From contig NZ_FNNS01000004.1 in assembly GCF_900106795.1 (NCBI RefSeq), positions 1 through 64,000 of the forward strand: a stretch of 64,000 nucleotides of DNA. Reading direction: 5' to 3'. Below the pieces are notes generated by a model. The model saw only the letters and a list, made by a program, of their open reading frames with translations, did not search any database and was not told where the DNA came from. Position 1 is the stretch's first letter. Every line of letters begins with the position of its first letter. The DNA is from Aequorivita viscosa. GTDB lineage: Bacteria > Bacteroidota > Bacteroidia > Flavobacteriales > Flavobacteriaceae. Below, piece by piece: positions 1 to 64,000 of the stretch. The translations under genes were made by a program, and so were the position numbers.

Positions 1-79
1 AAAGACTTTGTGTCAAGGTATTGAAAAAATATTAGAAAGTCAAGTATTTGATCATTTTTTTAATGCCGCAACTTTTATT

Positions 80-208
80 TTAAAATGCTTCTAAGTAGTA
101 AAAAGAACTGATCTGTTCAGCTTCGGGCGACTTCATGTAGTCAATGCCTAAAAGAAATAGCCCGATTCAGCAAATCAAAAAGATAGTCCTTCAGTATTTT
201 TGGGTCAT
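80..208 (-). pseudogene. Possible small membrane-protein remnant with two in-frame TGA codons
   Basis: A frame opening with ATG at 208 and closing with TAA at 80 reads as a hydrophobic N-terminal segment followed by a polar tail (GIDYMKSPEAEQ), as in a short inner-membrane protein. It is broken at codons 6 and 14 by TGA, both at places where Trp would fit (after QKY and after IC). No family is recognised. The plus-strand frame of 2-94 is also open to the window edge and could be the tail of an upstream gene, but its product is not recognisable. Nothing else in 1-271 can be supported. Confidence 0.22.
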
Positions 209-271
209 TTTTAAAACTACGTGTTTCTCTGTGAATAATCGATTATATTTGAGAATTGGGAGTAGAAACAC

Positions 272-339
272 TGCCGATAACACCAGATATAGTAAATATC
301 GCGAAAAGCGATACTTCCCATATCCAATCGTTGGTGGCA
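272..339. repeat. Imperfect palindrome upstream of a toxin-antitoxin pair (attC-like shape)
   Basis: The inner arms, GATATAGTAAATATCGC and GCGATACTTCCCATATC, pair at 14 of 17 positions around a GAAAA loop. The outer ends carry TGCC at the left and GGCA at the right, next to TAAC and GTTGG. This shape recalls integron attC sites, which are imperfect hairpins with AAC/GTT core boxes. The exact RYYYAAC/GTTRRRY consensus is not met, so the identification is inference. Confidence 0.45.
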
Positions 340-375
340 ATACAAGAAAATGATTTATACATAAAGAAAATTCAT

Positions 376-383
376 TAAATTTG
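376..383 (+). promoter_or_regulatory. Candidate -7 promoter box of the toxin-antitoxin operon
   Basis: TAAATTTG fits the Bacteroidota -7 consensus TAnnTTTG and ends 16 bases before the antitoxin ATG, giving a very short leader. No convincing TTTG -33 box is seen at the usual distance. Confidence 0.35.
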
Positions 384-399
384 AATAAAACGGACAAAA

Positions 400-639
400 A
401 TGACAGTTGTAGAAAAATATATTGTGGAGACTTATTCAAATCTTTTTGAAGGGTTAAATTCTATCAGTAAAATTGAGCTGCTTGAAAAGCTTGCAAAATC
501 CCTTAAAAAAGGAAGAAAAAGCAGGGATGCGGAATTTTATAAGTCTTTTGGAGCTTTCGGCTCTGAAAAACCAGCTGAAGAAATCATTAAAGAAATTAAA
601 GAAAGTCGGAAATTTAAGGGAGAAGAATTGAAATTGTAG
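400..639 (+). CDS. Putative antitoxin of a VapC-type module
   Basis: A 79-residue, charged, probably helical protein with a Lys-rich middle (KLAKSLKKGRKS) and a Glu/Lys-rich tail (EEIIKEIKESRKFKGEELKL). It ends four bases before the PIN-domain toxin, the usual order for type II modules, in which the antitoxin binds the toxin and represses the shared promoter. No classical AbrB or ribbon-helix-helix motif is obvious. The antitoxin role is inferred mainly from position and size. Similar small proteins pair with PIN toxins in other Bacteroidota. A -7 box lies directly upstream, and the pair sits between two palindromic sequences. Confidence 0.65.
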   Translation: MTVVEKYIVETYSNLFEGLNSISKIELLEKLAKSLKKGRKSRDAEFYKSFGAFGSEKPAEEIIKEIKESRKFKGEELKL

Positions 640-643
640 CAAT

Positions 644-1048
644 ATGCAGTATTTATTGGACACGAATATGTGTGTCTTTTTTCTTCGTGGAAAATTGAAA
701 TTAGACAAAACAATCAGAGAAAAGGGAATTGACAATTGCTTTATTTCAGAGCTAACTGTGTTCGAATTGAAATATGGTGCGGAAAATAGCGATAACCCAA
801 CGAAATCCCATAAAGCTGTTGACAACTTTGTAAAAGGATTATCAGTAATACCTATTTATGGAATTGTGGAAAGATACGCCGAAGAAAAAGTAAGATTAAG
901 AAAAAATGGAACACCAATGAATGACGAATTTGACTTAATAATTGGTGTTACTGCAATTGTAAATGATTTAATATTGGTTACCGACAATATCAAAGACTTC
1001 AAACATCTAAACAAATTAAACATTGAAAATTGGTTTGTGAGGAAGTAA
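644..1048 (+). CDS. vapC: PIN-domain toxin, VapC family
   Basis: A 134-residue PIN-domain protein, a typical VapC length. The acidic metal ligands are visible: Asp6 in the N-terminal LLDTN motif, Glu41 in the TVFELKYG motif, Asp97 in the EFDLIIG motif and Asp114 in VTDN near the C-terminus. VapC toxins are Mg2+-dependent ribonucleases that cut tRNA or rRNA and stop growth when the antitoxin is degraded. The start lies four bases after the antitoxin stop, so the two are co-transcribed. All catalytic residues are present and the gene looks intact. The cognate target cannot be told from sequence. Confidence 0.9.
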   Translation: MQYLLDTNMCVFFLRGKLKLDKTIREKGIDNCFISELTVFELKYGAENSDNPTKSHKAVDNFVKGLSVIPIYGIVERYAEEKVRLRKNGTPMNDEFDLIIGVTAIVNDLILVTDNIKDFKHLNKLNIENWFVRK

Positions 1049-1052
1049 GTAC

Positions 1053-1097
1053 TGCCACCAAGCGGTATAAACGCAATAGCGGCTAATTGCTATATCC
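1053..1097. repeat. Second palindromic sequence, downstream of the toxin gene
   Basis: It begins with TGCCACCAAG, which resembles the complement of the right end of the 272-339 palindrome (CGTTGGTGGCA). It continues into an imperfect hairpin, GGTATAAACGCAAT paired with ATTGCTATATCC. The toxin-antitoxin pair is thus bounded on both sides by related TGCC-type palindromes. A cassette boundary is possible, but a diverged repeat is equally possible. Confidence 0.35.
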
Positions 1098-1252
1098 AAA
1101 AGTGGTTTTAAATCAAAATTCAGTTATAGCCTGAAAAATAAATGCGTAAATCCTGCTACTGCGCTTATACTATACGTCAGACACAAGCAAAAAGCCCAGA
1201 TAGTATTGAAATTACGTAATAAATCATTTAATTGGCACGTAAAACAATTGTT

Positions 1253-1599
1253 ATGGATAAAAAACTGACATTAAGTTTCAATAAATCAGTTATTGAAAGC
1301 GCAAAAGAATATGCGAAATCAAATAACATAAGTCTGTCAAAACTCATCGAATCTTATTTAGCGTCACTTGGGAAACACAAAAGGAATTAAACGGAAATAA
1401 CGCCTCTTGTTGAAAGCTTGAGTAGGGTTGTAAATGCGAGTATGACCCAGTTGGATTGGAGCCTTGGCAAACAGCTTGTCGCTACATAGTCTGCCCAGTT
1501 AGCTAAAGAATATTTTAAAGGATGGAGTTAAAAACAAGTAAGACGTTGTTTGCGCTTTGCGGAGGCAATTAAGTTGGTCTCATTTAAAAACCCTGTGTT
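1253..1599 (+). pseudogene. Decayed chimera of a DUF6364-like antitoxin and a DUF1016 (YhcG) nuclease N-domain
   Basis: One frame opens at ATG 1253 with a DUF6364-like start (KLTLSFNKSVIESAKEYAK, then LSKLIESYL) and stops at TAA 1388. The same frame continues with TEITPLVESLS, which still fits DUF6364. It then passes into NASMTQLDWSLGKQLV, SAQLAKEYFKGWS and RRCLRFAEA, which match the DUF1016 N-terminal domain of YhcG-type PD-(D/E)XK proteins. Further stops lie at 1487 (TAG) and 1529 (TAA). After AEA the frame shifts and QLSWSHLK appears, again a DUF1016 signature, implying an internal deletion. The 45-codon first part could still be expressed. The family names rest on recalled motifs, not on a search. 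Confidence 0.6.
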
Positions 1600-1637
1600 C
1601 ATTTAACCCTAAGGTTGAATTCACTTTAAAACAATTT

Positions 1638-1856
1638 TTATTTTGACTTTTTCAACTTTACAATTAAAAGGCGTAGTAATAATAAAAACGGAATTCCATG
1701 AAAAAGTACATCAAACCAATCTGCAGCTTTCATTCCGACAGCTCCTCCGGCAATCCATTTAATTTTTCCCCAAATGTGTGGTTCTGGAAAGAAGGGTGCA
1801 AGACCCAAGGTTAGACATAGCAGTAAAATGAGTCGCCAGTTGTTTAATAGTTCCAT
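1638..1856 (-). CDS. Small membrane protein of unknown function
   Basis: 72 residues starting MELLNNWR, with a hydrophobic segment at about residues 7-22 (LILLLCLTLGLAPFF), a central PEPHIWGKIKW motif and a second hydrophobic segment near the end followed by a Lys-rich tail. The frame could also begin at ATG 1925, overlapping the previous gene by 10 bases. The internal ATG is preferred because it gives a protein that starts straight into the membrane segment, while the 23 extra residues are polar and low in character. It follows the M1-like/barrel gene and is probably in its operon. No function can be assigned. Confidence 0.6.
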   Translation of the reverse strand: MELLNNWRLILLLCLTLGLAPFFPEPHIWGKIKWIAGGAVGMKAADWFDVLFHGIPFLLLLRLLIVKLKKSK

Positions 1857-1915
1857 TGAAATAGTTTTTTTATTGTTAGTTGGCACTTCAGCTGCGCTCA
1901 GTGTAACAGATTTTT

Positions 1916-4738
1916 TTAGTACCATTTTCGAGTAAACAAGCCCATCAATGTTCTCGGGCTTAGGGTTATTATAAACCGTACTTTTTGGTCGTAGTTTGGT
2001 AGGTTTGGTTCAAAACCTAAGTTGGAATAAACAGGAAAATAAAGCTCAAAATAATCAGCAACTAAACTTACCCGTATTCCGCTATCAAAAACAGCTTTAG
2101 TTCCTTTATGGCTGTTGTGGACTAAACCAACATCTCCATAGGCATAAATCCATTTCCAGATATTTGTATTGGCGTTAAGGGTGGTTATCCAACTATTGGC
2201 AAAAGCGGGTTGCAATTGCGACTTAAAACCTCCTTCGGCAATAACCAATTGCTGGCTAAACAAACCTGCATTTTCACTACGTCCGTAATAATTATAATCA
2301 AACATATAATCATTGGTGCGGTCTAGGGCAAAACTGAAAAAATCTTCACTTTCCCGAGTATCGTTAAACAGAAAAGCACCAGCGTACAACCGTATGTTAA
2401 GCTGGCGGTTGTTTAAAAAAAGTTTACGGTATTCCAAATCTGCCGATAGTTTGCTGAATTTTGATGAAATTTGGTAATCTATCAGTCCTTTGAAATAGTT
2501 TATCAGGTTTGAATCTGAGTATTTATACTGAATATTAAAAACATTATAATTAGGCTCTTGAATTGGATCGTTGAGGCTTTCATCTCGATGCACATTTACG
2601 CTGCGCAAGTTTATATATTGTCTTTTATTATCCCTAAGATCTGGATTTCGGAAAGCAAACGACATATACGGAGAAAACCGTTTGTAGAAAAGATCACGGT
2701 CGTAAGAATGGTAACTGCCGGCAAACCCATAGCGCATGGCATACAGGTTTCCTTCGTCCATATCTTGCACGTAACTTATGGAAGCACTTCCCACAATTGT
2801 TTTAGAACGTGAAGCATATTGGGGCGCCAAGCTGTATCTCAGCGGTTTGGCTAATAGTGTTTTATTGTTAAGTCGTACGCCTGCCGAAATACCATCATAT
2901 AAATTATATTGAAAAATAGGCATAAAGAAGACTTGGTTGTAATTGGGGTCTTCCATGTCTTGGAGAAGTCGAAACTGAATAGGTTTATTCAGAATACCTT
3001 TTAGGTTTTTGTAATTATTCCGTCGGTTGTATTCGGGTATTTCGCCTTCATAATTGAGTGCCAATTTTCGAACGTTTTCTGAAGGAACTGTAATTGTAGT
3101 AATACTATCTACAGGTGTTGTCCAAGTTTTAAATACTACTTCATCTTTGTTAAGCCCATAAACTGAAACAGGGAGCTGTGTTTTTCTTTTGTTTCTTATG
3201 GATACTTTCAAAGAATCCCCAAATTTTTCTACTTTATTAATTTTGAAATCAATCGTGCTTCTTTTATCAACATAATCTTCAAAAAACCAATTAACGGTAA
3301 GGGTAGTGTTTTTCGAAAGAATTGTTTCAAAATCTGAAGTTTTAATTGGCTTTAATTTATTTTCAGAATAAAACTGTTTGAGGCTCGTGCCTAAAACGTC
3401 ATTTCCTAAATAATCATTTAGATAATTCAAGCCCGTTCCTCCATAATAACCATTGGCTATGTTTTTATTAAATTTTAATAATGAATCTTTTTGAACAGTA
3501 AGCGCTTGATGAATATTGTTGCGCGCCATATTTAAATAAAGAAGCGGATATTGATCATTGAACTCTATGTCCGAAATATGCGCCCAGTTAATAATCCACC
3601 AATCACTTAAAGCTCCGATTATCTTCATCTTTGGGTAGTAGGTGTCTACATATTCCATCATTAAATATACCTGAAGCGCATCTTGAAGCCAGTAATCTTT
3701 ACGCGGATTTAAAATTAAAGTATTGTTTATATACTGACGCGATATGGTTTTTAATTGTTCCATATCGTGTTCAAAACCATTAGGGAAAGGACTAATAAAA
3801 CTGGGCAACTGGTTTAGTCCATATACTGGGTTATTTTTATAATCTGCTTCACTGATTAGTATTTTATCAAACGGATAAGGGCCGAGTTTTGAGTCTAAAA
3901 AATGCACTATACGATCAGATATCAAAGCCCTTAATGGAGTGTTTATACGGCTGTTATGTAAATTTGAAACTACTTTCAACTTATCCGTTTCTACAATGTC
4001 AAACCTTGCATCTTTTTCAATATAAAGATCTGCACTTATTCGGTTTTTGCCATGGAGTTTTGTGGTTTTAATGTTTTTTTCTCCAGTCGAAATGGTTTCT
4101 GAAACCAAATCTAATTCTGAATTTAGGGAATAGATATTTGGGTAATGAAATGTAATTGAAAACTCGGAAGGTGTTACATATAAATCATCTGTGTTTTTAT
4201 TGCTGTACACTTGCCATTGGCCATCATAAACCGCTGGTGAAATATACCAATAGCGCAGTTTGTAATCGTCAAATTTGTTTACTCCAAAACGCGTAAAACG
4301 GTCGTCAGGAACTTTTACAGTATACTCTATGCCGAAGGTGTAATTTTGGTTTGGTAATAGCGGTGAGTCTAATATAATGGTAAGAATATCAACTTGTTTC
4401 CCTCGTTGCCATTGTAGTGGAGTAGCAGTTTTGTTATAAACTCTTTCAATATGCGTTCTTCCGCGATCTTCTTCTTTTTCAAAATGGAAGGCACTAACAT
4501 AGTTTTCAGCAAAACGTTTTGCCAACGGTGTTGTTTTATCCGAAAAACTATTGGCCCAATCAAATAGATATATTTCGTTTAAGGTGTCTTGCGAAGTGTT
4601 TTGATAGGTTATTTCTTGCTTAATGGAAATGCTCTTTTTTGTCGGGTCTAGGGTTGCATCAATAGAAATAGTATGCTGTGCCTTTCCTTGAAATGCCGCA
4701 AAAAAAAGGATGATGAAAAAAAAATATCTAACTATCAA
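1916..4738 (-). CDS. M1-peptidase-like protein fused to an outer-membrane beta-barrel; HEXXH lost
   Basis: 940 residues. A signal peptide (about 1-20, ending QGKAQ) is followed by an M1 aminopeptidase-like N-terminal beta domain and a helical region (about 260-500). The last ~350 residues alternate aromatic and polar strands, like an outer-membrane barrel, and end in KWY. Where M1 enzymes have HEXXH and a downstream Glu, this protein reads TISRQYINNTL and then WLQDALQVYLMMEY, so the zinc ligands are absent and peptidase activity is unlikely. The start is TTG, overlapping the preceding gene's TGA by four bases, so the two are translationally coupled. It probably acts at the outer membrane as a binding or processing partner. 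That role is inference. Confidence 0.7.
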   Translation of the reverse strand: MIVRYFFFIILFFAAFQGKAQHTISIDATLDPTKKSISIKQEITYQNTSQDTLNEIYLFDWANSFSDKTTPLAKRFAENYVSAFHFEKEEDRGRTHIERVYNKTATPLQWQRGKQVDILTIILDSPLLPNQNYTFGIEYTVKVPDDRFTRFGVNKFDDYKLRYWYISPAVYDGQWQVYSNKNTDDLYVTPSEFSITFHYPNIYSLNSELDLVSETISTGEKNIKTTKLHGKNRISADLYIEKDARFDIVETDKLKVVSNLHNSRINTPLRALISDRIVHFLDSKLGPYPFDKILISEADYKNNPVYGLNQLPSFISPFPNGFEHDMEQLKTISRQYINNTLILNPRKDYWLQDALQVYLMMEYVDTYYPKMKIIGALSDWWIINWAHISDIEFNDQYPLLYLNMARNNIHQALTVQKDSLLKFNKNIANGYYGGTGLNYLNDYLGNDVLGTSLKQFYSENKLKPIKTSDFETILSKNTTLTVNWFFEDYVDKRSTIDFKINKVEKFGDSLKVSIRNKRKTQLPVSVYGLNKDEVVFKTWTTPVDSITTITVPSENVRKLALNYEGEIPEYNRRNNYKNLKGILNKPIQFRLLQDMEDPNYNQVFFMPIFQYNLYDGISAGVRLNNKTLLAKPLRYSLAPQYASRSKTIVGSASISYVQDMDEGNLYAMRYGFAGSYHSYDRDLFYKRFSPYMSFAFRNPDLRDNKRQYINLRSVNVHRDESLNDPIQEPNYNVFNIQYKYSDSNLINYFKGLIDYQISSKFSKLSADLEYRKLFLNNRQLNIRLYAGAFLFNDTRESEDFFSFALDRTNDYMFDYNYYGRSENAGLFSQQLVIAEGGFKSQLQPAFANSWITTLNANTNIWKWIYAYGDVGLVHNSHKGTKAVFDSGIRVSLVADYFELYFPVYSNLGFEPNLPNYDQKVRFIITLSPRTLMGLFTRKWY

Positions 4739-5985
4739 GAAGACTTAACGAATTTGAATGTAGGTGCGTTTGGAATATTTGATTTTAGATAATAAATGCC
4801 ATTTGCCAATAGACTAATATCTACAGAAATGTATTGGTTGTTTTCTGAACGATATTCCAAAAGTTTTTGACCTATGGTGTTGTACACTTCAAACGAAACA
4901 TTTCCAAAAACATTTGAACCCAAGCGAATATTTAGTTTTTCATTTACTAAAGTGGCCTCTAGGCTAATAGGTACTTCTGTTGCAAAGTCTTGGCTGCTTA
5001 AAACAATGTTTTTATTGGTTTCAATATCCATTACAACAGGTAAATGGTCGCTCATATTGTAAAGGTTTTCACGTAGTTCTGCACTGAAATCACCGCTACA
5101 ATCTGGACTGTTTATGCTATTATCAAAGCAATTGCCATTATTGCCATAGGCTTTATAGGTTTCAGGAATATATCTAAGTTTTGGGTCGGTCATCATATTT
5201 TCAGAAACCAAGATAAAATCAAATCTATCATCTAATCCGCCACCTGCTCCTGCGCCAAATGGTCCCGAACTTGTACGTGTGCTTTGCGTGTGAATATCTT
5301 GAAATTCGGGTTTGTTATTCCAAGAGCCTGGGCGGTCTATTGGATCTACAAATACAATGTTATTGGTAGGGTCGAGGAGCTCTTGATAAGCTGGTTCAGA
5401 ATGTGTATAAAAGTTAAAATCGCCTGCAAAAATTACGTGCGAATTAGGATCTACCGTTTCCAACCTATTGGTTAATTGCTGCACCATTTCTAACCTTAGT
5501 TGTTTGTTTGCCGTTCCTTGGCTAGATTTTAAGTGGGTTACAAAAATATCGAATAAAACAGGGTCTGAATCTTGATCTTCAGTACTGAGTTTTAATTGAT
5601 AATAATTTATATCGCGAACAGGAGTGGGGATTACATCTGAAGTTACCAAAGTGAACATTCCCTTCCTGTAATAAATCATTTGTAAATGATCAGGGTCTCC
5701 AGATTGCGTAGGTTCAAACGGAGCCATTCTATAGTTTTCGCCATCGCTATTTAAAGAAATATCGAGAATTAGATTCGCTCCGTATTCGTTTTGAAGTTCG
5801 CATACCATGAAAATATCTGGTTCATATTCATCCAGAATGTCCCGAAGAATTTCTGCTCTGTTATTTGGATAAGCGGCAGGAAAATCAAGGACATTGTAAA
5901 ACATTGTCTTTATAGTTTCTTGGGCGTTGAGTCCAAACGTAAAGAGAATGAATAACAGTTGAATTGATCTTTTAAAAATTTTCAT
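4735..5985 (-). CDS. Secreted endonuclease/exonuclease/phosphatase-family protein with T9SS sorting domain
   Basis: 416 residues: a signal peptide (about 1-21, ending GLNAQ), then the endonuclease/exonuclease/phosphatase fold. Visible family motifs are MFYNVLDF near the start, CELQNEYG with the catalytic Glu, GDFNFY (metal and catalytic Asp/Asn) and SDHLPVVMD at the fold's end. The last ~70 residues (VYNTIGQKLLEY, LLANGIYYLK, KFVKS) form a type A T9SS C-terminal sorting domain, so the enzyme is exported by the gliding-associated secretion system to the surface or medium. A role in extracellular nucleic-acid or phosphate scavenging is likely, but the substrate is not determined. It precedes and overlaps the M1-like/barrel gene. 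Confidence 0.85.
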   Translation of the reverse strand: MKIFKRSIQLLFILFTFGLNAQETIKTMFYNVLDFPAAYPNNRAEILRDILDEYEPDIFMVCELQNEYGANLILDISLNSDGENYRMAPFEPTQSGDPDHLQMIYYRKGMFTLVTSDVIPTPVRDINYYQLKLSTEDQDSDPVLFDIFVTHLKSSQGTANKQLRLEMVQQLTNRLETVDPNSHVIFAGDFNFYTHSEPAYQELLDPTNNIVFVDPIDRPGSWNNKPEFQDIHTQSTRTSSGPFGAGAGGGLDDRFDFILVSENMMTDPKLRYIPETYKAYGNNGNCFDNSINSPDCSGDFSAELRENLYNMSDHLPVVMDIETNKNIVLSSQDFATEVPISLEATLVNEKLNIRLGSNVFGNVSFEVYNTIGQKLLEYRSENNQYISVDISLLANGIYYLKSNIPNAPTFKFVKSS

Positions 5986-5995
5986 GGAATTGAAA

Positions 5996-6682
5996 TTAAA
6001 AATTAGGGCTTAGATTGTATTCATTATAGAAATCGTTGAGAATTGTAAGTACTTCATCTTCGGTGTCTACTAAGTGTACCAAGTCTAAGTCTTCGGTGTT
6101 TATATTTTTGGCATTTACGAGCGTTTCTTTAATCCATTCAAAAAGCCCTTTCCAAAATTCAGTGCCAACTAAAATAATTGGAAATTTTTCGATTTTATGC
6201 GTTTGTATAAGCGTTAAGGCTTCGAACAATTCATCTAAAGTTCCAAATCCTCCGGGCATTACTACAAATCCTTGTGAGTATTTTACAAACATAACCTTTC
6301 GAACAAAAAAGTAATCGAAATCAATGCTTTTGTCGCTATCGATGTACGGATTGTCGTGTTGCTCAAACGGAAGTGTAATGTTTAATCCTACTGAAGTTCC
6401 GCCAGCAAGGTGCGCACCTTTGTTACCTGCCTCCATAATTCCAGGACCTCCGCCAGTAATAACTCCGTAACCGTTTTCGGTAATTCTTTTAGCGATACTT
6501 TCGGCCAATTTGTAATACTTGTGGTCTGGCTTAGTACGTGCCGAACCAAAAATGGATACACAAGGGCCAATGCGGCTCATTTTTTCATAGCCATTAACAA
6601 ATTCTCCCATAATTTTAAATATGGCCCAAGAATCGTTGTTTTTTACTGCATTCCAATTTTTTGGTATTCTTTCGTCTCTCAT
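5996..6682 (-). CDS. LOG-family (TIGR00730) nucleotide phosphoribohydrolase
   Basis: 228 residues with the two LOG-family hallmarks: GGGPGIMEAGNKGA (nucleotide binding) and PGGFGTLDELFEAL (catalytic Arg/Glu region). LOG proteins remove ribose 5-phosphate from nucleoside 5'-monophosphates, classically cytokinin precursors. In many bacteria the physiological substrate is unknown, and such genes were often annotated as lysine decarboxylase. An N-terminal extension of about 35 residues before the Rossmann core (SIFGSARTKP) is the longer-family form. It lies 10 bases downstream of no coding partner; the next gene on the same strand (secreted endonuclease) starts 10 bases after its stop, so co-transcription is likely. 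Confidence 0.88.
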   Translation of the reverse strand: MRDERIPKNWNAVKNNDSWAIFKIMGEFVNGYEKMSRIGPCVSIFGSARTKPDHKYYKLAESIAKRITENGYGVITGGGPGIMEAGNKGAHLAGGTSVGLNITLPFEQHDNPYIDSDKSIDFDYFFVRKVMFVKYSQGFVVMPGGFGTLDELFEALTLIQTHKIEKFPIILVGTEFWKGLFEWIKETLVNAKNINTEDLDLVHLVDTEDEVLTILNDFYNEYNLSPNF

Positions 6683-6838
6683 TTTATATCTGTCTGTTTT
6701 ATATAGCTTGAACTTGGTTTTTGAAACAAGCCTATGTTTTTTAATGTTTTTTAGAAATGTTCAGTGTATAGTTTTCAAAAATTTATTTTTCATAACTGAT
6801 AACTGAAAAAGTAACTTATCCAAACATTGCCAAAGCTA

Positions 6839-9691
6839 CTAAAGTAATTCTTTTTTAAGGAATCGGGCGGTGTGGCTCTTTTTATGTGTTGCAATTTCCT
6901 GCGGGGTACCAACGGCCATAACTTTTCCGCCTTTTCGTCCTCCTTCGGGGCCAATGTCTATAATATGATCCATTGTTTTAATTACGTCCATATTGTGTTC
7001 AATAATTAGTACAGTATTGCCTTTATCTGCCAATTTGTTTAGTACTATTAATAACACTCGAATATCTTCAAAATGAAGTCCAGTTGTTGGTTCATCTAAA
7101 ATGTAAAATGTTTTTCCTGTGTCTCTTTTTGACAATTCGCTAGCTAGCTTTACTCGTTGCGCTTCTCCTCCCGAAAGGGTTGTAGACTGCTGTCCAAGCG
7201 TGATGTATCCAAGACCAACCTCTTTTATCGTTTTGATTTTTCGATATATTTTCGGAATGTTTTCAAAGAAATCGGATGCTTCGTTGATGGTCATTTTAAG
7301 CACATCGTGAATAGATTTTCCTTTAAATCTTATTTCCAAGGTTTCACGGTTAAAGCGTTTTCCTTGACAGGTTTCGCATTCAACGTAAACATCGGGTAAA
7401 AAGTTCATTTCTATAACTCTAAGGCCAGCTCCTTTGCAGGTTTCACATCTTCCGCCCGAGACATTAAAACTAAAACGTCCTGGTTTATACCCACGAATCA
7501 ATGCTTCTGGTGTTTTTGCAAACAGATTCCTGATTTCAGAAAAAACACCCGTATAAGTGGCTGGATTACTACGTGGGGTACGACCAATAGGCGATTGATC
7601 GATGCTTATAACTTTATCAATATGTTCAAGACCTTCAATCTTTTTAAAAGGCATTGGTTTTTTTACTCCGTTGAAGAAATGTGCATTTAAAATAGGATAC
7701 AAGGTTTCATTGATGAGCGTAGATTTTCCACTGCCCGACACTCCCGTAACGCCTATCATTTTCCCTAATGGGAAATCGACTGAGATGTTTTTTAAATTGT
7801 TTCCAGTTGCGCCTTTAATGGTTAACACTTTGCCATTTCCTTCTCTATGCTTTTCGGGAATTTCAATTTGCTTCCTTCCGTTCAAATAATCTGAAGTTAA
7901 CGTATCGTGGTTTTTAATTTCCGCTGGGCTGCCTTCCGAAACTATTTCGCCCCCGTGCCTTCCTGCTGCTGGACCAATATCTATTACGTAATCCGCACTT
8001 TCAATCATATCCTTATCGTGTTCCACTACTAGTACGGAGTTTCCTATGTCTCTTAAACTTTGAAGGGAATGAATCAAGCGTTCGTTGTCACGTTGATGCA
8101 GCCCAATACTAGGTTCGTCTAGAATATAAAGTACGCCAACCAATTGTGAACCTATCTGAGTTGCCAGACGGATTCGTTGCGCTTCACCTCCCGATAAGGA
8201 TTTAGAACCTCGGTCTAAGGCTAAATAGGTAAGACCAACATCTACTAAAAATTGAAGTCTCGTTTTAACTTCTTTTATAATTTCAGAAGCTATTTTTACT
8301 TGGGTTTCGGAGATGTTTTTCTCAAGATTCTTAAACCAAGCTGCCAATTCCACCACATCCATATTGGCTAACTCGGCAATGTTTTTATCATTGACTTTAA
8401 AGTAAAGTGATTCTTTTCTCAAGCGAGTGCCGCCACATTCTGGGCAAGCAATCTTATCCATATACTCCTTGGCCCACCGTTGTAAAGATTTCGATTCATT
8501 TGCCTCAAAAGTGTTTTGTATAAACGTGGCAACGCCTTCAAAATCTATTTTATAATTTCTTGTGATTCCTAAGGTTTTGGAAGAGATATTGACTTGTTCA
8601 TTTCCTCCGAAAAAAATCACTTCTTTAGCTTCTTTTGGAATACTCTCAAAAGTATCGGTTAATTTAAAACCATACCGCTCGGCAATAAGTTCTAATTGTT
8701 TAAAAATCCAATTATTTTTTTGTGGTCCGTGGGGAGCTAATGCACCTTTTTTGATTGAAAGTTTTGGGTCTGGAACCAATTTTTGAAGATTGACTTCGTA
8801 TAATTTCCCTAAACCCTTACATCGTGGGCACATGCCTTTAGGCGAATTAAAAGAAAAGTTGTTTGGCTCTGGATTGGGATAGGAAATCCCGGAGCTTGGA
8901 CACATCAACGATCGACTAAAATAACGAGCTTCACCGCTGTCGTTGTCTAAAACTTGCAATACATCGTCTCCGTGGTACATTGCGGTGTTGATGGATTCAG
9001 AAAGGCGTTTGTCTAAATTTTCTTTCGAATCATCGTTGGCCGAGTTGGAAGGAATCTTAAGTCTGTCGATTACGATTTCAATATCGTGATTTTTGTAACG
9101 GTCCACTTTCATACCGCTAACAATCTCGCGCACAACACCATCTACCCGTACCTTTACAAAACCTTGTTTGGCAATTTGCTCAAAAAGTTCGCGATAATGC
9201 CCTTTTCGGGAACGGACTACTGGCGCCAAGATGCTTACTTTTTTATCGGCGAAGTTTTCTAGGATTAAATTTTTAATCTGTTCGTCGCTATAACTAACCA
9301 TTTTTTGGCCTGTGTTATAGCTGTAAGCATCACTTGCTCGGGCAAATAAAAGACGTAGAAAATCGTAAATTTCAGTAATAGTTCCAACGGTTGAACGTGG
9401 ACTTTTACTTGTTGTTTTTTGTTCGATGGCGATTACAGGCGAAAGTCCTTCAATTTTATCCACATCGGGACGCTCTAAGCTGCCTAGGAATTGGCGCGCA
9501 TAGGCCGAAAAAGTTTCGATATAGCGTCGCTGTCCTTCGGCATAAATAGTGTCGAATGCCAAAGAGGATTTCCCACTGCCCGAAAGGCCTGTTATTACTA
9601 CCATTTTGTCTCTGGGAATGCGGACATCTATATTCTTTAAATTATGAACACGCGCACCCAATACCTCAATAAAATCCTCGTTTTTTGACAT
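6839..9691 (-). CDS. uvrA: Excinuclease ABC subunit UvrA
   Basis: 950 residues, normal for UvrA. Two ABC ATPase modules are visible: Walker [13 protein letters not shown] near residue 40 with signature [12 protein letters not shown] and [12 protein letters not shown], and Walker [11 protein letters not shown] near 650 with signature [12 protein letters not shown] and [12 protein letters not shown]. Zinc-finger CXXC pairs are present ([32 protein letters not shown]). UvrA dimers scan DNA for lesions and load UvrB in nucleotide excision repair. The ATG at 9691 is preferred over an in-frame TTG three codons upstream. uvrB and uvrC are not in this window. Confidence 0.97.
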
Positions 9692-10133
9692 AGTTTGCAA
9701 AGGTACTTAATTGAACCGAAATTAAGCAGCCCAAGTAGTTTATGGATTGTTAATATTTAGCTCCCTTTCGCCTAGAAATTACCTGTGTACAGCCTTTTAA
9801 ACCGTTTTCAGTAATGGTTGAGGTTTGGACACTTTATCTTATTCCGACTAGTAATTGAAGGATTATTTAAAAGTCCTTAAGTTGTACTAATGACGTTATT
9901 AAACTTAGGACGAAAGGACAAAAGGCGTAAGGCTATTTCAGATGACAACAACGTCCCGTCTTACTTGGTGTTAACAAAGCATTAGGCAGAAGATCTTAAG
10001 TTAAAGCCCATTTATCTTTGGTGCTTTTCACGATTCCACGAGCTAAAGCTACGGGGTTATTAGATTTAATTAACAAAAAACCAACAATAGCCTAAAATCA
10101 TAAGAATTCATTGGGTTTTCAAGAGCTATGGGG
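9692..10133. other. Intergenic region without genes, holding a partial GCTAAAGC repeat
   Basis: No convincing gene is seen between the uvrA start and the ggt stop (9692-10413). Positions 10036-10061 read CCACGAGCTAAAGC then TACGGGGTTATT, a partial copy of the palindromic repeat described at 10134-10286. Confidence 0.5.
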
Positions 10134-10286
10134 GGCTAAAGCCAGAATCGTGCATCGTTTGATTATCCACGGGCTGAACCTACCCGTTCCGTCAGGTGGG
10201 GCACCGTGGTTATTCTATGTAGCCTATTTCAATAACCCCGTGCTTTAGCTCGGGGAAGCAGGCAAGTGTGGCAGTTGGCTTTAGCC
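10134..10286 (+). repeat. REP-like palindromic repeat built on GGCTAAAGCC
   Basis: The outer ends are GGCTAAAGCC (10134) and GGCTTTAGCC (10277). Inside are CCACGGGCT paired with CACCGTGG, and an AACCCCGTGCTTTAGCTCGGGG hairpin. The reverse complement of 57552-57668 shows the same order of blocks (GCCAGA, ATCGTTT, CCACGGGCT, CCGTGGTTATTC, CAATAACCCC, GCTTTAGCTCGGGG). This copy holds about 25 extra bases in the first hairpin loop. Such units in Bacteroidota are commonly mobilised by REP-associated Y1 transposases. No such transposase lies in the window. Confidence 0.75.
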
Positions 10287-10413
10287 AAACCTTCTTTCTT
10301 ATTACAATTTGAGCTAAGCCCAATAATCATAGGCTATTCTTGCATTACTCGGATTTAGTGCTGTTTAAATGTTAGTCAAAATATAAAGTAAGTGTCTCTG
10401 ATTTTTTCTTGAA

Positions 10414-12135
10414 TCAATATCCCACAGCCGTATCGTCACCACGTGAATCTGCCCCACCTTCCAACGTGCCGTTTGGAAGGATGCGAATGGCATCCACTTT
10501 TCCAATTATCGGATCCGATTCTGTGTTTTCGGGATATCCTTTTTTTTCTAAAGAAGTAATTAATTCTCTTGGGAATCTTTCAGACTCATAGCGAAGAACA
10601 TCTGGAAGCCACTGATGATGAAATCGAGCAACATCAACAGCTTGCTGCATATTCATTTCGAATTCATACACGTTTAAAATAGTTTGCGCTACCGAAGTTA
10701 TAATCGTAGAACCTCCAGGAGTTCCTACTACCATCCATAATTTGCCATCCTTTTCAACTATGGTTGGCGTCATAGAGCTTAACATTCGTTTTTGTGGGGC
10801 AATGGCGTTTGCTTTCCCACCAACCAAACCATATACATTGGGTACTCCAGGTTTAGCACTAAAATCGTCCATTTCATTATTTAAAAAGAAGCCAAGATCG
10901 TTGACATACAATTTTGATCCGTATTCTGAATTGAGCGTTGTTGTAGCAGAAACCGCATTTCCGAAGGCGTCCACAATTGAGTAATGTGTGGTCTGTGGAC
11001 TTTCATAACCATTGATAACACCAGGTTTTACAGTTGAAGACGAGGTGGCGGCATCAAATGAAAAACTGCTCATTCTTTCTGATAGATATGCACCTGACAA
11101 TAATGAATCGATTGGAATCGAAACAAAGTCAGGGTCGCCTAAATAAAAACTTCTGTCCGCATAAGCACGACGTTCCGCTTCTGCAAGTACTTGAATATAT
11201 TTCTCGCTGTTATGGCCATATTCTGAAAGCGGATAGGGTTCAACCATTTTCAAAATCTGTGCAAGGCAAATTCCACCACTAGATGGAGGTGGCATAGAAA
11301 TAACCTTCAGGTCTTTATAATTGAATACAATTGGCTCACGCCATTTGGCTTCATAAGCTTCCAAGTCTTCCAACGTAAAAATTCCTCCTTTCAGTTTTAT
11401 AAACTCAACCAGTTTTTCGCCTGTTTCACCACCGTAAAACTCAAATCGTCCGTTTTGTACTATGAGTTCAAGTGTTTTTGCTAAAGCTATATTTTTCAGT
11501 GTGTCGCCAGCTTTATAGGTTTCGGTATAAATGGAATTTCCTTTATTTACTTCTATAAATTGAGGTCTGAATTTTTCAAATCGTTGTGCTTGTTGTTCAG
11601 TTATAATATATCCGTTTTTTGCAAGTTCGATTACTGGTTTTAAAATTATTTCCATAGGGAGACTTCCAAACTTTTCGTGAACGGCAAATATTCCAGCTAT
11701 AGTTCCCGGAACACCAACCGCCAATGCACCAGATTTGCTTTTTTCGGAAAGATAATTTCCATTTTCATCTAAGAACATTTTTTCAGTGGCTGCTAGTGGT
11801 GCTTTTTCACGATAGTCTAAAGCTCCAATTTCCCCAAATTGAGTTCGGTACACCATAAATCCGCCGCCGCCAAGATTTCCAGCATACGGAAAACTAACCG
11901 CTAGTGCCATTTCTGTGGCAATCATCGCATCAAAAGCATTCCCGCCCATTTTCAGGATTTCAGTCCCAATTCTTGAAGCTTCGGCACGTGCAGAAACGAC
12001 CATGGCACTGTCGGCAATTGGTGCGATTATTTCTTTTTCGGTAATTTCAGGAGTTGGAGTTGAAGCTGTCTGTACGCGGTTTTCATTACACGATACAAAC
12101 AGAACAAACGCAATTAGTAGGGGGATGAGTTTCAT
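10414..12135 (-). CDS. ggt: Gamma-glutamyltransferase, lipoprotein form
   Basis: 573 residues with a lipoprotein signal ending in LFVSC (Cys16), so probably anchored in the cell envelope. The family motif PQTTHYSIVD contains the nucleophilic Thr (about residue 382), which becomes the N-terminus of the small subunit after autocleavage. The glycine loop NLGGGGFMVY, the MPPPSSGGI segment and SSMTPTIV followed by GTPGGSTI are also present. The enzyme transfers or hydrolyses gamma-glutamyl groups, mainly of glutathione. This organism makes bacillithiol (bshC in this window), so the usual substrate may be scavenged glutathione or other gamma-glutamyl compounds (inference). The start overlaps the upstream AcpH-like gene by four bases. 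Confidence 0.93.
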   Translation of the reverse strand: MKLIPLLIAFVLFVSCNENRVQTASTPTPEITEKEIIAPIADSAMVVSARAEASRIGTEILKMGGNAFDAMIATEMALAVSFPYAGNLGGGGFMVYRTQFGEIGALDYREKAPLAATEKMFLDENGNYLSEKSKSGALAVGVPGTIAGIFAVHEKFGSLPMEIILKPVIELAKNGYIITEQQAQRFEKFRPQFIEVNKGNSIYTETYKAGDTLKNIALAKTLELIVQNGRFEFYGGETGEKLVEFIKLKGGIFTLEDLEAYEAKWREPIVFNYKDLKVISMPPPSSGGICLAQILKMVEPYPLSEYGHNSEKYIQVLAEAERRAYADRSFYLGDPDFVSIPIDSLLSGAYLSERMSSFSFDAATSSSTVKPGVINGYESPQTTHYSIVDAFGNAVSATTTLNSEYGSKLYVNDLGFFLNNEMDDFSAKPGVPNVYGLVGGKANAIAPQKRMLSSMTPTIVEKDGKLWMVVGTPGGSTIITSVAQTILNVYEFEMNMQQAVDVARFHHQWLPDVLRYESERFPRELITSLEKKGYPENTESDPIIGKVDAIRILPNGTLEGGADSRGDDTAVGY

Positions 12136-12716
12136 AGTTGATTTAATTTCTGTTTAGAGAATTCTCTTAATTCCTCAAAAAAAGAAGTGAATTCAGATTC
12201 AAATTCATCGTAATATTCAATGAGCTCTGTCACAGCTTGGTCCATCTTGACCACACCTTTTATACGAACATTCATTTGGATTAATATTTTACCGATACCT
12301 TCAATGGTGGCATAGCTCAGCAACCAATTGTCGGCAATCATATACGGCATCATACGCTGAATTCGCGGTGGAAGGGTTGTGAAGTTTTTTCGGAGTAATT
12401 CATAAAAATCGTCAACAAATTTATCTAACGGTTTAGCGTGATATTTACTCCAATTTTTTGCTAAAAAATGATCGTAAAGTATATCGACAATCACTCCGCT
12501 ATAATGCCCATAGTTTTTGTGAAGCTTTGCGGTGCTTTTCTGAACGGTTGGGTGAGAATCAGTAAAAGTGTCGATACCACGGTGTAAAATAATGCCTTTG
12601 GCAATACCCGCGGGATATTTAAGGTAACGTTTTCCTTTGATGCCATCGGCAATAAAATTACCAATTATTACATCTTTGTCATCGCCAGAAAGGTAGATAT
12701 GGGCTAAAAAATTCAT
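12132..12716 (-). CDS. Acyl carrier protein phosphodiesterase family (DUF479/AcpH-like)
   Basis: 194 residues with family motifs MNFLAHIYLSGDD, GNFIADGIKG, GIILHRGIDTFTDSHP and DILYDHFLA. The His and Asp residues of these motifs form the metal site in this HD-like family. AcpH removes 4'-phosphopantetheine from holo-ACP. Many Bacteroidota homologues carry this name without direct proof. It overlaps ggt (ATGA) and is co-transcribed with it, while the divergent acyltransferase gene begins 40 bases away, so the short gap must hold both promoters. Confidence 0.85.
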   Translation of the reverse strand: MNFLAHIYLSGDDKDVIIGNFIADGIKGKRYLKYPAGIAKGIILHRGIDTFTDSHPTVQKSTAKLHKNYGHYSGVIVDILYDHFLAKNWSKYHAKPLDKFVDDFYELLRKNFTTLPPRIQRMMPYMIADNWLLSYATIEGIGKILIQMNVRIKGVVKMDQAVTELIEYYDEFESEFTSFFEELREFSKQKLNQL

Positions 12717-12756
12717 TCAATAAATATATGTATTTTTGAACTCCTAAAACTGAAAT

Positions 12757-13827
12757 TTGAAGAGGTTACCGAATTTAGATCCATTACGGTTTTTTCTGGC
12801 TTCTATAGTCTTACTTTTTCACCTACCTCAACTTTCACGCAACCAAGGGCTTCCGTATTTTGATGGGCTTCCTATTTACCATCGTGGCGTAGAAGCGGTG
12901 TATGTGTTTTTTGCGTTGAGTGGGTTTCTTATTATTCGACTTATTTACCGAGCAAAAATTAGGGGCGCTTTCTCAATTAAAGACTTTTATATTCGGAGGA
13001 TTCTGCGAATTTTCCCGCTCTATTATCTCGTTTTGGGATTTGGATTGCTGTTTTATAATGTTATCCTACCATTCTTGAATATTCCATTCGAAATAAATTA
13101 TACTTGGAAAGAAGCCTTGTTTTATAATTTGTTTTTTCTTCCCAATGTATTCGCAAAGGTCTATGAGCCAGGAGGAATAATCGAGATTCTGTGGTCTATT
13201 GGAATAGAGGAACAGTTCTATCTCCTGATTGCTCCTTTGTTGTTTTTCGTGAATGTAAAATGGGTTTTAAAGGTTTTAGGACTCCTACTAATCACTTATT
13301 TTATCATATTTTGGACGGATGCTTTTCCAGTACTACGGAAGTTTAATTTTGTGTTTTTCTATCTTTTTTCGGGAGGGGTTATTGCAATTCTTGAAGAGGA
13401 GAAAAAGCTGGAATTCGTTAAACGAACCACAATTTTCCCTGCAATAGTTTGTATTACCACTTTACTATACTTTATAACCGATTGGTTTATCTTTGAACCC
13501 TTGTGGCTCCGAGGTTTGTTCACGTGCTTTTTGTTTGGGTTTTTTATACATTCCTTAGCTTTCAATAACCGAGGTGTAATACTGAATAGTAGGCTTTTGG
13601 ATTACTTAGGAAGTATTTCGTATGGAATTTATATGTTTCACGCAATTGTTTTAAATGCAGTTGTCTTTTTGTTCTTAAAATTGGAAATATTTAGAAACCT
13701 TACTGATATTTCAACAATAATTTTAATGCACCTTCTTATATTCGCAGGAACACTTTTGATTGCTCATTTATCATACACATATTTTGAGCTTTACTTTTTA
13801 AAATTAAAAAACAGATTTAGAAAATGA
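12757..13827 (+). CDS. Acyltransferase 3 family membrane protein
   Basis: 356 residues, with about ten transmembrane segments throughout. The Acyltransferase_3 signature is at the N-terminus (DPLRFFLASIVLLFHLP, with the catalytic His), followed by RRILRIFPLYYL and GIEEQFYLLIAPLLFF. Such enzymes O-acylate surface sugars or peptidoglycan using cytoplasmic acyl donors. The start is TTG at 12757, because the conserved motif begins within ten residues and no ATG fits. A TATTTTTG box at 12731-12738 could be the -7 element. The gene overlaps glmM by four bases (ATGA), tying surface acylation to amino-sugar supply. Confidence 0.9.
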   Translation: MKRLPNLDPLRFFLASIVLLFHLPQLSRNQGLPYFDGLPIYHRGVEAVYVFFALSGFLIIRLIYRAKIRGAFSIKDFYIRRILRIFPLYYLVLGFGLLFYNVILPFLNIPFEINYTWKEALFYNLFFLPNVFAKVYEPGGIIEILWSIGIEEQFYLLIAPLLFFVNVKWVLKVLGLLLITYFIIFWTDAFPVLRKFNFVFFYLFSGGVIAILEEEKKLEFVKRTTIFPAIVCITTLLYFITDWFIFEPLWLRGLFTCFLFGFFIHSLAFNNRGVILNSRLLDYLGSISYGIYMFHAIVLNAVVFLFLKLEIFRNLTDISTIILMHLLIFAGTLLIAHLSYTYFELYFLKLKNRFRK

Positions 13828-15212
13828 CATTAATAAAATCAATATCCGGTATCCGAGGCACAATTGGCGGGATACAAGGTGAAAACTTAACTCCAATCGA
13901 TGCTGTAAAATACGCAGCAGCCTACGGAAGTTGGGTAAAACAACAACGAAACAAAGAGAGCTACCGAGTAGTTGTAGGCCGTGATGCACGTATTTCGGGC
14001 GAAATGGTGCAACAATTGGTAATGAACACCCTCGTTGGGATGGGTATAACCGTAATCGACCTTGGACTTTCCACAACTCCAACCGTAGAAGTAGCAGTGG
14101 CAATGGAACACGCGGATGGCGGAATTATCCTAACTGCTAGCCATAACCCAAAACAATGGAATGCATTAAAACTATTAAATAGTAAAGGTGAATTTTTGAA
14201 TGCAGCCGAAGGACAAAAAATCCTAGATATTGCCGAAGGAGCAGATATTGAGTTTGCCGAAGTTGATGATTTGGGAGAAATTCACAGAAACGACGCTTAC
14301 ATAGATATCCACATCGACGAAATATTGGACTTGCCTTTGGTGAATGCCGACGTAATTAAAAAAGCTAAGTTTAAAGTGGTTGTAGATGCTGTAAATTCAA
14401 CTGGAGGAATTGCAATTCCGTTGTTGTTGGAAGCTTTAGGCGTAGAACCTGTAAAATTGTACTGTACGCCAAACGGCCAATTTCCACACAATCCGGAGCC
14501 TTTAAAAGAACATTTAGGCGATTTGATGAACATGGTGGTCGATGAGAATGCGGACTTCGGAATTGTAGTAGATCCAGATGTAGATCGTTTGGCTTTTGTT
14601 GATGAAAATGGCGAAATGTTTGGCGAAGAATATACACTTGTTGCCGTTGCCGATTATGTGTTACAGAAAACACCAGGAAATACAGTTTCAAACATGTCTT
14701 CATCCCGTGCATTGCGCGACGTTACTGAAAAACACGGGGGTACGTATACCGCTAGTGCAGTAGGTGAGGTGAACGTTGTTGAGAAAATGAAAGAAACCAA
14801 AGCCGTGATTGGAGGTGAAGGAAATGGCGGAATTATCTACCCAGAATTGCACTACGGAAGAGATAGCTTGGTAGGTGTTGCTTTATTTTTAAGCTTTCTA
14901 GCTGAAGAAAAAATTGCTGTGAGTGAACTTCGGAAGAAATATACTGCTTATTTTATGAGCAAAAAGAAAATTGAATTAACGCCACAGCTCGATGTTGATG
15001 CTATTTTGAAAGCAATGGAAGCGAAATACGCTACAGAAGATATTAATACAATTGATGGTGTAAAAATAGACTTTCCTGAAAATTGGGTTCACCTTAGAAA
15101 GTCGAACACAGAACCAATTATCCGAATTTACACCGAAGCAAAATCGCAAGAAGAAGCAGATTCATTAGCCGATAGAATTATAGGTGAAATAAAAGAAATT
15201 GCGGGAATTTAA
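13824..15212 (+). CDS. glmM: Phosphoglucosamine mutase
   Basis: 462 residues of the alpha-D-phosphohexomutase family. Seen in order: the N-terminal SISGIRGTIGG, the phosphoserine loop TASHNPKQWN (about residue 103), the metal loop DPDVDRLAFVD (about 250), the sugar-binding GGEGNGGII and the phosphate-binding RKSNTEPIIRIY near the C-terminus. The TASHNP loop and lone-gene context fit GlmM (glucosamine-6-P to glucosamine-1-P for UDP-GlcNAc) better than a glucose or mannose mutase, though Bacteroidota members can be broader. A strong terminator follows at 15266-15303. Confidence 0.85.
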   Translation: MTLIKSISGIRGTIGGIQGENLTPIDAVKYAAAYGSWVKQQRNKESYRVVVGRDARISGEMVQQLVMNTLVGMGITVIDLGLSTTPTVEVAVAMEHADGGIILTASHNPKQWNALKLLNSKGEFLNAAEGQKILDIAEGADIEFAEVDDLGEIHRNDAYIDIHIDEILDLPLVNADVIKKAKFKVVVDAVNSTGGIAIPLLLEALGVEPVKLYCTPNGQFPHNPEPLKEHLGDLMNMVVDENADFGIVVDPDVDRLAFVDENGEMFGEEYTLVAVADYVLQKTPGNTVSNMSSSRALRDVTEKHGGTYTASAVGEVNVVEKMKETKAVIGGEGNGGIIYPELHYGRDSLVGVALFLSFLAEEKIAVSELRKKYTAYFMSKKKIELTPQLDVDAILKAMEAKYATEDINTIDGVKIDFPENWVHLRKSNTEPIIRIYTEAKSQEEADSLADRIIGEIKEIAGI

Positions 15213-15265
15213 TTGTCACGTTTTTGATGCTTTTTGAAAGCAAAGAGAGATTTTTATAGTTATTT

Positions 15266-15303
15266 AATGCCTAAGTGTTTTTAAAAATACTTAGGCATTT
15301 TAT
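15266..15303 (+). terminator. Rho-independent terminator after glmM
   Basis: AATGCCTAAGT pairs perfectly with ACTTAGGCATT and is followed by TTTTATTTT. An A/T-rich tract also lies on the left, so it can serve the convergent minus-strand gene too. Confidence 0.85.
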
Positions 15304-15358
15304 TTTCTACCTGAAAACCTCCACCGCGCAATAGGCGTTATTAAAACAATTTATTCAA

Positions 15359-16234
15359 TTACACTTTGTCTCGGTGTTTCCAACGCTTATGCGACCATAA
15401 ATAATATTCTGGTTTTTCGTGGATTTGATTTTCGAGTGCATCAAAAAACATTCGGGTTATCTGAAAATCGGGATATTCTTTTGGGTTGTCGGCTAAAGGA
15501 ACAAAAGTAGCGGTATAGTATCCGCGTTTTGCTTTTTCAACTTTAAGATAGAGCACTGCAAAATCAAGTTTTTTAGCCAACTCTTCGGTTCCCGTAAACA
15601 TTGGTACGTCAATTCCTAAAAAAGTGTCGTGATATTTAAAAGCACCCATTTTTGGGGTTTGATCCGAAAGAATGTATGTCAGGGTTTTCTCGCCTTTTCT
15701 CCACTTTCTGTATAATACACTCACTATTTTTTTATTAGTTATAAGTGTTGCCCCAAAATGCTCCCTTGTTTTCTTTACCAGAGCGTTTAATTGTTTGTTT
15801 ACAAGTGTTTTGTAAACTGCATGCCCTTGATGAGGCATTAATTTATTTAAAATACCACTCCATTCCCAGTTGCCATAATGCCCAGTCATTAGCAAGATGC
15901 TTCGGTCATTGGCGTAATAATCGTCAAGAATTTCGGTGTTAGTAAATACAAAGCGCTCGCGGATTTCTTTTTCTGAAATAGTAAAAGCTTTGATGGTTTC
16001 AACAATAATGTCGCATAAGTGTTTAAAAAACAATTTCGATATTAGATTTCGTTCTTCCTGAGTCTTTTCAGGAAACACCAAGGCGAGGTTGTCTTTCACT
16101 ACTTTTTTACGATATCCAATAACGTGATAAATCAGAAAAAAAAGCACAGTAGATTTTACATATAAAATCTGCATTGGCAACTTAGAAAGTAACCACAGAA
16201 TGGGATAAACTAATATATAAAGCAGTTTTTGCAT
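15359..16234 (-). CDS. Lipid A biosynthesis lauroyl/myristoyl-type acyltransferase (LpxL/HtrB family)
   Basis: 291 residues starting MQKLLYILVYPILW. The N-terminal transmembrane helix is typical, and the catalytic H-x4-E motif is seen in TGHYGNWEW (about residue 105). Further family blocks are YKTLVNKQLNALVKKTRE, LSDQTP and the Gly/Thr-rich FTGTEELAKK. The enzyme adds a secondary acyl chain to lipid A at the inner membrane. The frame is open 20 codons upstream to a TTG, but the ATG at 16234 gives the usual LpxL start. A TAGTTTTG box lies just upstream of it. Confidence 0.9.
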   Translation of the reverse strand: MQKLLYILVYPILWLLSKLPMQILYVKSTVLFFLIYHVIGYRKKVVKDNLALVFPEKTQEERNLISKLFFKHLCDIIVETIKAFTISEKEIRERFVFTNTEILDDYYANDRSILLMTGHYGNWEWSGILNKLMPHQGHAVYKTLVNKQLNALVKKTREHFGATLITNKKIVSVLYRKWRKGEKTLTYILSDQTPKMGAFKYHDTFLGIDVPMFTGTEELAKKLDFAVLYLKVEKAKRGYYTATFVPLADNPKEYPDFQITRMFFDALENQIHEKPEYYLWSHKRWKHRDKV

Positions 16235-16408
16235 AAAAATTGATTCGGCAAAACTACTCAAATTTATCTTTTGAAATGAGAAAAGAAAGTTCAAGATGTT
16301 AAATGAAGAAAAAGGAGTATAATTCTCTTATTTTCCAATTTTCAGCATAATTCTTCATTTAAAATGCGATTGAATATGTTGTTGAATTCCGTTTATATAA
16401 TTATTAAC

Positions 16409-16500
16409 GTAATCGCTGCATATTCGCTTCAAGTTCGTTGTTTGTTCGATAATCTAGATATTTTTCAATCAACAAACAAACGAGCGACGAAGCAGCTACG
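16409..16500. repeat. Imperfect inverted repeat in the 16235-16655 gap
   Basis: The left arm contains CGCTGC, ATTCGCTTC and GTTCGTTGTTTGTT. The right arm contains CAACAAACAAACGAGCG and ACGAAGCAGC. Read in reverse, the right arm follows the left with small gaps. The centre (AATCTAGATATTT) is A/T-rich. No gene is seen in the surrounding 420 bases. It could be a diverged mobile-repeat remnant. Confidence 0.45.
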
Positions 16501-16608
16501 ACCTTGATACGAACAAAAGTACTATTAGATTCAAATTAAGTTGTTGTGTTTGGTTCAAAAATCAAATTGTTTCTCTTAAACAACCCGAAATAGATGGATA
16601 AAATGGGT

Positions 16609-16616
16609 TATATTTG
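16609..16616 (+). promoter_or_regulatory. Candidate -7 box for the 16656 gene
   Basis: TATATTTG is an exact match to TAnnTTTG, 39 bases before the ATG. No clear TTTG is seen 17-20 bases upstream. Confidence 0.4.
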
Positions 16617-16655
16617 AGACATGACCTAGGGTTCAAGTTTAATTTTTTTTGATGT

Positions 16656-17072
16656 ATGAACAAAATAGTAATCATAATTGTAGCGGTAGTTTTTCTAATA
16701 GTCATTTACAATTATTACCAAAGTAAACAAGCCAAGAAAAAACTGAGGGAATTAAATGAAAGTAGACCGAAACTTTCCAAAATAAAATATGTAAACCAAC
16801 TAGTGCTAAAAGGGTTTGATAAACATCACGCTGAAGTTGTATACGACACAATAAAAGAATTTATCCGAATGGACGATATTTCACTTTATCCTGAAGATGA
16901 TATTCACGTAGTTTATGGAGTGGAGGAATTGCAGGATATGGAATTGTTGGATCGCGTTTGTGATAAATTGAATTTAAGAAGGGCAAATCAAAAAGATTGT
17001 GATGCATTAAATGAGAATTTGACAATCTTTAATGCGGAATATATTCTGACTTTAACTAGAAATTTGAAGTAA
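16656..17072 (+). CDS. Membrane-anchored conserved protein of unknown function
   Basis: 138 residues. Residues 3-21 form one transmembrane helix (IVIIIVAVVFLIVIYNYY) followed by a basic linker. A soluble acidic domain follows, with the pattern YVNQLVLKGFDKHHAEVVYD, ISLYPEDDIHVVYG and VCDKLNLRRANQKDCD. Similar soluble domains occur as stand-alone hypothetical proteins in flavobacteria. No catalytic motif is visible. The gene is flanked by non-coding DNA on both sides, so it appears to be a single transcription unit. Function unknown. Confidence 0.75.
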   Translation: MNKIVIIIVAVVFLIVIYNYYQSKQAKKKLRELNESRPKLSKIKYVNQLVLKGFDKHHAEVVYDTIKEFIRMDDISLYPEDDIHVVYGVEELQDMELLDRVCDKLNLRRANQKDCDALNENLTIFNAEYILTLTRNLK

Positions 17073-17233
17073 CTATCAAGTGAATTTCAGGAAGATCTAA
17101 ACTTATAGGTTTATAATGAAATAAGAAACTTGTTTTTAACCACCTCACAAAATTCCAAACCAATTACACAAGTTCCATTATTTATAGTTTGTTATATTTA
17201 ACTTCGCGCCTTAGATAATAAACTTCTATTTAT

Positions 17234-17884
17234 ATGCAAATTCCACATATCGCGGTAATCATCATTATTGCCGCTAACGTAATTATTTCGATGAAAGGGT
17301 TTAATGATTTTTCCTTTTTTGAGCGGTATAAATTTAATGTTGGGGGGATACGTCGCGGGGAACAGATACGAATGTTCAGCTCTGCATTTTTGCATGCCGA
17401 CTTCTCGCATTTGTTATTCAACATGCTTACGCTTTACTTTTTTGCCGATGTAGTGATCAATCAAGTTGGAGTTCCTTATTTCGTGATTATTTATGTAGTG
17501 AGCTTATTGGCGGGAAACCTTTTGGCGTATTATTTTCATAAAGATGAACCGCATTATAGCGCAATTGGAGCCAGTGGTGCGGTAATGGGAACTCTTTATT
17601 CGGCTATTTTGTTTTATCCAGATATGGGGTTGTATCTATTCTTTATTCCCATCCCAATTCCAGCGTGGCTTTTTGGAATGGCATATTTGTTGTATTCCAT
17701 ATACGGAATGAAAAACAGGGTAGGCAATATAGGCCACGATGCTCATATTGGCGGTGCAGTTGGAGGATATGCTTTAACACTGCTATTTGCTCCATACCTT
17801 TTTCAAACTAGTTTATGGATTGTCCTTTTACTCGCAGTGCCACTTATAATTTTATTTGTAATGCATAAGCTTGGAAAGTTATGA
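17234..17884 (+). CDS. Rhomboid-family intramembrane serine protease
   Basis: 216 residues with six hydrophobic segments. The catalytic serine motif is GASGAVMG (SAIGASGAV, about residue 118) and the catalytic histidine is in GHDAHIGGAVGG (about 175). The conserved HADFSHLLFNMLTL segment (HxxxHxxxN) near residue 58 is also present. Rhomboids cut single-pass membrane proteins within the bilayer. The SIMPL-domain gene follows after 43 bases and may be co-transcribed. The substrate is unknown. Confidence 0.93.
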   Translation: MQIPHIAVIIIIAANVIISMKGFNDFSFFERYKFNVGGIRRGEQIRMFSSAFLHADFSHLLFNMLTLYFFADVVINQVGVPYFVIIYVVSLLAGNLLAYYFHKDEPHYSAIGASGAVMGTLYSAILFYPDMGLYLFFIPIPIPAWLFGMAYLLYSIYGMKNRVGNIGHDAHIGGAVGGYALTLLFAPYLFQTSLWIVLLLAVPLIILFVMHKLGKL

Positions 17885-17927
17885 TTTTAAGCACTAAATT
17901 TTAAACATCAAAAAACTATTACGATAT

Positions 17928-18608
17928 ATGAAAACCATACAAACCCTTTTAATTTTAGCAATAACAACTACAACTATGATGGCTCAAAATAGACCAATTC
18001 CGTCAGTTGATGTTTCAGGAGTAGGTGTTGTGAATGTTATACCCGATGAGGTTACCATTAATATTCGTGTGGAGAACACCGGTGAAAACACAAAAGCCTT
18101 AAAGAAACAGAATGACGCAATTGTAAGTGAAGTTTTACGGTTTTTAAAACAGGTAAAAATTGCAGATAAAGATGTGCGAACCGAGTATATGAATCTTACT
18201 AAAAACTACGACTACAACAGCAAAACATACACTTTTGCAGCAAACCAATCGCTTTCTATTAAATTACGCGATTTAAGTAAATACGAACAAGTAATCGATG
18301 GTTTATTAGACACTGGCATTAATCGAATAGATGGAGTTGTTTTTTCATCTTCCAATAGAGAGGCGTTGGAAAGTCAAGCAAGAAAAAAAGCCGTTGCCAA
18401 CGCAAAAATGAAAGCCGAAGAGTACGCTTCAGTATTGAATCAAACGGTAGGAAAGGCATTGTCTATTAGTGAATTTAGAGACTCAAATGGGCCGCAACCA
18501 TTGTATAGGGCAATGGCGATGGATTCTTCATCTGGCGAAGGACAAACGATAGCTCCAGGCGAAATGGAAATTAGAACTACAGTTAATATAAGCTTTTTAT
18601 TAGACTAG
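17928..18608 (+). CDS. SIMPL-domain (DUF541) periplasmic protein
   Basis: 226 residues with a signal peptide (about 1-19, ending MMAQN). The SIMPL fold motifs are VDVSGVGVVNVIPDEV at the start of the mature chain, VRTEYMNLTKNYDY, GINRIDGVVFSSSN and the helix AKMKAEEYASVLNQTVGKAL. SIMPL proteins (for example E. coli YggE) are periplasmic or surface proteins linked to stress tolerance, without a defined enzymatic role. A terminator lies between this gene and the convergent TlpA-like gene. Confidence 0.9.
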   Translation: MKTIQTLLILAITTTTMMAQNRPIPSVDVSGVGVVNVIPDEVTINIRVENTGENTKALKKQNDAIVSEVLRFLKQVKIADKDVRTEYMNLTKNYDYNSKTYTFAANQSLSIKLRDLSKYEQVIDGLLDTGINRIDGVVFSSSNREALESQARKKAVANAKMKAEEYASVLNQTVGKALSISEFRDSNGPQPLYRAMAMDSSSGEGQTIAPGEMEIRTTVNISFLLD

Positions 18609-18635
18609 AATAATAGCATTTTTTTTCATCAAAAT

Positions 18636-18687
18636 AAAAACTGGAAAAGAAGTGTTTTAAAAACGCTTTCTTTTCCAGTTTTTTTAG
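18636..18687. terminator. Bidirectional Rho-independent terminator
   Basis: AAAAACTGGAAAAGAA pairs with TTTCTTTTCCAGTTTTT, with A and T tracts on both sides. It separates the convergent SIMPL and TlpA-like genes and can stop transcription from either side. Confidence 0.85.
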
Positions 18688-18707
18688 GTTAGTATAACAC
18701 CTACCGT

Positions 18708-19826
18708 TTAATCTCCCAGTAAACTGCCAATCTTAGCTTCAAGAGCAGCACCACGAAGGTTTTTGTCTATAATAATGCCATTTTCATCTAAAAGAAAAGT
18801 AGCTGGAATAGAACGAACGTTATATTTTTTAGCAATTGGATCATCCCAAAACTGAAGGTTTGAAACGTGGTACCAGTCCATTTCATCATCTACAATTGCT
18901 TGTAACCACTTATCTCTTTGTTCTGCTCTATCTAAGGAAACACTAATAATATTTAATCCTTTGTCGTGATATTTTTTATACACTTTTACCACATTTGGGT
19001 TTTCTACACGGCATGGTCTGCACCAAGAAGCCCAAAAATCGATAATTGTATATTTTCCTAATGTTTCTGATAGCGCTATGTTTTTTCCATCAGGACTAGG
19101 GGCGCTAAACTCAGGGGCTTTTACTCCTATTTCCGCATTGCCCATTGCTTCAAGTTTCTCTTTTAGTTCTTTGGCCATATCTGTAGCTTCTAATTCAGGA
19201 CTTAAATCCGACATATATTTTTGCGCGTCTTTAACAGAAATTTCGCCTCTACTAACCATCTCGGCAATAAGCATTATAGTAAACAGGGATTTTTCGGTTT
19301 TAGAAAGAAACTCCTTTTTGTATTCAGTTTCTTCCCCCATTAAGTTTAAGTTTTCACTTTGAACTTTAGCAGCTGCTACGGCATCATTTTCTTGTTGTGC
19401 CTTTCTAAACGCTGCAATACTCGCCTCTTTTCTCTTATTGAATTCATTCATTTTAGCGTTGAATTCAGTGTAAGTTTTATTTTGTTTTCCACCGGTAACT
19501 ACGCTGGCTTGCATGCTATCCTTATAAAGAACAGCTTTCATGTTTTCTTTTTCAGGGAAATAAAGTACCGTGCCGTTTGCTTCATTTGTTCTAAGGAAAT
19601 TTAATTTAATAGTATTGTCGTTTGGGTAGGTGCCTGAAAACTTACCGTCTTTAACAACAAGGGTGTCAATTACTTTGGTTTGCTTATTTTTAAAGGTGTT
19701 AACAAAAATTTCGGTGCCCTCGGCAAAGCCAACCGCATCACCTTCTAGAGTGTACGTGTTTTTCTCCTCTTGACAGGAAAAAAGTGTGAAAATTACTGTA
19801 AGGAACAATACTAAAAACTGTCTCAT
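18708..19826 (-). CDS. TlpA-family thiol-disulfide oxidoreductase lipoprotein with DUF4369 N-domain
   Basis: 372 residues with a lipoprotein signal ending LFSC (Cys18). A beta-rich DUF4369-like N-terminal domain (YTLEGDAVGFAEGTEIFV, about 24-120) and a helical linker precede a C-terminal thioredoxin fold (about 235-372) with DFWASWCRPCR, where WCRPC is the redox active site, and SIPATFLLDENG containing the cis-Pro. It keeps cysteines of envelope proteins reduced or re-oxidised; related proteins accompany cytochrome maturation or stress responses. The specific client is unknown. Confidence 0.92.
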   Translation of the reverse strand: MRQFLVLFLTVIFTLFSCQEEKNTYTLEGDAVGFAEGTEIFVNTFKNKQTKVIDTLVVKDGKFSGTYPNDNTIKLNFLRTNEANGTVLYFPEKENMKAVLYKDSMQASVVTGGKQNKTYTEFNAKMNEFNKRKEASIAAFRKAQQENDAVAAAKVQSENLNLMGEETEYKKEFLSKTEKSLFTIMLIAEMVSRGEISVKDAQKYMSDLSPELEATDMAKELKEKLEAMGNAEIGVKAPEFSAPSPDGKNIALSETLGKYTIIDFWASWCRPCRVENPNVVKVYKKYHDKGLNIISVSLDRAEQRDKWLQAIVDDEMDWYHVSNLQFWDDPIAKKYNVRSIPATFLLDENGIIIDKNLRGAALEAKIGSLLGD

Positions 19827-19950
19827 AATATGCTTTATTTATTTTCGGCAAAAATACTGGAATATTCGAAGATAGGTAGAGAGCTTCCAATATTTGGATA
19901 ATTCTTAACATATATTGGAAACAGAACTTGTACATTTAGAGTTTTAAGTT

Positions 19951-22323
19951 ATGGATAAACTGAATAACAACGAGCGGGATTTCCCGATGAAAATAAAAAT
20001 TGGTTTTGGGAAGGTTTTCGATGTATGTCGTAAACAGCTTGAAACCAGTGCAAACCATAAATGGGCGGCTGAGATACTTTTGTTAGCCGATGAGTATCCA
20101 GAATTAACTTCAGGAATAGATACTTTTGAAGAACTTCAGAAATACAATGAACAAATAGACAAGGTTCTGCAACCTTTGTTTCCCGCAGTGTTTGTGGACA
20201 AGGAAATTAAATTTGCAACAGTTCCGTTACACGATGTAGCATTTAAAAGTACCGAGTGTTACAAAAATTTAACGCACGCCGCTGGCAAGGATTTTTATCC
20301 TGATCTGGTAAGTTTTGATGAAGAGGAGTCTTACCTCATGGGATGTGCGCTCATTTCGTCTCACTATTACGGAAGAGATTTGAGTTTTCAACGCGATTTT
20401 CATTACAACATTCCCGACAAAAAGGATATGATTCGTAATTATCGGGTGGTTTACAATACAGATTATATAGAGATCGCGAAATCACCTTCGGCTCCAGAAC
20501 TTACAGATGCCGATTTCAATGAACTTCTAGAGAGTTTTGATGATATTGCTGTGTGGAAAGAGAAATTTCCACCGCAGTCCTATACCTTTAAAGGGTTTAT
20601 CATAGCTCACCTTATTGATGTTACGGCTGATATTTCTATTTCAGATTTTAAAACCGATTTACTCCGGTTGGAAATGACTAGAGGATTCGAAAACACTGAT
20701 TTTGCTCGAATTTTTAGAACTATTTTCGAATTAAACAACCTCGAGATAGGTTTCGCTGATTACAATGATGAATCCGAATCGTTTGAAAGAGTATTGTTTA
20801 AAGAAATAAAAAGTTTTTTACTCTGTGATAAAAAATCATTAGGAAGCAAAGACGCTTTGTGTAGTGCATCATATTATACGTTGTTTAAGCAAAAAGAATT
20901 ATATGTTATAACAGATACCGAACGATACCGTAAACTATACCCAGATAATTTACTTTATAAAAAACTACTTGAACAAGGCATTAAAAGCGCCATTTTTGCT
21001 TCTATTGTTTCAGGCGATAAAATACTCGGAGTTTTAGAGTTAGTGTCTTCTAACAAAAACGAACTCAATACCATAAATGCAAATAGGTTAAAAGAAATCA
21101 TGCCGTTCCTAGTCAATTCGGTTGTTAGGGCGAAGGAAAATCTCGAAAACGAACTAGAGTTAATTGTTCAGTCTGAATGTACTTCAATTCATAAAAGTGT
21201 TCACTGGAAGTTTAGAAAGGAAGCTAAGCGTTATTTTGAATCTATAACAGAAGGTAATCCAACATTTTTTAGAGAAGTTGTGTTTCGCGATGTGCATCCA
21301 CTATATGGACAAGTTGATATTAAGGGGTCTTCTGAAGCAAGAAACGAGGCGACAAAAATGGATCTTGCCGAGCAATTAGAATACGTTTCGCAAGTAATTA
21401 AAAAGTTAAATGCAATAGAACCTATGCCAATTTTTGAGCAGATGGATTTTGCTATAGCCGGTTTTATGGAGGAAATTTGTGTTAACCTTCAAGTAGATAC
21501 CGAACGTAAAATTGTAAGCTTCCTGTCTTCTGAAATTATCCCTTTCTTCAAACATTTAAGCCAAACAAATGAGCAACATAAAAAGTTGGTCGAAGAATAC
21601 AATGAGCTAATAGATGTAGGCACGGGCTTGGTGTATAAACACAGAAAAGATTATGACGACTCCGTAATGCAAGTAAACAAAGTGCTTACTGCAGTATTGG
21701 ATAGAGAACAACGAGAAGCGCAAAAGATGTTCCCCCACTACTTTGAGCGCTTTAAAACCGATGGAGTTGAGCATAATTTATACATAGGTGCTTCCATTAC
21801 TAAAGAAAAAGCCTTTAATGCTATTTATTTAAAAAATTTAAAACTGTGGCAATTACAGGTAATCTGCGAAATGGAGAACACTTATTTCCGTTTGAAAGAT
21901 CAACTTCCTGTAGCGATGGATGTGGCTTCTATGATTTTGGCATTTCACGGTTCATTATCGCTTCGATTCCGAATGGATGAAAAGCGCTTTGATGTAGATG
22001 GAACGTACAATGCGCGTTATGAAGTAGTGAAAAAACGAGTGGATAAGGCAAATATTAAAGGAACCGACGAACGCATTACTAAACCTGGGAAAATTGCAAT
22101 TATTTATTCCCAGAAGGAAGATGAAGAGGAATACAAAACGTATGTTAAGTTCCTTCAGTCGCAATTATTGCTAGATGACGATTTAGAAGTTTTAGAACTT
22201 GAAGACTTACAAGGAGTAACAGGTTTAAAAGCGCTTCGTGTAAGTGTTTTGTACTCTAAAAAGAATAAACAATCTAAAGAGTATTATACGTATGAAGATT
22301 TGATTTCGGAAATTAGTGAGTAA
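19951..22323 (+). CDS. Large GAF-domain protein of unknown function
   Basis: 790 residues, no signal peptide, no transmembrane helices. A GAF-like segment lies at about 260-395 (DALCSASYYTLFKQKELYVI, KSAIFASIVSGDKILGVLEL), flanked by long, mostly helical regions. The C-terminal part carries VAMDVASMILAFHGSLSLRF and an acidic tail. Proteins of this layout are widespread in Bacteroidota and carry no output domain (no HTH, kinase or GGDEF) that I can see. A cytoplasmic ligand-sensing or scaffold role is inferred. It is flanked by non-coding DNA on both sides. Confidence 0.75.
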   Translation: MDKLNNNERDFPMKIKIGFGKVFDVCRKQLETSANHKWAAEILLLADEYPELTSGIDTFEELQKYNEQIDKVLQPLFPAVFVDKEIKFATVPLHDVAFKSTECYKNLTHAAGKDFYPDLVSFDEEESYLMGCALISSHYYGRDLSFQRDFHYNIPDKKDMIRNYRVVYNTDYIEIAKSPSAPELTDADFNELLESFDDIAVWKEKFPPQSYTFKGFIIAHLIDVTADISISDFKTDLLRLEMTRGFENTDFARIFRTIFELNNLEIGFADYNDESESFERVLFKEIKSFLLCDKKSLGSKDALCSASYYTLFKQKELYVITDTERYRKLYPDNLLYKKLLEQGIKSAIFASIVSGDKILGVLELVSSNKNELNTINANRLKEIMPFLVNSVVRAKENLENELELIVQSECTSIHKSVHWKFRKEAKRYFESITEGNPTFFREVVFRDVHPLYGQVDIKGSSEARNEATKMDLAEQLEYVSQVIKKLNAIEPMPIFEQMDFAIAGFMEEICVNLQVDTERKIVSFLSSEIIPFFKHLSQTNEQHKKLVEEYNELIDVGTGLVYKHRKDYDDSVMQVNKVLTAVLDREQREAQKMFPHYFERFKTDGVEHNLYIGASITKEKAFNAIYLKNLKLWQLQVICEMENTYFRLKDQLPVAMDVASMILAFHGSLSLRFRMDEKRFDVDGTYNARYEVVKKRVDKANIKGTDERITKPGKIAIIYSQKEDEEEYKTYVKFLQSQLLLDDDLEVLELEDLQGVTGLKALRVSVLYSKKNKQSKEYYTYEDLISEISE

Positions 22324-22571
22324 TAAAGATTAATCGCATTACAAGTCACAAAAGTTCTAATTAAATTAGCGATAATCACTTACCTGGTTTGCTGCGTAGA
22401 ATGATGTTAGGAGGCTTATTAGTAAATTTGCGATTTTTACAATTTTTTATTGAATGAACTCATAATTATGTGTCAAATCTTTTGTTTTATGTGGTATATT
22501 ATCTAGATTGTGTTTGTTTTTTTTATAATAAATTATTAATATTGAGGGGCTAACCCTTTTAATGTTTATTT

Positions 22572-23474
22572 ATGATTACTACAAACCCCTTTAAATTTTG
22601 GTATTTAATTCTAATTTTTTCGTGTTGTTTAGCTTCTGCTAACCTTTTTGCGCAAGTAGGTATTGGTAACACTAATCCGGATGCTTCATCACTGCTCGAT
22701 ATTCGCGATGCTGCTAACGATGCTGGTATTTTAATTCCTCGTGTAGATATTACTAATTTAAATACAGCAGCACCAGTCACTTCTCCCGCTACTAGTTTAT
22801 TGGTTTATAATACGAATACCACAACGGGACCTGGTTTCTTTTTTTGGAACGGAACAGTCTGGACGAGTATTGACGGTAATAAGGATTGGAAATTAGGAGG
22901 AAATACTGGAACTACCCCAGGAACTGCTTCTGGTGAAAATTTTATTGGAACTACCGATGCGCAAAATCTAGTTTTCGCAACAAATGGAACTGAAAGAGTG
23001 CGAATTGACACAAATGGTGACGTCGGGATTGGAACAGCTGCAAATGCTTCGGAAAAATTGGAAGTTACTGGAAACATGCGGCTGAATGGTGCATTTATGC
23101 CTGCAAATAATGCTGGTACCGTTGACCATGCGCTTTTATCTGCCGGTGCTGGTGCTTCACCAACTTGGACTCCCTTTAATTTTGCAAATAAAACAGCTAC
23201 AACTACCATTGCTAAATATTTTGTTAATTTAACACTTGCTTCTGACTTTTCACCTAGTACAAGACAAACATTTACAGTAACCGACACTAGCTGTCGTAAC
23301 AATAGTTCTATTAGTATGAGTATTACCGGACCATTCAACGTAGCCTTTGAAGGTTTAATAATAATGAATACAACTACGGCTACTGGCCAGTTTCGCTTTA
23401 CCCTTTACAATTTAACAGGAGCTACTATAACCTCAGGAACTGTTATTCCTTTTAGCTTTATAGCTTTTTATTAA
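22572..23474 (+). CDS. Secreted repetitive surface protein (VGIGTxNP type)
   Basis: 300 residues with a signal peptide ending NLFAQ. The mature chain opens VGIGNTNPDASSLLDI and repeats the theme later (GDVGIGTAANASEKLEVTGNMRLNG), the pattern found in Bacteroidota surface or tail-fibre-like proteins. Segments such as SLLVYNTNTTTGPGFFFWNG and ENFIGTTDAQNLVFATNGTERV are also characteristic. The C-terminus is beta-rich, ending FIAFY, with no T9SS sorting domain. The protein is probably displayed on the surface or secreted; the ligand is unknown. A small secreted protein gene follows 10 bases later. Confidence 0.75.
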   Translation: MITTNPFKFWYLILIFSCCLASANLFAQVGIGNTNPDASSLLDIRDAANDAGILIPRVDITNLNTAAPVTSPATSLLVYNTNTTTGPGFFFWNGTVWTSIDGNKDWKLGGNTGTTPGTASGENFIGTTDAQNLVFATNGTERVRIDTNGDVGIGTAANASEKLEVTGNMRLNGAFMPANNAGTVDHALLSAGAGASPTWTPFNFANKTATTTIAKYFVNLTLASDFSPSTRQTFTVTDTSCRNNSSISMSITGPFNVAFEGLIIMNTTTATGQFRFTLYNLTGATITSGTVIPFSFIAFY

Positions 23475-23484
23475 AATTATTATT

Positions 23485-23871
23485 ATGAAATTTATTTTCT
23501 CAATTATAAGTATCGTAGCAGTTGTAGGTGTTTCATATTCTCAAAATACTAAAAGTGTTGTCGATGCCCATAAAACCGAGAAGTTTGTTAAAACAACTTC
23601 ACTAAAAACAGGAACTGTAAAGCAGGATGGCGATGAGCCGTCTAATAAACCTGTGGATGCTTATGTTGTATCGAATCAAAACACAATGGTTGTCGTATTA
23701 AAACAGGAGAATCCAAAAACGGAACTAACTGATGATGAAATTATCGTTAGTGAGGAAGCAAACGAAGCTATCCTGCCAATAGATATAACGACTACTCCTA
23801 ATAATCAGGTTATATTTGAGAAATCTAAAACAAGACGATTAACAAACCAAGAATTAGAAAGTGAGGTTTAA
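23485..23871 (+). CDS. Small secreted protein of unknown function
   Basis: 128 residues with a signal peptide (about 1-19, ending GVSYSQN). The mature part is polar and acidic (DGDEPSNKPVDAYVVSN, TELTDDEIIVSEEANE) with no cysteines and no recognisable domain. It lies 10 bases after the VGIGTxNP-type surface protein and is almost surely co-transcribed, so it may be an accessory to it (inference). Confidence 0.65.
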   Translation: MKFIFSIISIVAVVGVSYSQNTKSVVDAHKTEKFVKTTSLKTGTVKQDGDEPSNKPVDAYVVSNQNTMVVVLKQENPKTELTDDEIIVSEEANEAILPIDITTTPNNQVIFEKSKTRRLTNQELESEV

Positions 23872-23962
23872 TTTAATGTTGTTGCCCAAAACCTTGATTG
23901 TAACTGTACATTCCAATGTGCGAAGTACGTGTTGGGTTTTGATGTTATCTTCCTATTTTGCG

Positions 23963-25147
23963 CTACATTTCCATATAAAAGAATGCGGCGAATGCAGCTA
24001 ACGAAATGATTGTTCCTGCCACGAAAATGGTATAAGTAATTCGTAAGATTCGGTATTTCCTGTCTAAAACTTGTCCGAGGAAATAAAGGTCTTTTGTTAG
24101 GGATTTGTATACATAATCGCGGTCTTTTAAAAGTTCTTCAATAGCCCATTCAAACTCCTTTAATTTCATTTTATGGAAATTGCCAAAGAAGGTTAGGTTT
24201 ACCTCTTGATTGGCGATGTCTTCTTTTGTAAACTCTCCGCGCGTAATGTTTGGTCGCGTAGCAATTACTGCCAATATCATTGTTGTAGCACTGAAAAGAA
24301 TAAAAATAGCAGTCGGGATAATTAAATAATTGTTGTTGTCTAGCTTAGATATAAGATTTGATAGTACCAATGAGATTATAATGGCATTTACGGAAAGCAT
24401 AATGTTAGCTTTTGTATCTGCAATATCACTCAATTTAATATGGTTCCGTAATGCAACACGATAAAAGGTTTGAATACCTCGATCGGGACTTTCATTTTTA
24501 TACTTAGCTTTTAATTTTGCCTTGTCTTCATCCCGTCGTAGTTTTTCTTTGTTCTTTCTTTGTTTTGATAAAAGGTTTGAAAGATTTTCTTCTTTAGTTG
24601 GTTGCCAGTTTTTAAGAGCATAATCAGTATAGAATTGGTGTTCTTCTACCAAAATTCTAATGTTTTCTTTACGCCATTCTTGAGGAGAATATTTCGCTTG
24701 ATCCTGAAGCATTAATTCTAACCTTAAAAATTCGCTCGTCTCTTCAAAATAATCCTTGCCAAAGTGAGAACAATCGGCATCTCGGATTATCTTTTCAAGC
24801 TCTGTTTTCGGATTCTTATATTTAAATTCGGTAGCCAAAATGCACTTTTCTACTGCTGCAATCATGGGCTCCTCTACATTTTGCGATTCCAAGAATTTAC
24901 GAGCTATTTTTGTGCTTTCTACTTCATGATTTTCTCTTGATACAATGTAACCAGTATCGTGGAGTAAAGCCGTTAAACGCAGTATAGTTGCATCTTTAAC
25001 ATCAATTTGTGAATGTTCAATGATTTCATTTATACTTTTATAAACACGCTTAGAATGTGTATAATTGTGATACACAAAAGTATTTGGAAGCTTCTCGATA
25101 AAGAGCTTTAAAACAAAATCATCAGTGGCTTTAATTAGATTCTCCAT
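23963..25147 (-). CDS. HD-domain protein with C-terminal PycTM (Pycsar effector-like) membrane domain
   Basis: 394 residues. The N-terminal HD phosphohydrolase domain shows HNYTHSKRV (His27, His31), LLHDTGY (His63-Asp64), ENHEVES and IIRDADCSHFG (Asp123, Asp125). A charged linker leads to the DUF5706/PycTM region, about 237-394, with the signature LSDIADTKANIMLSVNAIII, a two-helix hairpin and a final transmembrane helix (TIISLAAFAAFFYM). PycTM proteins are the membrane-perturbing effectors of Pycsar, where cCMP or cUMP triggers them. HD-PycTM fusions also occur without a cyclase. No pyrimidine cyclase is seen here; the divergent neighbour begins 53 bases away. Confidence 0.88.
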   Translation of the reverse strand: MENLIKATDDFVLKLFIEKLPNTFVYHNYTHSKRVYKSINEIIEHSQIDVKDATILRLTALLHDTGYIVSRENHEVESTKIARKFLESQNVEEPMIAAVEKCILATEFKYKNPKTELEKIIRDADCSHFGKDYFEETSEFLRLELMLQDQAKYSPQEWRKENIRILVEEHQFYTDYALKNWQPTKEENLSNLLSKQRKNKEKLRRDEDKAKLKAKYKNESPDRGIQTFYRVALRNHIKLSDIADTKANIMLSVNAIIISLVLSNLISKLDNNNYLIIPTAIFILFSATTMILAVIATRPNITRGEFTKEDIANQEVNLTFFGNFHKMKLKEFEWAIEELLKDRDYVYKSLTKDLYFLGQVLDRKYRILRITYTIFVAGTIISLAAFAAFFYMEM

Positions 25148-25200
25148 ACTATTGAATTAGGCACTCCAAAGTAACAAAAAATAGAAACGAAGAACTGTAT

Positions 25201-28200
25201 ATGAATAAAATTAACATCTTTATAACTTTTGTAGCCGCTGTGTTCCTTTCTGGCTGTGCAACTTACGCTCCGCAATACGACTCCTCTGCAAATCAACAAG
25301 CAGCAGCTCCATTAGGAGATGTAGAAAAGTCATTTTACTTGATTGGAAATGCAGGCACTGGCAATGATAAAGCGTCGAAAGCAATGCAATCCCTTGGTAA
25401 GTATATAGCTGCGAATAACACTAAAGACAGTTACGTACTTTTTTTAGGAAACAGTTTTTATCCAAAAGGAATGCTTCCTGAAAATGAAAAATTGACAAAA
25501 CAAGCAGAAAATTCAATGCAACTTCAATTGGATGCACTAAAGGATTTTAAAGGGAAGGCTATCGTAATTCCAGGAAACCTCGAATGGAAAGGAAGTGTAG
25601 ATGGACTAGAACTCGAAGAAGATTTTTTGAAAGCGCGGTTTAATGATGAAGATATTCTGCAACCCAACAACGGATGCCCCTTAGATGGAATTGATATTAC
25701 CGATGATATTTATCTGCTTACAATTGATACCCAATGGTTCCTTCAAGACTGGGACAAACACCCAGAAATGAATAAAAAGTGCGAGATAAAAACACGCGAA
25801 AAATTTTTTGATGAGATTGAAAGCGAACTCAAAAAAAACGCGACTAAAACCATCATTTTTGCAATGTATCATCCCTTTATTACTTACGGAGAACACGGCG
25901 GAAAATATCCGGCAATTCACAAAGATGTTTTCAGTACTTCGATAAAATCGGTTAAAACCCTGGGCGCTATTTCCAAACAAGATCGATATAACGAACAGTA
26001 CAATTACTTAATGGATAGGATGGAAGTCCTTACAAAAGATATTGATCGGCTAATTTTTGTTTCTGCACTCGACAAATCATTACAGTATATAGAAAATGGC
26101 TCTGTAAAACAAATAGTTTCTGGTTCTGGATCGGGCGCCACAGCAGCTTCGTTAGGGCAATACGGCCAGTTTGCCTATGGTGGAGAGGGCTTTGCTAAAC
26201 TCGATATAAGCAAAAATAGCGGTGCTCAGGTTCAGTTTTTTAAAGCAAAAGATGATGGTTCTTCCGAACTACTCTTTAAAAAAGAAATCTTCCCGCAAGG
26301 AAAAGGTTTGGACTTTAGTGTGCTTCATCACAACTTTCCTAAAACAGTAAAGGCGAAAATTTACGATGACAGCTTAGTCGAAAAAACAGGCTTTTATAAA
26401 ACTATTTGGGGAAAACACTACCGAGATGTGTACGGGACCGAAGTAACCGCAAAAGTAGTGCTTTTAGATACACTTTATGGTGGTTTACACGTAGTGAGAG
26501 CAGGAGGAGGACACCAAACCAGATCGTTGAGGTTGGAAGATAAAGACGGTCGGACCTATAACATGCGTGGAATGAAAAAAAGCGCGGTGCAATTCCTTCA
26601 AAATGTAATTATAAAGGATAAAGTAATTGAAAACGACTTTAAAAATACACTTCCTGAAGATTTAATACTCGATTTTTACACTGCAGCCCACCCTTATGGT
26701 GCGTTTACCATCCCAAAACTTGCAACTGCTGCAAATGTTTTACATACCAAACCAATATTATTTTACGTGCCTAAACAAGAGGCGCTTGGTCAGTTTAACG
26801 AGAGTTATGGCGACGCACTTTATATGATTGTAGAGCGTCCTGATAAAACCTTTGACGGTCCTTTGTTTGATTACCCGGACAATGTAGAAAGCACCGATGA
26901 CCTTTTGGAAAAACTACAACGCGATGAAAAATACGCTTTAAATGAAGAAGCTCACATCCGCGCCCGCATTTTTGACATGCTAATTGGAGACTGGGATAGG
27001 CACAACGATCAATGGCGCTTCACCCAACACGATAACGAAGATGGAACTGTCACTTTTTTACCCATTCCTAGAGATCGCGACCAAGTGTATTCCAATTTTG
27101 ACGGAGGATTGTTAGACGTTGTTCGGGCACTTTTCAATACGGCGCGACAGTTTCAAGTGTATGGAGAAGATTTAAAACATACCGAGTGGTTTAATTCGGC
27201 CGGAATTAAATTAGACCGTGCTTTACTGCAAAGTTATGGACGAGAAGCTTGGTTGCAACAGGCTGAGTTTATTAAAAACAATGTTACCGATGAAGTAATT
27301 GAAGAAGCTTTTAAAGATCTTCCAAAAGAAGTGCAAGACGAAACAGCTGCAGATATTAAATCAAAACTGAAAGGAAGACGCGACAACATTGTAAGAATTG
27401 CAGAAGAATACTACGATTATTTCGCAAAATTACAGACAATCACTGGCACAAATAAAGATGATTATTTTGAAATTACACGACTTCCGAATGGTAAGACAAA
27501 CATAAAAACGTATCGCATAAAAAAGGGAGAAAAAGCAGATTTAATGTTAGATCGCACTTTCAGTTCTAAGGAAACCTGTGAAATCTGGATTTATGGTCTG
27601 GACGACGATGATGTTTTTGAAGTTAAAGGAAAAGGAGATAGCCCAATTGCAATTAAAATTATTGGAGGCCAGAATAACGATGTTTACAAAATTGCGAACG
27701 GAAAACGTGTGAAAATTTATGATCATAAGAGCAAGAAAAATACGGTAGAGGAAAAAGGCGGTGCCGCATTTCGTTTTACCGATAATTATGATTTCAACAC
27801 GTATGATTATAAAAAAGAAAAGAAAACTATAAATCTACTGCTTCCTGCTATAGGTTATAATCCAGATGATGGTTTCAAAATTGGTATTACAGACGTGCTT
27901 ACATTTAACGGTTTTCAACGTAATCCATTTTCGCAACAACATAGGTTTGGGGTTGGTTATTTCTTCGCAACTGAAAGCTTGGGTGTTACGTACGAAGGAG
28001 AGTTTGCTAATATTTTTGGACAATGGAACTTCTTGGTTGGAGGACACTTCAAAAACCCCAATTTTGCAGAAAACTTTTTTGGTTTCGGAAATGAAACAAT
28101 TAATCCCGATTATGAATTCGATATAGGGAAAGATTACAACCGCGTACGAATTGGCGGTTACGGAGGTTCTATCGGAATTAAAAAAGACTCCCCATACGGA

Positions 28201-28875
28201 AGCGTTTTTCAGTTTAAAACCAAGTTTGAAGGCGTTAAAGTAGAAGGAACTTCAGGAAGACTCATTACAGACTTAATTCCAGCTCCTATCGAACTCGACA
28301 AAACTCATTATTATGTTACCGCAGAAGGAGCGTATCAATATGAAAGCTACGATAACAAAGTAAACCCAACACGCGGAATGGATTTTAATTTAGTAGCTGG
28401 AGCAACTCAAAACACCAAAGATGGCGATGCAGTTTTTGGTTATGTAAAACCACAATTGGTTTTTCACAACGCCCTTATCCGAAATAGAAAGTTAGTGTTG
28501 AAAACTGATGTTCGCGGTCAATTCAATATCGGGAACAATTTCGAGTTTTTTCAAGCAGCACGGTTAGGTAGCGATACAGGATTGCGAGCATACAGAAAAG
28601 AACGTTTTGCAGGTAGAACGGCAGCTGTGGGTAGCGCAGATGTTCGCTACAGTTTCAATTCATTTAGAACCACCTTAACACCTATTCAAATTGGCGTTTT
28701 TGGAGGGTATGATGTAGGGCGAGTGTGGATACCGAATGATACTTCAGATGTTTGGCACAACTCATACGGAGGAGGTTTTTGGGTGAATACAGCCGATTTG
28801 TTAAGTGCAAATTTCAACCTTTTTGCAGGTGATGAAGGACTTCGTTTCACTTTTGGAATGAAGGTTTCAATGTGA
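25201..28875 (+). CDS. Giant lipoprotein: degenerate metallophosphoesterase + kinase-like + outer-membrane barrel (paralogue A)
   Basis: 1224 residues, lipobox LSGC (Cys19). The N-terminal domain is homologous to the metallophosphoesterase of the next gene, but its metal ligands are replaced: GNAG (49-52) for GDAG, GNSFYP (83-88) for GDNIYP, GNLEW (125-129) for GNHEW and ALDK (289-292) for GHDH. It is therefore almost surely inactive as a phosphatase. The middle region has LIGDWDRHNDQW (Asp597, Asp599) and PIPRDRDQVYSNFDG (Asp625, Asp627), resembling CotH/HipA-type kinase loops. The last ~350 residues form a barrel with SDTGLRAYRKERFAG, like the Omp85 loop-6 motif. Tandem with paralogue B. 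Confidence 0.8.
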   Translation: MNKINIFITFVAAVFLSGCATYAPQYDSSANQQAAAPLGDVEKSFYLIGNAGTGNDKASKAMQSLGKYIAANNTKDSYVLFLGNSFYPKGMLPENEKLTKQAENSMQLQLDALKDFKGKAIVIPGNLEWKGSVDGLELEEDFLKARFNDEDILQPNNGCPLDGIDITDDIYLLTIDTQWFLQDWDKHPEMNKKCEIKTREKFFDEIESELKKNATKTIIFAMYHPFITYGEHGGKYPAIHKDVFSTSIKSVKTLGAISKQDRYNEQYNYLMDRMEVLTKDIDRLIFVSALDKSLQYIENGSVKQIVSGSGSGATAASLGQYGQFAYGGEGFAKLDISKNSGAQVQFFKAKDDGSSELLFKKEIFPQGKGLDFSVLHHNFPKTVKAKIYDDSLVEKTGFYKTIWGKHYRDVYGTEVTAKVVLLDTLYGGLHVVRAGGGHQTRSLRLEDKDGRTYNMRGMKKSAVQFLQNVIIKDKVIENDFKNTLPEDLILDFYTAAHPYGAFTIPKLATAANVLHTKPILFYVPKQEALGQFNESYGDALYMIVERPDKTFDGPLFDYPDNVESTDDLLEKLQRDEKYALNEEAHIRARIFDMLIGDWDRHNDQWRFTQHDNEDGTVTFLPIPRDRDQVYSNFDGGLLDVVRALFNTARQFQVYGEDLKHTEWFNSAGIKLDRALLQSYGREAWLQQAEFIKNNVTDEVIEEAFKDLPKEVQDETAADIKSKLKGRRDNIVRIAEEYYDYFAKLQTITGTNKDDYFEITRLPNGKTNIKTYRIKKGEKADLMLDRTFSSKETCEIWIYGLDDDDVFEVKGKGDSPIAIKIIGGQNNDVYKIANGKRVKIYDHKSKKNTVEEKGGAAFRFTDNYDFNTYDYKKEKKTINLLLPAIGYNPDDGFKIGITDVLTFNGFQRNPFSQQHRFGVGYFFATESLGVTYEGEFANIFGQWNFLVGGHFKNPNFAENFFGFGNETINPDYEFDIGKDYNRVRIGGYGGSIGIKKDSPYGSVFQFKTKFEGVKVEGTSGRLITDLIPAPIELDKTHYYVTAEGAYQYESYDNKVNPTRGMDFNLVAGATQNTKDGDAVFGYVKPQLVFHNALIRNRKLVLKTDVRGQFNIGNNFEFFQAARLGSDTGLRAYRKERFAGRTAAVGSADVRYSFNSFRTTLTPIQIGVFGGYDVGRVWIPNDTSDVWHNSYGGGFWVNTADLLSANFNLFAGDEGLRFTFGMKVSM

Positions 28876-28941
28876 AAGGAATTGTAATTGAAAAGGACTA
28901 ATAGATAAAACCTTCAACAAATAATTAAAATTCGTATTAGA

Positions 28942-31900
28942 TTGTTAATTTTTAAAAGACTATTTCCTTCTTTAATAGCATTTTCAGTAATCGCTTCTTG
29001 TGCCACTTTTGAGCCACAATTCAAGGATAATTGGGAAAATCCAACCTATCCATCGCACAAAAAAGTCGCGAAAACATTCTATTTAGTAGGCGATGCGGGT
29101 TATTCACCAATGGGCGGAATGAGCAAGGGGTTAATTGCGTTTCAGAATTACCTTAAAGACGAAAAAGTCGCTGGCAACTATACTATTTTTCTTGGCGATA
29201 ACATCTACCCGTCAGGAATGGATCCCGAAGGCCATCCGCGTAGAGCCCAATCGGAGAGTAGGATGGATGCCCAATACAACGCAGTGAAAGACTACGACGG
29301 TAAAACCATTTTCATTCCAGGTAATCACGAATGGTATAACAACGGAGTAGTAGGCGTTGCCCGTCAAGAAAATTACGTAAAATCTTTGTTTCCCAATCAA
29401 GACGCATTTAAACCCAGTAACGGATGCGCAATTGAAAGTATTGCTGTAACCGACGACATACAGTTAATAATTATAGACACCCAATGGATGCTCGAAGACT
29501 GGAATAAAAACCCCACAATCAATAAAAATTGTGATATTAAAACGCGGGAAAAATTTCTACTAACGCTTCAATTAGAATTCGATAAAAACCAAAATAAAAC
29601 CGTTGTTTTCGCAATGCACCACCCTATGTTCACTAACGGAAACCACGGGGGGTATTTTGCGTTCGAAAAACATTTGTATCCGTTTCAGAAAAAAATCCCG
29701 ATGCCAGTTTTGGCTTCTTTGGTAGTGCAAATAAGGTCGCAGGGCGGTGTTTCTGTGCAAGACAGATATAACGAGCTCTATAACAATTTTATGATTCGAC
29801 TGCAGGAAATGGCAAAGAACAACAAACGATTGGTTTTTGCATCGGGTCACGACCACAACTTGCAATACATAGAGCAAGACGGATTCCGCCAAATAGTTTC
29901 AGGTTCGGGTTCTAAAGAATCGTATGCCGCTATAGGTGAAGCTGGATACTTTAGTACGGGGGCTCAGGGTTTTGTGGTGTTGGATGTTTTTGAAGATGGC
30001 TCTTCTTGGGTCCGCTATTTTGTAGTTGCGGAAGATTTACAACCTGAACTTATTTTTCAAAAAGAAATAATTCCCGCTCCAGAAGTTGTTGATACGTCAG
30101 TCTATGCTAAAATCCATCCACCAGAAAAAACCATTTCCATTTACCAACAGGACAGTATTCGGGAAGCGTTGTTTTTTAAAACGGTTTGGGGTGCTAAATA
30201 TAAAAACGCATATTCACAGCCTGTTACCGCTCCAGTAGCATCGCTAGACACACTTTACGGAGGCCTAACAGTAACGCGAGAAGCTAGTGGGAATAACTAC
30301 AACGCCCTATTACTTACCGATGCTAAAGGCAATAAATACCGAATGCGGGCAATGGCAAAAAATGCGTTAAAACAATCAACTGAAATTGTTTTTGAAGACA
30401 ATAGTAAACCCTCCAAAGAAGGCGAAATTGAAACTTCAACAATGAAAGGGCAGGGTATAGATTTTTATACAGCTTCGCATCCGTATGCCGAAATGGCGAT
30501 TCCAGATTTGGCGAAAACGGTTGGAATTTTTTATACTACACCAAAATTATTCTATGTTCCCAAGCAAAAGAATCTAGGTAATTACAACGAAAAATTTGGA
30601 GATGGCCTGTATCTAATTTCCGTGGCTCCTTCAGAAAAAAGTGAAGGTGAAGAACGCTTTGAATATCCGGACGACGTTGAAACAACAGATGACATCCTTA
30701 TAAAAATGCGTAAAACCAATGATGTTTTTGTCGATGAAGAAAACTATATAAAATCTCGCCTTTTTGATATGTTAATTGGCGATTGGGATCGTGAACCCGA
30801 CCATTGGCAGTGGGCAAAATATTATAACCAAGATAAGAAAAATGTTTTTGTGCCAATTCCAACCAATAGAGATGATGCTTTTTCAAGTTTTGAAGGAAAT
30901 ATACTCGATATCACCCAGTCGTTATTTAGTGGTACCAAACAATTTCACGTTTATGGAGAAGATTTAAACGATTTGCAATGGTTTAATAAAGAAGGGATAA
31001 TTCTAGACAGGGCGCTCATTCGAAATTCAGGTCGCGAACAGTGGAAATTTTTGGCGAAGGAAATTCAAAATAGTTTAACCGATGAACGAATAGATGAAGC
31101 TTTTAATGGTATTCCTTCTGAAGTTCAAGATGAAGCTTTGAACGATATAAAACAGAAACTTAAAGCGCGGAGGGGAAATTTGGAAGATATTGCCGATAAA
31201 TATTACTCCTATCTTGCAAATCAACAAACCGTAGTTGGTACAGACCACGACGATATATTTCAAATCACTCGCCTTCCTGATGGAAAAACGAACGTTCGTG
31301 GTTTTACTGTTAGTAATGGTAAAAAATTTGATACACTTATAGATCGAACTTATTCTTCAAAAGACACAAAAGAATTATGGATCTATGGTCTTAAAGGAAA
31401 CGACAAATTTGTAGTTAATGGAGATGAAAATGATTTGATTTTTATCAGATTAATCGGAGGCATGGGTAAAGATAGTTACGATTTAGCGGCGGGCAAACGA
31501 GTTAAAGTGTACGACTTTGAAGAAGCTGAAGATACGATTGTCGCTCGAAACGGTGGCAACCTTCGATTTACAAATGTCTACAACCTAAACACCTATGATT
31601 ACCGAAAACAGATTGAACGTTCGCAAAACCTACTTTCGGCAATTGGTTACAATCCTGATGACGGATTTCGTGCGGCAATGCAGTTTGAATACAGAGTAGA
31701 TAACTTTCAGCGAAACCCGTTTTCTCAAAAACATACGGTTAATGCAGCGTACTATACTGAAATAAATAGTTTTGATATTTCGTATGAAGGGGAATTCGCA
31801 AACATTAAAGACAATTTAAACCTAAGTTTTGGAACTCGGTTTACAAGCCCTAATTACACGGTGAATTTTTTCGGATACGGAAACGAAACCCAAAACCTTC

Positions 31901-32655
31901 AAGACTCAGAAGGCTATGAGTTTAATAGAGTAGAAGTACAGCAGATTTCAGGAAACGTAGGGGTTCTTCGGAATAGTAGTTTTGGTAGCTTCTTTAAGTT
32001 GCAAACTACTTTTGATGCTTTTAAAGTAACAAATTCACCTACGCGCTTCATCGAAGAAGTTGAAATGTTAGGCAAAGACGAAACCAATTATTTTGGAACT
32101 ATTGAAGGTATTTACAAGTACCGAAGCTATGATGATATTCGCAATCCAACCATCGGGATGCTCTTTGATTTAAACGTAGGAGCGACTGATAATTTTGAAG
32201 AAATGGAAAACCTTTTTGGCTTTATAAAAACGCGCATAGGGTTTTATAATTCACTTGTGAAAAGTGAAAAGTTGGTGCTTAAAACAAACTTGCGGTATGA
32301 AGTAAATATTGGAGAACGCTACCAATTTTATCAAGCTGCAAACCTCGGTGGCGATAACGGTTTACGTGGGTATAGAGAGCAGCGATTTACAGGAAAGTCG
32401 TTTTTAGTAGGAAATGCCGATTTGCGCTATAGTTTTCCTGAATTTAAACTAGGACTTCGACCTATGCAGATAGGAATTTTTGGTGGAGCTGACGCAGGAA
32501 GAGTTTGGCTCAAAAATGATAATAGCGACAGATGGCATAATTCATACGGAGGCGGCTTATGGGTAAATGGTTCAGGAGGGCTTAACGCTAATTTCAACGC
32601 CTTTCATTCAACAGAAGGAACACGATTTACTTTCGGTTTAGGTTTTGATTTTTAA
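28942..32655 (+). CDS. Giant lipoprotein: intact metallophosphoesterase + kinase-like + outer-membrane barrel (paralogue B)
   Basis: 1237 residues from a TTG start (no ATG fits), lipobox IASC (Cys20). All calcineurin-like phosphoesterase motifs are intact: GDAG (50-53), GDNIYP (85-90), GNHEW (127-131), MHHPMF and GHDH (302-305). The middle region has LIGDWDREPDHW (Asp614, Asp616) and PIPTNRDDAFSSFEG (Asp644, Asp645), kinase-like by pattern. The C-terminal ~350 residues are a beta-barrel with GLRGYREQRFTG (1140-1151), close to the Omp85 (V/L)RG(F/Y) motif, ending LGFDF. The gene follows paralogue A by 66 bases and is probably co-transcribed. The phosphatase would sit at the outer membrane. Substrate unknown. 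Confidence 0.82.
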   Translation: MLIFKRLFPSLIAFSVIASCATFEPQFKDNWENPTYPSHKKVAKTFYLVGDAGYSPMGGMSKGLIAFQNYLKDEKVAGNYTIFLGDNIYPSGMDPEGHPRRAQSESRMDAQYNAVKDYDGKTIFIPGNHEWYNNGVVGVARQENYVKSLFPNQDAFKPSNGCAIESIAVTDDIQLIIIDTQWMLEDWNKNPTINKNCDIKTREKFLLTLQLEFDKNQNKTVVFAMHHPMFTNGNHGGYFAFEKHLYPFQKKIPMPVLASLVVQIRSQGGVSVQDRYNELYNNFMIRLQEMAKNNKRLVFASGHDHNLQYIEQDGFRQIVSGSGSKESYAAIGEAGYFSTGAQGFVVLDVFEDGSSWVRYFVVAEDLQPELIFQKEIIPAPEVVDTSVYAKIHPPEKTISIYQQDSIREALFFKTVWGAKYKNAYSQPVTAPVASLDTLYGGLTVTREASGNNYNALLLTDAKGNKYRMRAMAKNALKQSTEIVFEDNSKPSKEGEIETSTMKGQGIDFYTASHPYAEMAIPDLAKTVGIFYTTPKLFYVPKQKNLGNYNEKFGDGLYLISVAPSEKSEGEERFEYPDDVETTDDILIKMRKTNDVFVDEENYIKSRLFDMLIGDWDREPDHWQWAKYYNQDKKNVFVPIPTNRDDAFSSFEGNILDITQSLFSGTKQFHVYGEDLNDLQWFNKEGIILDRALIRNSGREQWKFLAKEIQNSLTDERIDEAFNGIPSEVQDEALNDIKQKLKARRGNLEDIADKYYSYLANQQTVVGTDHDDIFQITRLPDGKTNVRGFTVSNGKKFDTLIDRTYSSKDTKELWIYGLKGNDKFVVNGDENDLIFIRLIGGMGKDSYDLAAGKRVKVYDFEEAEDTIVARNGGNLRFTNVYNLNTYDYRKQIERSQNLLSAIGYNPDDGFRAAMQFEYRVDNFQRNPFSQKHTVNAAYYTEINSFDISYEGEFANIKDNLNLSFGTRFTSPNYTVNFFGYGNETQNLQDSEGYEFNRVEVQQISGNVGVLRNSSFGSFFKLQTTFDAFKVTNSPTRFIEEVEMLGKDETNYFGTIEGIYKYRSYDDIRNPTIGMLFDLNVGATDNFEEMENLFGFIKTRIGFYNSLVKSEKLVLKTNLRYEVNIGERYQFYQAANLGGDNGLRGYREQRFTGKSFLVGNADLRYSFPEFKLGLRPMQIGIFGGADAGRVWLKNDNSDRWHNSYGGGLWVNGSGGLNANFNAFHSTEGTRFTFGLGFDF

Positions 32656-32830
32656 TTCTTCACTTCTTTTAAAAGTAAATTATGAACTGATAATTTTTAG
32701 ATAGGCATACACTGTTATCTTATCTAAATATAGATTGTCTTAGTTAAGCCAGCCAATAAAGACTTAAGGTGGGCGGTACGGGCGGGTCTTGTTTCTTTCC
32801 TCGAGCACTAATGATAAGCATATAAAAAAC

Positions 32831-32859
32831 AAGAGCGATTCGGGTTAGGAATCGCTCTT
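32831..32859. terminator. Hairpin terminator between convergent genes
   Basis: AAGAGCGATTC pairs perfectly with GAATCGCTCTT around a GGGTTAG loop, with A-rich flanks. It lies between the giant-lipoprotein pair and the convergent beta-helix lipoprotein gene. Confidence 0.8.
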
Positions 32860-32911
32860 AAAATAGGGTAATTGCATCTAGCACTGCTATTTAATAATCA
32901 AAATTATGCTT

Positions 32912-34174
32912 TTAGTCATCATCATCACAAATATCAGTTCCAACATTGTCGCTAAAAGTTACGTTGGTGTAAGTAATTCTAGAATCAGGATGGATTTTGC
33001 GTTCTACAATACCACAACCTGCGCTATTGGTTATATGCAAATTAGTTGCTTTTAATGTAATAGTTTCAGTTGTCTGACTTCCTAGTGAAAGTCCACCAGA
33101 GTGGTTAAACCAGTCCCAATGAGATTGTCCAGCATCGGCAATAATGGTGTTTTCAATTTTATTTAACATGCTGTTACTGGCTGTTATATTAATTCCTTTC
33201 CAACTTCCAGCACCGTACTGTCCTGAAAACTTAACAGGTTGATCTGGAGTACCTATAATTTCTAGAATGGTATTGTCAGATTCTGTTTGTATTCCATATT
33301 CTTCACCAAAAATAATTTGGCAGCCTTCCATTATTTTTAAGTGTCCTGGTTTTTCATTTCCTCTATCACGAACAACATATATGTTCTCCTCAATAAAATA
33401 TGGTATTCCTGGATTTAGCCAAGTGTGTATTGGGCCACCTACTTCATCTTCAATAAAGCCACGATTGTATATGGAACCAGTATTCACATAAATTTGATTT
33501 GTGCCGTTATTGGCATAGTTGCTCTGTGCGCCGTCTAAAAATTTAATTTTTCGAGCAGCAATCTGCATTGGATATCCTTGGTTATCAATTATAGAGTTAG
33601 ATTCCCATCCCTCAATATTTGCTGAGCCCGTTATATAAGCGCCGTCGCCTTTGTTATTTCGAATGATAGTGTTCTTAACCTCCACTTTACTCCCATTTAT
33701 GGCAGATAATGCAGGTTTACTACCATCAGTTCCTCCGGCAAATTCAATAATACAGTGGTGCATTTTATTGTTTAAATCACCCGAATCCATATAGATTCGA
33801 TTCCAAGCACCTGGACTACTCGTAGTTCCTGTAAATGTTATAGGTTTGTCTGCAGTACCTACTGCTATTAAGGCTCCTGTTCTGGTGTCGTAATCGTCTA
33901 TAATTAATCCGCCACCTTGCTCAAAAGCAATTGTAACCCCAGGCTCAATGGTTAGAGGAGCTCTTACTTTTACAGCACAAGGCCATATATAATCTATTCC
34001 AGCGCCACGGTCTTCCAGGACCATTGCTTCGGTAATTATAGAACAGTCTAAAACTAAAGGTTCAATTACTGGTTCGTCTGGAACTGATTCATCTTCGCTA
34101 CTACAACTTGAGTATACTGCGCCAATCAGTAATAAAAGAAATAAATTTTTAAAATAAGTTTGAAAAGTTTTCAT
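32912..34174 (-). CDS. Right-handed beta-helix lipoprotein (paralogue of 41543-42727)
   Basis: 420 residues from the ATG at 34174, which gives a clean lipoprotein signal (lipobox VYSSC). An in-frame ATG eight codons upstream is possible. After a short acidic linker the mature protein carries repeated parallel-beta-helix turns: CAVKVRAPLTIEPGVTIAFE, GTADKPITFTGT, GAWNRIYMDS, and a second set HLKIMEGCQIIFGEEYGI, GTPDQPVKFSGQ, GSWKGINI. The same order of motifs occurs in the plus-strand gene at 41543. Such proteins are surface-exposed adhesins or carbohydrate-binding proteins. No catalytic residues are evident. The C-terminus ends in an Asp-rich CDDDD. Confidence 0.8.
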   Translation of the reverse strand: MKTFQTYFKNLFLLLLIGAVYSSCSSEDESVPDEPVIEPLVLDCSIITEAMVLEDRGAGIDYIWPCAVKVRAPLTIEPGVTIAFEQGGGLIIDDYDTRTGALIAVGTADKPITFTGTTSSPGAWNRIYMDSGDLNNKMHHCIIEFAGGTDGSKPALSAINGSKVEVKNTIIRNNKGDGAYITGSANIEGWESNSIIDNQGYPMQIAARKIKFLDGAQSNYANNGTNQIYVNTGSIYNRGFIEDEVGGPIHTWLNPGIPYFIEENIYVVRDRGNEKPGHLKIMEGCQIIFGEEYGIQTESDNTILEIIGTPDQPVKFSGQYGAGSWKGINITASNSMLNKIENTIIADAGQSHWDWFNHSGGLSLGSQTTETITLKATNLHITNSAGCGIVERKIHPDSRITYTNVTFSDNVGTDICDDDD

Positions 34175-34518
34175 GTGTGTTGTTTTTAAATTATACATTT
34201 TTTTAGAAATGATAACTGAGGGGCTAATTTGTGATTCGAAATGCGAATTTTCATAATTATTTCGCCAAAAGTATAGAGGTCTAGAGGAGGTAACAACGGT
34301 TAATTAGTATTTGGTGCAGTTGGCTTAGAATTCAGCAACGATTATTTATAATACAGCGGAAGTATATTATTTTGGTTGTTATAAGATGTTTTGATAAAGT
34401 GAACTAATCTAAAGTTATATCCATAGATGCTGTGGAATGATTTTAGATGCTGTAGTTGCTCCTTGGGAATCAGGGTGAATTCTTATTAATATTCACCTCT
34501 TTTGGGTATTATTAGCGT
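34175..34518. other. Intergenic region, nothing recognised
   Basis: This 344-base gap lies between the beta-helix lipoprotein start and the regulator stop. It is A/T-rich and holds no open frame, RNA or clear repeat that I can support. It must contain the lipoprotein promoter. Confidence 0.4.
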
Positions 34519-36231
34519 TTATCTTCCTTCTAACTCATCAATAAGGGATTCGTTGTTTTCAGAACCTTCTAAATTGAGTTTTTTACGGATACGATATTTA
34601 GTTACCCGTACAGTATTTGAAGAAACGCCAAGCACCAACGCCATTTCATTATTGTTTAACTGAAGTTTTTCTAAACATAAATAGCGAATTTCAGCTTGAC
34701 TTAATTCAGGAAATTTAGCCTGAAGGGAAGGAAAGAAATCTGGATAAACCTGTTTAAATAAGTTTTGATATTGGTTCCAATCGTCTTGGGTTAATATGCT
34801 TTTCGATTTAAGTTTTGAGAGTAAGTTCCTATTTGTTTCGTTTGCTTTATTCTCTTTTAATTGAGTAATTAAGTTATGGTCTTCGCGTATCTTAAATGTT
34901 AGGTTATCTAACTTGTGCTTCGCATTTGTTAGTGCTTTTTGTGTTCTCTCTAACTCTAACTGCTTGATTTGTTGTTTCTTTAAAAGAATTTTATTTCTAA
35001 ACCAATAAGCGAAAATACTTACTAATAATAAGATTGCGATTAACAGAATGATGAAATTACGTTGGGCAAGTTTTAATTGACTCTCTGTATTGAGTTTTTC
35101 AATTTCCATTTGCTTTTCTTTGGCTTCAACAGTTTGATTGGCGCGAAGTAATTGTAAGCTATTAAACTCTTCATCGTGCTTCTTGGCCGATGCCATTGCC
35201 AAATCTAAGTAAGCCATACTCTTTTTAGGTTCATTATTGGCAGCGTATCATTTACTCATAACTGGGTAAAGCTTTTGATATCGTTCAGTTTGCCCAGACT
35301 GTTTTATGTATTTTTGGGATTCGTCAATTTTTTCTTTCGCTTTTTTTAATAGATTTTGCTTTAAATAAATATCAGCTAACGGAATTGTAGAACCCGATGC
35401 GAGACCAAAGTCATTTATTTTTAATGCCCCATCAATGTCTGCTTCGAGTAGAGGAATGGCCTTTTCATAATCGCCATTTAAATAATAATTATAGCCTAAG
35501 TTTCCAGCAGCAATCCCTTTCCAAATAGGGTTTGCGTAAGAAGTGGTATCGTTAATAATCTGTAAGAACGACTTATTGGATAATTTAAAATTCCCTAACT
35601 TTTGATAACATAGGCCCAATGTGTTTTGAGCTTCCGTAACGGCTAACGAATTAAAACTTGTTTTTTGAAGTTCACTGGCTTTTTTAAAATGAGTAACTGC
35701 AGTTGCATAATCTCCAAAATGATAGTAACAAAGTCCGATAAAGTTTAAATGACCCGCCATATTTGGAAATTTATTGGGATCCATTTTCTCAAGAATTTTT
35801 GCCGTGCGTAAAAGCCAAACAAAGGCTTTTTCATAATTCTTAAGATTCCAATAATGCGCGGCAATGGTTTTTACCGCACGTTCTTCTATGTGTGGAATGT
35901 GTTGTTTTTTCCCTTTTTCGGCTACTGTAATAAGTTCTTTAATTACTTCAGGATGTTCAAAACCGTATACATGCCAGATTAAATACGCTTTTAGTAATTC
36001 AGCTTCTAAAACTAATTCCTTGTCTTTGTTCTCCCAAGCCCAAGTTTTCATTTTATAGGTGTAATCGTTCGCTTTAACAGAATCTTCCACATAAAGTGAA
36101 ATCATATTCTGGTAAAGTCGGGCAATATTTTCAACCTTCTCGTTATAAGGTTTATGAAGCATTTGTTCATATTGGGCGATTGTCCTGGCTTGGACTAAGA
36201 AAACACAAAGGATTGTGAATATTAGTTTCAT
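34519..36231 (-). pseudogene. TPR-transmembrane-HTH transcriptional regulator interrupted by an in-frame TGA
   Basis: A single frame of 570 codons from ATG 36231 to the stop at 34519 is broken only by TGA at 35250-35248 (codon 328). Before it: a signal peptide (ending RTIAQ) and tetratricopeptide repeats (AGHLNFIGLCYYHFGDYATAVTHF, AAGNLGYNYYLNGDYEKAI). After it: YAANNEPKKSMAYLD, a coiled coil, one transmembrane helix (NFIILLIAILLLVSIFAYWF) and a LuxR-like HTH at the C-terminus (LSQAEIRYLCLEKLQLNNNEMALVLGVSSNTVRVTKYRI, here shown only in part by its key pattern). This layout is a common flavobacterial membrane-bound regulator. Context YPVMSK-stop-YAANN suggests a Trp TGG changed to TGA, or a sequencing error. 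A re-start at 35217 would yield only the helix and HTH. Confidence 0.8.
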
Positions 36232-36831
36232 TTTTCGAGCGCGCGTGGGATAAAAACAGGTGTTTTAAAATCCTCTAAACTCAAGGGCGAGACAACTGGA
36301 AAAGTTGTGAAAAAGGAGATGCCGATATAGGTGTCTAAGGATGAAAAAAGGGGTTTCAAAAACTTGTTGTTCTATTAGGATGTAAAAATATAACTAAAAA
36401 TTAGTTTTTCACTTCAGAAAGCATACTTCTTGCAGACTTTAACCCGAATAAGCTACGATAAAATGAGTTTAATTGACTTTTGTGTATTATATCGAGCTCA
36501 GGTTTTGAGTATTTAATCGAAACGCTACTATCAGTTTAAAAATGATTATGTAAGAAATGATAGCTAACATTTTTACATCTTCTAGTAAAGAAGAACAAGG
36601 CTCGGGGTGAAAATAAGTCTTCTCATTCCTCTTTCTTAATTGCTGTTTTAGGGATATTAAATCGTTTTACTACTTAAGAATAAAACACACACTAGTTTTC
36701 ATTTCCAGCGAGTTTATATTATGAAAAAGTTATAAGCATCTACCAGTAGAAAGTCAGTTTTTGATTATAGTTTGATTATTTGTCCTACCATTTTTTCAAC
36801 TTAACTCTAGGTAATACTATTAAGAAACGAA
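36232..36831. other. Intergenic region, nothing recognised except the downstream terminator
   Basis: About 600 A/T-rich bases without a supportable gene. The upstream end should hold the regulator's promoter. Confidence 0.4.
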
Positions 36832-36868
36832 AAAACTCAGCAGGATTTAAAAAAATCGTGCTGAGTTT
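36832..36868. terminator. Rho-independent terminator of the GEVED/T9SS gene
   Basis: AAAACTCAGCA pairs with TGCTGAGTTTT, with an inner GATTT/AATC stem. It lies 40 bases beyond the stop of the minus-strand gene at 36908, and the A tract at its left end becomes the U tail of that transcript. Confidence 0.8.
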
Positions 36869-36907
36869 TATGAAATGTTCGTTAGCCGAACATTTGTATG
36901 TGAACAA

Positions 36908-39900
36908 TTAATTCTTCATTAAACGATATGTTTTAGACTCTTTGCCATTTGTTATGGTAACTAAATAAACGCCTGCTGCCATTGTTTTATTTAGAGGCAC
37001 GCTGATTGTTGTTTTATCAAAGTCTATATCTTGGCTATAAATGCTTCTTCCGGTTAAGTCGCTAATATTAATTGAAAACCGTTTTCCGTTTAATTTTGGA
37101 GCACTAATATAAAAATTGCTTCCAGAAACCGGGTTAGGGTACAGGCGAATGTCTGAAAGCAAACTATCTTCGTTAATAGTAAGACGCTCAGCTACTTCAA
37201 TAGAAAAACGATCTGTTGCAATACTCAAAGGATTTTCTGGATTTACGGAAAAGTTATAGCTACTTTCTCCAGATTCTAGTTGTATTCTATTTCCTGTCGC
37301 ATTGTCCACAAGATATAAGACGGTATCTTGAAGTCCGTCAATTTTTATTTTCAATGTATAGTTGGAGTTTGTAAAGACAGCACTGTACAATTCGTACACT
37401 TCATTTGATTGAGGCATTTTTCTTTTTTCAATGCTTAGGTAGGTTCCGTTATGGTTTATTCCAAGATTTTCGTAAAAGTTCATAGGTTTTACAGCATCGG
37501 CGTCAGTGATATCATTATCAAAATCGTCGCTAAAAATTATTCCGAAACTATCGTGGGTAGGTCCACCGTTGTTGAAATTTTCTGTTTTGTATAGCTGTAC
37601 AGTAATCATATCAAAACCAGATAGCGGTCGGCTGGTCGCTGTAAAGTTACCTGGAGCTTTATTGCTTTCGTTAAAAACTATTTGCGATGATCCATTAGCC
37701 GCAGTTGCAAATTGTGCTCCTTGTCCTGGTTGTAAATACTGATTGGCAACGGATTCTGCTGTATTGGTTCCCGATGGCAAATTTACCGTTACATAAGCTC
37801 CATAATCTGCTAATGAAGGATCGTAAATATAATACTGCCCTGTATTGACGTTCATAGTACCATCATTCGCAAAAACCTCATTTATATCAATAGTGCTTTG
37901 ATATGGATTTCCAAACATTACAAAATCTCCCGAATTTGTTGTATTAAAAGATAACGAACGATTTCCTTTAGATAAAATTCCTTTAGCGCGGAGAGTAGTT
38001 GCGCTAGATGCGTTATTGTCTGTTAAATCGATACTTCTATCGCCTCGCACAAAAAGTAAATACGCATCTGCTGGTGTTAAAGGAGTTAAATTTGTATTGG
38101 CTATAGATTCAAATTGCTGGTTTTCAACGTTTACAATAAATAAAGATGGGTTTCCAGTTGATGTTGCATCAAAACCGTTTTCTCCTGTGGTGCTTCCAGT
38201 AATATGTGTTCCAAAACCTGGTGCAGGATTCTCTGTACTGCTGGTTGCTCCTTCTTGCCAATTGGCCTGAATAGATTGTGGTGTAGTAACTGGGCTGCTA
38301 ACCATTCTATAAGAACGTTTATTTTGCATATATTGCTGAACCGTTACACCTCCTAATATGCGAGAGCTGGAAGGTACGGGACCAAGTTCTCCGTTTGAAG
38401 TTGGGGTGCTAATAAATATTAGATCCGCTTCTTCTTCAACAAAAATATCTCCAGTAATATTTAAAATGCTATGAATTTCCAAAGTTGCACCGGCATTAAC
38501 CTCAAGATTATTTACAGTAGTAGGTAGATTCAACGAAGCTGCACCTCCTATTACCTGAATATCAAAAAATTCAGTGGTGATGCCGTTTGGATTGCTTGGC
38601 AACCAACTTTCACCATCGTAAATATATTTGGGGGGCGTTACGTTTACAGTATAGTCTTCAACCTCTCCGTAACCAAATGTGTCACAAGGTGTAGGTATTG
38701 TTCCTTGATATTGTACTTTAACACGCATACGTGTTTCTCCTAGGGGTGTTCCTTCGGGAACTGTAACATTTAAGGTATGAGGCCCATCAAGATAAGTATC
38801 CGTTGCCAATGTATAAACTTCTCCGGCATCATTAAGTTCACCGTTTTGATTCCAGTCAATGAATGCGTAAATATAATCTTGACCGTCAGAGTTTATAGTT
38901 ACTGAAATTTGGTTTGTAGAGCCAATAGCAACGTTAGCAACCTGAGATGTAAAGTCATTATATCCGCTTTGCTCAGTTGTGGTATTATTTATATCGGCAA
39001 AAGTTACGTTAGTAATGTATTCATAATTTACATCATCAGCCATAGAAGCACAATACGTAAACATAGTGGTAAAGGCAGCAATATCAGAAAAAGTTATTTC
39101 GCCTGAATTGGTGCAAGTAGTTTTTAACCTCCATTGAACTATGGAGTTAGTTGTGGACGGCGCCGTAGCTGTGTGAGCACTATAATAATTTGAGGCAGGC
39201 CCTTCGTCAATCCATTCGCCTCCATCAGTACTGGATTGCCATTGATATACCACGCCATTTTCCATAGTTACGTCACTAGAGCTAGAAACAACATACTGCG
39301 ACCCAGTATTTCCTACTGTAGGATATACTGTAGCGATGCCCGAATTAGGAGTTCCAGAGCAAGCACCCACAGTGGCTTCATCCACCACAAGGTCAATAAC
39401 AAATTTTGAATTTTCGTCAATACTATTTGGCGGTATAGGTATATAAATCCCGCATGCTTCGGATGCAATATAGCTTACCTGTGTTTCTGTTTGTGAAGCC
39501 CCTATAAATAAAAGAGGATTGTTTTCCCCTATCTCTTGTATCGTTGCCACTACAATTGTATTTGGTGAAACAATAGCTGGAGTATCAAAAGTTCCTCGTA
39601 CCGTTGAACCCACCAATGCTGGTGTTACGCTTATAGTTTTTGTTGCCAACGGTGTAGGTAAATTTCTCAAATCAAAATTCGCGGGAAATATCGGGAATTC
39701 AAAAACTTTTAGTTCCAACTGGCTATTTTCTGCCAATTGTGCAAGATTAAATTCTATGCCCAAAAGACGAACATAATTTGTAAAACTTTCATTGCCCAAA
39801 TTATAAACCCTAGCGTAAAAATTGTCGCCAGAAGTGATGCCATTATTACAACCAATCCCTTGATTGGACACCGCACCCGCACTTTGAGTTAAAACAATTT

Positions 39901-40048
39901 CAGGACCTGATAAATTTTGTCTAGTTTCGTGTATACTAAAAGACTCAGATGTTCTTGATACACCCGCATTGGATAGCCTATTCTGTCCTATTAAAGACGG
40001 AAGTGCGGTTAGCAGAAATAGAAGTGATAAAAATGTAATTTTTTTCAT
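36908..40048 (-). CDS. Large T9SS-secreted surface protein with GEVED domain
   Basis: 1046 residues with a signal peptide (ending SLIGQN). A GEVED domain lies at about 330-470, recognised from FIDWNQNGELNDAGEVY, RMRVKVQYQ and FGYGEVEDYTVNV. A beta-rich region with RSYRMVSSPVTTPQSIQANW and GDFVMFGNPYQSTIDINE follows, a layout seen in many flavobacterial cell-surface proteins. The C-terminal ~75 residues (LYPNPVSGSNFYISAPKL, ISDLTGRSIYSQ, MAAGVYLVTITNG, KTYRLMKN) are a textbook type A T9SS sorting domain, so the protein is exported and attached to the surface. It is a likely adhesin or matrix component; the ligand is unknown. Confidence 0.92.
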   Translation of the reverse strand: MKKITFLSLLFLLTALPSLIGQNRLSNAGVSRTSESFSIHETRQNLSGPEIVLTQSAGAVSNQGIGCNNGITSGDNFYARVYNLGNESFTNYVRLLGIEFNLAQLAENSQLELKVFEFPIFPANFDLRNLPTPLATKTISVTPALVGSTVRGTFDTPAIVSPNTIVVATIQEIGENNPLLFIGASQTETQVSYIASEACGIYIPIPPNSIDENSKFVIDLVVDEATVGACSGTPNSGIATVYPTVGNTGSQYVVSSSSDVTMENGVVYQWQSSTDGGEWIDEGPASNYYSAHTATAPSTTNSIVQWRLKTTCTNSGEITFSDIAAFTTMFTYCASMADDVNYEYITNVTFADINNTTTEQSGYNDFTSQVANVAIGSTNQISVTINSDGQDYIYAFIDWNQNGELNDAGEVYTLATDTYLDGPHTLNVTVPEGTPLGETRMRVKVQYQGTIPTPCDTFGYGEVEDYTVNVTPPKYIYDGESWLPSNPNGITTEFFDIQVIGGAASLNLPTTVNNLEVNAGATLEIHSILNITGDIFVEEEADLIFISTPTSNGELGPVPSSSRILGGVTVQQYMQNKRSYRMVSSPVTTPQSIQANWQEGATSSTENPAPGFGTHITGSTTGENGFDATSTGNPSLFIVNVENQQFESIANTNLTPLTPADAYLLFVRGDRSIDLTDNNASSATTLRAKGILSKGNRSLSFNTTNSGDFVMFGNPYQSTIDINEVFANDGTMNVNTGQYYIYDPSLADYGAYVTVNLPSGTNTAESVANQYLQPGQGAQFATAANGSSQIVFNESNKAPGNFTATSRPLSGFDMITVQLYKTENFNNGGPTHDSFGIIFSDDFDNDITDADAVKPMNFYENLGINHNGTYLSIEKRKMPQSNEVYELYSAVFTNSNYTLKIKIDGLQDTVLYLVDNATGNRIQLESGESSYNFSVNPENPLSIATDRFSIEVAERLTINEDSLLSDIRLYPNPVSGSNFYISAPKLNGKRFSINISDLTGRSIYSQDIDFDKTTISVPLNKTMAAGVYLVTITNGKESKTYRLMKN

Positions 40049-40602
40049 AATGTAACCATGTTAAATTAGTTTTAATAAAAAAAGGGAGGTTTACTTATTT
40101 AAATTATTTAATGTATTGAAAGCAATTGTATGCCATGCAACTTTACTTTTATCGTATTTGTAGCATATTAGAAAACGTCAAAGATCAGTGTGCAAAATTA
40201 AAATAAAATCATTTTTTGCACCAATATTTTAGGCAACTTTTATTTTTTTATACATAAATGAAATTAGGATATCCTTATGCCGTTCTGGAGCAGTAAAACA
40301 AATAGCAACTCCTAACTAGTGCTGAGTTAAGTCAAAAATATCGCATGCTTCAAGGTGTCTTTTGTGGCATCTTATCGTTAAAAATAATTCCGTAGCTAAG
40401 GCTATGCAATGATTTTTTGCCTAAAGCTGTCACAACATTCACGATAGCCTTATGCGTAATTTCAACTTTAACGTAACACTAGAAAAGCAATTAAATCTAT
40501 ATTTAACAGCTTGGATAAACAAGTACTTCAAGTGAACGGTAGGCTCATTTTTAAAGTAAAATTTAAAAATTGATGTATCGCAGTTTTTTAATTATAATAT
40601 TA
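40049..40602. other. Intergenic region with a short inverted repeat
   Basis: No gene is seen. TAAGGCTAT (40397-40405) and ATAGCCTTA (40444-40452) form a perfect nine-base inverted repeat inside a block that looks like a mobile-repeat remnant. The block could also be a terminator-like fold. Confidence 0.35.
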
Positions 40603-40630
40603 TTTGAACACGAGGGATTGATTATCTTTG
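40603..40630 (+). promoter_or_regulatory. Candidate promoter of the 40646 small membrane gene
   Basis: TTTG at 40603-40606 and TATCTTTG at 40623-40630 match the Bacteroidota -33/-7 consensus with 16 bases between. The -7 box ends 15 bases before the ATG, exactly as in the paralogous gene at 43381. Confidence 0.5.
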
Positions 40631-40645
40631 AAAAAAACAGCAGTT

Positions 40646-40951
40646 ATGAGAAATTCGCAACGATTCAAATTTCCTAAAACAGTTCTTTTTGGAATTACCA
40701 CCGCGTATCTAGTGCTTATAATAGCTACTTACTTGTATTATTATAAAGAGCCTATAATCGTGTGCGCCCAACGAATGCTCGTAGCTCAAGGAATTGCACT
40801 TCTATTTCAGGTGTTTTTAAATTATATCAATTATCATTCAGTAAATAAAATTGTTGTTCTAGCTACCTTGTTCATTAGCAGCATCCTATTATTTGGTGCT
40901 ATCTCAGCGTTTTTTAATCTTGGGTTGATGTGTGAACTTTATGGGTTTTAA
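40646..40951 (+). CDS. Small integral membrane protein, paralogue of 43381-43533
   Basis: 101 residues with three predicted transmembrane segments (VLFGITTAYLVLIIATYLYYY, MLVAQGIALLFQVFLNYI, IVVLATLFISSILLFGAISAFF) and a C-terminus of LMCELYGF. The frame extends upstream to a TTG at 40628, but that TTG is part of the -7 promoter box, so the ATG at 40646 is the start. The N- and C-terminal motifs (FxITxAYxxL, MCxxYGF) recur in the 50-residue ORF at 43381. Function unknown. Confidence 0.6.
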   Translation: MRNSQRFKFPKTVLFGITTAYLVLIIATYLYYYKEPIIVCAQRMLVAQGIALLFQVFLNYINYHSVNKIVVLATLFISSILLFGAISAFFNLGLMCELYGF

Positions 40952-40954
40952 CTA

Positions 40955-41101
40955 ATGCGTTTCTTTAAAATAATTTTTATGTGTTTTCTGTGTGCGACTG
41001 CAGTGTTTTCCTATACATTTTGTTTAAAATCGTACATTATAGCAAACTCAGAATTGTTATGTAAAAAATCAAAACAAAGTCTGACGTTTGTATTATTATA
41101 G
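40955..41101 (+). CDS. Possible 48-residue secreted or membrane peptide
   Basis: It starts three bases after the stop of the 40646 gene, with MRFFKIIFMCFLCATAVFSY, which looks like a signal peptide or one membrane helix, then a Lys/Ser-rich tail. It has five cysteines in 48 residues. There is no homologue I recognise, and it may be a chance frame in A/T-rich DNA. Confidence 0.28.
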   Translation: MRFFKIIFMCFLCATAVFSYTFCLKSYIIANSELLCKKSKQSLTFVLL

Positions 41102-41542
41102 TAAGGTTCATACTTTCGATTCATTGATTTTTAAATTCGTAACGAAATGGATTGTGACAATTTCGAAATTATTTTTTATACTTTAAATAATAATAGCTTT
41201 TATGATATTATGCTAGTTGCGTGCTTTTCTGCTGTAAACGGTTTCGTTAAAATTTAACTTGCCTATTATAGTGGTGTGGCAAAGCACTCCGCTGCTCCTC
41301 TTCAAGTGCATATAAACAAAATATTGTGAAGGGTAAATACAGTTGTGTTTTTCAGGGTAAGCCCGAATTGCAAAAACTTACACCTTTCTACCTATTCAGC
41401 ATTTAATGATATTTAACAGTTTTAAATTTGAATTCTAATTCATATCTGCTGTATACTCATTCAGGGTTGTGACCGCTCATAGTTATGAGTAGATTTACCC
41501 TTAAAATAACTGTAAACATTTAAAACTATTAAAATTAAGCCT
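41102..41542. other. Intergenic region upstream of a lipoprotein gene
   Basis: 440 A/T-rich bases with no supportable gene. It must contain the promoter of the beta-helix lipoprotein at 41543, but no clean -33/-7 pair could be fixed by eye. Confidence 0.35.
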
Positions 41543-42727
41543 ATGAAGAATGAATTTAAAAGAATATGGACATTGACGCTTTGTGCAGTATTATTAGTCA
41601 TGGCTTCCTGTTCTAGTGATGACAATCCAAATGAACCTACTACAGAAAACGTGGCAGCTACTTTGTTAGACTGTGACCTTTTTTTAGAAGACCTAATACT
41701 CACTGACAATCCAGATGCACCAGTAGATTACATTATTAATTGCCATGCGGCTGTTAAAGGAAAATTAACCATAGAACCTGGCGTGGTAATTCATTATGGG
41801 AAAGATGCTCGACTTCGTTTTATGGAGGGGTCTTCTTTTAGTGCCATTGGTACGGCTGATAAACCAATTGTGATGACTGGAACAGAATCTAGTCCTGGGT
41901 GGTGGGAAGGTATTTTGTTTTTGAATACCAATTTTGGAAATATTATGGAATATGTTGAAATAAGCTATGGTGGCGGACAAACTTATAACGGACACGGTCA
42001 TGCAAGTGTAGTTGTATATAGTGGTAGCGCACTTACAATGAAAAATTCTATTATTAGCCATAGTGAAGAAACAGCTTTCGAAGCACGTTATAATAATACC
42101 TTCATAAATATTAAGAATAACAGGTTTTCACAAAATGTACAGCCACTTATAATCAATTATCTAAATGCGCATGAGGTTTCTGCCACAAATGATTATACAG
42201 GTAACAACCTAGATAAGGTTTTATTGATTCCCGAATCAGGTGCTATTGTCGATCCTGTTAAGTGGGAACACATCAATGTGCCATATCGATCTATGGGAGA
42301 TATAAACATTGCTACAGATGGCAAACTAACCTTAGAACCAGGGGTTGTGATTGAAATGACCTCGGGAAGTCGATTTAAAGTTATTGATGGAAGTTTAAGT
42401 ATAATAGGAACTCAAGAATCGCCCATAACAATTCGAGGAAAAGAATCTGGCCCAGGTTCTTGGAGAGGGATTTTTATAAATAGCGAGAATCCAAACAATA
42501 TTCAATTCGCCACTATAAGCGATACTGGTGAAGAACCTTTGGAAAATAAAGGTGCTGTAGATCTATGGTATAACGCATCACTTTCAATAATCGCTACAAC
42601 GTTTAAAGATGCAGCTGCCTGTGGAGTTTATGGTAGGTTGCTGCCCGGTCAAGATGAAAATCCAAATTATAGCTATTCAGGACTTACAATGATTAATACC
42701 GCTTGCGGACAACTCTTTGAGCATTAA
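41543..42727 (+). CDS. Right-handed beta-helix lipoprotein (paralogue of 32912-34174)
   Basis: 394 residues with a lipoprotein signal (lipobox VMASC) and an acidic SSDDNPNEP linker. Beta-helix turns are seen: KGKLTIEPGVVIHYGKDARL, GTADKPIVMTGTESSPGWWEGI, and a second set DGKLTLEPGVVIEMTSGS, GTQESPITIRGKESGPGSWRGI. The shared EPGV, GTADKPI and GxW(x)GI pattern with the minus-strand protein at 32912 marks them as paralogues, though overall they have diverged. Likely surface-exposed and non-enzymatic. It lies between the two small membrane protein genes (40646 and 43381). Confidence 0.82.
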   Translation: MKNEFKRIWTLTLCAVLLVMASCSSDDNPNEPTTENVAATLLDCDLFLEDLILTDNPDAPVDYIINCHAAVKGKLTIEPGVVIHYGKDARLRFMEGSSFSAIGTADKPIVMTGTESSPGWWEGILFLNTNFGNIMEYVEISYGGGQTYNGHGHASVVVYSGSALTMKNSIISHSEETAFEARYNNTFINIKNNRFSQNVQPLIINYLNAHEVSATNDYTGNNLDKVLLIPESGAIVDPVKWEHINVPYRSMGDINIATDGKLTLEPGVVIEMTSGSRFKVIDGSLSIIGTQESPITIRGKESGPGSWRGIFINSENPNNIQFATISDTGEEPLENKGAVDLWYNASLSIIATTFKDAAACGVYGRLLPGQDENPNYSYSGLTMINTACGQLFEH

Positions 42728-42825
42728 TCATCATCTACGGCCATAGCTTTGGTTTTATTTAAGCTATATAACAATACAAGTTTATATAACGAATTAAAGA
42801 AATAAGTAAAGTTTTTAATCATTAG

Positions 42826-43036
42826 TGTCCGATTAAAATTTTCCGTAAATACGTTTAGTTAAAACTGACAGGTGCTTAAGACATCTCATCAAGTGATAGC
42901 TTGGTATTGAGTTCAATACTTAAATCTGACAATTAAGAATTCGACTTAACCAATATATCTTAATTATCAGACAGTTAAGAAGAAAGTGTTATGTCTCATG
43001 TCCTTAAGCCCATGGGTATATCATCTTAGTCGGACA
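42826..43036. mobile_element. MITE-like element or insertion-sequence remnant with nested inverted repeats
   Basis: The ends TGTCCGATTAA (42826) and TTAGTCGGACA (to 43036) form an 11-base inverted repeat with one mismatch. Inside, GTGCTTAAGACAT on the left and ATGTCCTTAAGCCC on the right also pair. The centre holds TCTGACAATTAAG (42925) and CTTAATTATCAGA (42959), a further inverted repeat. No transposase frame is present, and no target duplication was found by eye. The structure fits a non-autonomous element. Confidence 0.5.
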
Positions 43037-43335
43037 CAACTGGTTTTTAACGTAAAAAAGCGCGATTTCATGAATAAACAATTTTTTCAAAATGAAGATT
43101 TTGAAGGTGTAGCCACCATCCGCTGATTAATGAAGAAAACGTCTCTGCGAAGGACATTTTTCATCAGGGAGATTTTTTGTGGTAAATAGTAAGATAATTC
43201 AACTTTTTAAGTAATTTTAATTATTTTAACACGAATATCAAGATTAAAATCTGATAAGTTGACTCGCTTAATTAAGGTGCGCTAACCCGATTTATTTTTT
43301 CTACAACCTTTAATATGCAAAATGATTTTTAGCAT

Positions 43336-43365
43336 TTTGCTTTTGTACCCTATTCCTTACCTTTG
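43336..43365 (+). promoter_or_regulatory. Promoter with full Bacteroidota consensus upstream of 43381
   Basis: TTTG at 43336-43339 and TACCTTTG at 43358-43365 are separated by 18 bases, the textbook -33/-7 arrangement. The -7 box ends 15 bases before the ATG, the same spacing as for the paralogue at 40646. Confidence 0.6.
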
Positions 43366-43380
43366 AATAAAATAATCTGT

Positions 43381-43533
43381 ATGGTAAATATTCAGGGATT
43401 TCTTTCAAAAATCTTTTTATTTCAAATTACCGCAGCTTATATTTTGCTGTTTCGTGCAACGTGCGTTTTGTGTTTTGTAGAATCTGTTAGGATATACGAC
43501 ACACGAATGATGTGCAAAATCTATGGGTTTTAA
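43381..43533 (+). CDS. 50-residue membrane peptide, shortened paralogue of the 40646 gene
   Basis: It reads MVNIQGFLSKIFLFQITAAY then ILLFRATCVLCFVE and ends MMCKIYGF. The first helix aligns with VLFGITTAYLVLI of the 101-residue protein and the end with LMCELYGF; the middle two helices are absent. With its own consensus promoter the peptide may be expressed, or it may be an internally deleted pseudogene that kept its frame. Function unknown. Confidence 0.45.
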   Translation: MVNIQGFLSKIFLFQITAAYILLFRATCVLCFVESVRIYDTRMMCKIYGF

Positions 43534-43637
43534 CTCGAAACGAGATTGATACTAAAACGCATTATTCTATCTTTCATAAACCGCGCATGTGAGGTAGAGA
43601 GTTGGCGTGTTTTACTGAGAAACCTTAAACCATAAAC

Positions 43638-44918
43638 GTGAAACAAGCTCTAATAATAGGCCACACCTTTCCCGAACCTGATACAACAGGTGCTGGGAGC
43701 AGAATGATGCAGTTGCTCCAATTGTTTCTGGAAGAAGATTACCAAATCACTTTTGCAAGCACCGCGACAGTTTCAGAACGAACGGTCAACCTAGAGTTTT
43801 ATAACATTTCAGTCAAAAATATACTGCTGAATGACGCTTCTTTTGATGAATTTATAAATGAACTGAACCCTGAAATCGTACTCTTTGACCGTTATATAAG
43901 TGAAGAGCAATTCGGTTGGCGCGTTTCTGAAACTTGTCCGAAAGTTTTAAAAATCCTCGACACTGAAGACCTTCATTTTCTTAGAAAGGCTAGGGAAGAA
44001 GTAGTGAAAAGGGACAAGCCAATTTCTGAAGCGAACCTTTTTTCGGACAATGCAAAACGCGAAATTGCCAGTATCCTCCGATGCGATCTTTCGCTGATTA
44101 TTTCAGAATTTGAAATGGAGTTGCTGCAAACCACTTTCAAGATTTCTTCTGATAGCCTGTACTATCTTCCTTTTTTAGTTGAAAGCACTACGGAGGAGCT
44201 TCCAACATTTGAAATGCGTCAGAACTTTGTCGCCATCGGGAATCTTTTACACGCACCTAATGTAGATGCGGTGCTTCAGTTAAAAAAATTATGGCCAGAA
44301 ATTAAAAAACAACTTCCTGCAGCCGAGGTTCATATTTACGGTGCCTATGCGCCCCAACAGATTTCACAACTTCACAACAAGAAGGAAGGATTTCTAGTAA
44401 AAGGCTGGACGGAAGATTTGGAAACCACCTTGAAACAATATCGACTTCAATTGGCGTACATTCGCTTTGGTGCGGGATTAAAAGGAAAACTCGTCGACGC
44501 CATGCGTTTTGGATTGCCTTCAATAACTACCGAAGTTGGTGCCGAAGGATTGTGTGGTAACCTACCTTTTGGCGGGATGATTACTGCTTCAACAGACGAT
44601 TTTATCACAATGGCAGTGCGATTGTATTCCGAAGAAAAAACGTGGCACGAAGCACAGCAAAACGGTTTTAAAATTATTGAGAGCCGCTTCCAAAAGCATC
44701 TTTTTTCCGAAGATTTTAAAAGACAAATTTTAAGCCTATCTCAAAACCTTGAAACTCACAGACAACACAACTTTATAGGGCAAGTGCTTCAGCATCAAAG
44801 TTTGCAAGCCACTAAATATATGAGTAAGTGGATTGAAGCTAAAAATACCCTGCCGCAAAGCGCCTCACCAGTGTGTTACGCCAATAGCGATGAGGTGCGG
44901 GATGAATATCGGGAGTGA
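43638..44918 (+). CDS. Glycosyltransferase, GT-B fold (group 1-like)
   Basis: 426 residues from a GTG start. The N-terminus QALIIGHTFPEPDTTGAGSR has the Gly-rich acceptor-domain loop usual in GT4 enzymes. The C-terminal donor-domain features are NFVAIGNLLHAPNVDAV, VHIYGAYAPQQI, VKGWTEDLETTLKQYRLQLAYIRFGAGLKGKLVDAMRFGLP and TEVGAEGLCG. In canonical GT4 enzymes an E-x7-E motif occupies the GAGLKGKL region; here it is altered. No polysaccharide genes adjoin it, so the acceptor is unknown and it looks like an isolated gene. Confidence 0.82.
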   Translation: MKQALIIGHTFPEPDTTGAGSRMMQLLQLFLEEDYQITFASTATVSERTVNLEFYNISVKNILLNDASFDEFINELNPEIVLFDRYISEEQFGWRVSETCPKVLKILDTEDLHFLRKAREEVVKRDKPISEANLFSDNAKREIASILRCDLSLIISEFEMELLQTTFKISSDSLYYLPFLVESTTEELPTFEMRQNFVAIGNLLHAPNVDAVLQLKKLWPEIKKQLPAAEVHIYGAYAPQQISQLHNKKEGFLVKGWTEDLETTLKQYRLQLAYIRFGAGLKGKLVDAMRFGLPSITTEVGAEGLCGNLPFGGMITASTDDFITMAVRLYSEEKTWHEAQQNGFKIIESRFQKHLFSEDFKRQILSLSQNLETHRQHNFIGQVLQHQSLQATKYMSKWIEAKNTLPQSASPVCYANSDEVRDEYRE

Positions 44919-44977
44919 TTTTTTAATTTACTATTAGCATTAAAATTCCCCATAAAGAACTGTTTTGTAAACAATTA

Positions 44978-45024
44978 ACCTCTGCGCTCTTTGCGTTTTT
45001 CCTTTGCGTACCTTTGCGTGAAAA
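44978..45024. repeat. Degenerate short repeats (CTTTGCG motif)
   Basis: Four TGCG-containing units (CTCTGCGCTCTTTGCG, CCTTTGCGTACCTTTGCGTG) are spaced about 10-12 bases apart, a low-complexity pattern common in flavobacterial intergenic DNA. Otherwise nothing is seen in the 44919-45087 gap. Confidence 0.5.
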
Positions 45025-45087
45025 TTCATGAACAGTATAATAATCAAAAATAAATATAACCCAAGTCCATTAAACACTGCCAATTCC

Positions 45088-45120
45088 TTTGCTTCCTAGT
45101 CGTGAGGTGTGTTATATTTG
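45088..45120 (+). promoter_or_regulatory. Candidate promoter of the EamA transporter gene
   Basis: TTTG at 45088-45091 and TATATTTG at 45113-45120 match the -33/-7 boxes, with a slightly long gap of 21 bases. The ATG follows 79 bases later. Confidence 0.4.
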
Positions 45121-45198
45121 AAAACGATTTAAAAGGCGGGAAAATACTTTCCAAAATTAGAAAAAGCTTCCTAAAACTTCACACAGTAACAAAATTCA

Positions 45199-46095
45199 AT
45201 GAATAAATTAAAAGGAATTGCCTCAGTAGTAGTGGGTGCTGCGAGTTATGGTTTATTGGCAACCGTTGTAAAACTTGGAAATCTAGAAGGGTTGCACGCT
45301 AGCTGACTAACCTTTTTGCAATATTTTGTGGGTTTTGTGGCGTTGGCGGTTCTTGTGTTTTTCAACAAACCAAAAAGCGACAGTATAAAAGCCTCGAGAA
45401 AAGCGAAAATAAAACTCGTTCTTTTCGGGACTTCAATGGGGCTTACCAGCTGCTTTTATTACCTCGCCATACAATATGTGCCTGTTTCAATTGCTATAAT
45501 TTTATTAATGCAAGCAATTTGGATGGGTGGTGTACTCGAACTATTTCTAGATAAAACCAAACCGGACCGCCTAAAAATCGTCGGAAGCATTGTAGTGCTT
45601 ATAGGAACCGTGTTGGCAGTAGATGTAATAGGTAATTTCCACGCCCTAAGTTATACCGGTTTGACGTTCGGGTTGCTTGCGAGTATGTCGTTTACCGTTA
45701 CCCTCACCGCCACAAATAGAGTAGAGAGTCAGTTACCCATTCTAACCCGAAGTATCTATTTGGTTATCGGCGCACTGCTTGTTGTAATGTTGTTCTGGAA
45801 CGTCGCTATTATTGAACACGTGAATATAGACAATCCTAATTTATTTTTATATGGGTTGTTTTTAGGGTTATTCGGAGCCGTTATTCCGCCTATTTTGTTC
45901 AACAAAGGCTTCCCGATTATCGGAATTGGACTGGGCAGTATTTTGGCGGCTATTGAAATTCCCGTCTCAGTGTTATCTGCCCGTATTTTGCTCGATGAAC
46001 AAGTAAATACAATACAATGGATGGGTGTTTTGCTAATAATAGCATCCGTTGTAATTATTAACTATCGGTATATCAAAGGAGATAGTCGCGTTTAA
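45199..46095 (+). pseudogene. EamA-family drug/metabolite transporter interrupted by an in-frame TGA
   Basis: One frame of 298 codons from ATG 45199 to the stop at 46095 is broken only at codon 36 by TGA (45304-45306), between GNLEGLHAS and LTFLQYFVGF. The protein otherwise has ten transmembrane segments and two EamA repeats (GAASYGLLATVVKL, TSCFYYLAIQYVPVSIAIIL, then GLLASMSFTVTLTATNR, GIGLGSILAAIEIPVSVLSARILLDE), the normal length for the family. The break falls in the first loop, so re-initiation at a downstream start would lose the first helix. It may be a recent nonsense mutation or a sequencing error. The transported substrate is unknown. Confidence 0.8.
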
Positions 46096-46310
46096 AATTG
46101 ATGTCTTTTGCGAGTGATCTATTCTTCAAATTAAAAACTCCATAGTTTTTATATGACCAATGTCAGTAAACAGCTCAAAACGGTGTTTTCCATTGTTTTG
46201 TGGGCTGGTTTTACGATGGTTTCGGGGATATAAATCGTATATTTGGAAGAAGTTGATTTGCTTCAAGGCAATTACTTTTACCTAAATTATAAAATTGAAA
46301 TTATATTTTT

Positions 46311-47123
46311 ATGAGTGCAACAAAACAATTAATTGTAGTTACAGGAGGTGCTGGCGGTATCGGAATGGCTTGTGCCCGAGTTTTTAAAGATGCCGAATTG
46401 GTTATTACAGACTATTCGCAAGAAATGGTAGATGAAACTATCGAAACACTTAAAAAAGACGGCTATAAAGCCACCGGAATTGCTTGTGATATCACCGATA
46501 AAGAGGATGTAGCGAAGCTGAAAAACTACGTCGCAGATCGCGGACAACTAAAAGCATTGATCCACATGGCCGGAGTTAGTGGTACTGTTGGCGATCCAAA
46601 AGTTGTATTCGACATAGACCTTGTTGGAACCGATATTTTAGCAGATGCTTTTTATGAATTGATGTCGGCTGGATCGGTTGCGGTTTTATGCTCCTCGATG
46701 ATGGCATATACCGTGCCTCCGAACAAAGCATACGACGTTGCTCTGGAAAATCCGCAACAGTCCGGATCTTTTGAAACGGTAAACAAATTTGTTGAAGGCA
46801 GTTCAGATATGATGTATAATTACTGCAAACGCGGCGTTCAGCTGCTTTCCTATAAAAACGCAAACAGATATGGCGCAAAAGGAGCACGGATCGTAACAGT
46901 CTCTCCAGGTGTAATTGAAACGAAAATGGGACTAAAGGCCGCCGAAGAACATCCAGAACGCATTGCAGCCATCAAAAAAGCAACTCCATTAGGAAGAAAT
47001 GGCACGCCAGAAGAAGTTGCAGACGTTGTGAAGTTTTTGGTTAGTGATGCCGCCCGATTCGTTACAGCTACCGATATTTTGGTGGACGGTGGCGTAATTC
47101 AAAACATCAAGAAAATGGGCTAA
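46311..47123 (+). CDS. Short-chain dehydrogenase/reductase
   Basis: 270 residues of the SDR superfamily. The NAD(P)-binding loop TGGAGGIGMA (about residues 11-20) and the ITDYS segment after beta-2, CDITDKED, HMAGVSG (an NNAG variant) and catalytic Ser-Tyr-Lys (CSSMMAY, with MMYNYCKRG giving YxxxK) are present. VSPGVIETKMG and DILVDGGV close the fold. The acidic Asp at the end of beta-2 suggests NAD(H). The substrate is not indicated. It is a single-gene unit with a terminator at 47163-47194. Confidence 0.9.
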   Translation: MSATKQLIVVTGGAGGIGMACARVFKDAELVITDYSQEMVDETIETLKKDGYKATGIACDITDKEDVAKLKNYVADRGQLKALIHMAGVSGTVGDPKVVFDIDLVGTDILADAFYELMSAGSVAVLCSSMMAYTVPPNKAYDVALENPQQSGSFETVNKFVEGSSDMMYNYCKRGVQLLSYKNANRYGAKGARIVTVSPGVIETKMGLKAAEEHPERIAAIKKATPLGRNGTPEEVADVVKFLVSDAARFVTATDILVDGGVIQNIKKMG

Positions 47124-47162
47124 ACTTAGTTTTTGGTTTTCTGAACTATTTTAAAATTATAC

Positions 47163-47194
47163 AACCTCGTGAGTTTTTCTGCGAGGTTTTTTTA
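47163..47194 (+). terminator. Rho-independent terminator after the SDR gene
   Basis: AACCTCG pairs with CGAGGTT around TGAGTTTTTCTG, followed by a run of seven T. Confidence 0.85.
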
Positions 47195-47311
47195 TGACGA
47201 ACACGATAAAACTATTTATAGAAATAGAAACTCGTGGATATTCAATTCGGATATTATTTACTATTTTAGTTTATGAAATTATGCTGCAAACTATTTAGAA
47301 AATAGTTACAA

Positions 47312-47821
47312 ATGACAAGACCCAAACTAAAAATCGAAAAATGTATACTCGATAAGACGATTGAAATTTTATCCTTTCTGCTAATTGTGGTTTCTGCTGT
47401 TGTACTTGGATTTTACTACAGCCAGCTGCCAGAACGTGTTCTGATAGATTTTAATTGGCCTTCAAAAGATGAAAACGGATTTGGAGCCAAAGGGTTGTTA
47501 TGGACGAGTCCGATAATCTGTGGGATAATTGTAATCGCTATTTACAAACTGAACCAATACCCTTGGGTTTTTAACTATCCTTCAGAAATTACAGAAGAAA
47601 ATGCCGAATATAATTACAAGATGGCGACAAAAATGTTGCGGATTATCGGGTTGATAATTGCGCTACTATGTTTCGTGCTTACAGTTACCGCAATTTTAAA
47701 AGGCCTTGGCAACACAATCAGTTATGAACAATATTTAATGCCGCTATTCCCAGTTTTACTGATAGGAATACCTGTTTTATTTGTGATAATATTGTTAGTT
47801 CAGAAGAAAAAACCTGCTTAG
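47312..47821 (+). CDS. DUF1648-domain membrane protein
   Basis: 169 residues with four transmembrane segments. Between helices 1 and 2 lies the DUF1648 motif SQLPERVLIDFNWPSKDENGFGAKG, of the LP-(D/E)-R...HF...G form found in SdpI-like and other Firmicutes/Bacteroidota membrane proteins. DUF1648 is associated with immunity (SdpI) or signal transduction, but its role outside SdpI is unknown. The convergent DUF3820 gene starts directly after its stop, with no gap. Confidence 0.8.
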   Translation: MTRPKLKIEKCILDKTIEILSFLLIVVSAVVLGFYYSQLPERVLIDFNWPSKDENGFGAKGLLWTSPIICGIIVIAIYKLNQYPWVFNYPSEITEENAEYNYKMATKMLRIIGLIIALLCFVLTVTAILKGLGNTISYEQYLMPLFPVLLIGIPVLFVIILLVQKKKPA

Positions 47822-48052
47822 TTATTTCTTAATCAACTTCTTCACTAACCCTTCAAGACCATTGAGTTTTAGTTCGTACATTTCAGCCATCATCCTTCCC
47901 AATTTACCTTCAGGAAATCCTTTTTGTTTAAACCAAACGAAATAATATTCAGGAATATTGGCTAGATAATATCCTTCATATTTCCCAAATGGCATTTTGT
48001 AGTTGGCAAGTTCGATAAGGTGATTGGGGTCTGGGCTACTTCCAAGGTTCAT
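47822..48052 (-). CDS. DUF3820 family protein
   Basis: 76 residues from ATG 48052, which overlaps the upstream DUF922 stop by 17 bases. The frame is open to ATG 48106, but that would overlap further. DUF3820 hallmarks are MPFGKYEGYYLANIPEYY, WFKQKGFPEGKLGRMMAEM and ELKLNGLEGLVKKL. A putative quorum-sensing regulator annotation exists for this family, but evidence is thin. Together with the DUF922 gene it forms a small minus-strand operon. Confidence 0.82.
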   Translation of the reverse strand: MNLGSSPDPNHLIELANYKMPFGKYEGYYLANIPEYYFVWFKQKGFPEGKLGRMMAEMYELKLNGLEGLVKKLIKK

Positions 48053-48566
48053 ATTGGGCAAGTTGTTTGGCGATTCGTTTTTCCCATTGTATCTCCTTTT
48101 CAACATTTTGGGAATGATCTGTTTCTACGTCAAATTTCTTTTGCATCGCTTTCCGTTGTGCTTCCACTTGCAAATAAATGCCTTCGATTTCAGACTTTAC
48201 GTTTTTTGAGAATTTTCGAGCATCCAGCTTTTTCCGAAGAATACGCGCGTGAAGTTCAGAAATATCAAAATGTGCTTGTTCGTGGTTTAAAATGTGCTGC
48301 GAAACACGTCCGGGAATAAACCAAGATTTATCGGGGCTAAAAAAGCTTTCCACAGAATACTCAACAGTTACTTCGCGTTCGCTAATAGTAAAGGAATACC
48401 CAAAATTAATTCCAGTATTTGTGCTTGCAACAAAACCAACATCGTGCCTGGGGGTTGCACGAAAGTCGCTCCAAGTGAGTCTGTGATCTTCGTGCCAGAT
48501 AATTTTTTCTGAAGTATCCTGAGGCAAGAGCAATAAGGAAATGATAAGTGCAAAAAGTAGTTTCAT
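48036..48566 (-). CDS. DUF922-family predicted secreted zinc protease
   Basis: 176 residues with a signal peptide (ending LLLLPQ). The motif RLTWSDFRATPRHDVGFVAST is the DUF922 signature, and the HEQAHFDISELHA motif in the C-terminal half carries the HExxH zinc site. DUF922 proteins are predicted periplasmic metalloproteases; few are characterised. It lies upstream of the DUF3820 gene on the same strand, overlapping it, so the two are co-expressed. Confidence 0.85.
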   Translation of the reverse strand: MKLLFALIISLLLLPQDTSEKIIWHEDHRLTWSDFRATPRHDVGFVASTNTGINFGYSFTISEREVTVEYSVESFFSPDKSWFIPGRVSQHILNHEQAHFDISELHARILRKKLDARKFSKNVKSEIEGIYLQVEAQRKAMQKKFDVETDHSQNVEKEIQWEKRIAKQLAQYEPWK

Positions 48567-48647
48567 AATAAATCGTAATCAAAAATACTTCCTAGATTAT
48601 AAAATTATTGACTGCGAACTGAAACTGAAAACTGCCGACTTTCTTTT

Positions 48648-49052
48648 TCAACCCCAATTGAAAACAATCACCTTTTCAATATCTGGATGTAGGCTTTGTA
48701 ACACAGGACAGGTTCTGCCAGTGTTTTCAAGAATTTTTTTAGATCGGTCATCTATTCCTGCCGGTAATGTTACAACAACTTCAATTTTTGAAATTCGCCT
48801 TGGATTTGCCGCCATTGTTTTTGTAACCATAGCAGTTGTTCCATCCATATTTACATTTAGGTCGTTTGCCTTAATGCCCATAACTGTAATCATACAGTTT
48901 GCCAAACCCGTAGCCACAGTGTCGGTAGGGGAGAACGCCTCGCCTTTACCTTGGTTGTCTGTTGGCGCATCGGTAATGTATTTGTTTCCCGATTTAAGGT
49001 GTTCGTTTTCTGTACGAAGGTTGCCGAGGTATGTTACTTTTGAAGTGCTCAT
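48648..49052 (-). CDS. OsmC-family protein
   Basis: 134 residues. The two peroxidatic/resolving cysteines are in TGLANCMITVMG (about residue 53) and TGRTCPVLQSL (about 115), the OsmC pattern. N-terminal TYLGNLRTE and FSPTDTVATG also match. OsmC proteins reduce organic hydroperoxides and respond to osmotic or oxidative stress. The start ATG overlaps the stop of the LysM/binding-protein gene by four bases, so the two are translationally coupled. Confidence 0.92.
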   Translation of the reverse strand: MSTSKVTYLGNLRTENEHLKSGNKYITDAPTDNQGKGEAFSPTDTVATGLANCMITVMGIKANDLNVNMDGTTAMVTKTMAANPRRISKIEVVVTLPAGIDDRSKKILENTGRTCPVLQSLHPDIEKVIVFNWG

Positions 49053-50989
49053 TCTACAATGTCGAACTTAAGTTCCTTGTTATATTTTAAAATATAGGCT
49101 GCTTGATTTGCATACCCCTTTTCTTCTGTTTTTTCATAGCGAAACTTGTTTTCGATATAAGAAGTAAGGCTTTCAGGAAGAACAGCATCGTAAATATCTT
49201 TTTCTGAAGCCAATCGAAGTAGCACGTCGTACGTTACATCAAAGCCACGAATAGCAAACCTATTGGGAGCTACGCCATATTTGTTTTTATAGCTAATTAC
49301 AAATGGTTCGCGCGCGTTTTCAGAATAAGAACGGTTTACCGATGGAAAGGTGAAATTTAGTTTTACAAGTCGAGTGCTTGATACCTCATGCCATTCGTAT
49401 GCTTCATTTTTATTTAGCGTGAAAAGACGAATGTTATGACCTGCTGGCATCGCAGCCAATACATTAACTGCGCTACTTACCAAAACTGGACTTTCAGATT
49501 CGAGTATTACCCAATTTTCTTTTCCTTCAGACATCAAACCCGAAATGTCTGTAGCTTGAATATAATCGTTTCTTGGTGAAAAAGCTTTTGCGGTTGGAAG
49601 AGCAGCTTGAAGTTTTTCTTTTTGTCTTTGCCTTTTAGAATCGGAAATGATGATTATATTTTTTCCTGAAGCGTGTGATTTAATATATTGAATCATCAAT
49701 TTTTCCAACACTGAATTTGTAGGAAGCGATTGAAAGAGGTTTTCGTTCATTGCCATATCCCGATTGCTTAATGGAGAAAAGACAGGAATGTTCTCTTTTT
49801 CCAACATTGAAGCTGCTTTTTCTACATTCTTTTGAAGTAGCGGACCGATTACGGCATCTGTATTTTTAAAATCTTTGTTAGAAATGATAGACGCTACTTT
49901 GCTGTCACTTCTTTCAGTATCATATACATCTAGCGTTACTGGAATTCCTTGGTCTTTTGCAAATTCGGCAGCCATAAGCGCTCCACTGTAAAAATCCAGG
50001 GCGATTCGTAAAGTTGGATCTTTTTTAAGTACGTCTTCTGCGATTTGAGTAGAATCATTTGCGTTTTGATTCAAACGGAACGGAAGCATAAGGGCAATCG
50101 TCTTCATTTTCTTGTTGTCAATCCTTTTTTCAAGATCGATAGTCGAGATGTCGTCTGTTGAAATAAAGCCGTCTTCCTTCGGGATTTTTAGAACCATGCC
50201 TTCTCTTAATCCGTCTTTTGCATACGGGTTAAGGGCTATGATTTCTTCTTCTGTAAGTCCAAATTTCACTTTTAATCGATAAAAGCCTTCTTTTGCCTTT
50301 ACTTCATAAAATTGGTAGTCCTCCACGTTAATTTCAGCATCATCAACAACAGATTCATCAGGTACAATAAGTACAGTACCTATTTTAAGTTCATCGCTCA
50401 ACTCAGGGTTTAAGTCTTCCAATTCAGCAACAGAAATACCGAACTTTCTGGCTATTCCATACTTTGTTTCCTTTGGTTTTACGGTGTATTCTACAGTTCC
50501 GGGTATCGGCCCGCCTATGTTTGGATTTATCATTCCTTTGTCGCCTGGTGCAGCAGGAATGATTAACTCTTCACCGGTTTTTAATTCTCGGGCATACAAC
50601 TCCTTGTTGAGTTTCTTAATTTCATCAACACTTACTTTATAAAGCAGCGCAATACCATAGAGTGTTTCTTTTCTTTGCACTTTATGGGTGCGAAGTTTCG
50701 AACCATCAGGTCCTTTGCTCACGCCATCTTTGGAAGGGAGAATAAGGATACTATTGACCTTAATTCCATTTTTTGCATCAGGGTTCAGGTTGTATAAGGT
50801 GCTTTCAGAAATATTATAATCTTTAGCTATGCTGTAAGCGGTTTCTCCCGGTTGTACTGCATGGCTGGTATAAGTTTGTTGCTGGGCTGTAGAACCACAA
50901 CTAACCGTAAGTAAAACTACTACGGAAATGTAGATGAAACACTTCAAAATATAAAGAGTCGATTTTATTGGATTGTGAAACATAGACAT
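49049..50989 (-). CDS. LysM-domain lipoprotein with C-terminal periplasmic-binding (amino-acid ABC-type) fold
   Basis: 646 residues from ATG 50989 (MSMFHNPIK; upstream GTG-like starts would overlap guaA). The lipobox is LLTVSC. Four LysM-like repeats follow (VQPGETAYSIAKDYNIS, VQRKETLYGIALLYKVS, VKPKETKYGIARKFGIS, VKAKEGFYRLKVKFGLT), each with a start of AxxxxET-Y-IA. The C-terminal ~380 residues (KTIALMLPFRLNQNAND, AFADAVIGPLLQKNVEKAA, VPVFSPLSN) form a type I periplasmic-binding fold. LysM binds peptidoglycan, so it probably senses or bridges wall and envelope. No ABC permease or ATPase adjoins it. Confidence 0.85.
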   Translation of the reverse strand: MSMFHNPIKSTLYILKCFIYISVVVLLTVSCGSTAQQQTYTSHAVQPGETAYSIAKDYNISESTLYNLNPDAKNGIKVNSILILPSKDGVSKGPDGSKLRTHKVQRKETLYGIALLYKVSVDEIKKLNKELYARELKTGEELIIPAAPGDKGMINPNIGGPIPGTVEYTVKPKETKYGIARKFGISVAELEDLNPELSDELKIGTVLIVPDESVVDDAEINVEDYQFYEVKAKEGFYRLKVKFGLTEEEIIALNPYAKDGLREGMVLKIPKEDGFISTDDISTIDLEKRIDNKKMKTIALMLPFRLNQNANDSTQIAEDVLKKDPTLRIALDFYSGALMAAEFAKDQGIPVTLDVYDTERSDSKVASIISNKDFKNTDAVIGPLLQKNVEKAASMLEKENIPVFSPLSNRDMAMNENLFQSLPTNSVLEKLMIQYIKSHASGKNIIIISDSKRQRQKEKLQAALPTAKAFSPRNDYIQATDISGLMSEGKENWVILESESPVLVSSAVNVLAAMPAGHNIRLFTLNKNEAYEWHEVSSTRLVKLNFTFPSVNRSYSENAREPFVISYKNKYGVAPNRFAIRGFDVTYDVLLRLASEKDIYDAVLPESLTSYIENKFRYEKTEEKGYANQAAYILKYNKELKFDIVE

Positions 50990-51002
50990 AAGTTCAGGTG
51001 TT

Positions 51003-52532
51003 TTATTCCCATTCAATTGTGGCGGGCGGTTTAGAGCTTATGTCATAGACTACTCTATTAACGCCTTTCACGCGGTTTATTATATTATTGCTCACTTCTT
51101 GAAGGAATTCGTATGGCAGATTAACCCAATCTGCGGTCATTCCATCTGTAGATTCCACTGCTCGCAAGGCAACTACTTTTTCGTAAGTCCGCTCATCGCC
51201 CATAACGCCAACACTATTCACAGGAAGTAGTATTGCGCCTGCTTGCCATACTTTGTCGTATAAATCCCACTTTCGCAAGCCGTCAATAAAGATGGCATCC
51301 ACTTCTTGCAAAATACGAACTTTTTCGGCAGTTATATCACCCAGAATACGAATTGCCAATCCAGGACCGGGAAAGGGGTGTCTACCAAGTAATTCTGGGT
51401 CAATTCCCATTTCTTTTCCAACACGGCGCACTTCATCTTTAAAAAGCATTCGCAGTGGTTCAACTATTTTAAGTTTCATAAAGTCTGGCAATCCACCTAC
51501 GTTATGATGACTTTTTATTGTAACCGAAGGACCGTTAACAGATACACTTTCAATTACATCAGGGTAAATTGTGCCTTGCCCAAGCCAATCTACACCAGTT
51601 ACTTGGTGTGCTTCATCGTCAAAAACTTCGATAAATGCATTTCCAATAGCTTTTCGCTTTCGTTCAGGATCAGATTCGCCTTCCAGCGCCTTTAAAAATC
51701 GTTCGGAAGCATCGACTCCTTTTACGTTTAACCCCATATCTTTATATTGGTGGAGCACGCTGTCGAATTCATTTTTTCTAAGCAAGCCGTTGTTCACGAA
51801 TATGCAGTACAGGTTTTTGCCAATAGCTTTGTGTAATAAAGTTGCTGCTACTGTAGAATCTACTCCACCGCTTAAGCCAAGTACAACTTTATCATTACCA
51901 ATTTGATCTTTTAAGGTCTGCACAGTTGTTTCAACAAAGGCTGCAGGAGTCCACGATTGTTCTACTTTAGCTATTTTCACCAAAAAGTTTTCCAACAGTT
52001 GTTTACCGTGCGTGGTATGATAAACTTCGGGGTGAAATTGAATGGCGTAGGTTTCTTCGTTTTCAATTCGATAGGACGCATTTAATACATCTACAGTGCT
52101 TGCAAGGCGGACAGCATTTTTAGGAAGTTGCGCAATAGTATCGCTATGGCTCATCCAAACGTTTGTGTTTTCGGGAATGTTATCAAAGAAAATCTCACCA
52201 GATTTAATCATTGAAAGCTTAGCTCTTCCATATTCACGAATGTTGGAAGGTTCTACACTTCCGCCATTGAAATGTGCCAAATATTGCGCACCATAACAAA
52301 CAGCAAGAAGGGGTTTATGACCTTTTATTTTTGATAAATCTGGATGCGGTGCATCTTCTGCCCGAACGGAAAACGGACTGCCCGAGAGAATTACCGCCTT
52401 AAAAGGGTCGAGGTTGTCTGGAATATTATGAAAAGGGTGGATTTCGCAATATATGTTCAGTTCCCGTACTCGTCTGGCGATGAGCTGGGTATACTGCGAA
52501 CCAAAATCTAAAATGAGGACGTTGTTTTGCAT
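51003..52532 (-). CDS. guaA: GMP synthase (glutamine-hydrolysing)
   Basis: 509 residues. The N-terminal GATase domain shows [26 protein letters not shown], the nucleophilic Cys in [11 protein letters not shown] and HPEVYHT. The ATP-pyrophosphatase domain shows the PP-loop [18 protein letters not shown], and the C-terminal dimerisation domain ends PPATIEWE. It makes GMP from XMP, ATP and glutamine. The ATG at 52532 (MQNNVLIL) is preferred to the in-frame TTG two codons upstream. It is upstream of the LysM/binding-protein gene on the same strand. Confidence 0.97.
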
Positions 52533-52627
52533 AGCCAAAAATACTTTTTTAATTATGAATTACGAATTCAAAAGAGAGAATTTTAACTTTTGGGTTTTTG
52601 ACTACGAATACACGAATTAATAAGTTT

Positions 52628-52712
52628 AAACCTGACAGATACTTTGAGACCTCTATCAGGTTTAAACTACATCTCAAAAACACTAAACCGCAAGTCCAAC
52701 GGATCTAAATCT
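52628..52712. repeat. Direct repeat, copy 1: hairpin plus duplicated 3' end of bshC
   Basis: Positions 52661-52712 match 53278-53329 at 50 of 52 bases. In the reverse direction copy 1 still reads DLDPLDLRFSVFEM and stop, that is the last codons of BshC with one Met-to-Leu change. A diverged hairpin (CCTGACAG...CTATCAGG, 52631-52660) precedes it, as in copy 2. The two copies bracket the YoeB-type toxin-antitoxin pair. Confidence 0.85.
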
Positions 52713-52759
52713 AGGTTTGGTTTAATTTTGTATATTTATTCTAATAAAATGCAGCAATT

Positions 52760-52972
52760 ATGAAGACAATCATTGTCCATGCGGAAAGCAGTAAAATGAA
52801 GAAAATTACAGAATATTTGAAAGCGCTAAATGTAGTTTTTGAAACTGGAGATGAAGATAACCCCTACGATCCTGAATTTGTTGAAAAGATTAAAAAGAGT
52901 CAGCAACAATATGAAGAAGGGAAATATACTACAGTTGCTAAGGAGGACTTAGAGGATTATTTAAAGACTTAA
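52760..52972 (+). CDS. Antitoxin of a YoeB/Txe-type module (DUF2683-like)
   Basis: 70 residues. The N-terminal region KTIIVHAESSKMKKITEYLKALNVVFET and the C-terminal EEGKYTTVAKEDLEDYLK fit the small antitoxins found next to YoeB/Txe toxins in Bacteroidota. It ends two bases before the toxin ATG. The antitoxin would bind the toxin's C-terminal part and repress the operon. A TATATTTA box at about 52730 could be the -7 element. The pair lies between two copies of the bshC 3' end. Confidence 0.85.
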   Translation: MKTIIVHAESSKMKKITEYLKALNVVFETGDEDNPYDPEFVEKIKKSQQQYEEGKYTTVAKEDLEDYLKT

Positions 52973-52974
52973 CG

Positions 52975-53238
52975 ATGGAGTATGTTCTAGTTTTTACAGA
53001 ACAAGCTAAAAAAGATATTGCATTTCATAAGAAATCAGGCAACAAAAGCATCATTAATAAAATCTATCAACTTTTAAACGACACCATTGATCACCCTTTT
53101 GCGGGGCTTGGTAAACCCGAACAACTTAAACACAATCTGTCAGGATTTTGGAGTAGAAGGATTAATAGAGAACACAGAATAATCTATAATGTGATAGAAA
53201 ATAGTATTATAATTCATTCCTTAAAAGGTCATTACTGA
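52975..53238 (+). CDS. Txe/YoeB-family mRNA interferase toxin
   Basis: 87 residues, normal for YoeB. Motifs: VFTEQAKKDIAFHKKSGNKS, HPFAGLGKPEQLKHNLSGFWSRRINREHRIIYNV and the C-terminal SLKGHY. The catalytic Glu/Arg/His/Tyr set of the RelE/YoeB fold is kept: EQLKH, RRINREHRI and GHY. The toxin cleaves mRNA at the ribosome. It starts two bases after the antitoxin stop and is complete, so the module is likely active. Confidence 0.93.
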   Translation: MEYVLVFTEQAKKDIAFHKKSGNKSIINKIYQLLNDTIDHPFAGLGKPEQLKHNLSGFWSRRINREHRIIYNVIENSIIIHSLKGHY

Positions 53239-53240
53239 GT

Positions 53241-53275
53241 AAACCTAACAGGTCTTTGAGACCTCTGTTAGGTTT
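53241..53275. terminator. Bidirectional hairpin between the toxin and bshC
   Basis: AACCTAACAG and CTGTTAGGTT pair, with inner GTC/GAC bases around TTTGA, giving a strong hairpin with A and T ends. It sits between the convergent toxin and bshC genes. A diverged copy lies at 52628-52663. Confidence 0.75.
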
Positions 53276-53329
53276 GGTTTAAACTACATCTCAAAAACAC
53301 TAAACCGCATATCCAACGGATCTAAATCT
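53241..53329. repeat. Direct repeat, copy 2: hairpin plus the true 3' end of bshC
   Basis: This is the functional end of bshC (coding FEM then TAG, from 53284). It shares a 32-base exact block (53278-53309) and an 18-base exact block (53312-53329) with 52661-52712. Confidence 0.85.
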
Positions 53330-54879
53330 GCCTTTAATACATCCAATAATCCTTCACCATACTCCAAATAAAACTCTGAAAAGTTAAGGTCTCGCTCTTG
53401 CAAGCTTTGGTTCGGGAATAATTCATCTTGAATATTTCGCAAACGATCTAATTCATCAGAAAGATTTCGTTTTTGCGCTTTTAATAATCGCTTTTCAAGA
53501 TTGTCTAAGCCGTTCAACTGCTTTTTTTCTTGCGCCCCGACTGCCCCAAGAAAAGTGACGTCGGTTTTTTCGGCTAACTTGTATAAATCCTTAAACTGGT
53601 TTTTTAAATGCTTTTTCTGTTTTGAAAAATCAATCTCGATTTTCGATTTTTTATAAGTGTGTTTCGTTATTAATTCGTGTTGTGAAAGAAATAGTTCATC
53701 AACTTCTGACTTGAGTTTTTTAAGTTTTTCTGATAGTACTTTGGGAACAATCAAAGCAGAATTTCGAAGCAATACAATAGGAAATGGCACTTCTGCCTTT
53801 TCAAAATAATCCTTTAACTGAAACCAATACGCCAACTCACCGCCGCCGCCAATGTAACATAGATTTGGTAAAATAACTTCTTCATACAATGGTCGAAGCA
53901 AGGCGTTTGGCGAAAAACGTTCAGGATGATTTTCAAGTTCTTTTAAAATTTCATCTTTAGAAAAGGAAATATCGGTATCATTCACATAAAACTTGCCGTT
54001 ACGTTCAATAATTCGCTCGCGAAGGTTTTCTTTTAAATAAAACAAATTGATTTCCCGAGGATGAACCTGCTCTGGAAAACCTAAGGCTGTTAATCGCTTT
54101 GTTGTCTTTGTGATTTCATTAAAACTCAGTTTTTCCGTCAATTCCTTCTCAGCATACGGAATAAAACACTTTTTGAGTTCTGCATCATTGCCATCTACAA
54201 TTACGAGTCCGTGACTGCGAAATAATGTGTTCGCCAAATATCGGGTAGCATCCGCTAGATTTTTGTGTTTTGTATAAGCGTCAGAAAACAACTGAGTAAG
54301 CTTTTTGCCATTCTCACTCTCCCCGAATTCTTTTTTGAGTTGGTTTTTAACTTCAGTTAAACCCTCTGTAGAAAGTTCTCCAACAGCACCAGAAGACTCT
54401 CTTTTCCACCCTACTTTTTTCCCGAAGAGATTAAAATGATTTATTTCTTCAAAATCATGGTCTTCTGTGGCCATCCAGTAAACTGGCACAAAATGATGCT
54501 GCGGGTATTCCTTTTCGAGCTGTTCGGCAAGATTGATTGCTGAAAATATTTTATACAAAAAGTAAAGCGGTCCTGTGAAAAGATTTAGCTGATGTCCAGT
54601 CGTTATCGTAAAAGTGGAACGCTCCCTCAACAAATCGATATTGCTCAAAGTTAATTGTGAAAGTGAATTATCGCCGTATTGAAATAGTATCCGCTTTGCT
54701 AAAAGATGTCGTTGATCATCAGAAAAACTTTTTTGCTTCTCTTCAATTTGAAGTTTGAAGTTTTTCAAAGACGGAAACCGATTGTAAAACGGCTTTAAAG
54801 CATCGTTTTCTTCAAGATATTCGCAAATAAGTTTTGAGAAATATCCGGTGTATTTATACGAAATAGAATGGGTTGGCAT
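53284..54879 (-). CDS. bshC: Bacillithiol biosynthesis cysteine-adding enzyme BshC
   Basis: 531 residues from ATG 54879 (MPTHSISYKYTGYFS); the frame is open to a TTG eight codons upstream, but the ATG fits the family. BshC signatures: TGHQLNLFTGPLYFLYKIFSAIN, VPVYWMATEDHDFEEINHF, SPNALLRPLYEEVILPN and YIGGGGELAYWFQLKDYF. It adds cysteine to GlcN-malate, the last step of bacillithiol synthesis, which replaces glutathione in many Bacteroidota and Firmicutes. bshA and bshB are not in the window. Its 3' end has been duplicated next to a toxin-antitoxin module. Confidence 0.95.
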   Translation of the reverse strand: MPTHSISYKYTGYFSKLICEYLEENDALKPFYNRFPSLKNFKLQIEEKQKSFSDDQRHLLAKRILFQYGDNSLSQLTLSNIDLLRERSTFTITTGHQLNLFTGPLYFLYKIFSAINLAEQLEKEYPQHHFVPVYWMATEDHDFEEINHFNLFGKKVGWKRESSGAVGELSTEGLTEVKNQLKKEFGESENGKKLTQLFSDAYTKHKNLADATRYLANTLFRSHGLVIVDGNDAELKKCFIPYAEKELTEKLSFNEITKTTKRLTALGFPEQVHPREINLFYLKENLRERIIERNGKFYVNDTDISFSKDEILKELENHPERFSPNALLRPLYEEVILPNLCYIGGGGELAYWFQLKDYFEKAEVPFPIVLLRNSALIVPKVLSEKLKKLKSEVDELFLSQHELITKHTYKKSKIEIDFSKQKKHLKNQFKDLYKLAEKTDVTFLGAVGAQEKKQLNGLDNLEKRLLKAQKRNLSDELDRLRNIQDELFPNQSLQERDLNFSEFYLEYGEGLLDVLKADLDPLDMRFSVFEM

Positions 54880-54957
54880 AGGCTTTTTAGAAAATTGAAA
54901 CAAAAATAACCGTTTTCAATGGGTCGAGGCTTTAAAGATACGTTAATCTTGGTAGTC

Positions 54958-54999
54958 GCCACGAATGCACAAATAATTATTCATTCGTGCATTCGTGGC
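54958..54999. repeat. Perfect 13-base inverted repeat between divergent genes
   Basis: GCCACGAATGCAC and GTGCATTCGTGGC are exact inverted copies around AAATAATTATTCATTC. The motif recalls a CACGAAT-type flavobacterial intergenic repeat; a weaker form (CTACGAATACACGAATT) is near 52601-52619. It sits between bshC (minus) and the M14 peptidase (plus), so it could also influence either promoter. Confidence 0.7.
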
Positions 55000-55063
55000 A
55001 AGAAAACCCAATACTATTCAAAAATCTTTCCTTAGTTTTAGCCTTTATTTAAAATCTCGTATA

Positions 55064-57529
55064 ATGAAGCGCTATTTCGCAATTTTATTTCTTATTTTTC
55101 CACTCTTTGTTTTTGCCCAACTCAAATCACCATCCGACTTTTTGGGCTATGAAATAGGAACTGAATTTACCCGTCACGCCGATGTGGTTTCTTATTTTGA
55201 ACACGTAGCCACCAATTCTGGAAAGGTGAAGTATTTCGATTATGGCAAGACGAATGAAAGAAGAAGATTGACATACGCCGTTATTTCTTCCGAAGAAAAC
55301 ATCGCGAATCTTGAAAAAATTAGAACCGATAATTTAAAGAATATCGGGATTTTGGACGGAAATGCTTCTCCCGAAAAAACCATTGCTTGGCTTAGTTACA
55401 ACGTTCACGGAAATGAAGCTTCGAGCAGTGAGGCGGCGATGAACACTATTTATAAACTCCTTACCGAGCATCCCGATTATTTAGAAAATGTAGTTGTCAT
55501 TATGGATCCAAATGTGAATCCTGATGGGCGTGATCGCTATGTAAATTGGTATAACCAAGTAAAAGCATCGCCATTCAACACTTCGCAAGATGCAACAGAG
55601 CACAGCGAACCGTGGCCGGGCGGGCGACCAAATCATTATCTTTTTGATTTAAACCGCGATTGGATGTGGGCGAGTCAGGTTGAAACGCAACAGCGCTTAA
55701 AAATCTACAACCAATGGATGCCTCATCTTCACGTAGATTTTCACGAGCAGTTTATCAATAATCCATACTATTTTGCACCAGGAGCCGAACCTTATCACGA
55801 AATGTTGACGCCTTGGCAACGGGAATTTCAATTTACAGTTGGGAAGAATAACGCCAAACATTTTGACGAAAACGGCTGGCTTTTCTTTACGCGCGAAAGC
55901 TTTGATTTGTTATATCCTAGCTATGGCGACACCTACCCGATGTTTATGGGAGCGATTGGAATGACGTATGAACAGGCTGGACACGGGAAAGCTGGCTTGG
56001 GGATTATAAACGATGAAGATTTTGAACTAACCTTGATGGATCGGATGACGCATCACACAACGTCAGGACTTTCTACCATTGAAGTAGCATCTCAAAATGC
56101 AGCTGCTTTGAATTCTAATTTCAAAGAGTTTTTCCGAAACAATAATTTGAAGTATAAGAGCTTTGTGCTGAAAGGCAATGCAGACAACATTAAAACCCTA
56201 ACCGAAATGTTGGACCGCCACGAAATAAAATACGGTTTTTCAAGTGGGGGTACAGTAAAAGGGTTTGATTACACGAACAATAAAAAAGGCTCGATAGATG
56301 CCAACGGCGCCTTGGTTGTAAGCACGAACCAACCGAAAGGAAAGATGGTTGAGGTATTATTTGAGCCACATACCGAGCTTACTACGCCTTTGACTTATGA
56401 CATTACAGCTTGGAGTCTTCCGTATGCTTACGGACTTGAGGCAGTTGCGAGCACGACGTTGGTTTCGGGGAATAATGGTGCTTCGGAGAAAAAAGTTTCT
56501 AACGCGCCAACTCCTTCCGCAGCGGGATATATAACAAAGTGGAGTAGTTTGAAGGATGCCGAATTTCTTTCAGAATTATTAAAGAATGACATTAAAGTAC
56601 GCTTTTCCGAAAACGAGCTCAGCTTTGGAGGAAATGAGTTTGGTCGCGGTAGCTTAATTATTACCCGAAGCGACAACAAACTGAATCCAGCTTTTGATAA
56701 AAAGGTAACAGAAATCGCGAACAAAATGGGTAGGCAATTATATGCGTCCCCAACGAGTTTCGCCGATAAAGGAACAGATTTCGGTTCGCAATACGTTCAC
56801 TTAATAAAGAATAAAAAGGTTGCGATGTTGCAAGGTGAGGGCACATCTTCCTTGAATTACGGAACTTTGTGGCATTTCTTTGAAACGCAGTTGAAGTATC
56901 CAATCACTTCGATTAACACGAAAGACATAAGCAGAATTAAATGGTCAGATTACGACGTTCTGATTTTACCTGACGGATATTATAATTCGATTATTGACGA
57001 AACTGTTTTTGAAACCTTAAGTAATTGGATTGATAAGGGCGGAAAGCTTATCGCAATGGGCAATGCTGTTAGTCTTTTTGAAGGAAAGGAAGGATTTGAT
57101 TTGGTGAAAAATGGTTCTGAAGAAGATGAAAAGAAAAAAGATTCCATTTCCGAAGGAAACCTAATTCCTTACGCACAACGCGAAATGGAGCGTACCAAGG
57201 ATATGATTACAGGAAGTATTTATAAAATTTCCGTAGACAATACCCATCCTTTGGCTTTTGGTTATGGTGATACTTATTATACGCTGAAACTTGGAAGCGC
57301 TTCGTATAAGTTTCTAGAAGACGGATACAATGTTGGTTACATTAAAGGAGAACCTGAAAGTGTTGCCGGATTTTCTGGGGAAGCTGCTAAGGCTTCTTTA
57401 AAAAATTCCATCGTTTTTGCACAAGCAGAAAAGGGAAAAGGCAGCGTTGTTTATATGGTGGACGATGTGGTTTTTCGCTCTTTTTGGCAGAACGGGAAGC
57501 TGTTTTTGGCGAATGCGGTGTTTTTTTAG
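55064..57529 (+). CDS. Secreted M14-family zinc carboxypeptidase
   Basis: 821 residues from ATG 55064 (MKRYFAILFLIFPLF, signal peptide ending VFAQ); upstream GTG would add a non-signal tail. The M14 domain shows YNVHGNEASSSEAAMNTIY (zinc His and Glu of HxxE), then HLHVDFHEQFINNPYYF (third zinc His) and EQAGHGKAG near the catalytic Glu. A long C-terminal region (about 400-820) holds a flavodoxin- or GATase-like beta/alpha domain (KKVAMLQGEGTSSLNYGTLWHFF, YDVLILPDGYYNSII), as in other flavobacterial M14 proteins. Acts in the periplasm or outside the cell on peptides. No T9SS sorting domain is seen. Confidence 0.92.
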   Translation: MKRYFAILFLIFPLFVFAQLKSPSDFLGYEIGTEFTRHADVVSYFEHVATNSGKVKYFDYGKTNERRRLTYAVISSEENIANLEKIRTDNLKNIGILDGNASPEKTIAWLSYNVHGNEASSSEAAMNTIYKLLTEHPDYLENVVVIMDPNVNPDGRDRYVNWYNQVKASPFNTSQDATEHSEPWPGGRPNHYLFDLNRDWMWASQVETQQRLKIYNQWMPHLHVDFHEQFINNPYYFAPGAEPYHEMLTPWQREFQFTVGKNNAKHFDENGWLFFTRESFDLLYPSYGDTYPMFMGAIGMTYEQAGHGKAGLGIINDEDFELTLMDRMTHHTTSGLSTIEVASQNAAALNSNFKEFFRNNNLKYKSFVLKGNADNIKTLTEMLDRHEIKYGFSSGGTVKGFDYTNNKKGSIDANGALVVSTNQPKGKMVEVLFEPHTELTTPLTYDITAWSLPYAYGLEAVASTTLVSGNNGASEKKVSNAPTPSAAGYITKWSSLKDAEFLSELLKNDIKVRFSENELSFGGNEFGRGSLIITRSDNKLNPAFDKKVTEIANKMGRQLYASPTSFADKGTDFGSQYVHLIKNKKVAMLQGEGTSSLNYGTLWHFFETQLKYPITSINTKDISRIKWSDYDVLILPDGYYNSIIDETVFETLSNWIDKGGKLIAMGNAVSLFEGKEGFDLVKNGSEEDEKKKDSISEGNLIPYAQREMERTKDMITGSIYKISVDNTHPLAFGYGDTYYTLKLGSASYKFLEDGYNVGYIKGEPESVAGFSGEAAKASLKNSIVFAQAEKGKGSVVYMVDDVVFRSFWQNGKLFLANAVFF

Positions 57530-57551
57530 GCTGTGAGATTTAAAAGAATTT

Positions 57552-57668
57552 GGCTAAAGCCAATAGCTATTTTGCTTACTTACCCCGAGCTAAAGCATGG
57601 GGTTATTGGAATAACCACGGCGCTTTAGCCCGTGGTTAAACGATCCGCATATAAATCTGGCTTTAGTC
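57552..57668 (-). repeat. REP-like palindromic repeat, second copy (inverted)
   Basis: GGCTAAAGCC (57552) and GGCTTTAGTC (57659) bound two hairpins: CCCCGAGCTAAAGCATGGGG and CCACGGCGCTTTAGCCCGTGG. Read on the minus strand, it follows the 10134-10286 copy block for block, without the extra bases in the first hairpin. Two related copies 47 kb apart and in opposite orientation mark a dispersed family. Confidence 0.8.
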
Positions 57669-58020
57669 AAATTTTTGCATTTTACTTTTCGCTAAAGAAG
57701 GTTTTTACTATCCTAAAAATCACCCTCTAAAACCCCTGTAATTACTCGCCTTGCATAGATAAGGCTTCAACCGATTAACAGAAGGCTTGCCGTCGTGCTT
57801 CGGAAGGCTTCCCGAGGAATCAAGGAAGGCTTTCTTTTAATTGAACGATACTGTCCTTTGAAGCAGTGTTACCCACGGTTCAACAATTTTAATGTTATAT
57901 TTGTCGCAGCCATCCGCCTTGGCTTTTCGCAATAGACTTTAGACTTATTTTAATTAGTGTTTTTATCATAAATCTCGAAGTTCTTGGTGGTTTTAAAACC
58001 AAAATATAATATTAAGAATT
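57669..58020. other. Intergenic region upstream of the polysaccharide cluster
   Basis: No gene seen. A TATATTTG box at 57896-57903 exactly matches the -7 consensus and may drive the cluster starting at 58021, giving a leader of about 110 bases. No good -33 box was found. Confidence 0.4.
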
Positions 58021-59472
58021 ATGGGCAGCTTTTTTACTGGATATTATAAAGGAAACTTGAATCCGCTGCTTACGGGATTTGTCTGTGGTTTTTATCCGCT
58101 GGTTTTTTATTGTTCCAATAACTTCTGGGCGGTCAATTCGTGGCAGCATCTCGGATTTTTTCTGATGAGTTTGATAGGGATTCCCGTCGCTATTTTTGCA
58201 GTGCTTTCATTGGTTTTTAAAATGTCGACAAAAATCTCCAGATACAAATCGCAGATTCTTTTTGTTACAATTATTATGACCGTTGGCACGTTGATGTCCT
58301 GGGCGATGTATCTCGATTTTAAAAAGAAAATGTTGCTGGCTTTGTTTGTTGTTTCTATTATCGCGGCCTGGAAATTACATTTACATTATAAGAAGCTTCT
58401 AGTCCTTATTCTTATAATGAGCATTATTCCGACCGTGAATTGCGCTATAAAATTAATTGAGCAGCAACAACCTCAAGATTGGGCCAATTTGCCCGATTCC
58501 ATTGGCGAAGCGAAGTTCAAGAAAACTCCAAATATCTATATGATTCAACCCGATGGGTATGCCGCGCAGGATATGATGGAGAGCGAATTGTATCATTTTG
58601 ACAATCCTATGTACGATTGGCTAAAGGGTGAAGGGTTTACCGTTTACGACAATTTCCGAAGTAATTATCCTGCGAGCCTAACCTCCAACTCTTCAATGTT
58701 GTCAATGCGGCAACACCATTTTGGGAAGACTCTTTTCCCATCTATTGAAATGCCACTTGCCCGTGATTTTATTGCTGGAAACAACAATGCCATTCAGATT
58801 TTAAAACGAAATGGTTATTCAAACTTTTTCATTGTTCAAGACGATTACTTTCAGCAGAGTTTACCAGTACAGCACTACGATTATTACAATGTTAATGCGA
58901 ATAGAATTCCGTATTTCAGCAATGGTAAAAACCTAGAGGCAGTAGTTTTTGACGATTTAAAAGCTGCAATTGATACAGTAAAAACAGAAGGGCTACGGTT
59001 CTTTTTTGTTGAAAAGCTATTGCCTCACCACGTTCACTTTGCTGCCTCGAAAGAAGAAGAGCGAAATACCTATATCGAAAAAATTAAGGAAGTCAACAAT
59101 TGGTTGAAAAACACAACGGTTCATATTTCGGAAAACGATCCTTCGGCGATTATCATCATCCTTGCCGATCACGGTGGTTGGGTGGGACTTGGTAGTTATC
59201 CCGAAATGTTTTCCACGAGAGATTCCAATCAGATAAAAACGATTTATTCCACCTTGGCGGCCATTAAATGGAACGGGAATTTAATAGATGGATTCGATGA
59301 AGAGCTGCGAAGTAATGTCAATGTTTTTCGCGTGTTGTTTTCTGTATTGAGTGAAAATCCAGAATATTTGAAATATATGGAGGACAATTCCAGTTATAAC
59401 CTTCAGAATGGTACTTTTTTCAAATCTGTTAGAGCAGCAATTGACGATTCGGGAAATGTGTTGAAAGATTAA
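58021..59472 (+). CDS. Membrane protein with alkaline-phosphatase/sulfatase-superfamily domain
   Basis: 483 residues. About five transmembrane helices fill residues 10-145, followed by a periplasmic alkaline-phosphatase-superfamily domain: IYMIQPDGYAAQDMM (metal Asp near the start), NFRSNYPASLTSNSSMLSM (the position of the nucleophile Ser/Thr), EKLLPHHVHF and IIILADHGGW (metal Asp-His). This layout matches membrane phosphoethanolamine/phosphoglycerol transferase-like and sulfatase-like proteins that modify surface glycans. The next gene begins two bases after its stop, so it heads the polysaccharide operon. Confidence 0.78.
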   Translation: MGSFFTGYYKGNLNPLLTGFVCGFYPLVFYCSNNFWAVNSWQHLGFFLMSLIGIPVAIFAVLSLVFKMSTKISRYKSQILFVTIIMTVGTLMSWAMYLDFKKKMLLALFVVSIIAAWKLHLHYKKLLVLILIMSIIPTVNCAIKLIEQQQPQDWANLPDSIGEAKFKKTPNIYMIQPDGYAAQDMMESELYHFDNPMYDWLKGEGFTVYDNFRSNYPASLTSNSSMLSMRQHHFGKTLFPSIEMPLARDFIAGNNNAIQILKRNGYSNFFIVQDDYFQQSLPVQHYDYYNVNANRIPYFSNGKNLEAVVFDDLKAAIDTVKTEGLRFFFVEKLLPHHVHFAASKEEERNTYIEKIKEVNNWLKNTTVHISENDPSAIIIILADHGGWVGLGSYPEMFSTRDSNQIKTIYSTLAAIKWNGNLIDGFDEELRSNVNVFRVLFSVLSENPEYLKYMEDNSSYNLQNGTFFKSVRAAIDDSGNVLKD

Positions 59473-59474
59473 AA

Positions 59475-60467
59475 ATGAAATCAATCAAATTGGATACATA
59501 CGAAATAAGAAAATATCAACCAGAAGATAAAATTGCCTGGGACAACTTTGTGAAGATGGCGAAAAACGCCACTTTTCTGTTTCAGCGGGATTTTATGGAC
59601 TATCATTCCAATCGATTTGAAGACCATTCGTTACTTGTTTATAATGACAAAAAACTCGTTGCCACACTTCCTGCGAACTTAGTTGAAGGAATATTACATT
59701 CCCATCAAGGTTTAAGTTATGGCGGATTAATATTGAATACTAAAACTACATTTCAAGAAGTTCTGATTATTTTCCGAAGCTTGTTAAGCTTTCTTGAAGC
59801 TGAAGGAATAGAAACTTTGAATTTGAAGTTGCTTCCAAAAATGTATAATCTATTGCCAAGTGACGAGATGGATTATTTGCTCTTTCTTACAAAGGCGCAA
59901 CTCAGGCGACGGGATTTAAGCAGTTGTGTTTTTAATGAAAATCGGTTGAAAATTGAATCCTCAAACCGATTGCGAGGAATTAAAAAAGGGGTAAAAAATG
60001 AATTAGAGGTTCGGGAAGAGTCTGCTTTTGATTCTTTTTGGAAAGAGGTCTTAGAGCCAAATCTAAAACAAGTTCACAATCAAAAGCCTGTCCATTCCTT
60101 GGATGAAATAAATTTATTGAAATCGTATTTCCCAGATAATATCCGACAGTTCAATGTTTATAAAGACGAAAAAATTGTCGCAGGAACCACTATATTCGAA
60201 ACATCGGCAGTAGCACACGCCCAGTATATTTCAGCAAATGAACTTGGACGAAAAACGGGCGGTCTGGATTTTTTGTTCAATCATTTACTGCAGCATTTCT
60301 CTCATAAAAAGTATTTTGATTTTGGGATTTCCAACGAGGCTCAAGGAATGAAGGTCAACAAAGGCCTTTTGAATTGGAAGGAAAGTTTCGGGGGAAGAGG
60401 AATTGCACACGATTTTTATGAAATTAAAACCGAGAACCATCACCTTTTAAACGATATTTTTATATGA
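59475..60467 (+). CDS. GNAT/FemAB-like acyltransferase
   Basis: 330 residues, no signal peptide or membrane helix. The fold resembles duplicated GNAT domains as in Fem[34 protein letters not shown] (start), [13 protein letters not shown], and [31 protein letters not shown] near the C-terminus. Such proteins in Bacteroidota polysaccharide loci transfer acyl or aminoacyl groups onto sugars. It starts two bases after the membrane phosphatase-like gene and overlaps the aminotransferase gene by four bases, so the genes are co-translated. Confidence 0.85.
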
Positions 60468-61564
60468 TTCCGTTTTTAGATTTAAAAGCAATAAATGAAC
60501 GTTTTGAACCTTCATTTCACGAGAGCTTTCAGCAGTTTTTAGAATCTGGTTATTACGTCCTTGGAAATCAAGTGAAGTTGTTTGAAGCAAATTTCGCTAG
60601 ATATTGCGGCGCAAAACATTGCATCGGTGTCGGAAATGGTTTGGATGCGCTTCGTTTAATTTTGGAAGGATATAAGGCGCTGGGAAAATTAAAAGAAAAC
60701 GATGCGGTTTTAGTTGCGTCAAATACGTATATCGCTACCATTTTGGCAATAAAACAAGCGGGTTTAAAGCCAGTTTTAGTCGAATCTGAATTGGATAACT
60801 ATAACTTCGACCTGACTTCCCTGAAAAACTCAATTACAAAAAACACCAAGGCTATAATGCCCGTACATCTGTATGGACAACTTTCCCCAATGAAAGAAAT
60901 TCTTGAGTTTTCAAAGGCTAATAATCTCTTGGTAATTGAAGATGCCGCCCAAGCTCACGGCGCAGAAAACAGCGACAGAAAACGAGCGGGAAATCTTGGA
61001 GATGCTGCAGGTTTTAGCTTTTATCCAACTAAGAACCTTGGAGCCCTAGGAGATGGAGGAGCCATTACGACAAATGACGATGCTTTGGCCGAAGTGGTTT
61101 CAAAACTCAGAAACTACGGCACTTCCATCAAATATGTGAATGAGCTTGTAGGTTTCAATTCGAGACTTGACGAATTGCAAGCAGCATTTTTGAATTGTAA
61201 ATTGCCTGCGTTGGATATGGATAATAACCGTCGTCGGGAGATTGCCAAAAGATATGTTTCAGAGATTAAGAATAAAAAAATAACGCTTCCAACTTATGAC
61301 GAAAGCGAAAACCACGTGTTCCATCTTTTTGTTGTTCGCGTTGAAAATAGGAATGAATTTATAGATTATTTGGACAGAAACAGTGTAGGGCATTTAATAC
61401 ATTATCCCATTCCGCCACACCATCAAAAAGCACTTTCTGAATTTTCAAATTTGAGTTTCCCGAATACCGAAAAGTTGCACAATGAAGTAATCAGTATCCC
61501 GATGAGTCCTGTTTTATCTGAAGTGGATGTGGAAAGAGTGATTGGGGTTTTGAATAAATATTAG
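60464..61564 (+). CDS. DegT/DnrJ/EryC1/StrS-family sugar aminotransferase
   Basis: 366 residues of PLP-dependent fold type I. The N-terminal [17 protein letters not shown], the Gly-rich [15 protein letters not shown], the Asp of [10 protein letters not shown] and the PLP lysine in [17 protein letters not shown] are clear, with [16 protein letters not shown] and [10 protein letters not shown] in the C-terminal part. It transfers an amino group to a keto-sugar nucleotide for surface polysaccharide synthesis. It overlaps the FemAB-like gene by four bases. Its keto-sugar is not indicated by the neighbours seen here. Confidence 0.93.
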
Positions 61565-61641
61565 ATGTTAGAAAGTAGTATAAAGAACAGAGAATAGAGA
61601 ACAAAGACAATACTAGTTTTAATATTCAGACATGTTCATTA

Positions 61642-61698
61642 CTGAAACCTGAAACTTGGAACTTGAAACCCGCAACCTATAAACCCGAAACTTGAAAA
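61642..61698. repeat. Degenerate GAAACTTG-type tandem repeats
   Basis: Units such as CTGAAAC, CTGAAACTTGG, AACTTGAAACCC and CCCGAAACTTGAAA recur in about 55 bases between the aminotransferase and the flippase gene. This is low-complexity drift of a short motif; its last units overlap the TTG start of the next gene. Confidence 0.5.
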
Positions 61699-62981
61699 TT
61701 CCAGCCTTCATAAAAAACAATCTCCTTTTAAAAATGACTTCTTTAAATGCAGGGGTTATTGGCGTTCGGTTGGTTATTTCACTTTTTATTCAACGATTGT
61801 TGGCCGAAATTGTCGGGGAGGCGGGGATTGCAAAAATCGGTTCGCTCCGTAACCTTTTGGAAATGCTTAGCTCGTTTGCTTCCATTGGCATTTTCAGCGG
61901 AGTTGTAAAATATGTAGCAGAACACAAGGACGATAAAGAGCAACTTCAGAAATTGTTTTCCACAACTTTTGTCTTTACCGCCTTTGGGTCACTAACCGTC
62001 TTCTTGATTTTATTCTTCGGCTCGGGCTATTTAAGTGAAACCATATTTGACTCACCTGATTATGTTTATCTAATAAAGCTTCTGGCAGTAATCGTTCCCT
62101 TTATCAGTCTGTATCGAATCTTTAATGCTGTTGTAAATGGACTTTCGCGCTATAAAAAGCTAGCGGGCATAGATTTCGTTAGCTATCTATTGAGTGCTGC
62201 ACTAACGGTTGTTTTGTTGCTTACCCACAATCTTGATGGGGCACTTATCGCCATCGCGATCACTCCAGCGCTTCAGTTTTTTGTGTTACTATTTATTTTT
62301 ATAAAAGTCCTTCGTGAGTACATACAATTCTCTAAGCTGACTTTTAAAATTCCGATGGCAAAGAGCTTATTAGCCTTTTCGCTAATGTCCTTCTTTTCAA
62401 CCGTACTGCTCAATTATGTTGAAATCGACATTCGGGTGATGATTCAAAACCGTATTAACATAAACGACGCTGGGACTTGGACAGCAATGACCAATATTTC
62501 CAAAAATTATATGGTTTTTTCAGGTGCTATTTTTACCTTATATGTACTTCCGAAGTTCGCTGGCATTCACAATAAAACTGATTTCAAAGCTGAACTTCTA
62601 AATATATATAAAACGTTATTGCCTCTTTTTGGCGTAGGAATGTTGTTGATTTACTTCCTGAGAGAATACGTAATCTTAATTATTTATCCCGATTTCCACG
62701 GAATGTCTCCCTTATTTAAATGGCAACTGATGGGCGATTTTGTTCGCTTGGCTTCTTTAGTTTTAGGGTATCAATTTTTGGCGAAAAAGATGGTGAAAAA
62801 CTTTATATTTTCTGAGATAATATCTTTGGGCTTGTTTTATTTTTTCGCCTATTTTCTTACAGATATATATGGAGTAGAAGGCGTGGTCATAGCACATTTC
62901 TTGCGCTATGTAGTTTACTTTTTTGTGGTATTATTTCTGGTATTCCGTTATTTTAAAAAGCAACAAAAGACTGCTGAATAG
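61692..62981 (+). CDS. Wzx-type polysaccharide flippase (MATE/PST superfamily)
   Basis: 429 residues with twelve or so transmembrane segments, ending in a basic tail (RYFKKQQKT). The family blocks GVRLVISLFIQRLLAEIVGEAGIAKIGSLRNLLEMLSSFASIGIFSGVVKYVAEH resemble O-antigen translocases (WzxE-like). Such proteins flip lipid-linked repeat units across the inner membrane. The start is taken at TTG 61692, 15 codons before the ATG at 61734; either is possible. It follows the aminotransferase and closes the polysaccharide operon. Confidence 0.85.
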   Translation: MKIPAFIKNNLLLKMTSLNAGVIGVRLVISLFIQRLLAEIVGEAGIAKIGSLRNLLEMLSSFASIGIFSGVVKYVAEHKDDKEQLQKLFSTTFVFTAFGSLTVFLILFFGSGYLSETIFDSPDYVYLIKLLAVIVPFISLYRIFNAVVNGLSRYKKLAGIDFVSYLLSAALTVVLLLTHNLDGALIAIAITPALQFFVLLFIFIKVLREYIQFSKLTFKIPMAKSLLAFSLMSFFSTVLLNYVEIDIRVMIQNRININDAGTWTAMTNISKNYMVFSGAIFTLYVLPKFAGIHNKTDFKAELLNIYKTLLPLFGVGMLLIYFLREYVILIIYPDFHGMSPLFKWQLMGDFVRLASLVLGYQFLAKKMVKNFIFSEIISLGLFYFFAYFLTDIYGVEGVVIAHFLRYVVYFFVVLFLVFRYFKKQQKTAE

Positions 62982-63072
62982 ATTTTAAAACAAAGAGTTT
63001 TTTGAATAACTTTTTATTGTACTTATAATCCTATCTCTACGAAATTCAACTGTAAGGACGCAAGTTTATCAT

Positions 63073-63080
63073 TATCTTTG
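63073..63080 (+). promoter_or_regulatory. Candidate -7 box for the gene at 63118
   Basis: TATCTTTG matches TAnnTTTG and lies 37 bases before the ATG. No clear -33 TTTG is seen. Confidence 0.35.
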
Positions 63081-63117
63081 CCAGAATTTTTATCGAATTT
63101 TATTTTCTGTTATTTCT

Positions 63118-64000
63118 ATGACCCAATCACTGTTTAACCCTTTTGACGACTTAATTTTTGACGAGCATTTTTGCTTTCTCTCGGGAGCATTGACAAATGA
63201 TACAATTTCTGTATTTCCCGAATGGCTGCTAACTCATTTTAAATTTGGCGATGAACGAATTGAAATGATGGATAAAACAAAGGCCTACAAATATTCAGAC
63301 TTAAGGTTACCTTGTTCTCCAGAGGTTATAAAAGCCTATGAAGCATTAGATGTGAAAGTCCAGAGTGCATTTAAGGATGGATTTGAAGGAATGGAAGCGC
63401 TTGAAGAGGTAGAAATATTTCAATGGACTGGGAGAATAGTGTACGGATTGCTATACTACGAAATGGTGTATGAAAAGCAACGTTTGCTAAGACAAGGAAA
63501 GGATTTCGCGATTTCACCCTATTTAAAAGAACGCTTCGGTCATTTTCATTTAATGCTTCAATCTTTGATTGCTCCAGTAAAATTTGTTGGCAGAAAGCCT
63601 TGGAGTATGGTGCTTTTTCCACTTAAATATTCTGCAGATATTTTTAGTTATCGCGATGATACCGTCAATTTACTGTTCTCAATGGGAGTCAATGGGTTTG
63701 GAATAATCGTGTGTTTTCGAGATAATGGGGTTATAGCAGAAAAGGAAAAAGACATTCTCGAAAAAATGAAAGGTCACACCTTGCATCCAGTTCAATTTGA
63801 GGAGTTGTATGCCCGTTTCCATTATTCAGATTACCTATTGCAGTATAAGCCAGAATATAAAATTGAAGAAAACGATAATGAAATTTCAATAGAAGCGCTG
63901 CCAACCAAACTCGTTCCAAACCGACCTCTTTTTGGGGATTGGAGTGATGATATGTTTGCACAGCTGAAAGCCAATTACTGGTCTGTTTATGGAATTGAAA
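63118..64000 (+). CDS. Conserved protein of unknown function, truncated by the window edge
   Basis: 294 codons are open from ATG 63118 to the edge, with no stop. The protein starts MTQSLFNPFDDLIFDEHFCF and LSGALTNDTISVFPEWLLTHF, where a Cys-x-x-x-Gly followed by a Phe-Pro-x-Trp block resembles an HNH-like element (CxxCG ... FPxWL), but the second Cys and the His are missing. The rest is soluble, mixed alpha/beta, with conserved Trp and Tyr positions. No signal peptide. Function unknown; only the N-terminal part is visible here. Confidence 0.8.
   Translation, partial: MTQSLFNPFDDLIFDEHFCFLSGALTNDTISVFPEWLLTHFKFGDERIEMMDKTKAYKYSDLRLPCSPEVIKAYEALDVKVQSAFKDGFEGMEALEEVEIFQWTGRIVYGLLYYEMVYEKQRLLRQGKDFAISPYLKERFGHFHLMLQSLIAPVKFVGRKPWSMVLFPLKYSADIFSYRDDTVNLLFSMGVNGFGIIVCFRDNGVIAEKEKDILEKMKGHTLHPVQFEELYARFHYSDYLLQYKPEYKIEENDNEISIEALPTKLVPNRPLFGDWSDDMFAQLKANYWSVYGIE

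Follow-up and report, generated by a model that had tools for sequence, protein, structure and literature searches.

A tandem pair of three-part lipoproteins

Why should a bacterium keep, beside an outer-membrane protein with a complete set of phosphatase motifs, a full-length copy in which those motifs have been replaced? The question arises from two adjacent genes of Aequorivita viscosa, in a window (the whole stretch of DNA analysed) of 64,000 nucleotides. Copy A (25201-28875, + strand, 1224 aa) encodes a predicted lipoprotein made up of a dead domain of purple-acid-phosphatase (PAP) type, an intact kinase-like domain and an Omp85-type barrel, and copy B (28942-32655, + strand, 1237 aa, TTG start) one with an intact PAP-type domain, a broken kinase-like domain and a barrel of the same type. 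The 66-bp spacer holds no terminator-like site, lipoboxes are recognisable by eye in both proteins (LSGC, aa 16-19 in A; IASC, aa 17-20 in B), the copies are 45% identical along their length, and only two places in the genome match A as query, namely A and B. The preliminary description of this DNA, which placed two lipoprotein genes of about 1230 residues 66 bases apart, was accurate on the pair. Its order of metallophosphoesterase, central domain and barrel is also borne out, but it missed half of the arrangement: the central domain is kinase-like and has been lost in the reverse sense.

The AF2 model of A (aa 25-1224; pLDDT 85.0, pTM 0.81) ends in a TamA/BamA-like barrel (27823-28872, + strand, aa 875-1224) in which 16 long strands can be counted, and which matches TamA (4n74) with Z 26.7 and rmsd 2.8 over 291 aligned residues. 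The barrel of B (31624-32652, + strand) aligns with it, and both hit the NCBIfam Omp85_fam model at scores under the curated cut-off (E 7e-16 for A, 4.5e-17 for B). Judging from the model, A appears to lack POTRA domains. The kinase-like domain of A is joined to the barrel by a segment that is beta-rich in the model (27496-27822, + strand); it contains IIGGQNNDVY, RTX-like by eye.

Divergent from the pair, 53 bp from the start of A, lies a gene for an HD phosphohydrolase domain fused to a PycTM membrane domain (23963-25147, - strand, 394 aa; Pfam PycTM 2.7e-37, HD 7.6e-10). This adjacency is kept across genera, the gene not being found in the flanking stretch in 36/109 and 11/67 clusters, many of which have only about 2 kb of flank.

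A phosphatase fold without its metal ligands

The phosphatase domain of B (29059-30096, + strand) is recognised by Pfam as Metallophos (E 2.6e-08), gives weak PAP matches among PDB sequences (best E 0.2) and carries all five PAP metal-ligand motifs: GDAG, GDNIYP, GNHEW, AMHHP and SGHDH. The corresponding domain of A (25315-26310, + strand, aa 39-370) reads GNAG, GNSFYP, GNLEW, AMYHP and SALDK at the same sites; it is not classed with the active PAP enzymes, and Pfam finds no family in A at E up to 0.1. Four of these pairs had been reported exactly as they stand; the pair YHP/HHP is added here. We take the assignment of motifs to individual metals to be the usual one for PAP. Despite the lost ligands the domain of A is modelled as a PAP fold, matching human PAP with Z 28.3 and rmsd 2.7 over 267 aligned residues, and GAP50 with Z 26.6; the earlier statement that A retains both phosphatase fold and barrel thus agrees with the model. 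The replacements are not a matter of chance, since the same positions are replaced in the orthologues of the genus: the Asp of GD.G and of GDN.Y is Asn in 18/18, and where GNHE has its His all 18 have Arg, Leu or Met.

A kinase-like central domain

Between phosphatase domain and barrel, A contains a kinase-like domain with intact motifs (26314-27495, + strand, aa 372-765; AF2 pLDDT 85.2, pTM 0.86). A fold search with this model (VIA-align) returned PI4K-II (Z 14.8), CotH (14.5) and CtkA (13.5), followed by HipA (11.0) and Fam20C (10.4), with which A shares the overall fold and the placement of Gly loop, Lys, catalytic Asp and metal Asp. The Gly loop (GGGHQTRSLRL, aa 435) lies between two early strands, the Lys ends the third strand, the DRH of GDWDRHNDQW (aa 596) follows a long helix and the PRD of PRDRDQ (aa 623) the next strand pair; the catalytic Asp is residue 599 and the metal Asp residue 625. 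NMRGMKKS (aa 454) and MIVERP (aa 542) complete the motif set. Unlike the relatives in fold, to which it has no significant sequence match, the domain would be located in the envelope and is fused to a barrel.

Sequence searches did not place it further. A had no matches among PDB sequences, and a 28-row profile of the central domain reached at best E 8, to the unrelated HDAC6, as expected by chance. Pfam spread the 28 central domains over 19 scattered weak families, Fam20C matching one of the 28 domains at E 0.32, and PADLOC assigned part of the central region of A to PDC-M03A at E 0.0004, too weak for use. With no significant match to a CotH-, Fam20-, HipA- or PI4K-type family, the domain is called kinase-fold and filed in none of them.

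The equivalent region of B (30094-31287, + strand) is degraded: ASGNNYNALLL stands at the Gly loop, LISVAP replaces MIVERP, DREPDHW replaces DRHNDQW and PTNRDD replaces PRDRDQ. Kinase-dead copies of this type still have the catalytic Asp (33/33) and the Lys (32/33), and one of them the metal Asp, so the domain may not be fully dead. Only A retains an intact kinase-type site, and only B the intact phosphatase metal motifs; the loss is reciprocal and each copy is one-armed.

Reciprocal loss across homologues

The two sites were scored in 221 full-length homologues (222 minus L131, whose motif region is masked). Both sites are intact in 133, only the phosphatase is lost in 55, only the kinase in 33, and both in none. 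The 158 homologues from whole-genome searches and the places listed by them divide 76/50/32/0 in the same order, and the 63 from a kinase-motif scan 57/5/1/0. All 55 phosphatase-dead copies keep Gly loop, Lys, catalytic Asp, His and metal Asp, and all 33 kinase-dead copies keep the eight scored phosphatase positions while lacking the His, Gln, Glu and Gly loop of the kinase site. Under a stricter rule one copy, L211, lacks both sites, by way of a Gln outside the catalytic residues. The eight positions include the second His of HHP, which by analogy with PAP is probably not a ligand; the first His, presumably the ligand, is kept in 133/133 both-intact and 33/33 kinase-dead copies and lost in 24/55 phosphatase-dead ones.

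By motif content, then, duplicates show opposite site losses and single-copy relatives have both sites intact: the ten genomes checked that have a single full-length copy all keep both, so the common ancestor was probably bifunctional. A single copy of this both-intact kind is also present in two Flavobacterium records (L187 and L199). Among 37 genomes with one-armed copies, chosen for holding pairs or extra copies, 35 have at least one intact phosphatase and at least one intact kinase site; of the two exceptions, G009 has a frame-broken B, and in G251 B runs into the end of a contig.

Distribution, selection and history of the pair

A and B occur together in 18/28 genomes of the genus, where A is an open frame adjoining B every time and never found without it (in G009 B is split, its frame broken as assembled), and the order A then B, on a shared strand, recurs in eight genomes of other genera. 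An assembly or duplication artefact is ruled out by this recurrence of order and strand in 18 and 8 genomes. The preliminary description had counted absence of the dead copy from relatives against its reading. A is indeed missing from 10/28 genomes, but B is missing as well from nine of these, and in the tenth (G018) B adjoins another gene with a dead phosphatase and an intact kinase site.

The dead phosphatase domain of A is under purifying selection, with a median dN/dS of 0.057 and a maximum of 0.088 (10 unsaturated pairs of 153; 4 to 12 such pairs per domain). This is the comparison that had been proposed to tell maintenance from neutral drift, and it comes down, with the open frames, on the side of a maintained copy. 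Pseudogene decay of A is ruled out by the 18/18 open orthologues and by dN/dS far below 1. In the phosphatase domain the A/B ratio of dN is 1.48, A being higher in 135/136 genome pairs. The ratio is 0.86 in the kinase domain, where 38/136 pairs are reversed and constraint in B is only slightly below that in A, and 0.78 in the barrel.

On a barrel tree (FastTree, one distant outgroup) kinase loss is a single event, so the 33 kinase-dead sequences are not independent. Four phosphatase losses are tentatively counted, because the clade uniting A with other phosphatase-dead copies has a support of 34; the count becomes five changes when the masked L131 is left in. Summed branch lengths inside the one-armed clades reach 7.6 and 16.8 substitutions per barrel site, with the remaining site near-invariant.

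Relation to known systems

The combination of PF00149 with an Omp85 barrel is already known from the 'Metallo' subfamily of Heinz and Lithgow 2014 (PMC4104836), which as described there shares with A and B an N-terminal PF00149 domain and an Omp85-type barrel without POTRA. B has the Pfam domain, A has no Pfam hit and the PAP fold in its model, and both have the barrel, the absence of POTRA being read from the model of A. In the accessible part of that paper PF00149 is called a metalloprotease domain, the word kinase is absent from the main text, central domain and dead copies, unlike here, go unnamed, and the subfamily is called conserved at genus level, whereas a full-length profile matches 183/296 genomes across the phylum, many only partially or weakly. 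Two papers on Bacteroidota Omp85 proteins (PMC12045153 and PMC12611786) mention neither phosphatase nor kinase in the parts available. Among the matches listed by a literature search whose coverage leaves out preprints and most subscription journals, no paper mentions a kinase-like centre in these proteins or the opposite losses of the two sites.

The closest likeness in the mode of division is RelA/SpoT, a bifunctional synthetase/hydrolase that was duplicated, RelA having a dead hydrolase domain, with a complete and reciprocal split in Moraxellaceae (PMC3153485, as far as its available text goes). The likeness lies in a duplicated bifunctional enzyme with opposite site losses; the enzymes are unrelated and cytoplasmic, unlike the kinase fold and phosphatase that tandem genes here place on an outer-membrane barrel.

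For the phosphatase domains the references are PAP (ACP5) and Plasmodium GAP50: A has the same fold and B keeps the PAP-type motif set, but A and B are bacterial and fused to a kinase fold and a barrel. The closest counterpart to the dead domain of A is GAP50, which has a PAP fold and serves as an anchor without catalysis.

A divided kinase and phosphatase?

These observations suggest, with a probability of roughly 0.6, that a bifunctional outer-membrane kinase/phosphatase has been split into two one-armed proteins acting on a common envelope target. A link between the modules also shows in L293 and L294, where kinase, phosphatase and barrel are encoded by neighbouring genes on one strand, with motifs intact. 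The ancestor would have been a single outer-membrane lipoprotein with a PAP-type phosphatase, a kinase-fold domain and a TamA-like 16-stranded barrel. Once its gene had been duplicated, A would have retained the kinase site and given up the phosphatase metals, and B the reverse. Lipid and barrel would anchor both copies, with their soluble parts probably facing the periplasm from the outer membrane. There the kinase fold of A would transfer phosphate to, and B remove it from, one shared target (protein, glycan or lipid head group). A and B may be in contact, and the dead domain of each copy would persist as a structural or substrate-binding part. We know of no enzyme activity for any member of the family. 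The periplasm is not known to have ATP available, so a kinase there would need another donor, a transient supply of ATP or a different reaction.

Could A instead regulate the B phosphatase as a pseudo-subunit, its central domain having no catalytic role? The purifying selection on a dead domain that keeps its predicted fold, and the absence from the genus of any genome with A but no B, fit such a role. It would leave unexplained both the intact kinase catalytic residues of all 55 phosphatase-dead copies and the loss of His, Gln, Glu and Gly loop in all 33 B-type copies. The preliminary description's picture of A as merely regulatory is not supported, as A has a conserved kinase-type site that is lost in B, and this reading is unlikely. 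Slightly less credible again is a reading that makes the barrel the working part, inserting protein or lipid as TamA/BamA do, with soluble domains that bind or gate and motifs that decay at unequal rates. The barrel of A does match TamA, and for Omp85 subfamilies without a known role the usual conjecture is a part in protein assembly (PMC4104836, in its accessible part). Free decay, however, should yield copies with both sites lost, and by catalytic residues there are none among 221; nor does it fit a remaining site that stays near-invariant over such long branches.

A further alternative accepts an active centre and changes its chemistry. Kinase folds can catalyse transfers other than phosphate, and PI4K-II, a lipid kinase, and CotH are the nearest folds, so the pair could be a transferase (of AMP, another nucleotide or glutamyl) or lipid kinase with a phosphatase rather than a protein kinase with one. 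Nothing distinguishes this alternative from phosphate transfer, however, and Gly loop, Lys, catalytic Asp and metal Asp look conventional. It is the least probable of the three.

If the preferred reading, a divided kinase and phosphatase, is extended to the phylum, A and B might belong to a Bacteroidota-wide phosphorylation switch of the outer membrane. In it a kinase and a PAP-type phosphatase, both lipid-anchored and tethered to a barrel, would reversibly phosphorylate an envelope target on the periplasmic side, the HD-PycTM protein would provide a link to a nucleotide signal, and the two activities would have become obligate subunits in Aequorivita and its relatives. This extension is tentative and has somewhat less than even odds. 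If true, many Bacteroidota would have reversible phosphorylation by a kinase-fold enzyme at their outer membrane. The unannotated central domain gains a fold and a likely chemistry from the analysis, and the pair is a natural experiment: opposite active-site losses have parted the two activities of one protein. Single-copy relatives make it directly testable, by a point mutant of each site in the one gene.

Two copies with opposite arms predicted to be dead

As the preliminary description had them, copies A (25201-28875) and B (28942-32655) are lipoprotein open reading frames on the forward strand with 66 bp between them, and that gap holds no terminator-like site. A used as query against the genome finds A and B as the sole two places, 45% identical over their whole length. 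Pfam Metallophos matches B (2.6e-08), and the Pfam search of A matches no family. B carries the motifs GDAG, GDNIYP, GNHEW, AMHHP and SGHDH, a set that we take to be of the purple acid phosphatase (PAP) type; by sequence B matches PAP chains weakly (best E 0.2). The A counterparts are GNAG, GNSFYP, GNLEW, AMYHP and SALDK, and this comparison bears out the earlier claim that the metal motifs are kept in the second copy and replaced in the first. A model of A covering residues 25-1224 (pLDDT 85.0, pTM 0.81) contains a PAP fold (Z 28.3, rmsd 2.7, 267 aligned residues). Because the metal motifs are changed yet the fold is retained in the model, A is a predicted pseudo-phosphatase with the fold kept.

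The central domain (A residues 372-765; A numbering is the domain residue plus 371) has no Pfam match. Its model (pLDDT 85.2, pTM 0.86) resembles atypical kinases, namely PI4K-II (Z 14.8), CotH (14.5), CtkA (13.5), HipA (11.0) and Fam20C (10.4), and the top Foldseek matches are CtkA (3.4e-05) and HipA (4.6e-05). Invariant residues occupy the usual kinase places in this model: GGG lies between a pair of early strands, Lys 460 closes the third strand, DRH follows a long helix and PRD follows the next strand pair. A retains every kinase-type invariant residue, and B differs at the Gly loop, the Glu, the DRH His, the Gln and the metal Asp. The description of an active phosphatase beside a dead copy therefore stands for the lost phosphatase motifs of A, but fails for the central domain, since the kinase site is intact in A and changed in B. 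Judged by their motifs, each copy would have one dead arm, the phosphatase in A and the kinase in B. The kinase-like domain also occurs by itself, in proteins of about 430 residues (L102-L111, L110 interrupted by a stop) from Aequorivita and one relative.

The C-terminal 350 residues of A are modelled as 16 long strands, a barrel that matches TamA with Z 26.7. A beta-rich segment (27496-27822), RTX-like by eye, separates kinase domain and barrel; it includes the sequence IIGGQNNDVY, the two Gly, Asp and Tyr of which do not vary across an alignment of 54 rows. Surface lipoproteins of Bacteroidota are marked by an acidic export signal. The lipobox Cys is followed here by Ala-Thr-Tyr/Phe with no such signal, so the periplasmic face appears more likely for both copies.

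Reciprocal loss and selection

Among 221 unique full-length homologues (222 minus L131, which is masked in its motif region), 133 have both sites intact, 55 have lost only the phosphatase, 33 only the kinase, and none both. A kinase is counted here as lost when its catalytic Asp, DRH His or metal Asp is replaced; under a stricter rule that adds the Gly loop, Lys and Gln, L228 joins the kinase-lost group through the loop's first Gly, and L211 becomes both-lost (Gln to Asn). The 158 members from whole-genome searches divide into 76, 50, 32 and 0 in the same order, and the 63 from a kinase-motif-seeded scan, biased towards intact kinase sites, into 57, 5, 1 and 0. A tree of the barrel only shows one loss of the kinase (clade support 100) and, tentatively, four clades that lost the phosphatase, all on kinase-intact backgrounds, the largest of them supported at 34. 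Both sites are kept in 10/10 fetched copies from genomes with one full-length copy. Outside the order, DRH and GNHD are both found by strict patterns in 8 of 14 fetched full-length members; the other six miss a strict pattern, and a missed pattern need not mean that the site is gone. The simplest reading of these sequences is that A and B descend from a bifunctional ancestor.

Neutral evolution of the A phosphatase domain, which the preliminary description had named as telling against its reading, is not what is seen. The domain is not neutral, since its median dN/dS among genus orthologues (18 A and 17 B sampled) is 0.057, with a maximum of 0.088 (10 pairs with dS <1.2). The A-to-B ratio of dN is 1.48 for the phosphatase domain, A being higher in 135/136 pairs, and 0.86 for the kinase domain, not set apart from the 0.78 of the barrel. 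The shift in constraint between the copies is clear in the phosphatase arm and slight in the kinase arm.

The Omp85 "Metallo" subfamily is defined with PF00149, termed a metalloprotease domain, in the main text of Heinz and Lithgow (2014, PMC4104836), where the word kinase does not occur. Neither a kinase centre nor reciprocal loss is described among the literature matches listed, at the level of the listing. The closest evolutionary parallel to the A/B split is RelA/SpoT (PMC3153485). The main doubts about this reading concern a periplasmic phosphate donor, the substrate and A-B binding, and the enzyme roles are predicted ones.

Complementation and gene arrangements

In 35/37 genomes with a one-armed copy (one of the two sites intact), an intact phosphatase and an intact kinase site are each present at least once; the exceptions are G009, where a frame break splits B, and G251, where a contig end cuts it. 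In the G009 copy (L065:2997-6718) the break leaves two frames that overlap around B residues 273-308, either a real loss or an assembly error. Absence of the dead copy from relatives, the other sign named against the earlier reading, is seen in part: across 28 Aequorivita genomes (this one and 27 others) A is present in 18, always with B, and absent from ten, nine of which also lack B. Three of these nine have one both-intact copy, and two are <90% complete. In the tenth (G018), B is adjoined by a different phosphatase-dead, kinase-intact copy. Three copies stand in tandem in six genomes from four other genera, and there B has two partners, each with a dead phosphatase and an intact kinase site.

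The divergent neighbour of A (23963-25147, reverse strand) is by Pfam an HD domain fused to a PycTM membrane domain of the Pycsar effector type, and the genome has one other PycTM place. In 69/109 clusters from whole-genome searches and 33/67 from a named-genome scan, an HD-PycTM gene lies divergent no more than 500 bp from where the cluster starts. The adjacency is seen in many genera, single-copy ones included, and 160 homologues from the fetched loci show 99 to 100% conservation of the HD residues (H, HD, D). This suggests a signalling link between neighbour and family. Downstream, between the end of B and a convergent gene (32912-34198), lies a strong terminator-like hairpin (32830-32860, 12 pairs, T-run on the reverse strand).

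Other loci in the phylum carry the modules separately: the kinase with the barrel but no phosphatase, the phosphatase by itself or the kinase by itself. Three adjoining genes on one strand encode kinase, phosphatase and barrel at two loci (L293:2949-7097 and L294:4838-8829), with the enzyme motifs intact. Genome G125 has an 886-residue kinase-plus-barrel protein with no phosphatase domain (L209:1977-4637), alongside a B copy and a full-length copy whose phosphatase is dead.
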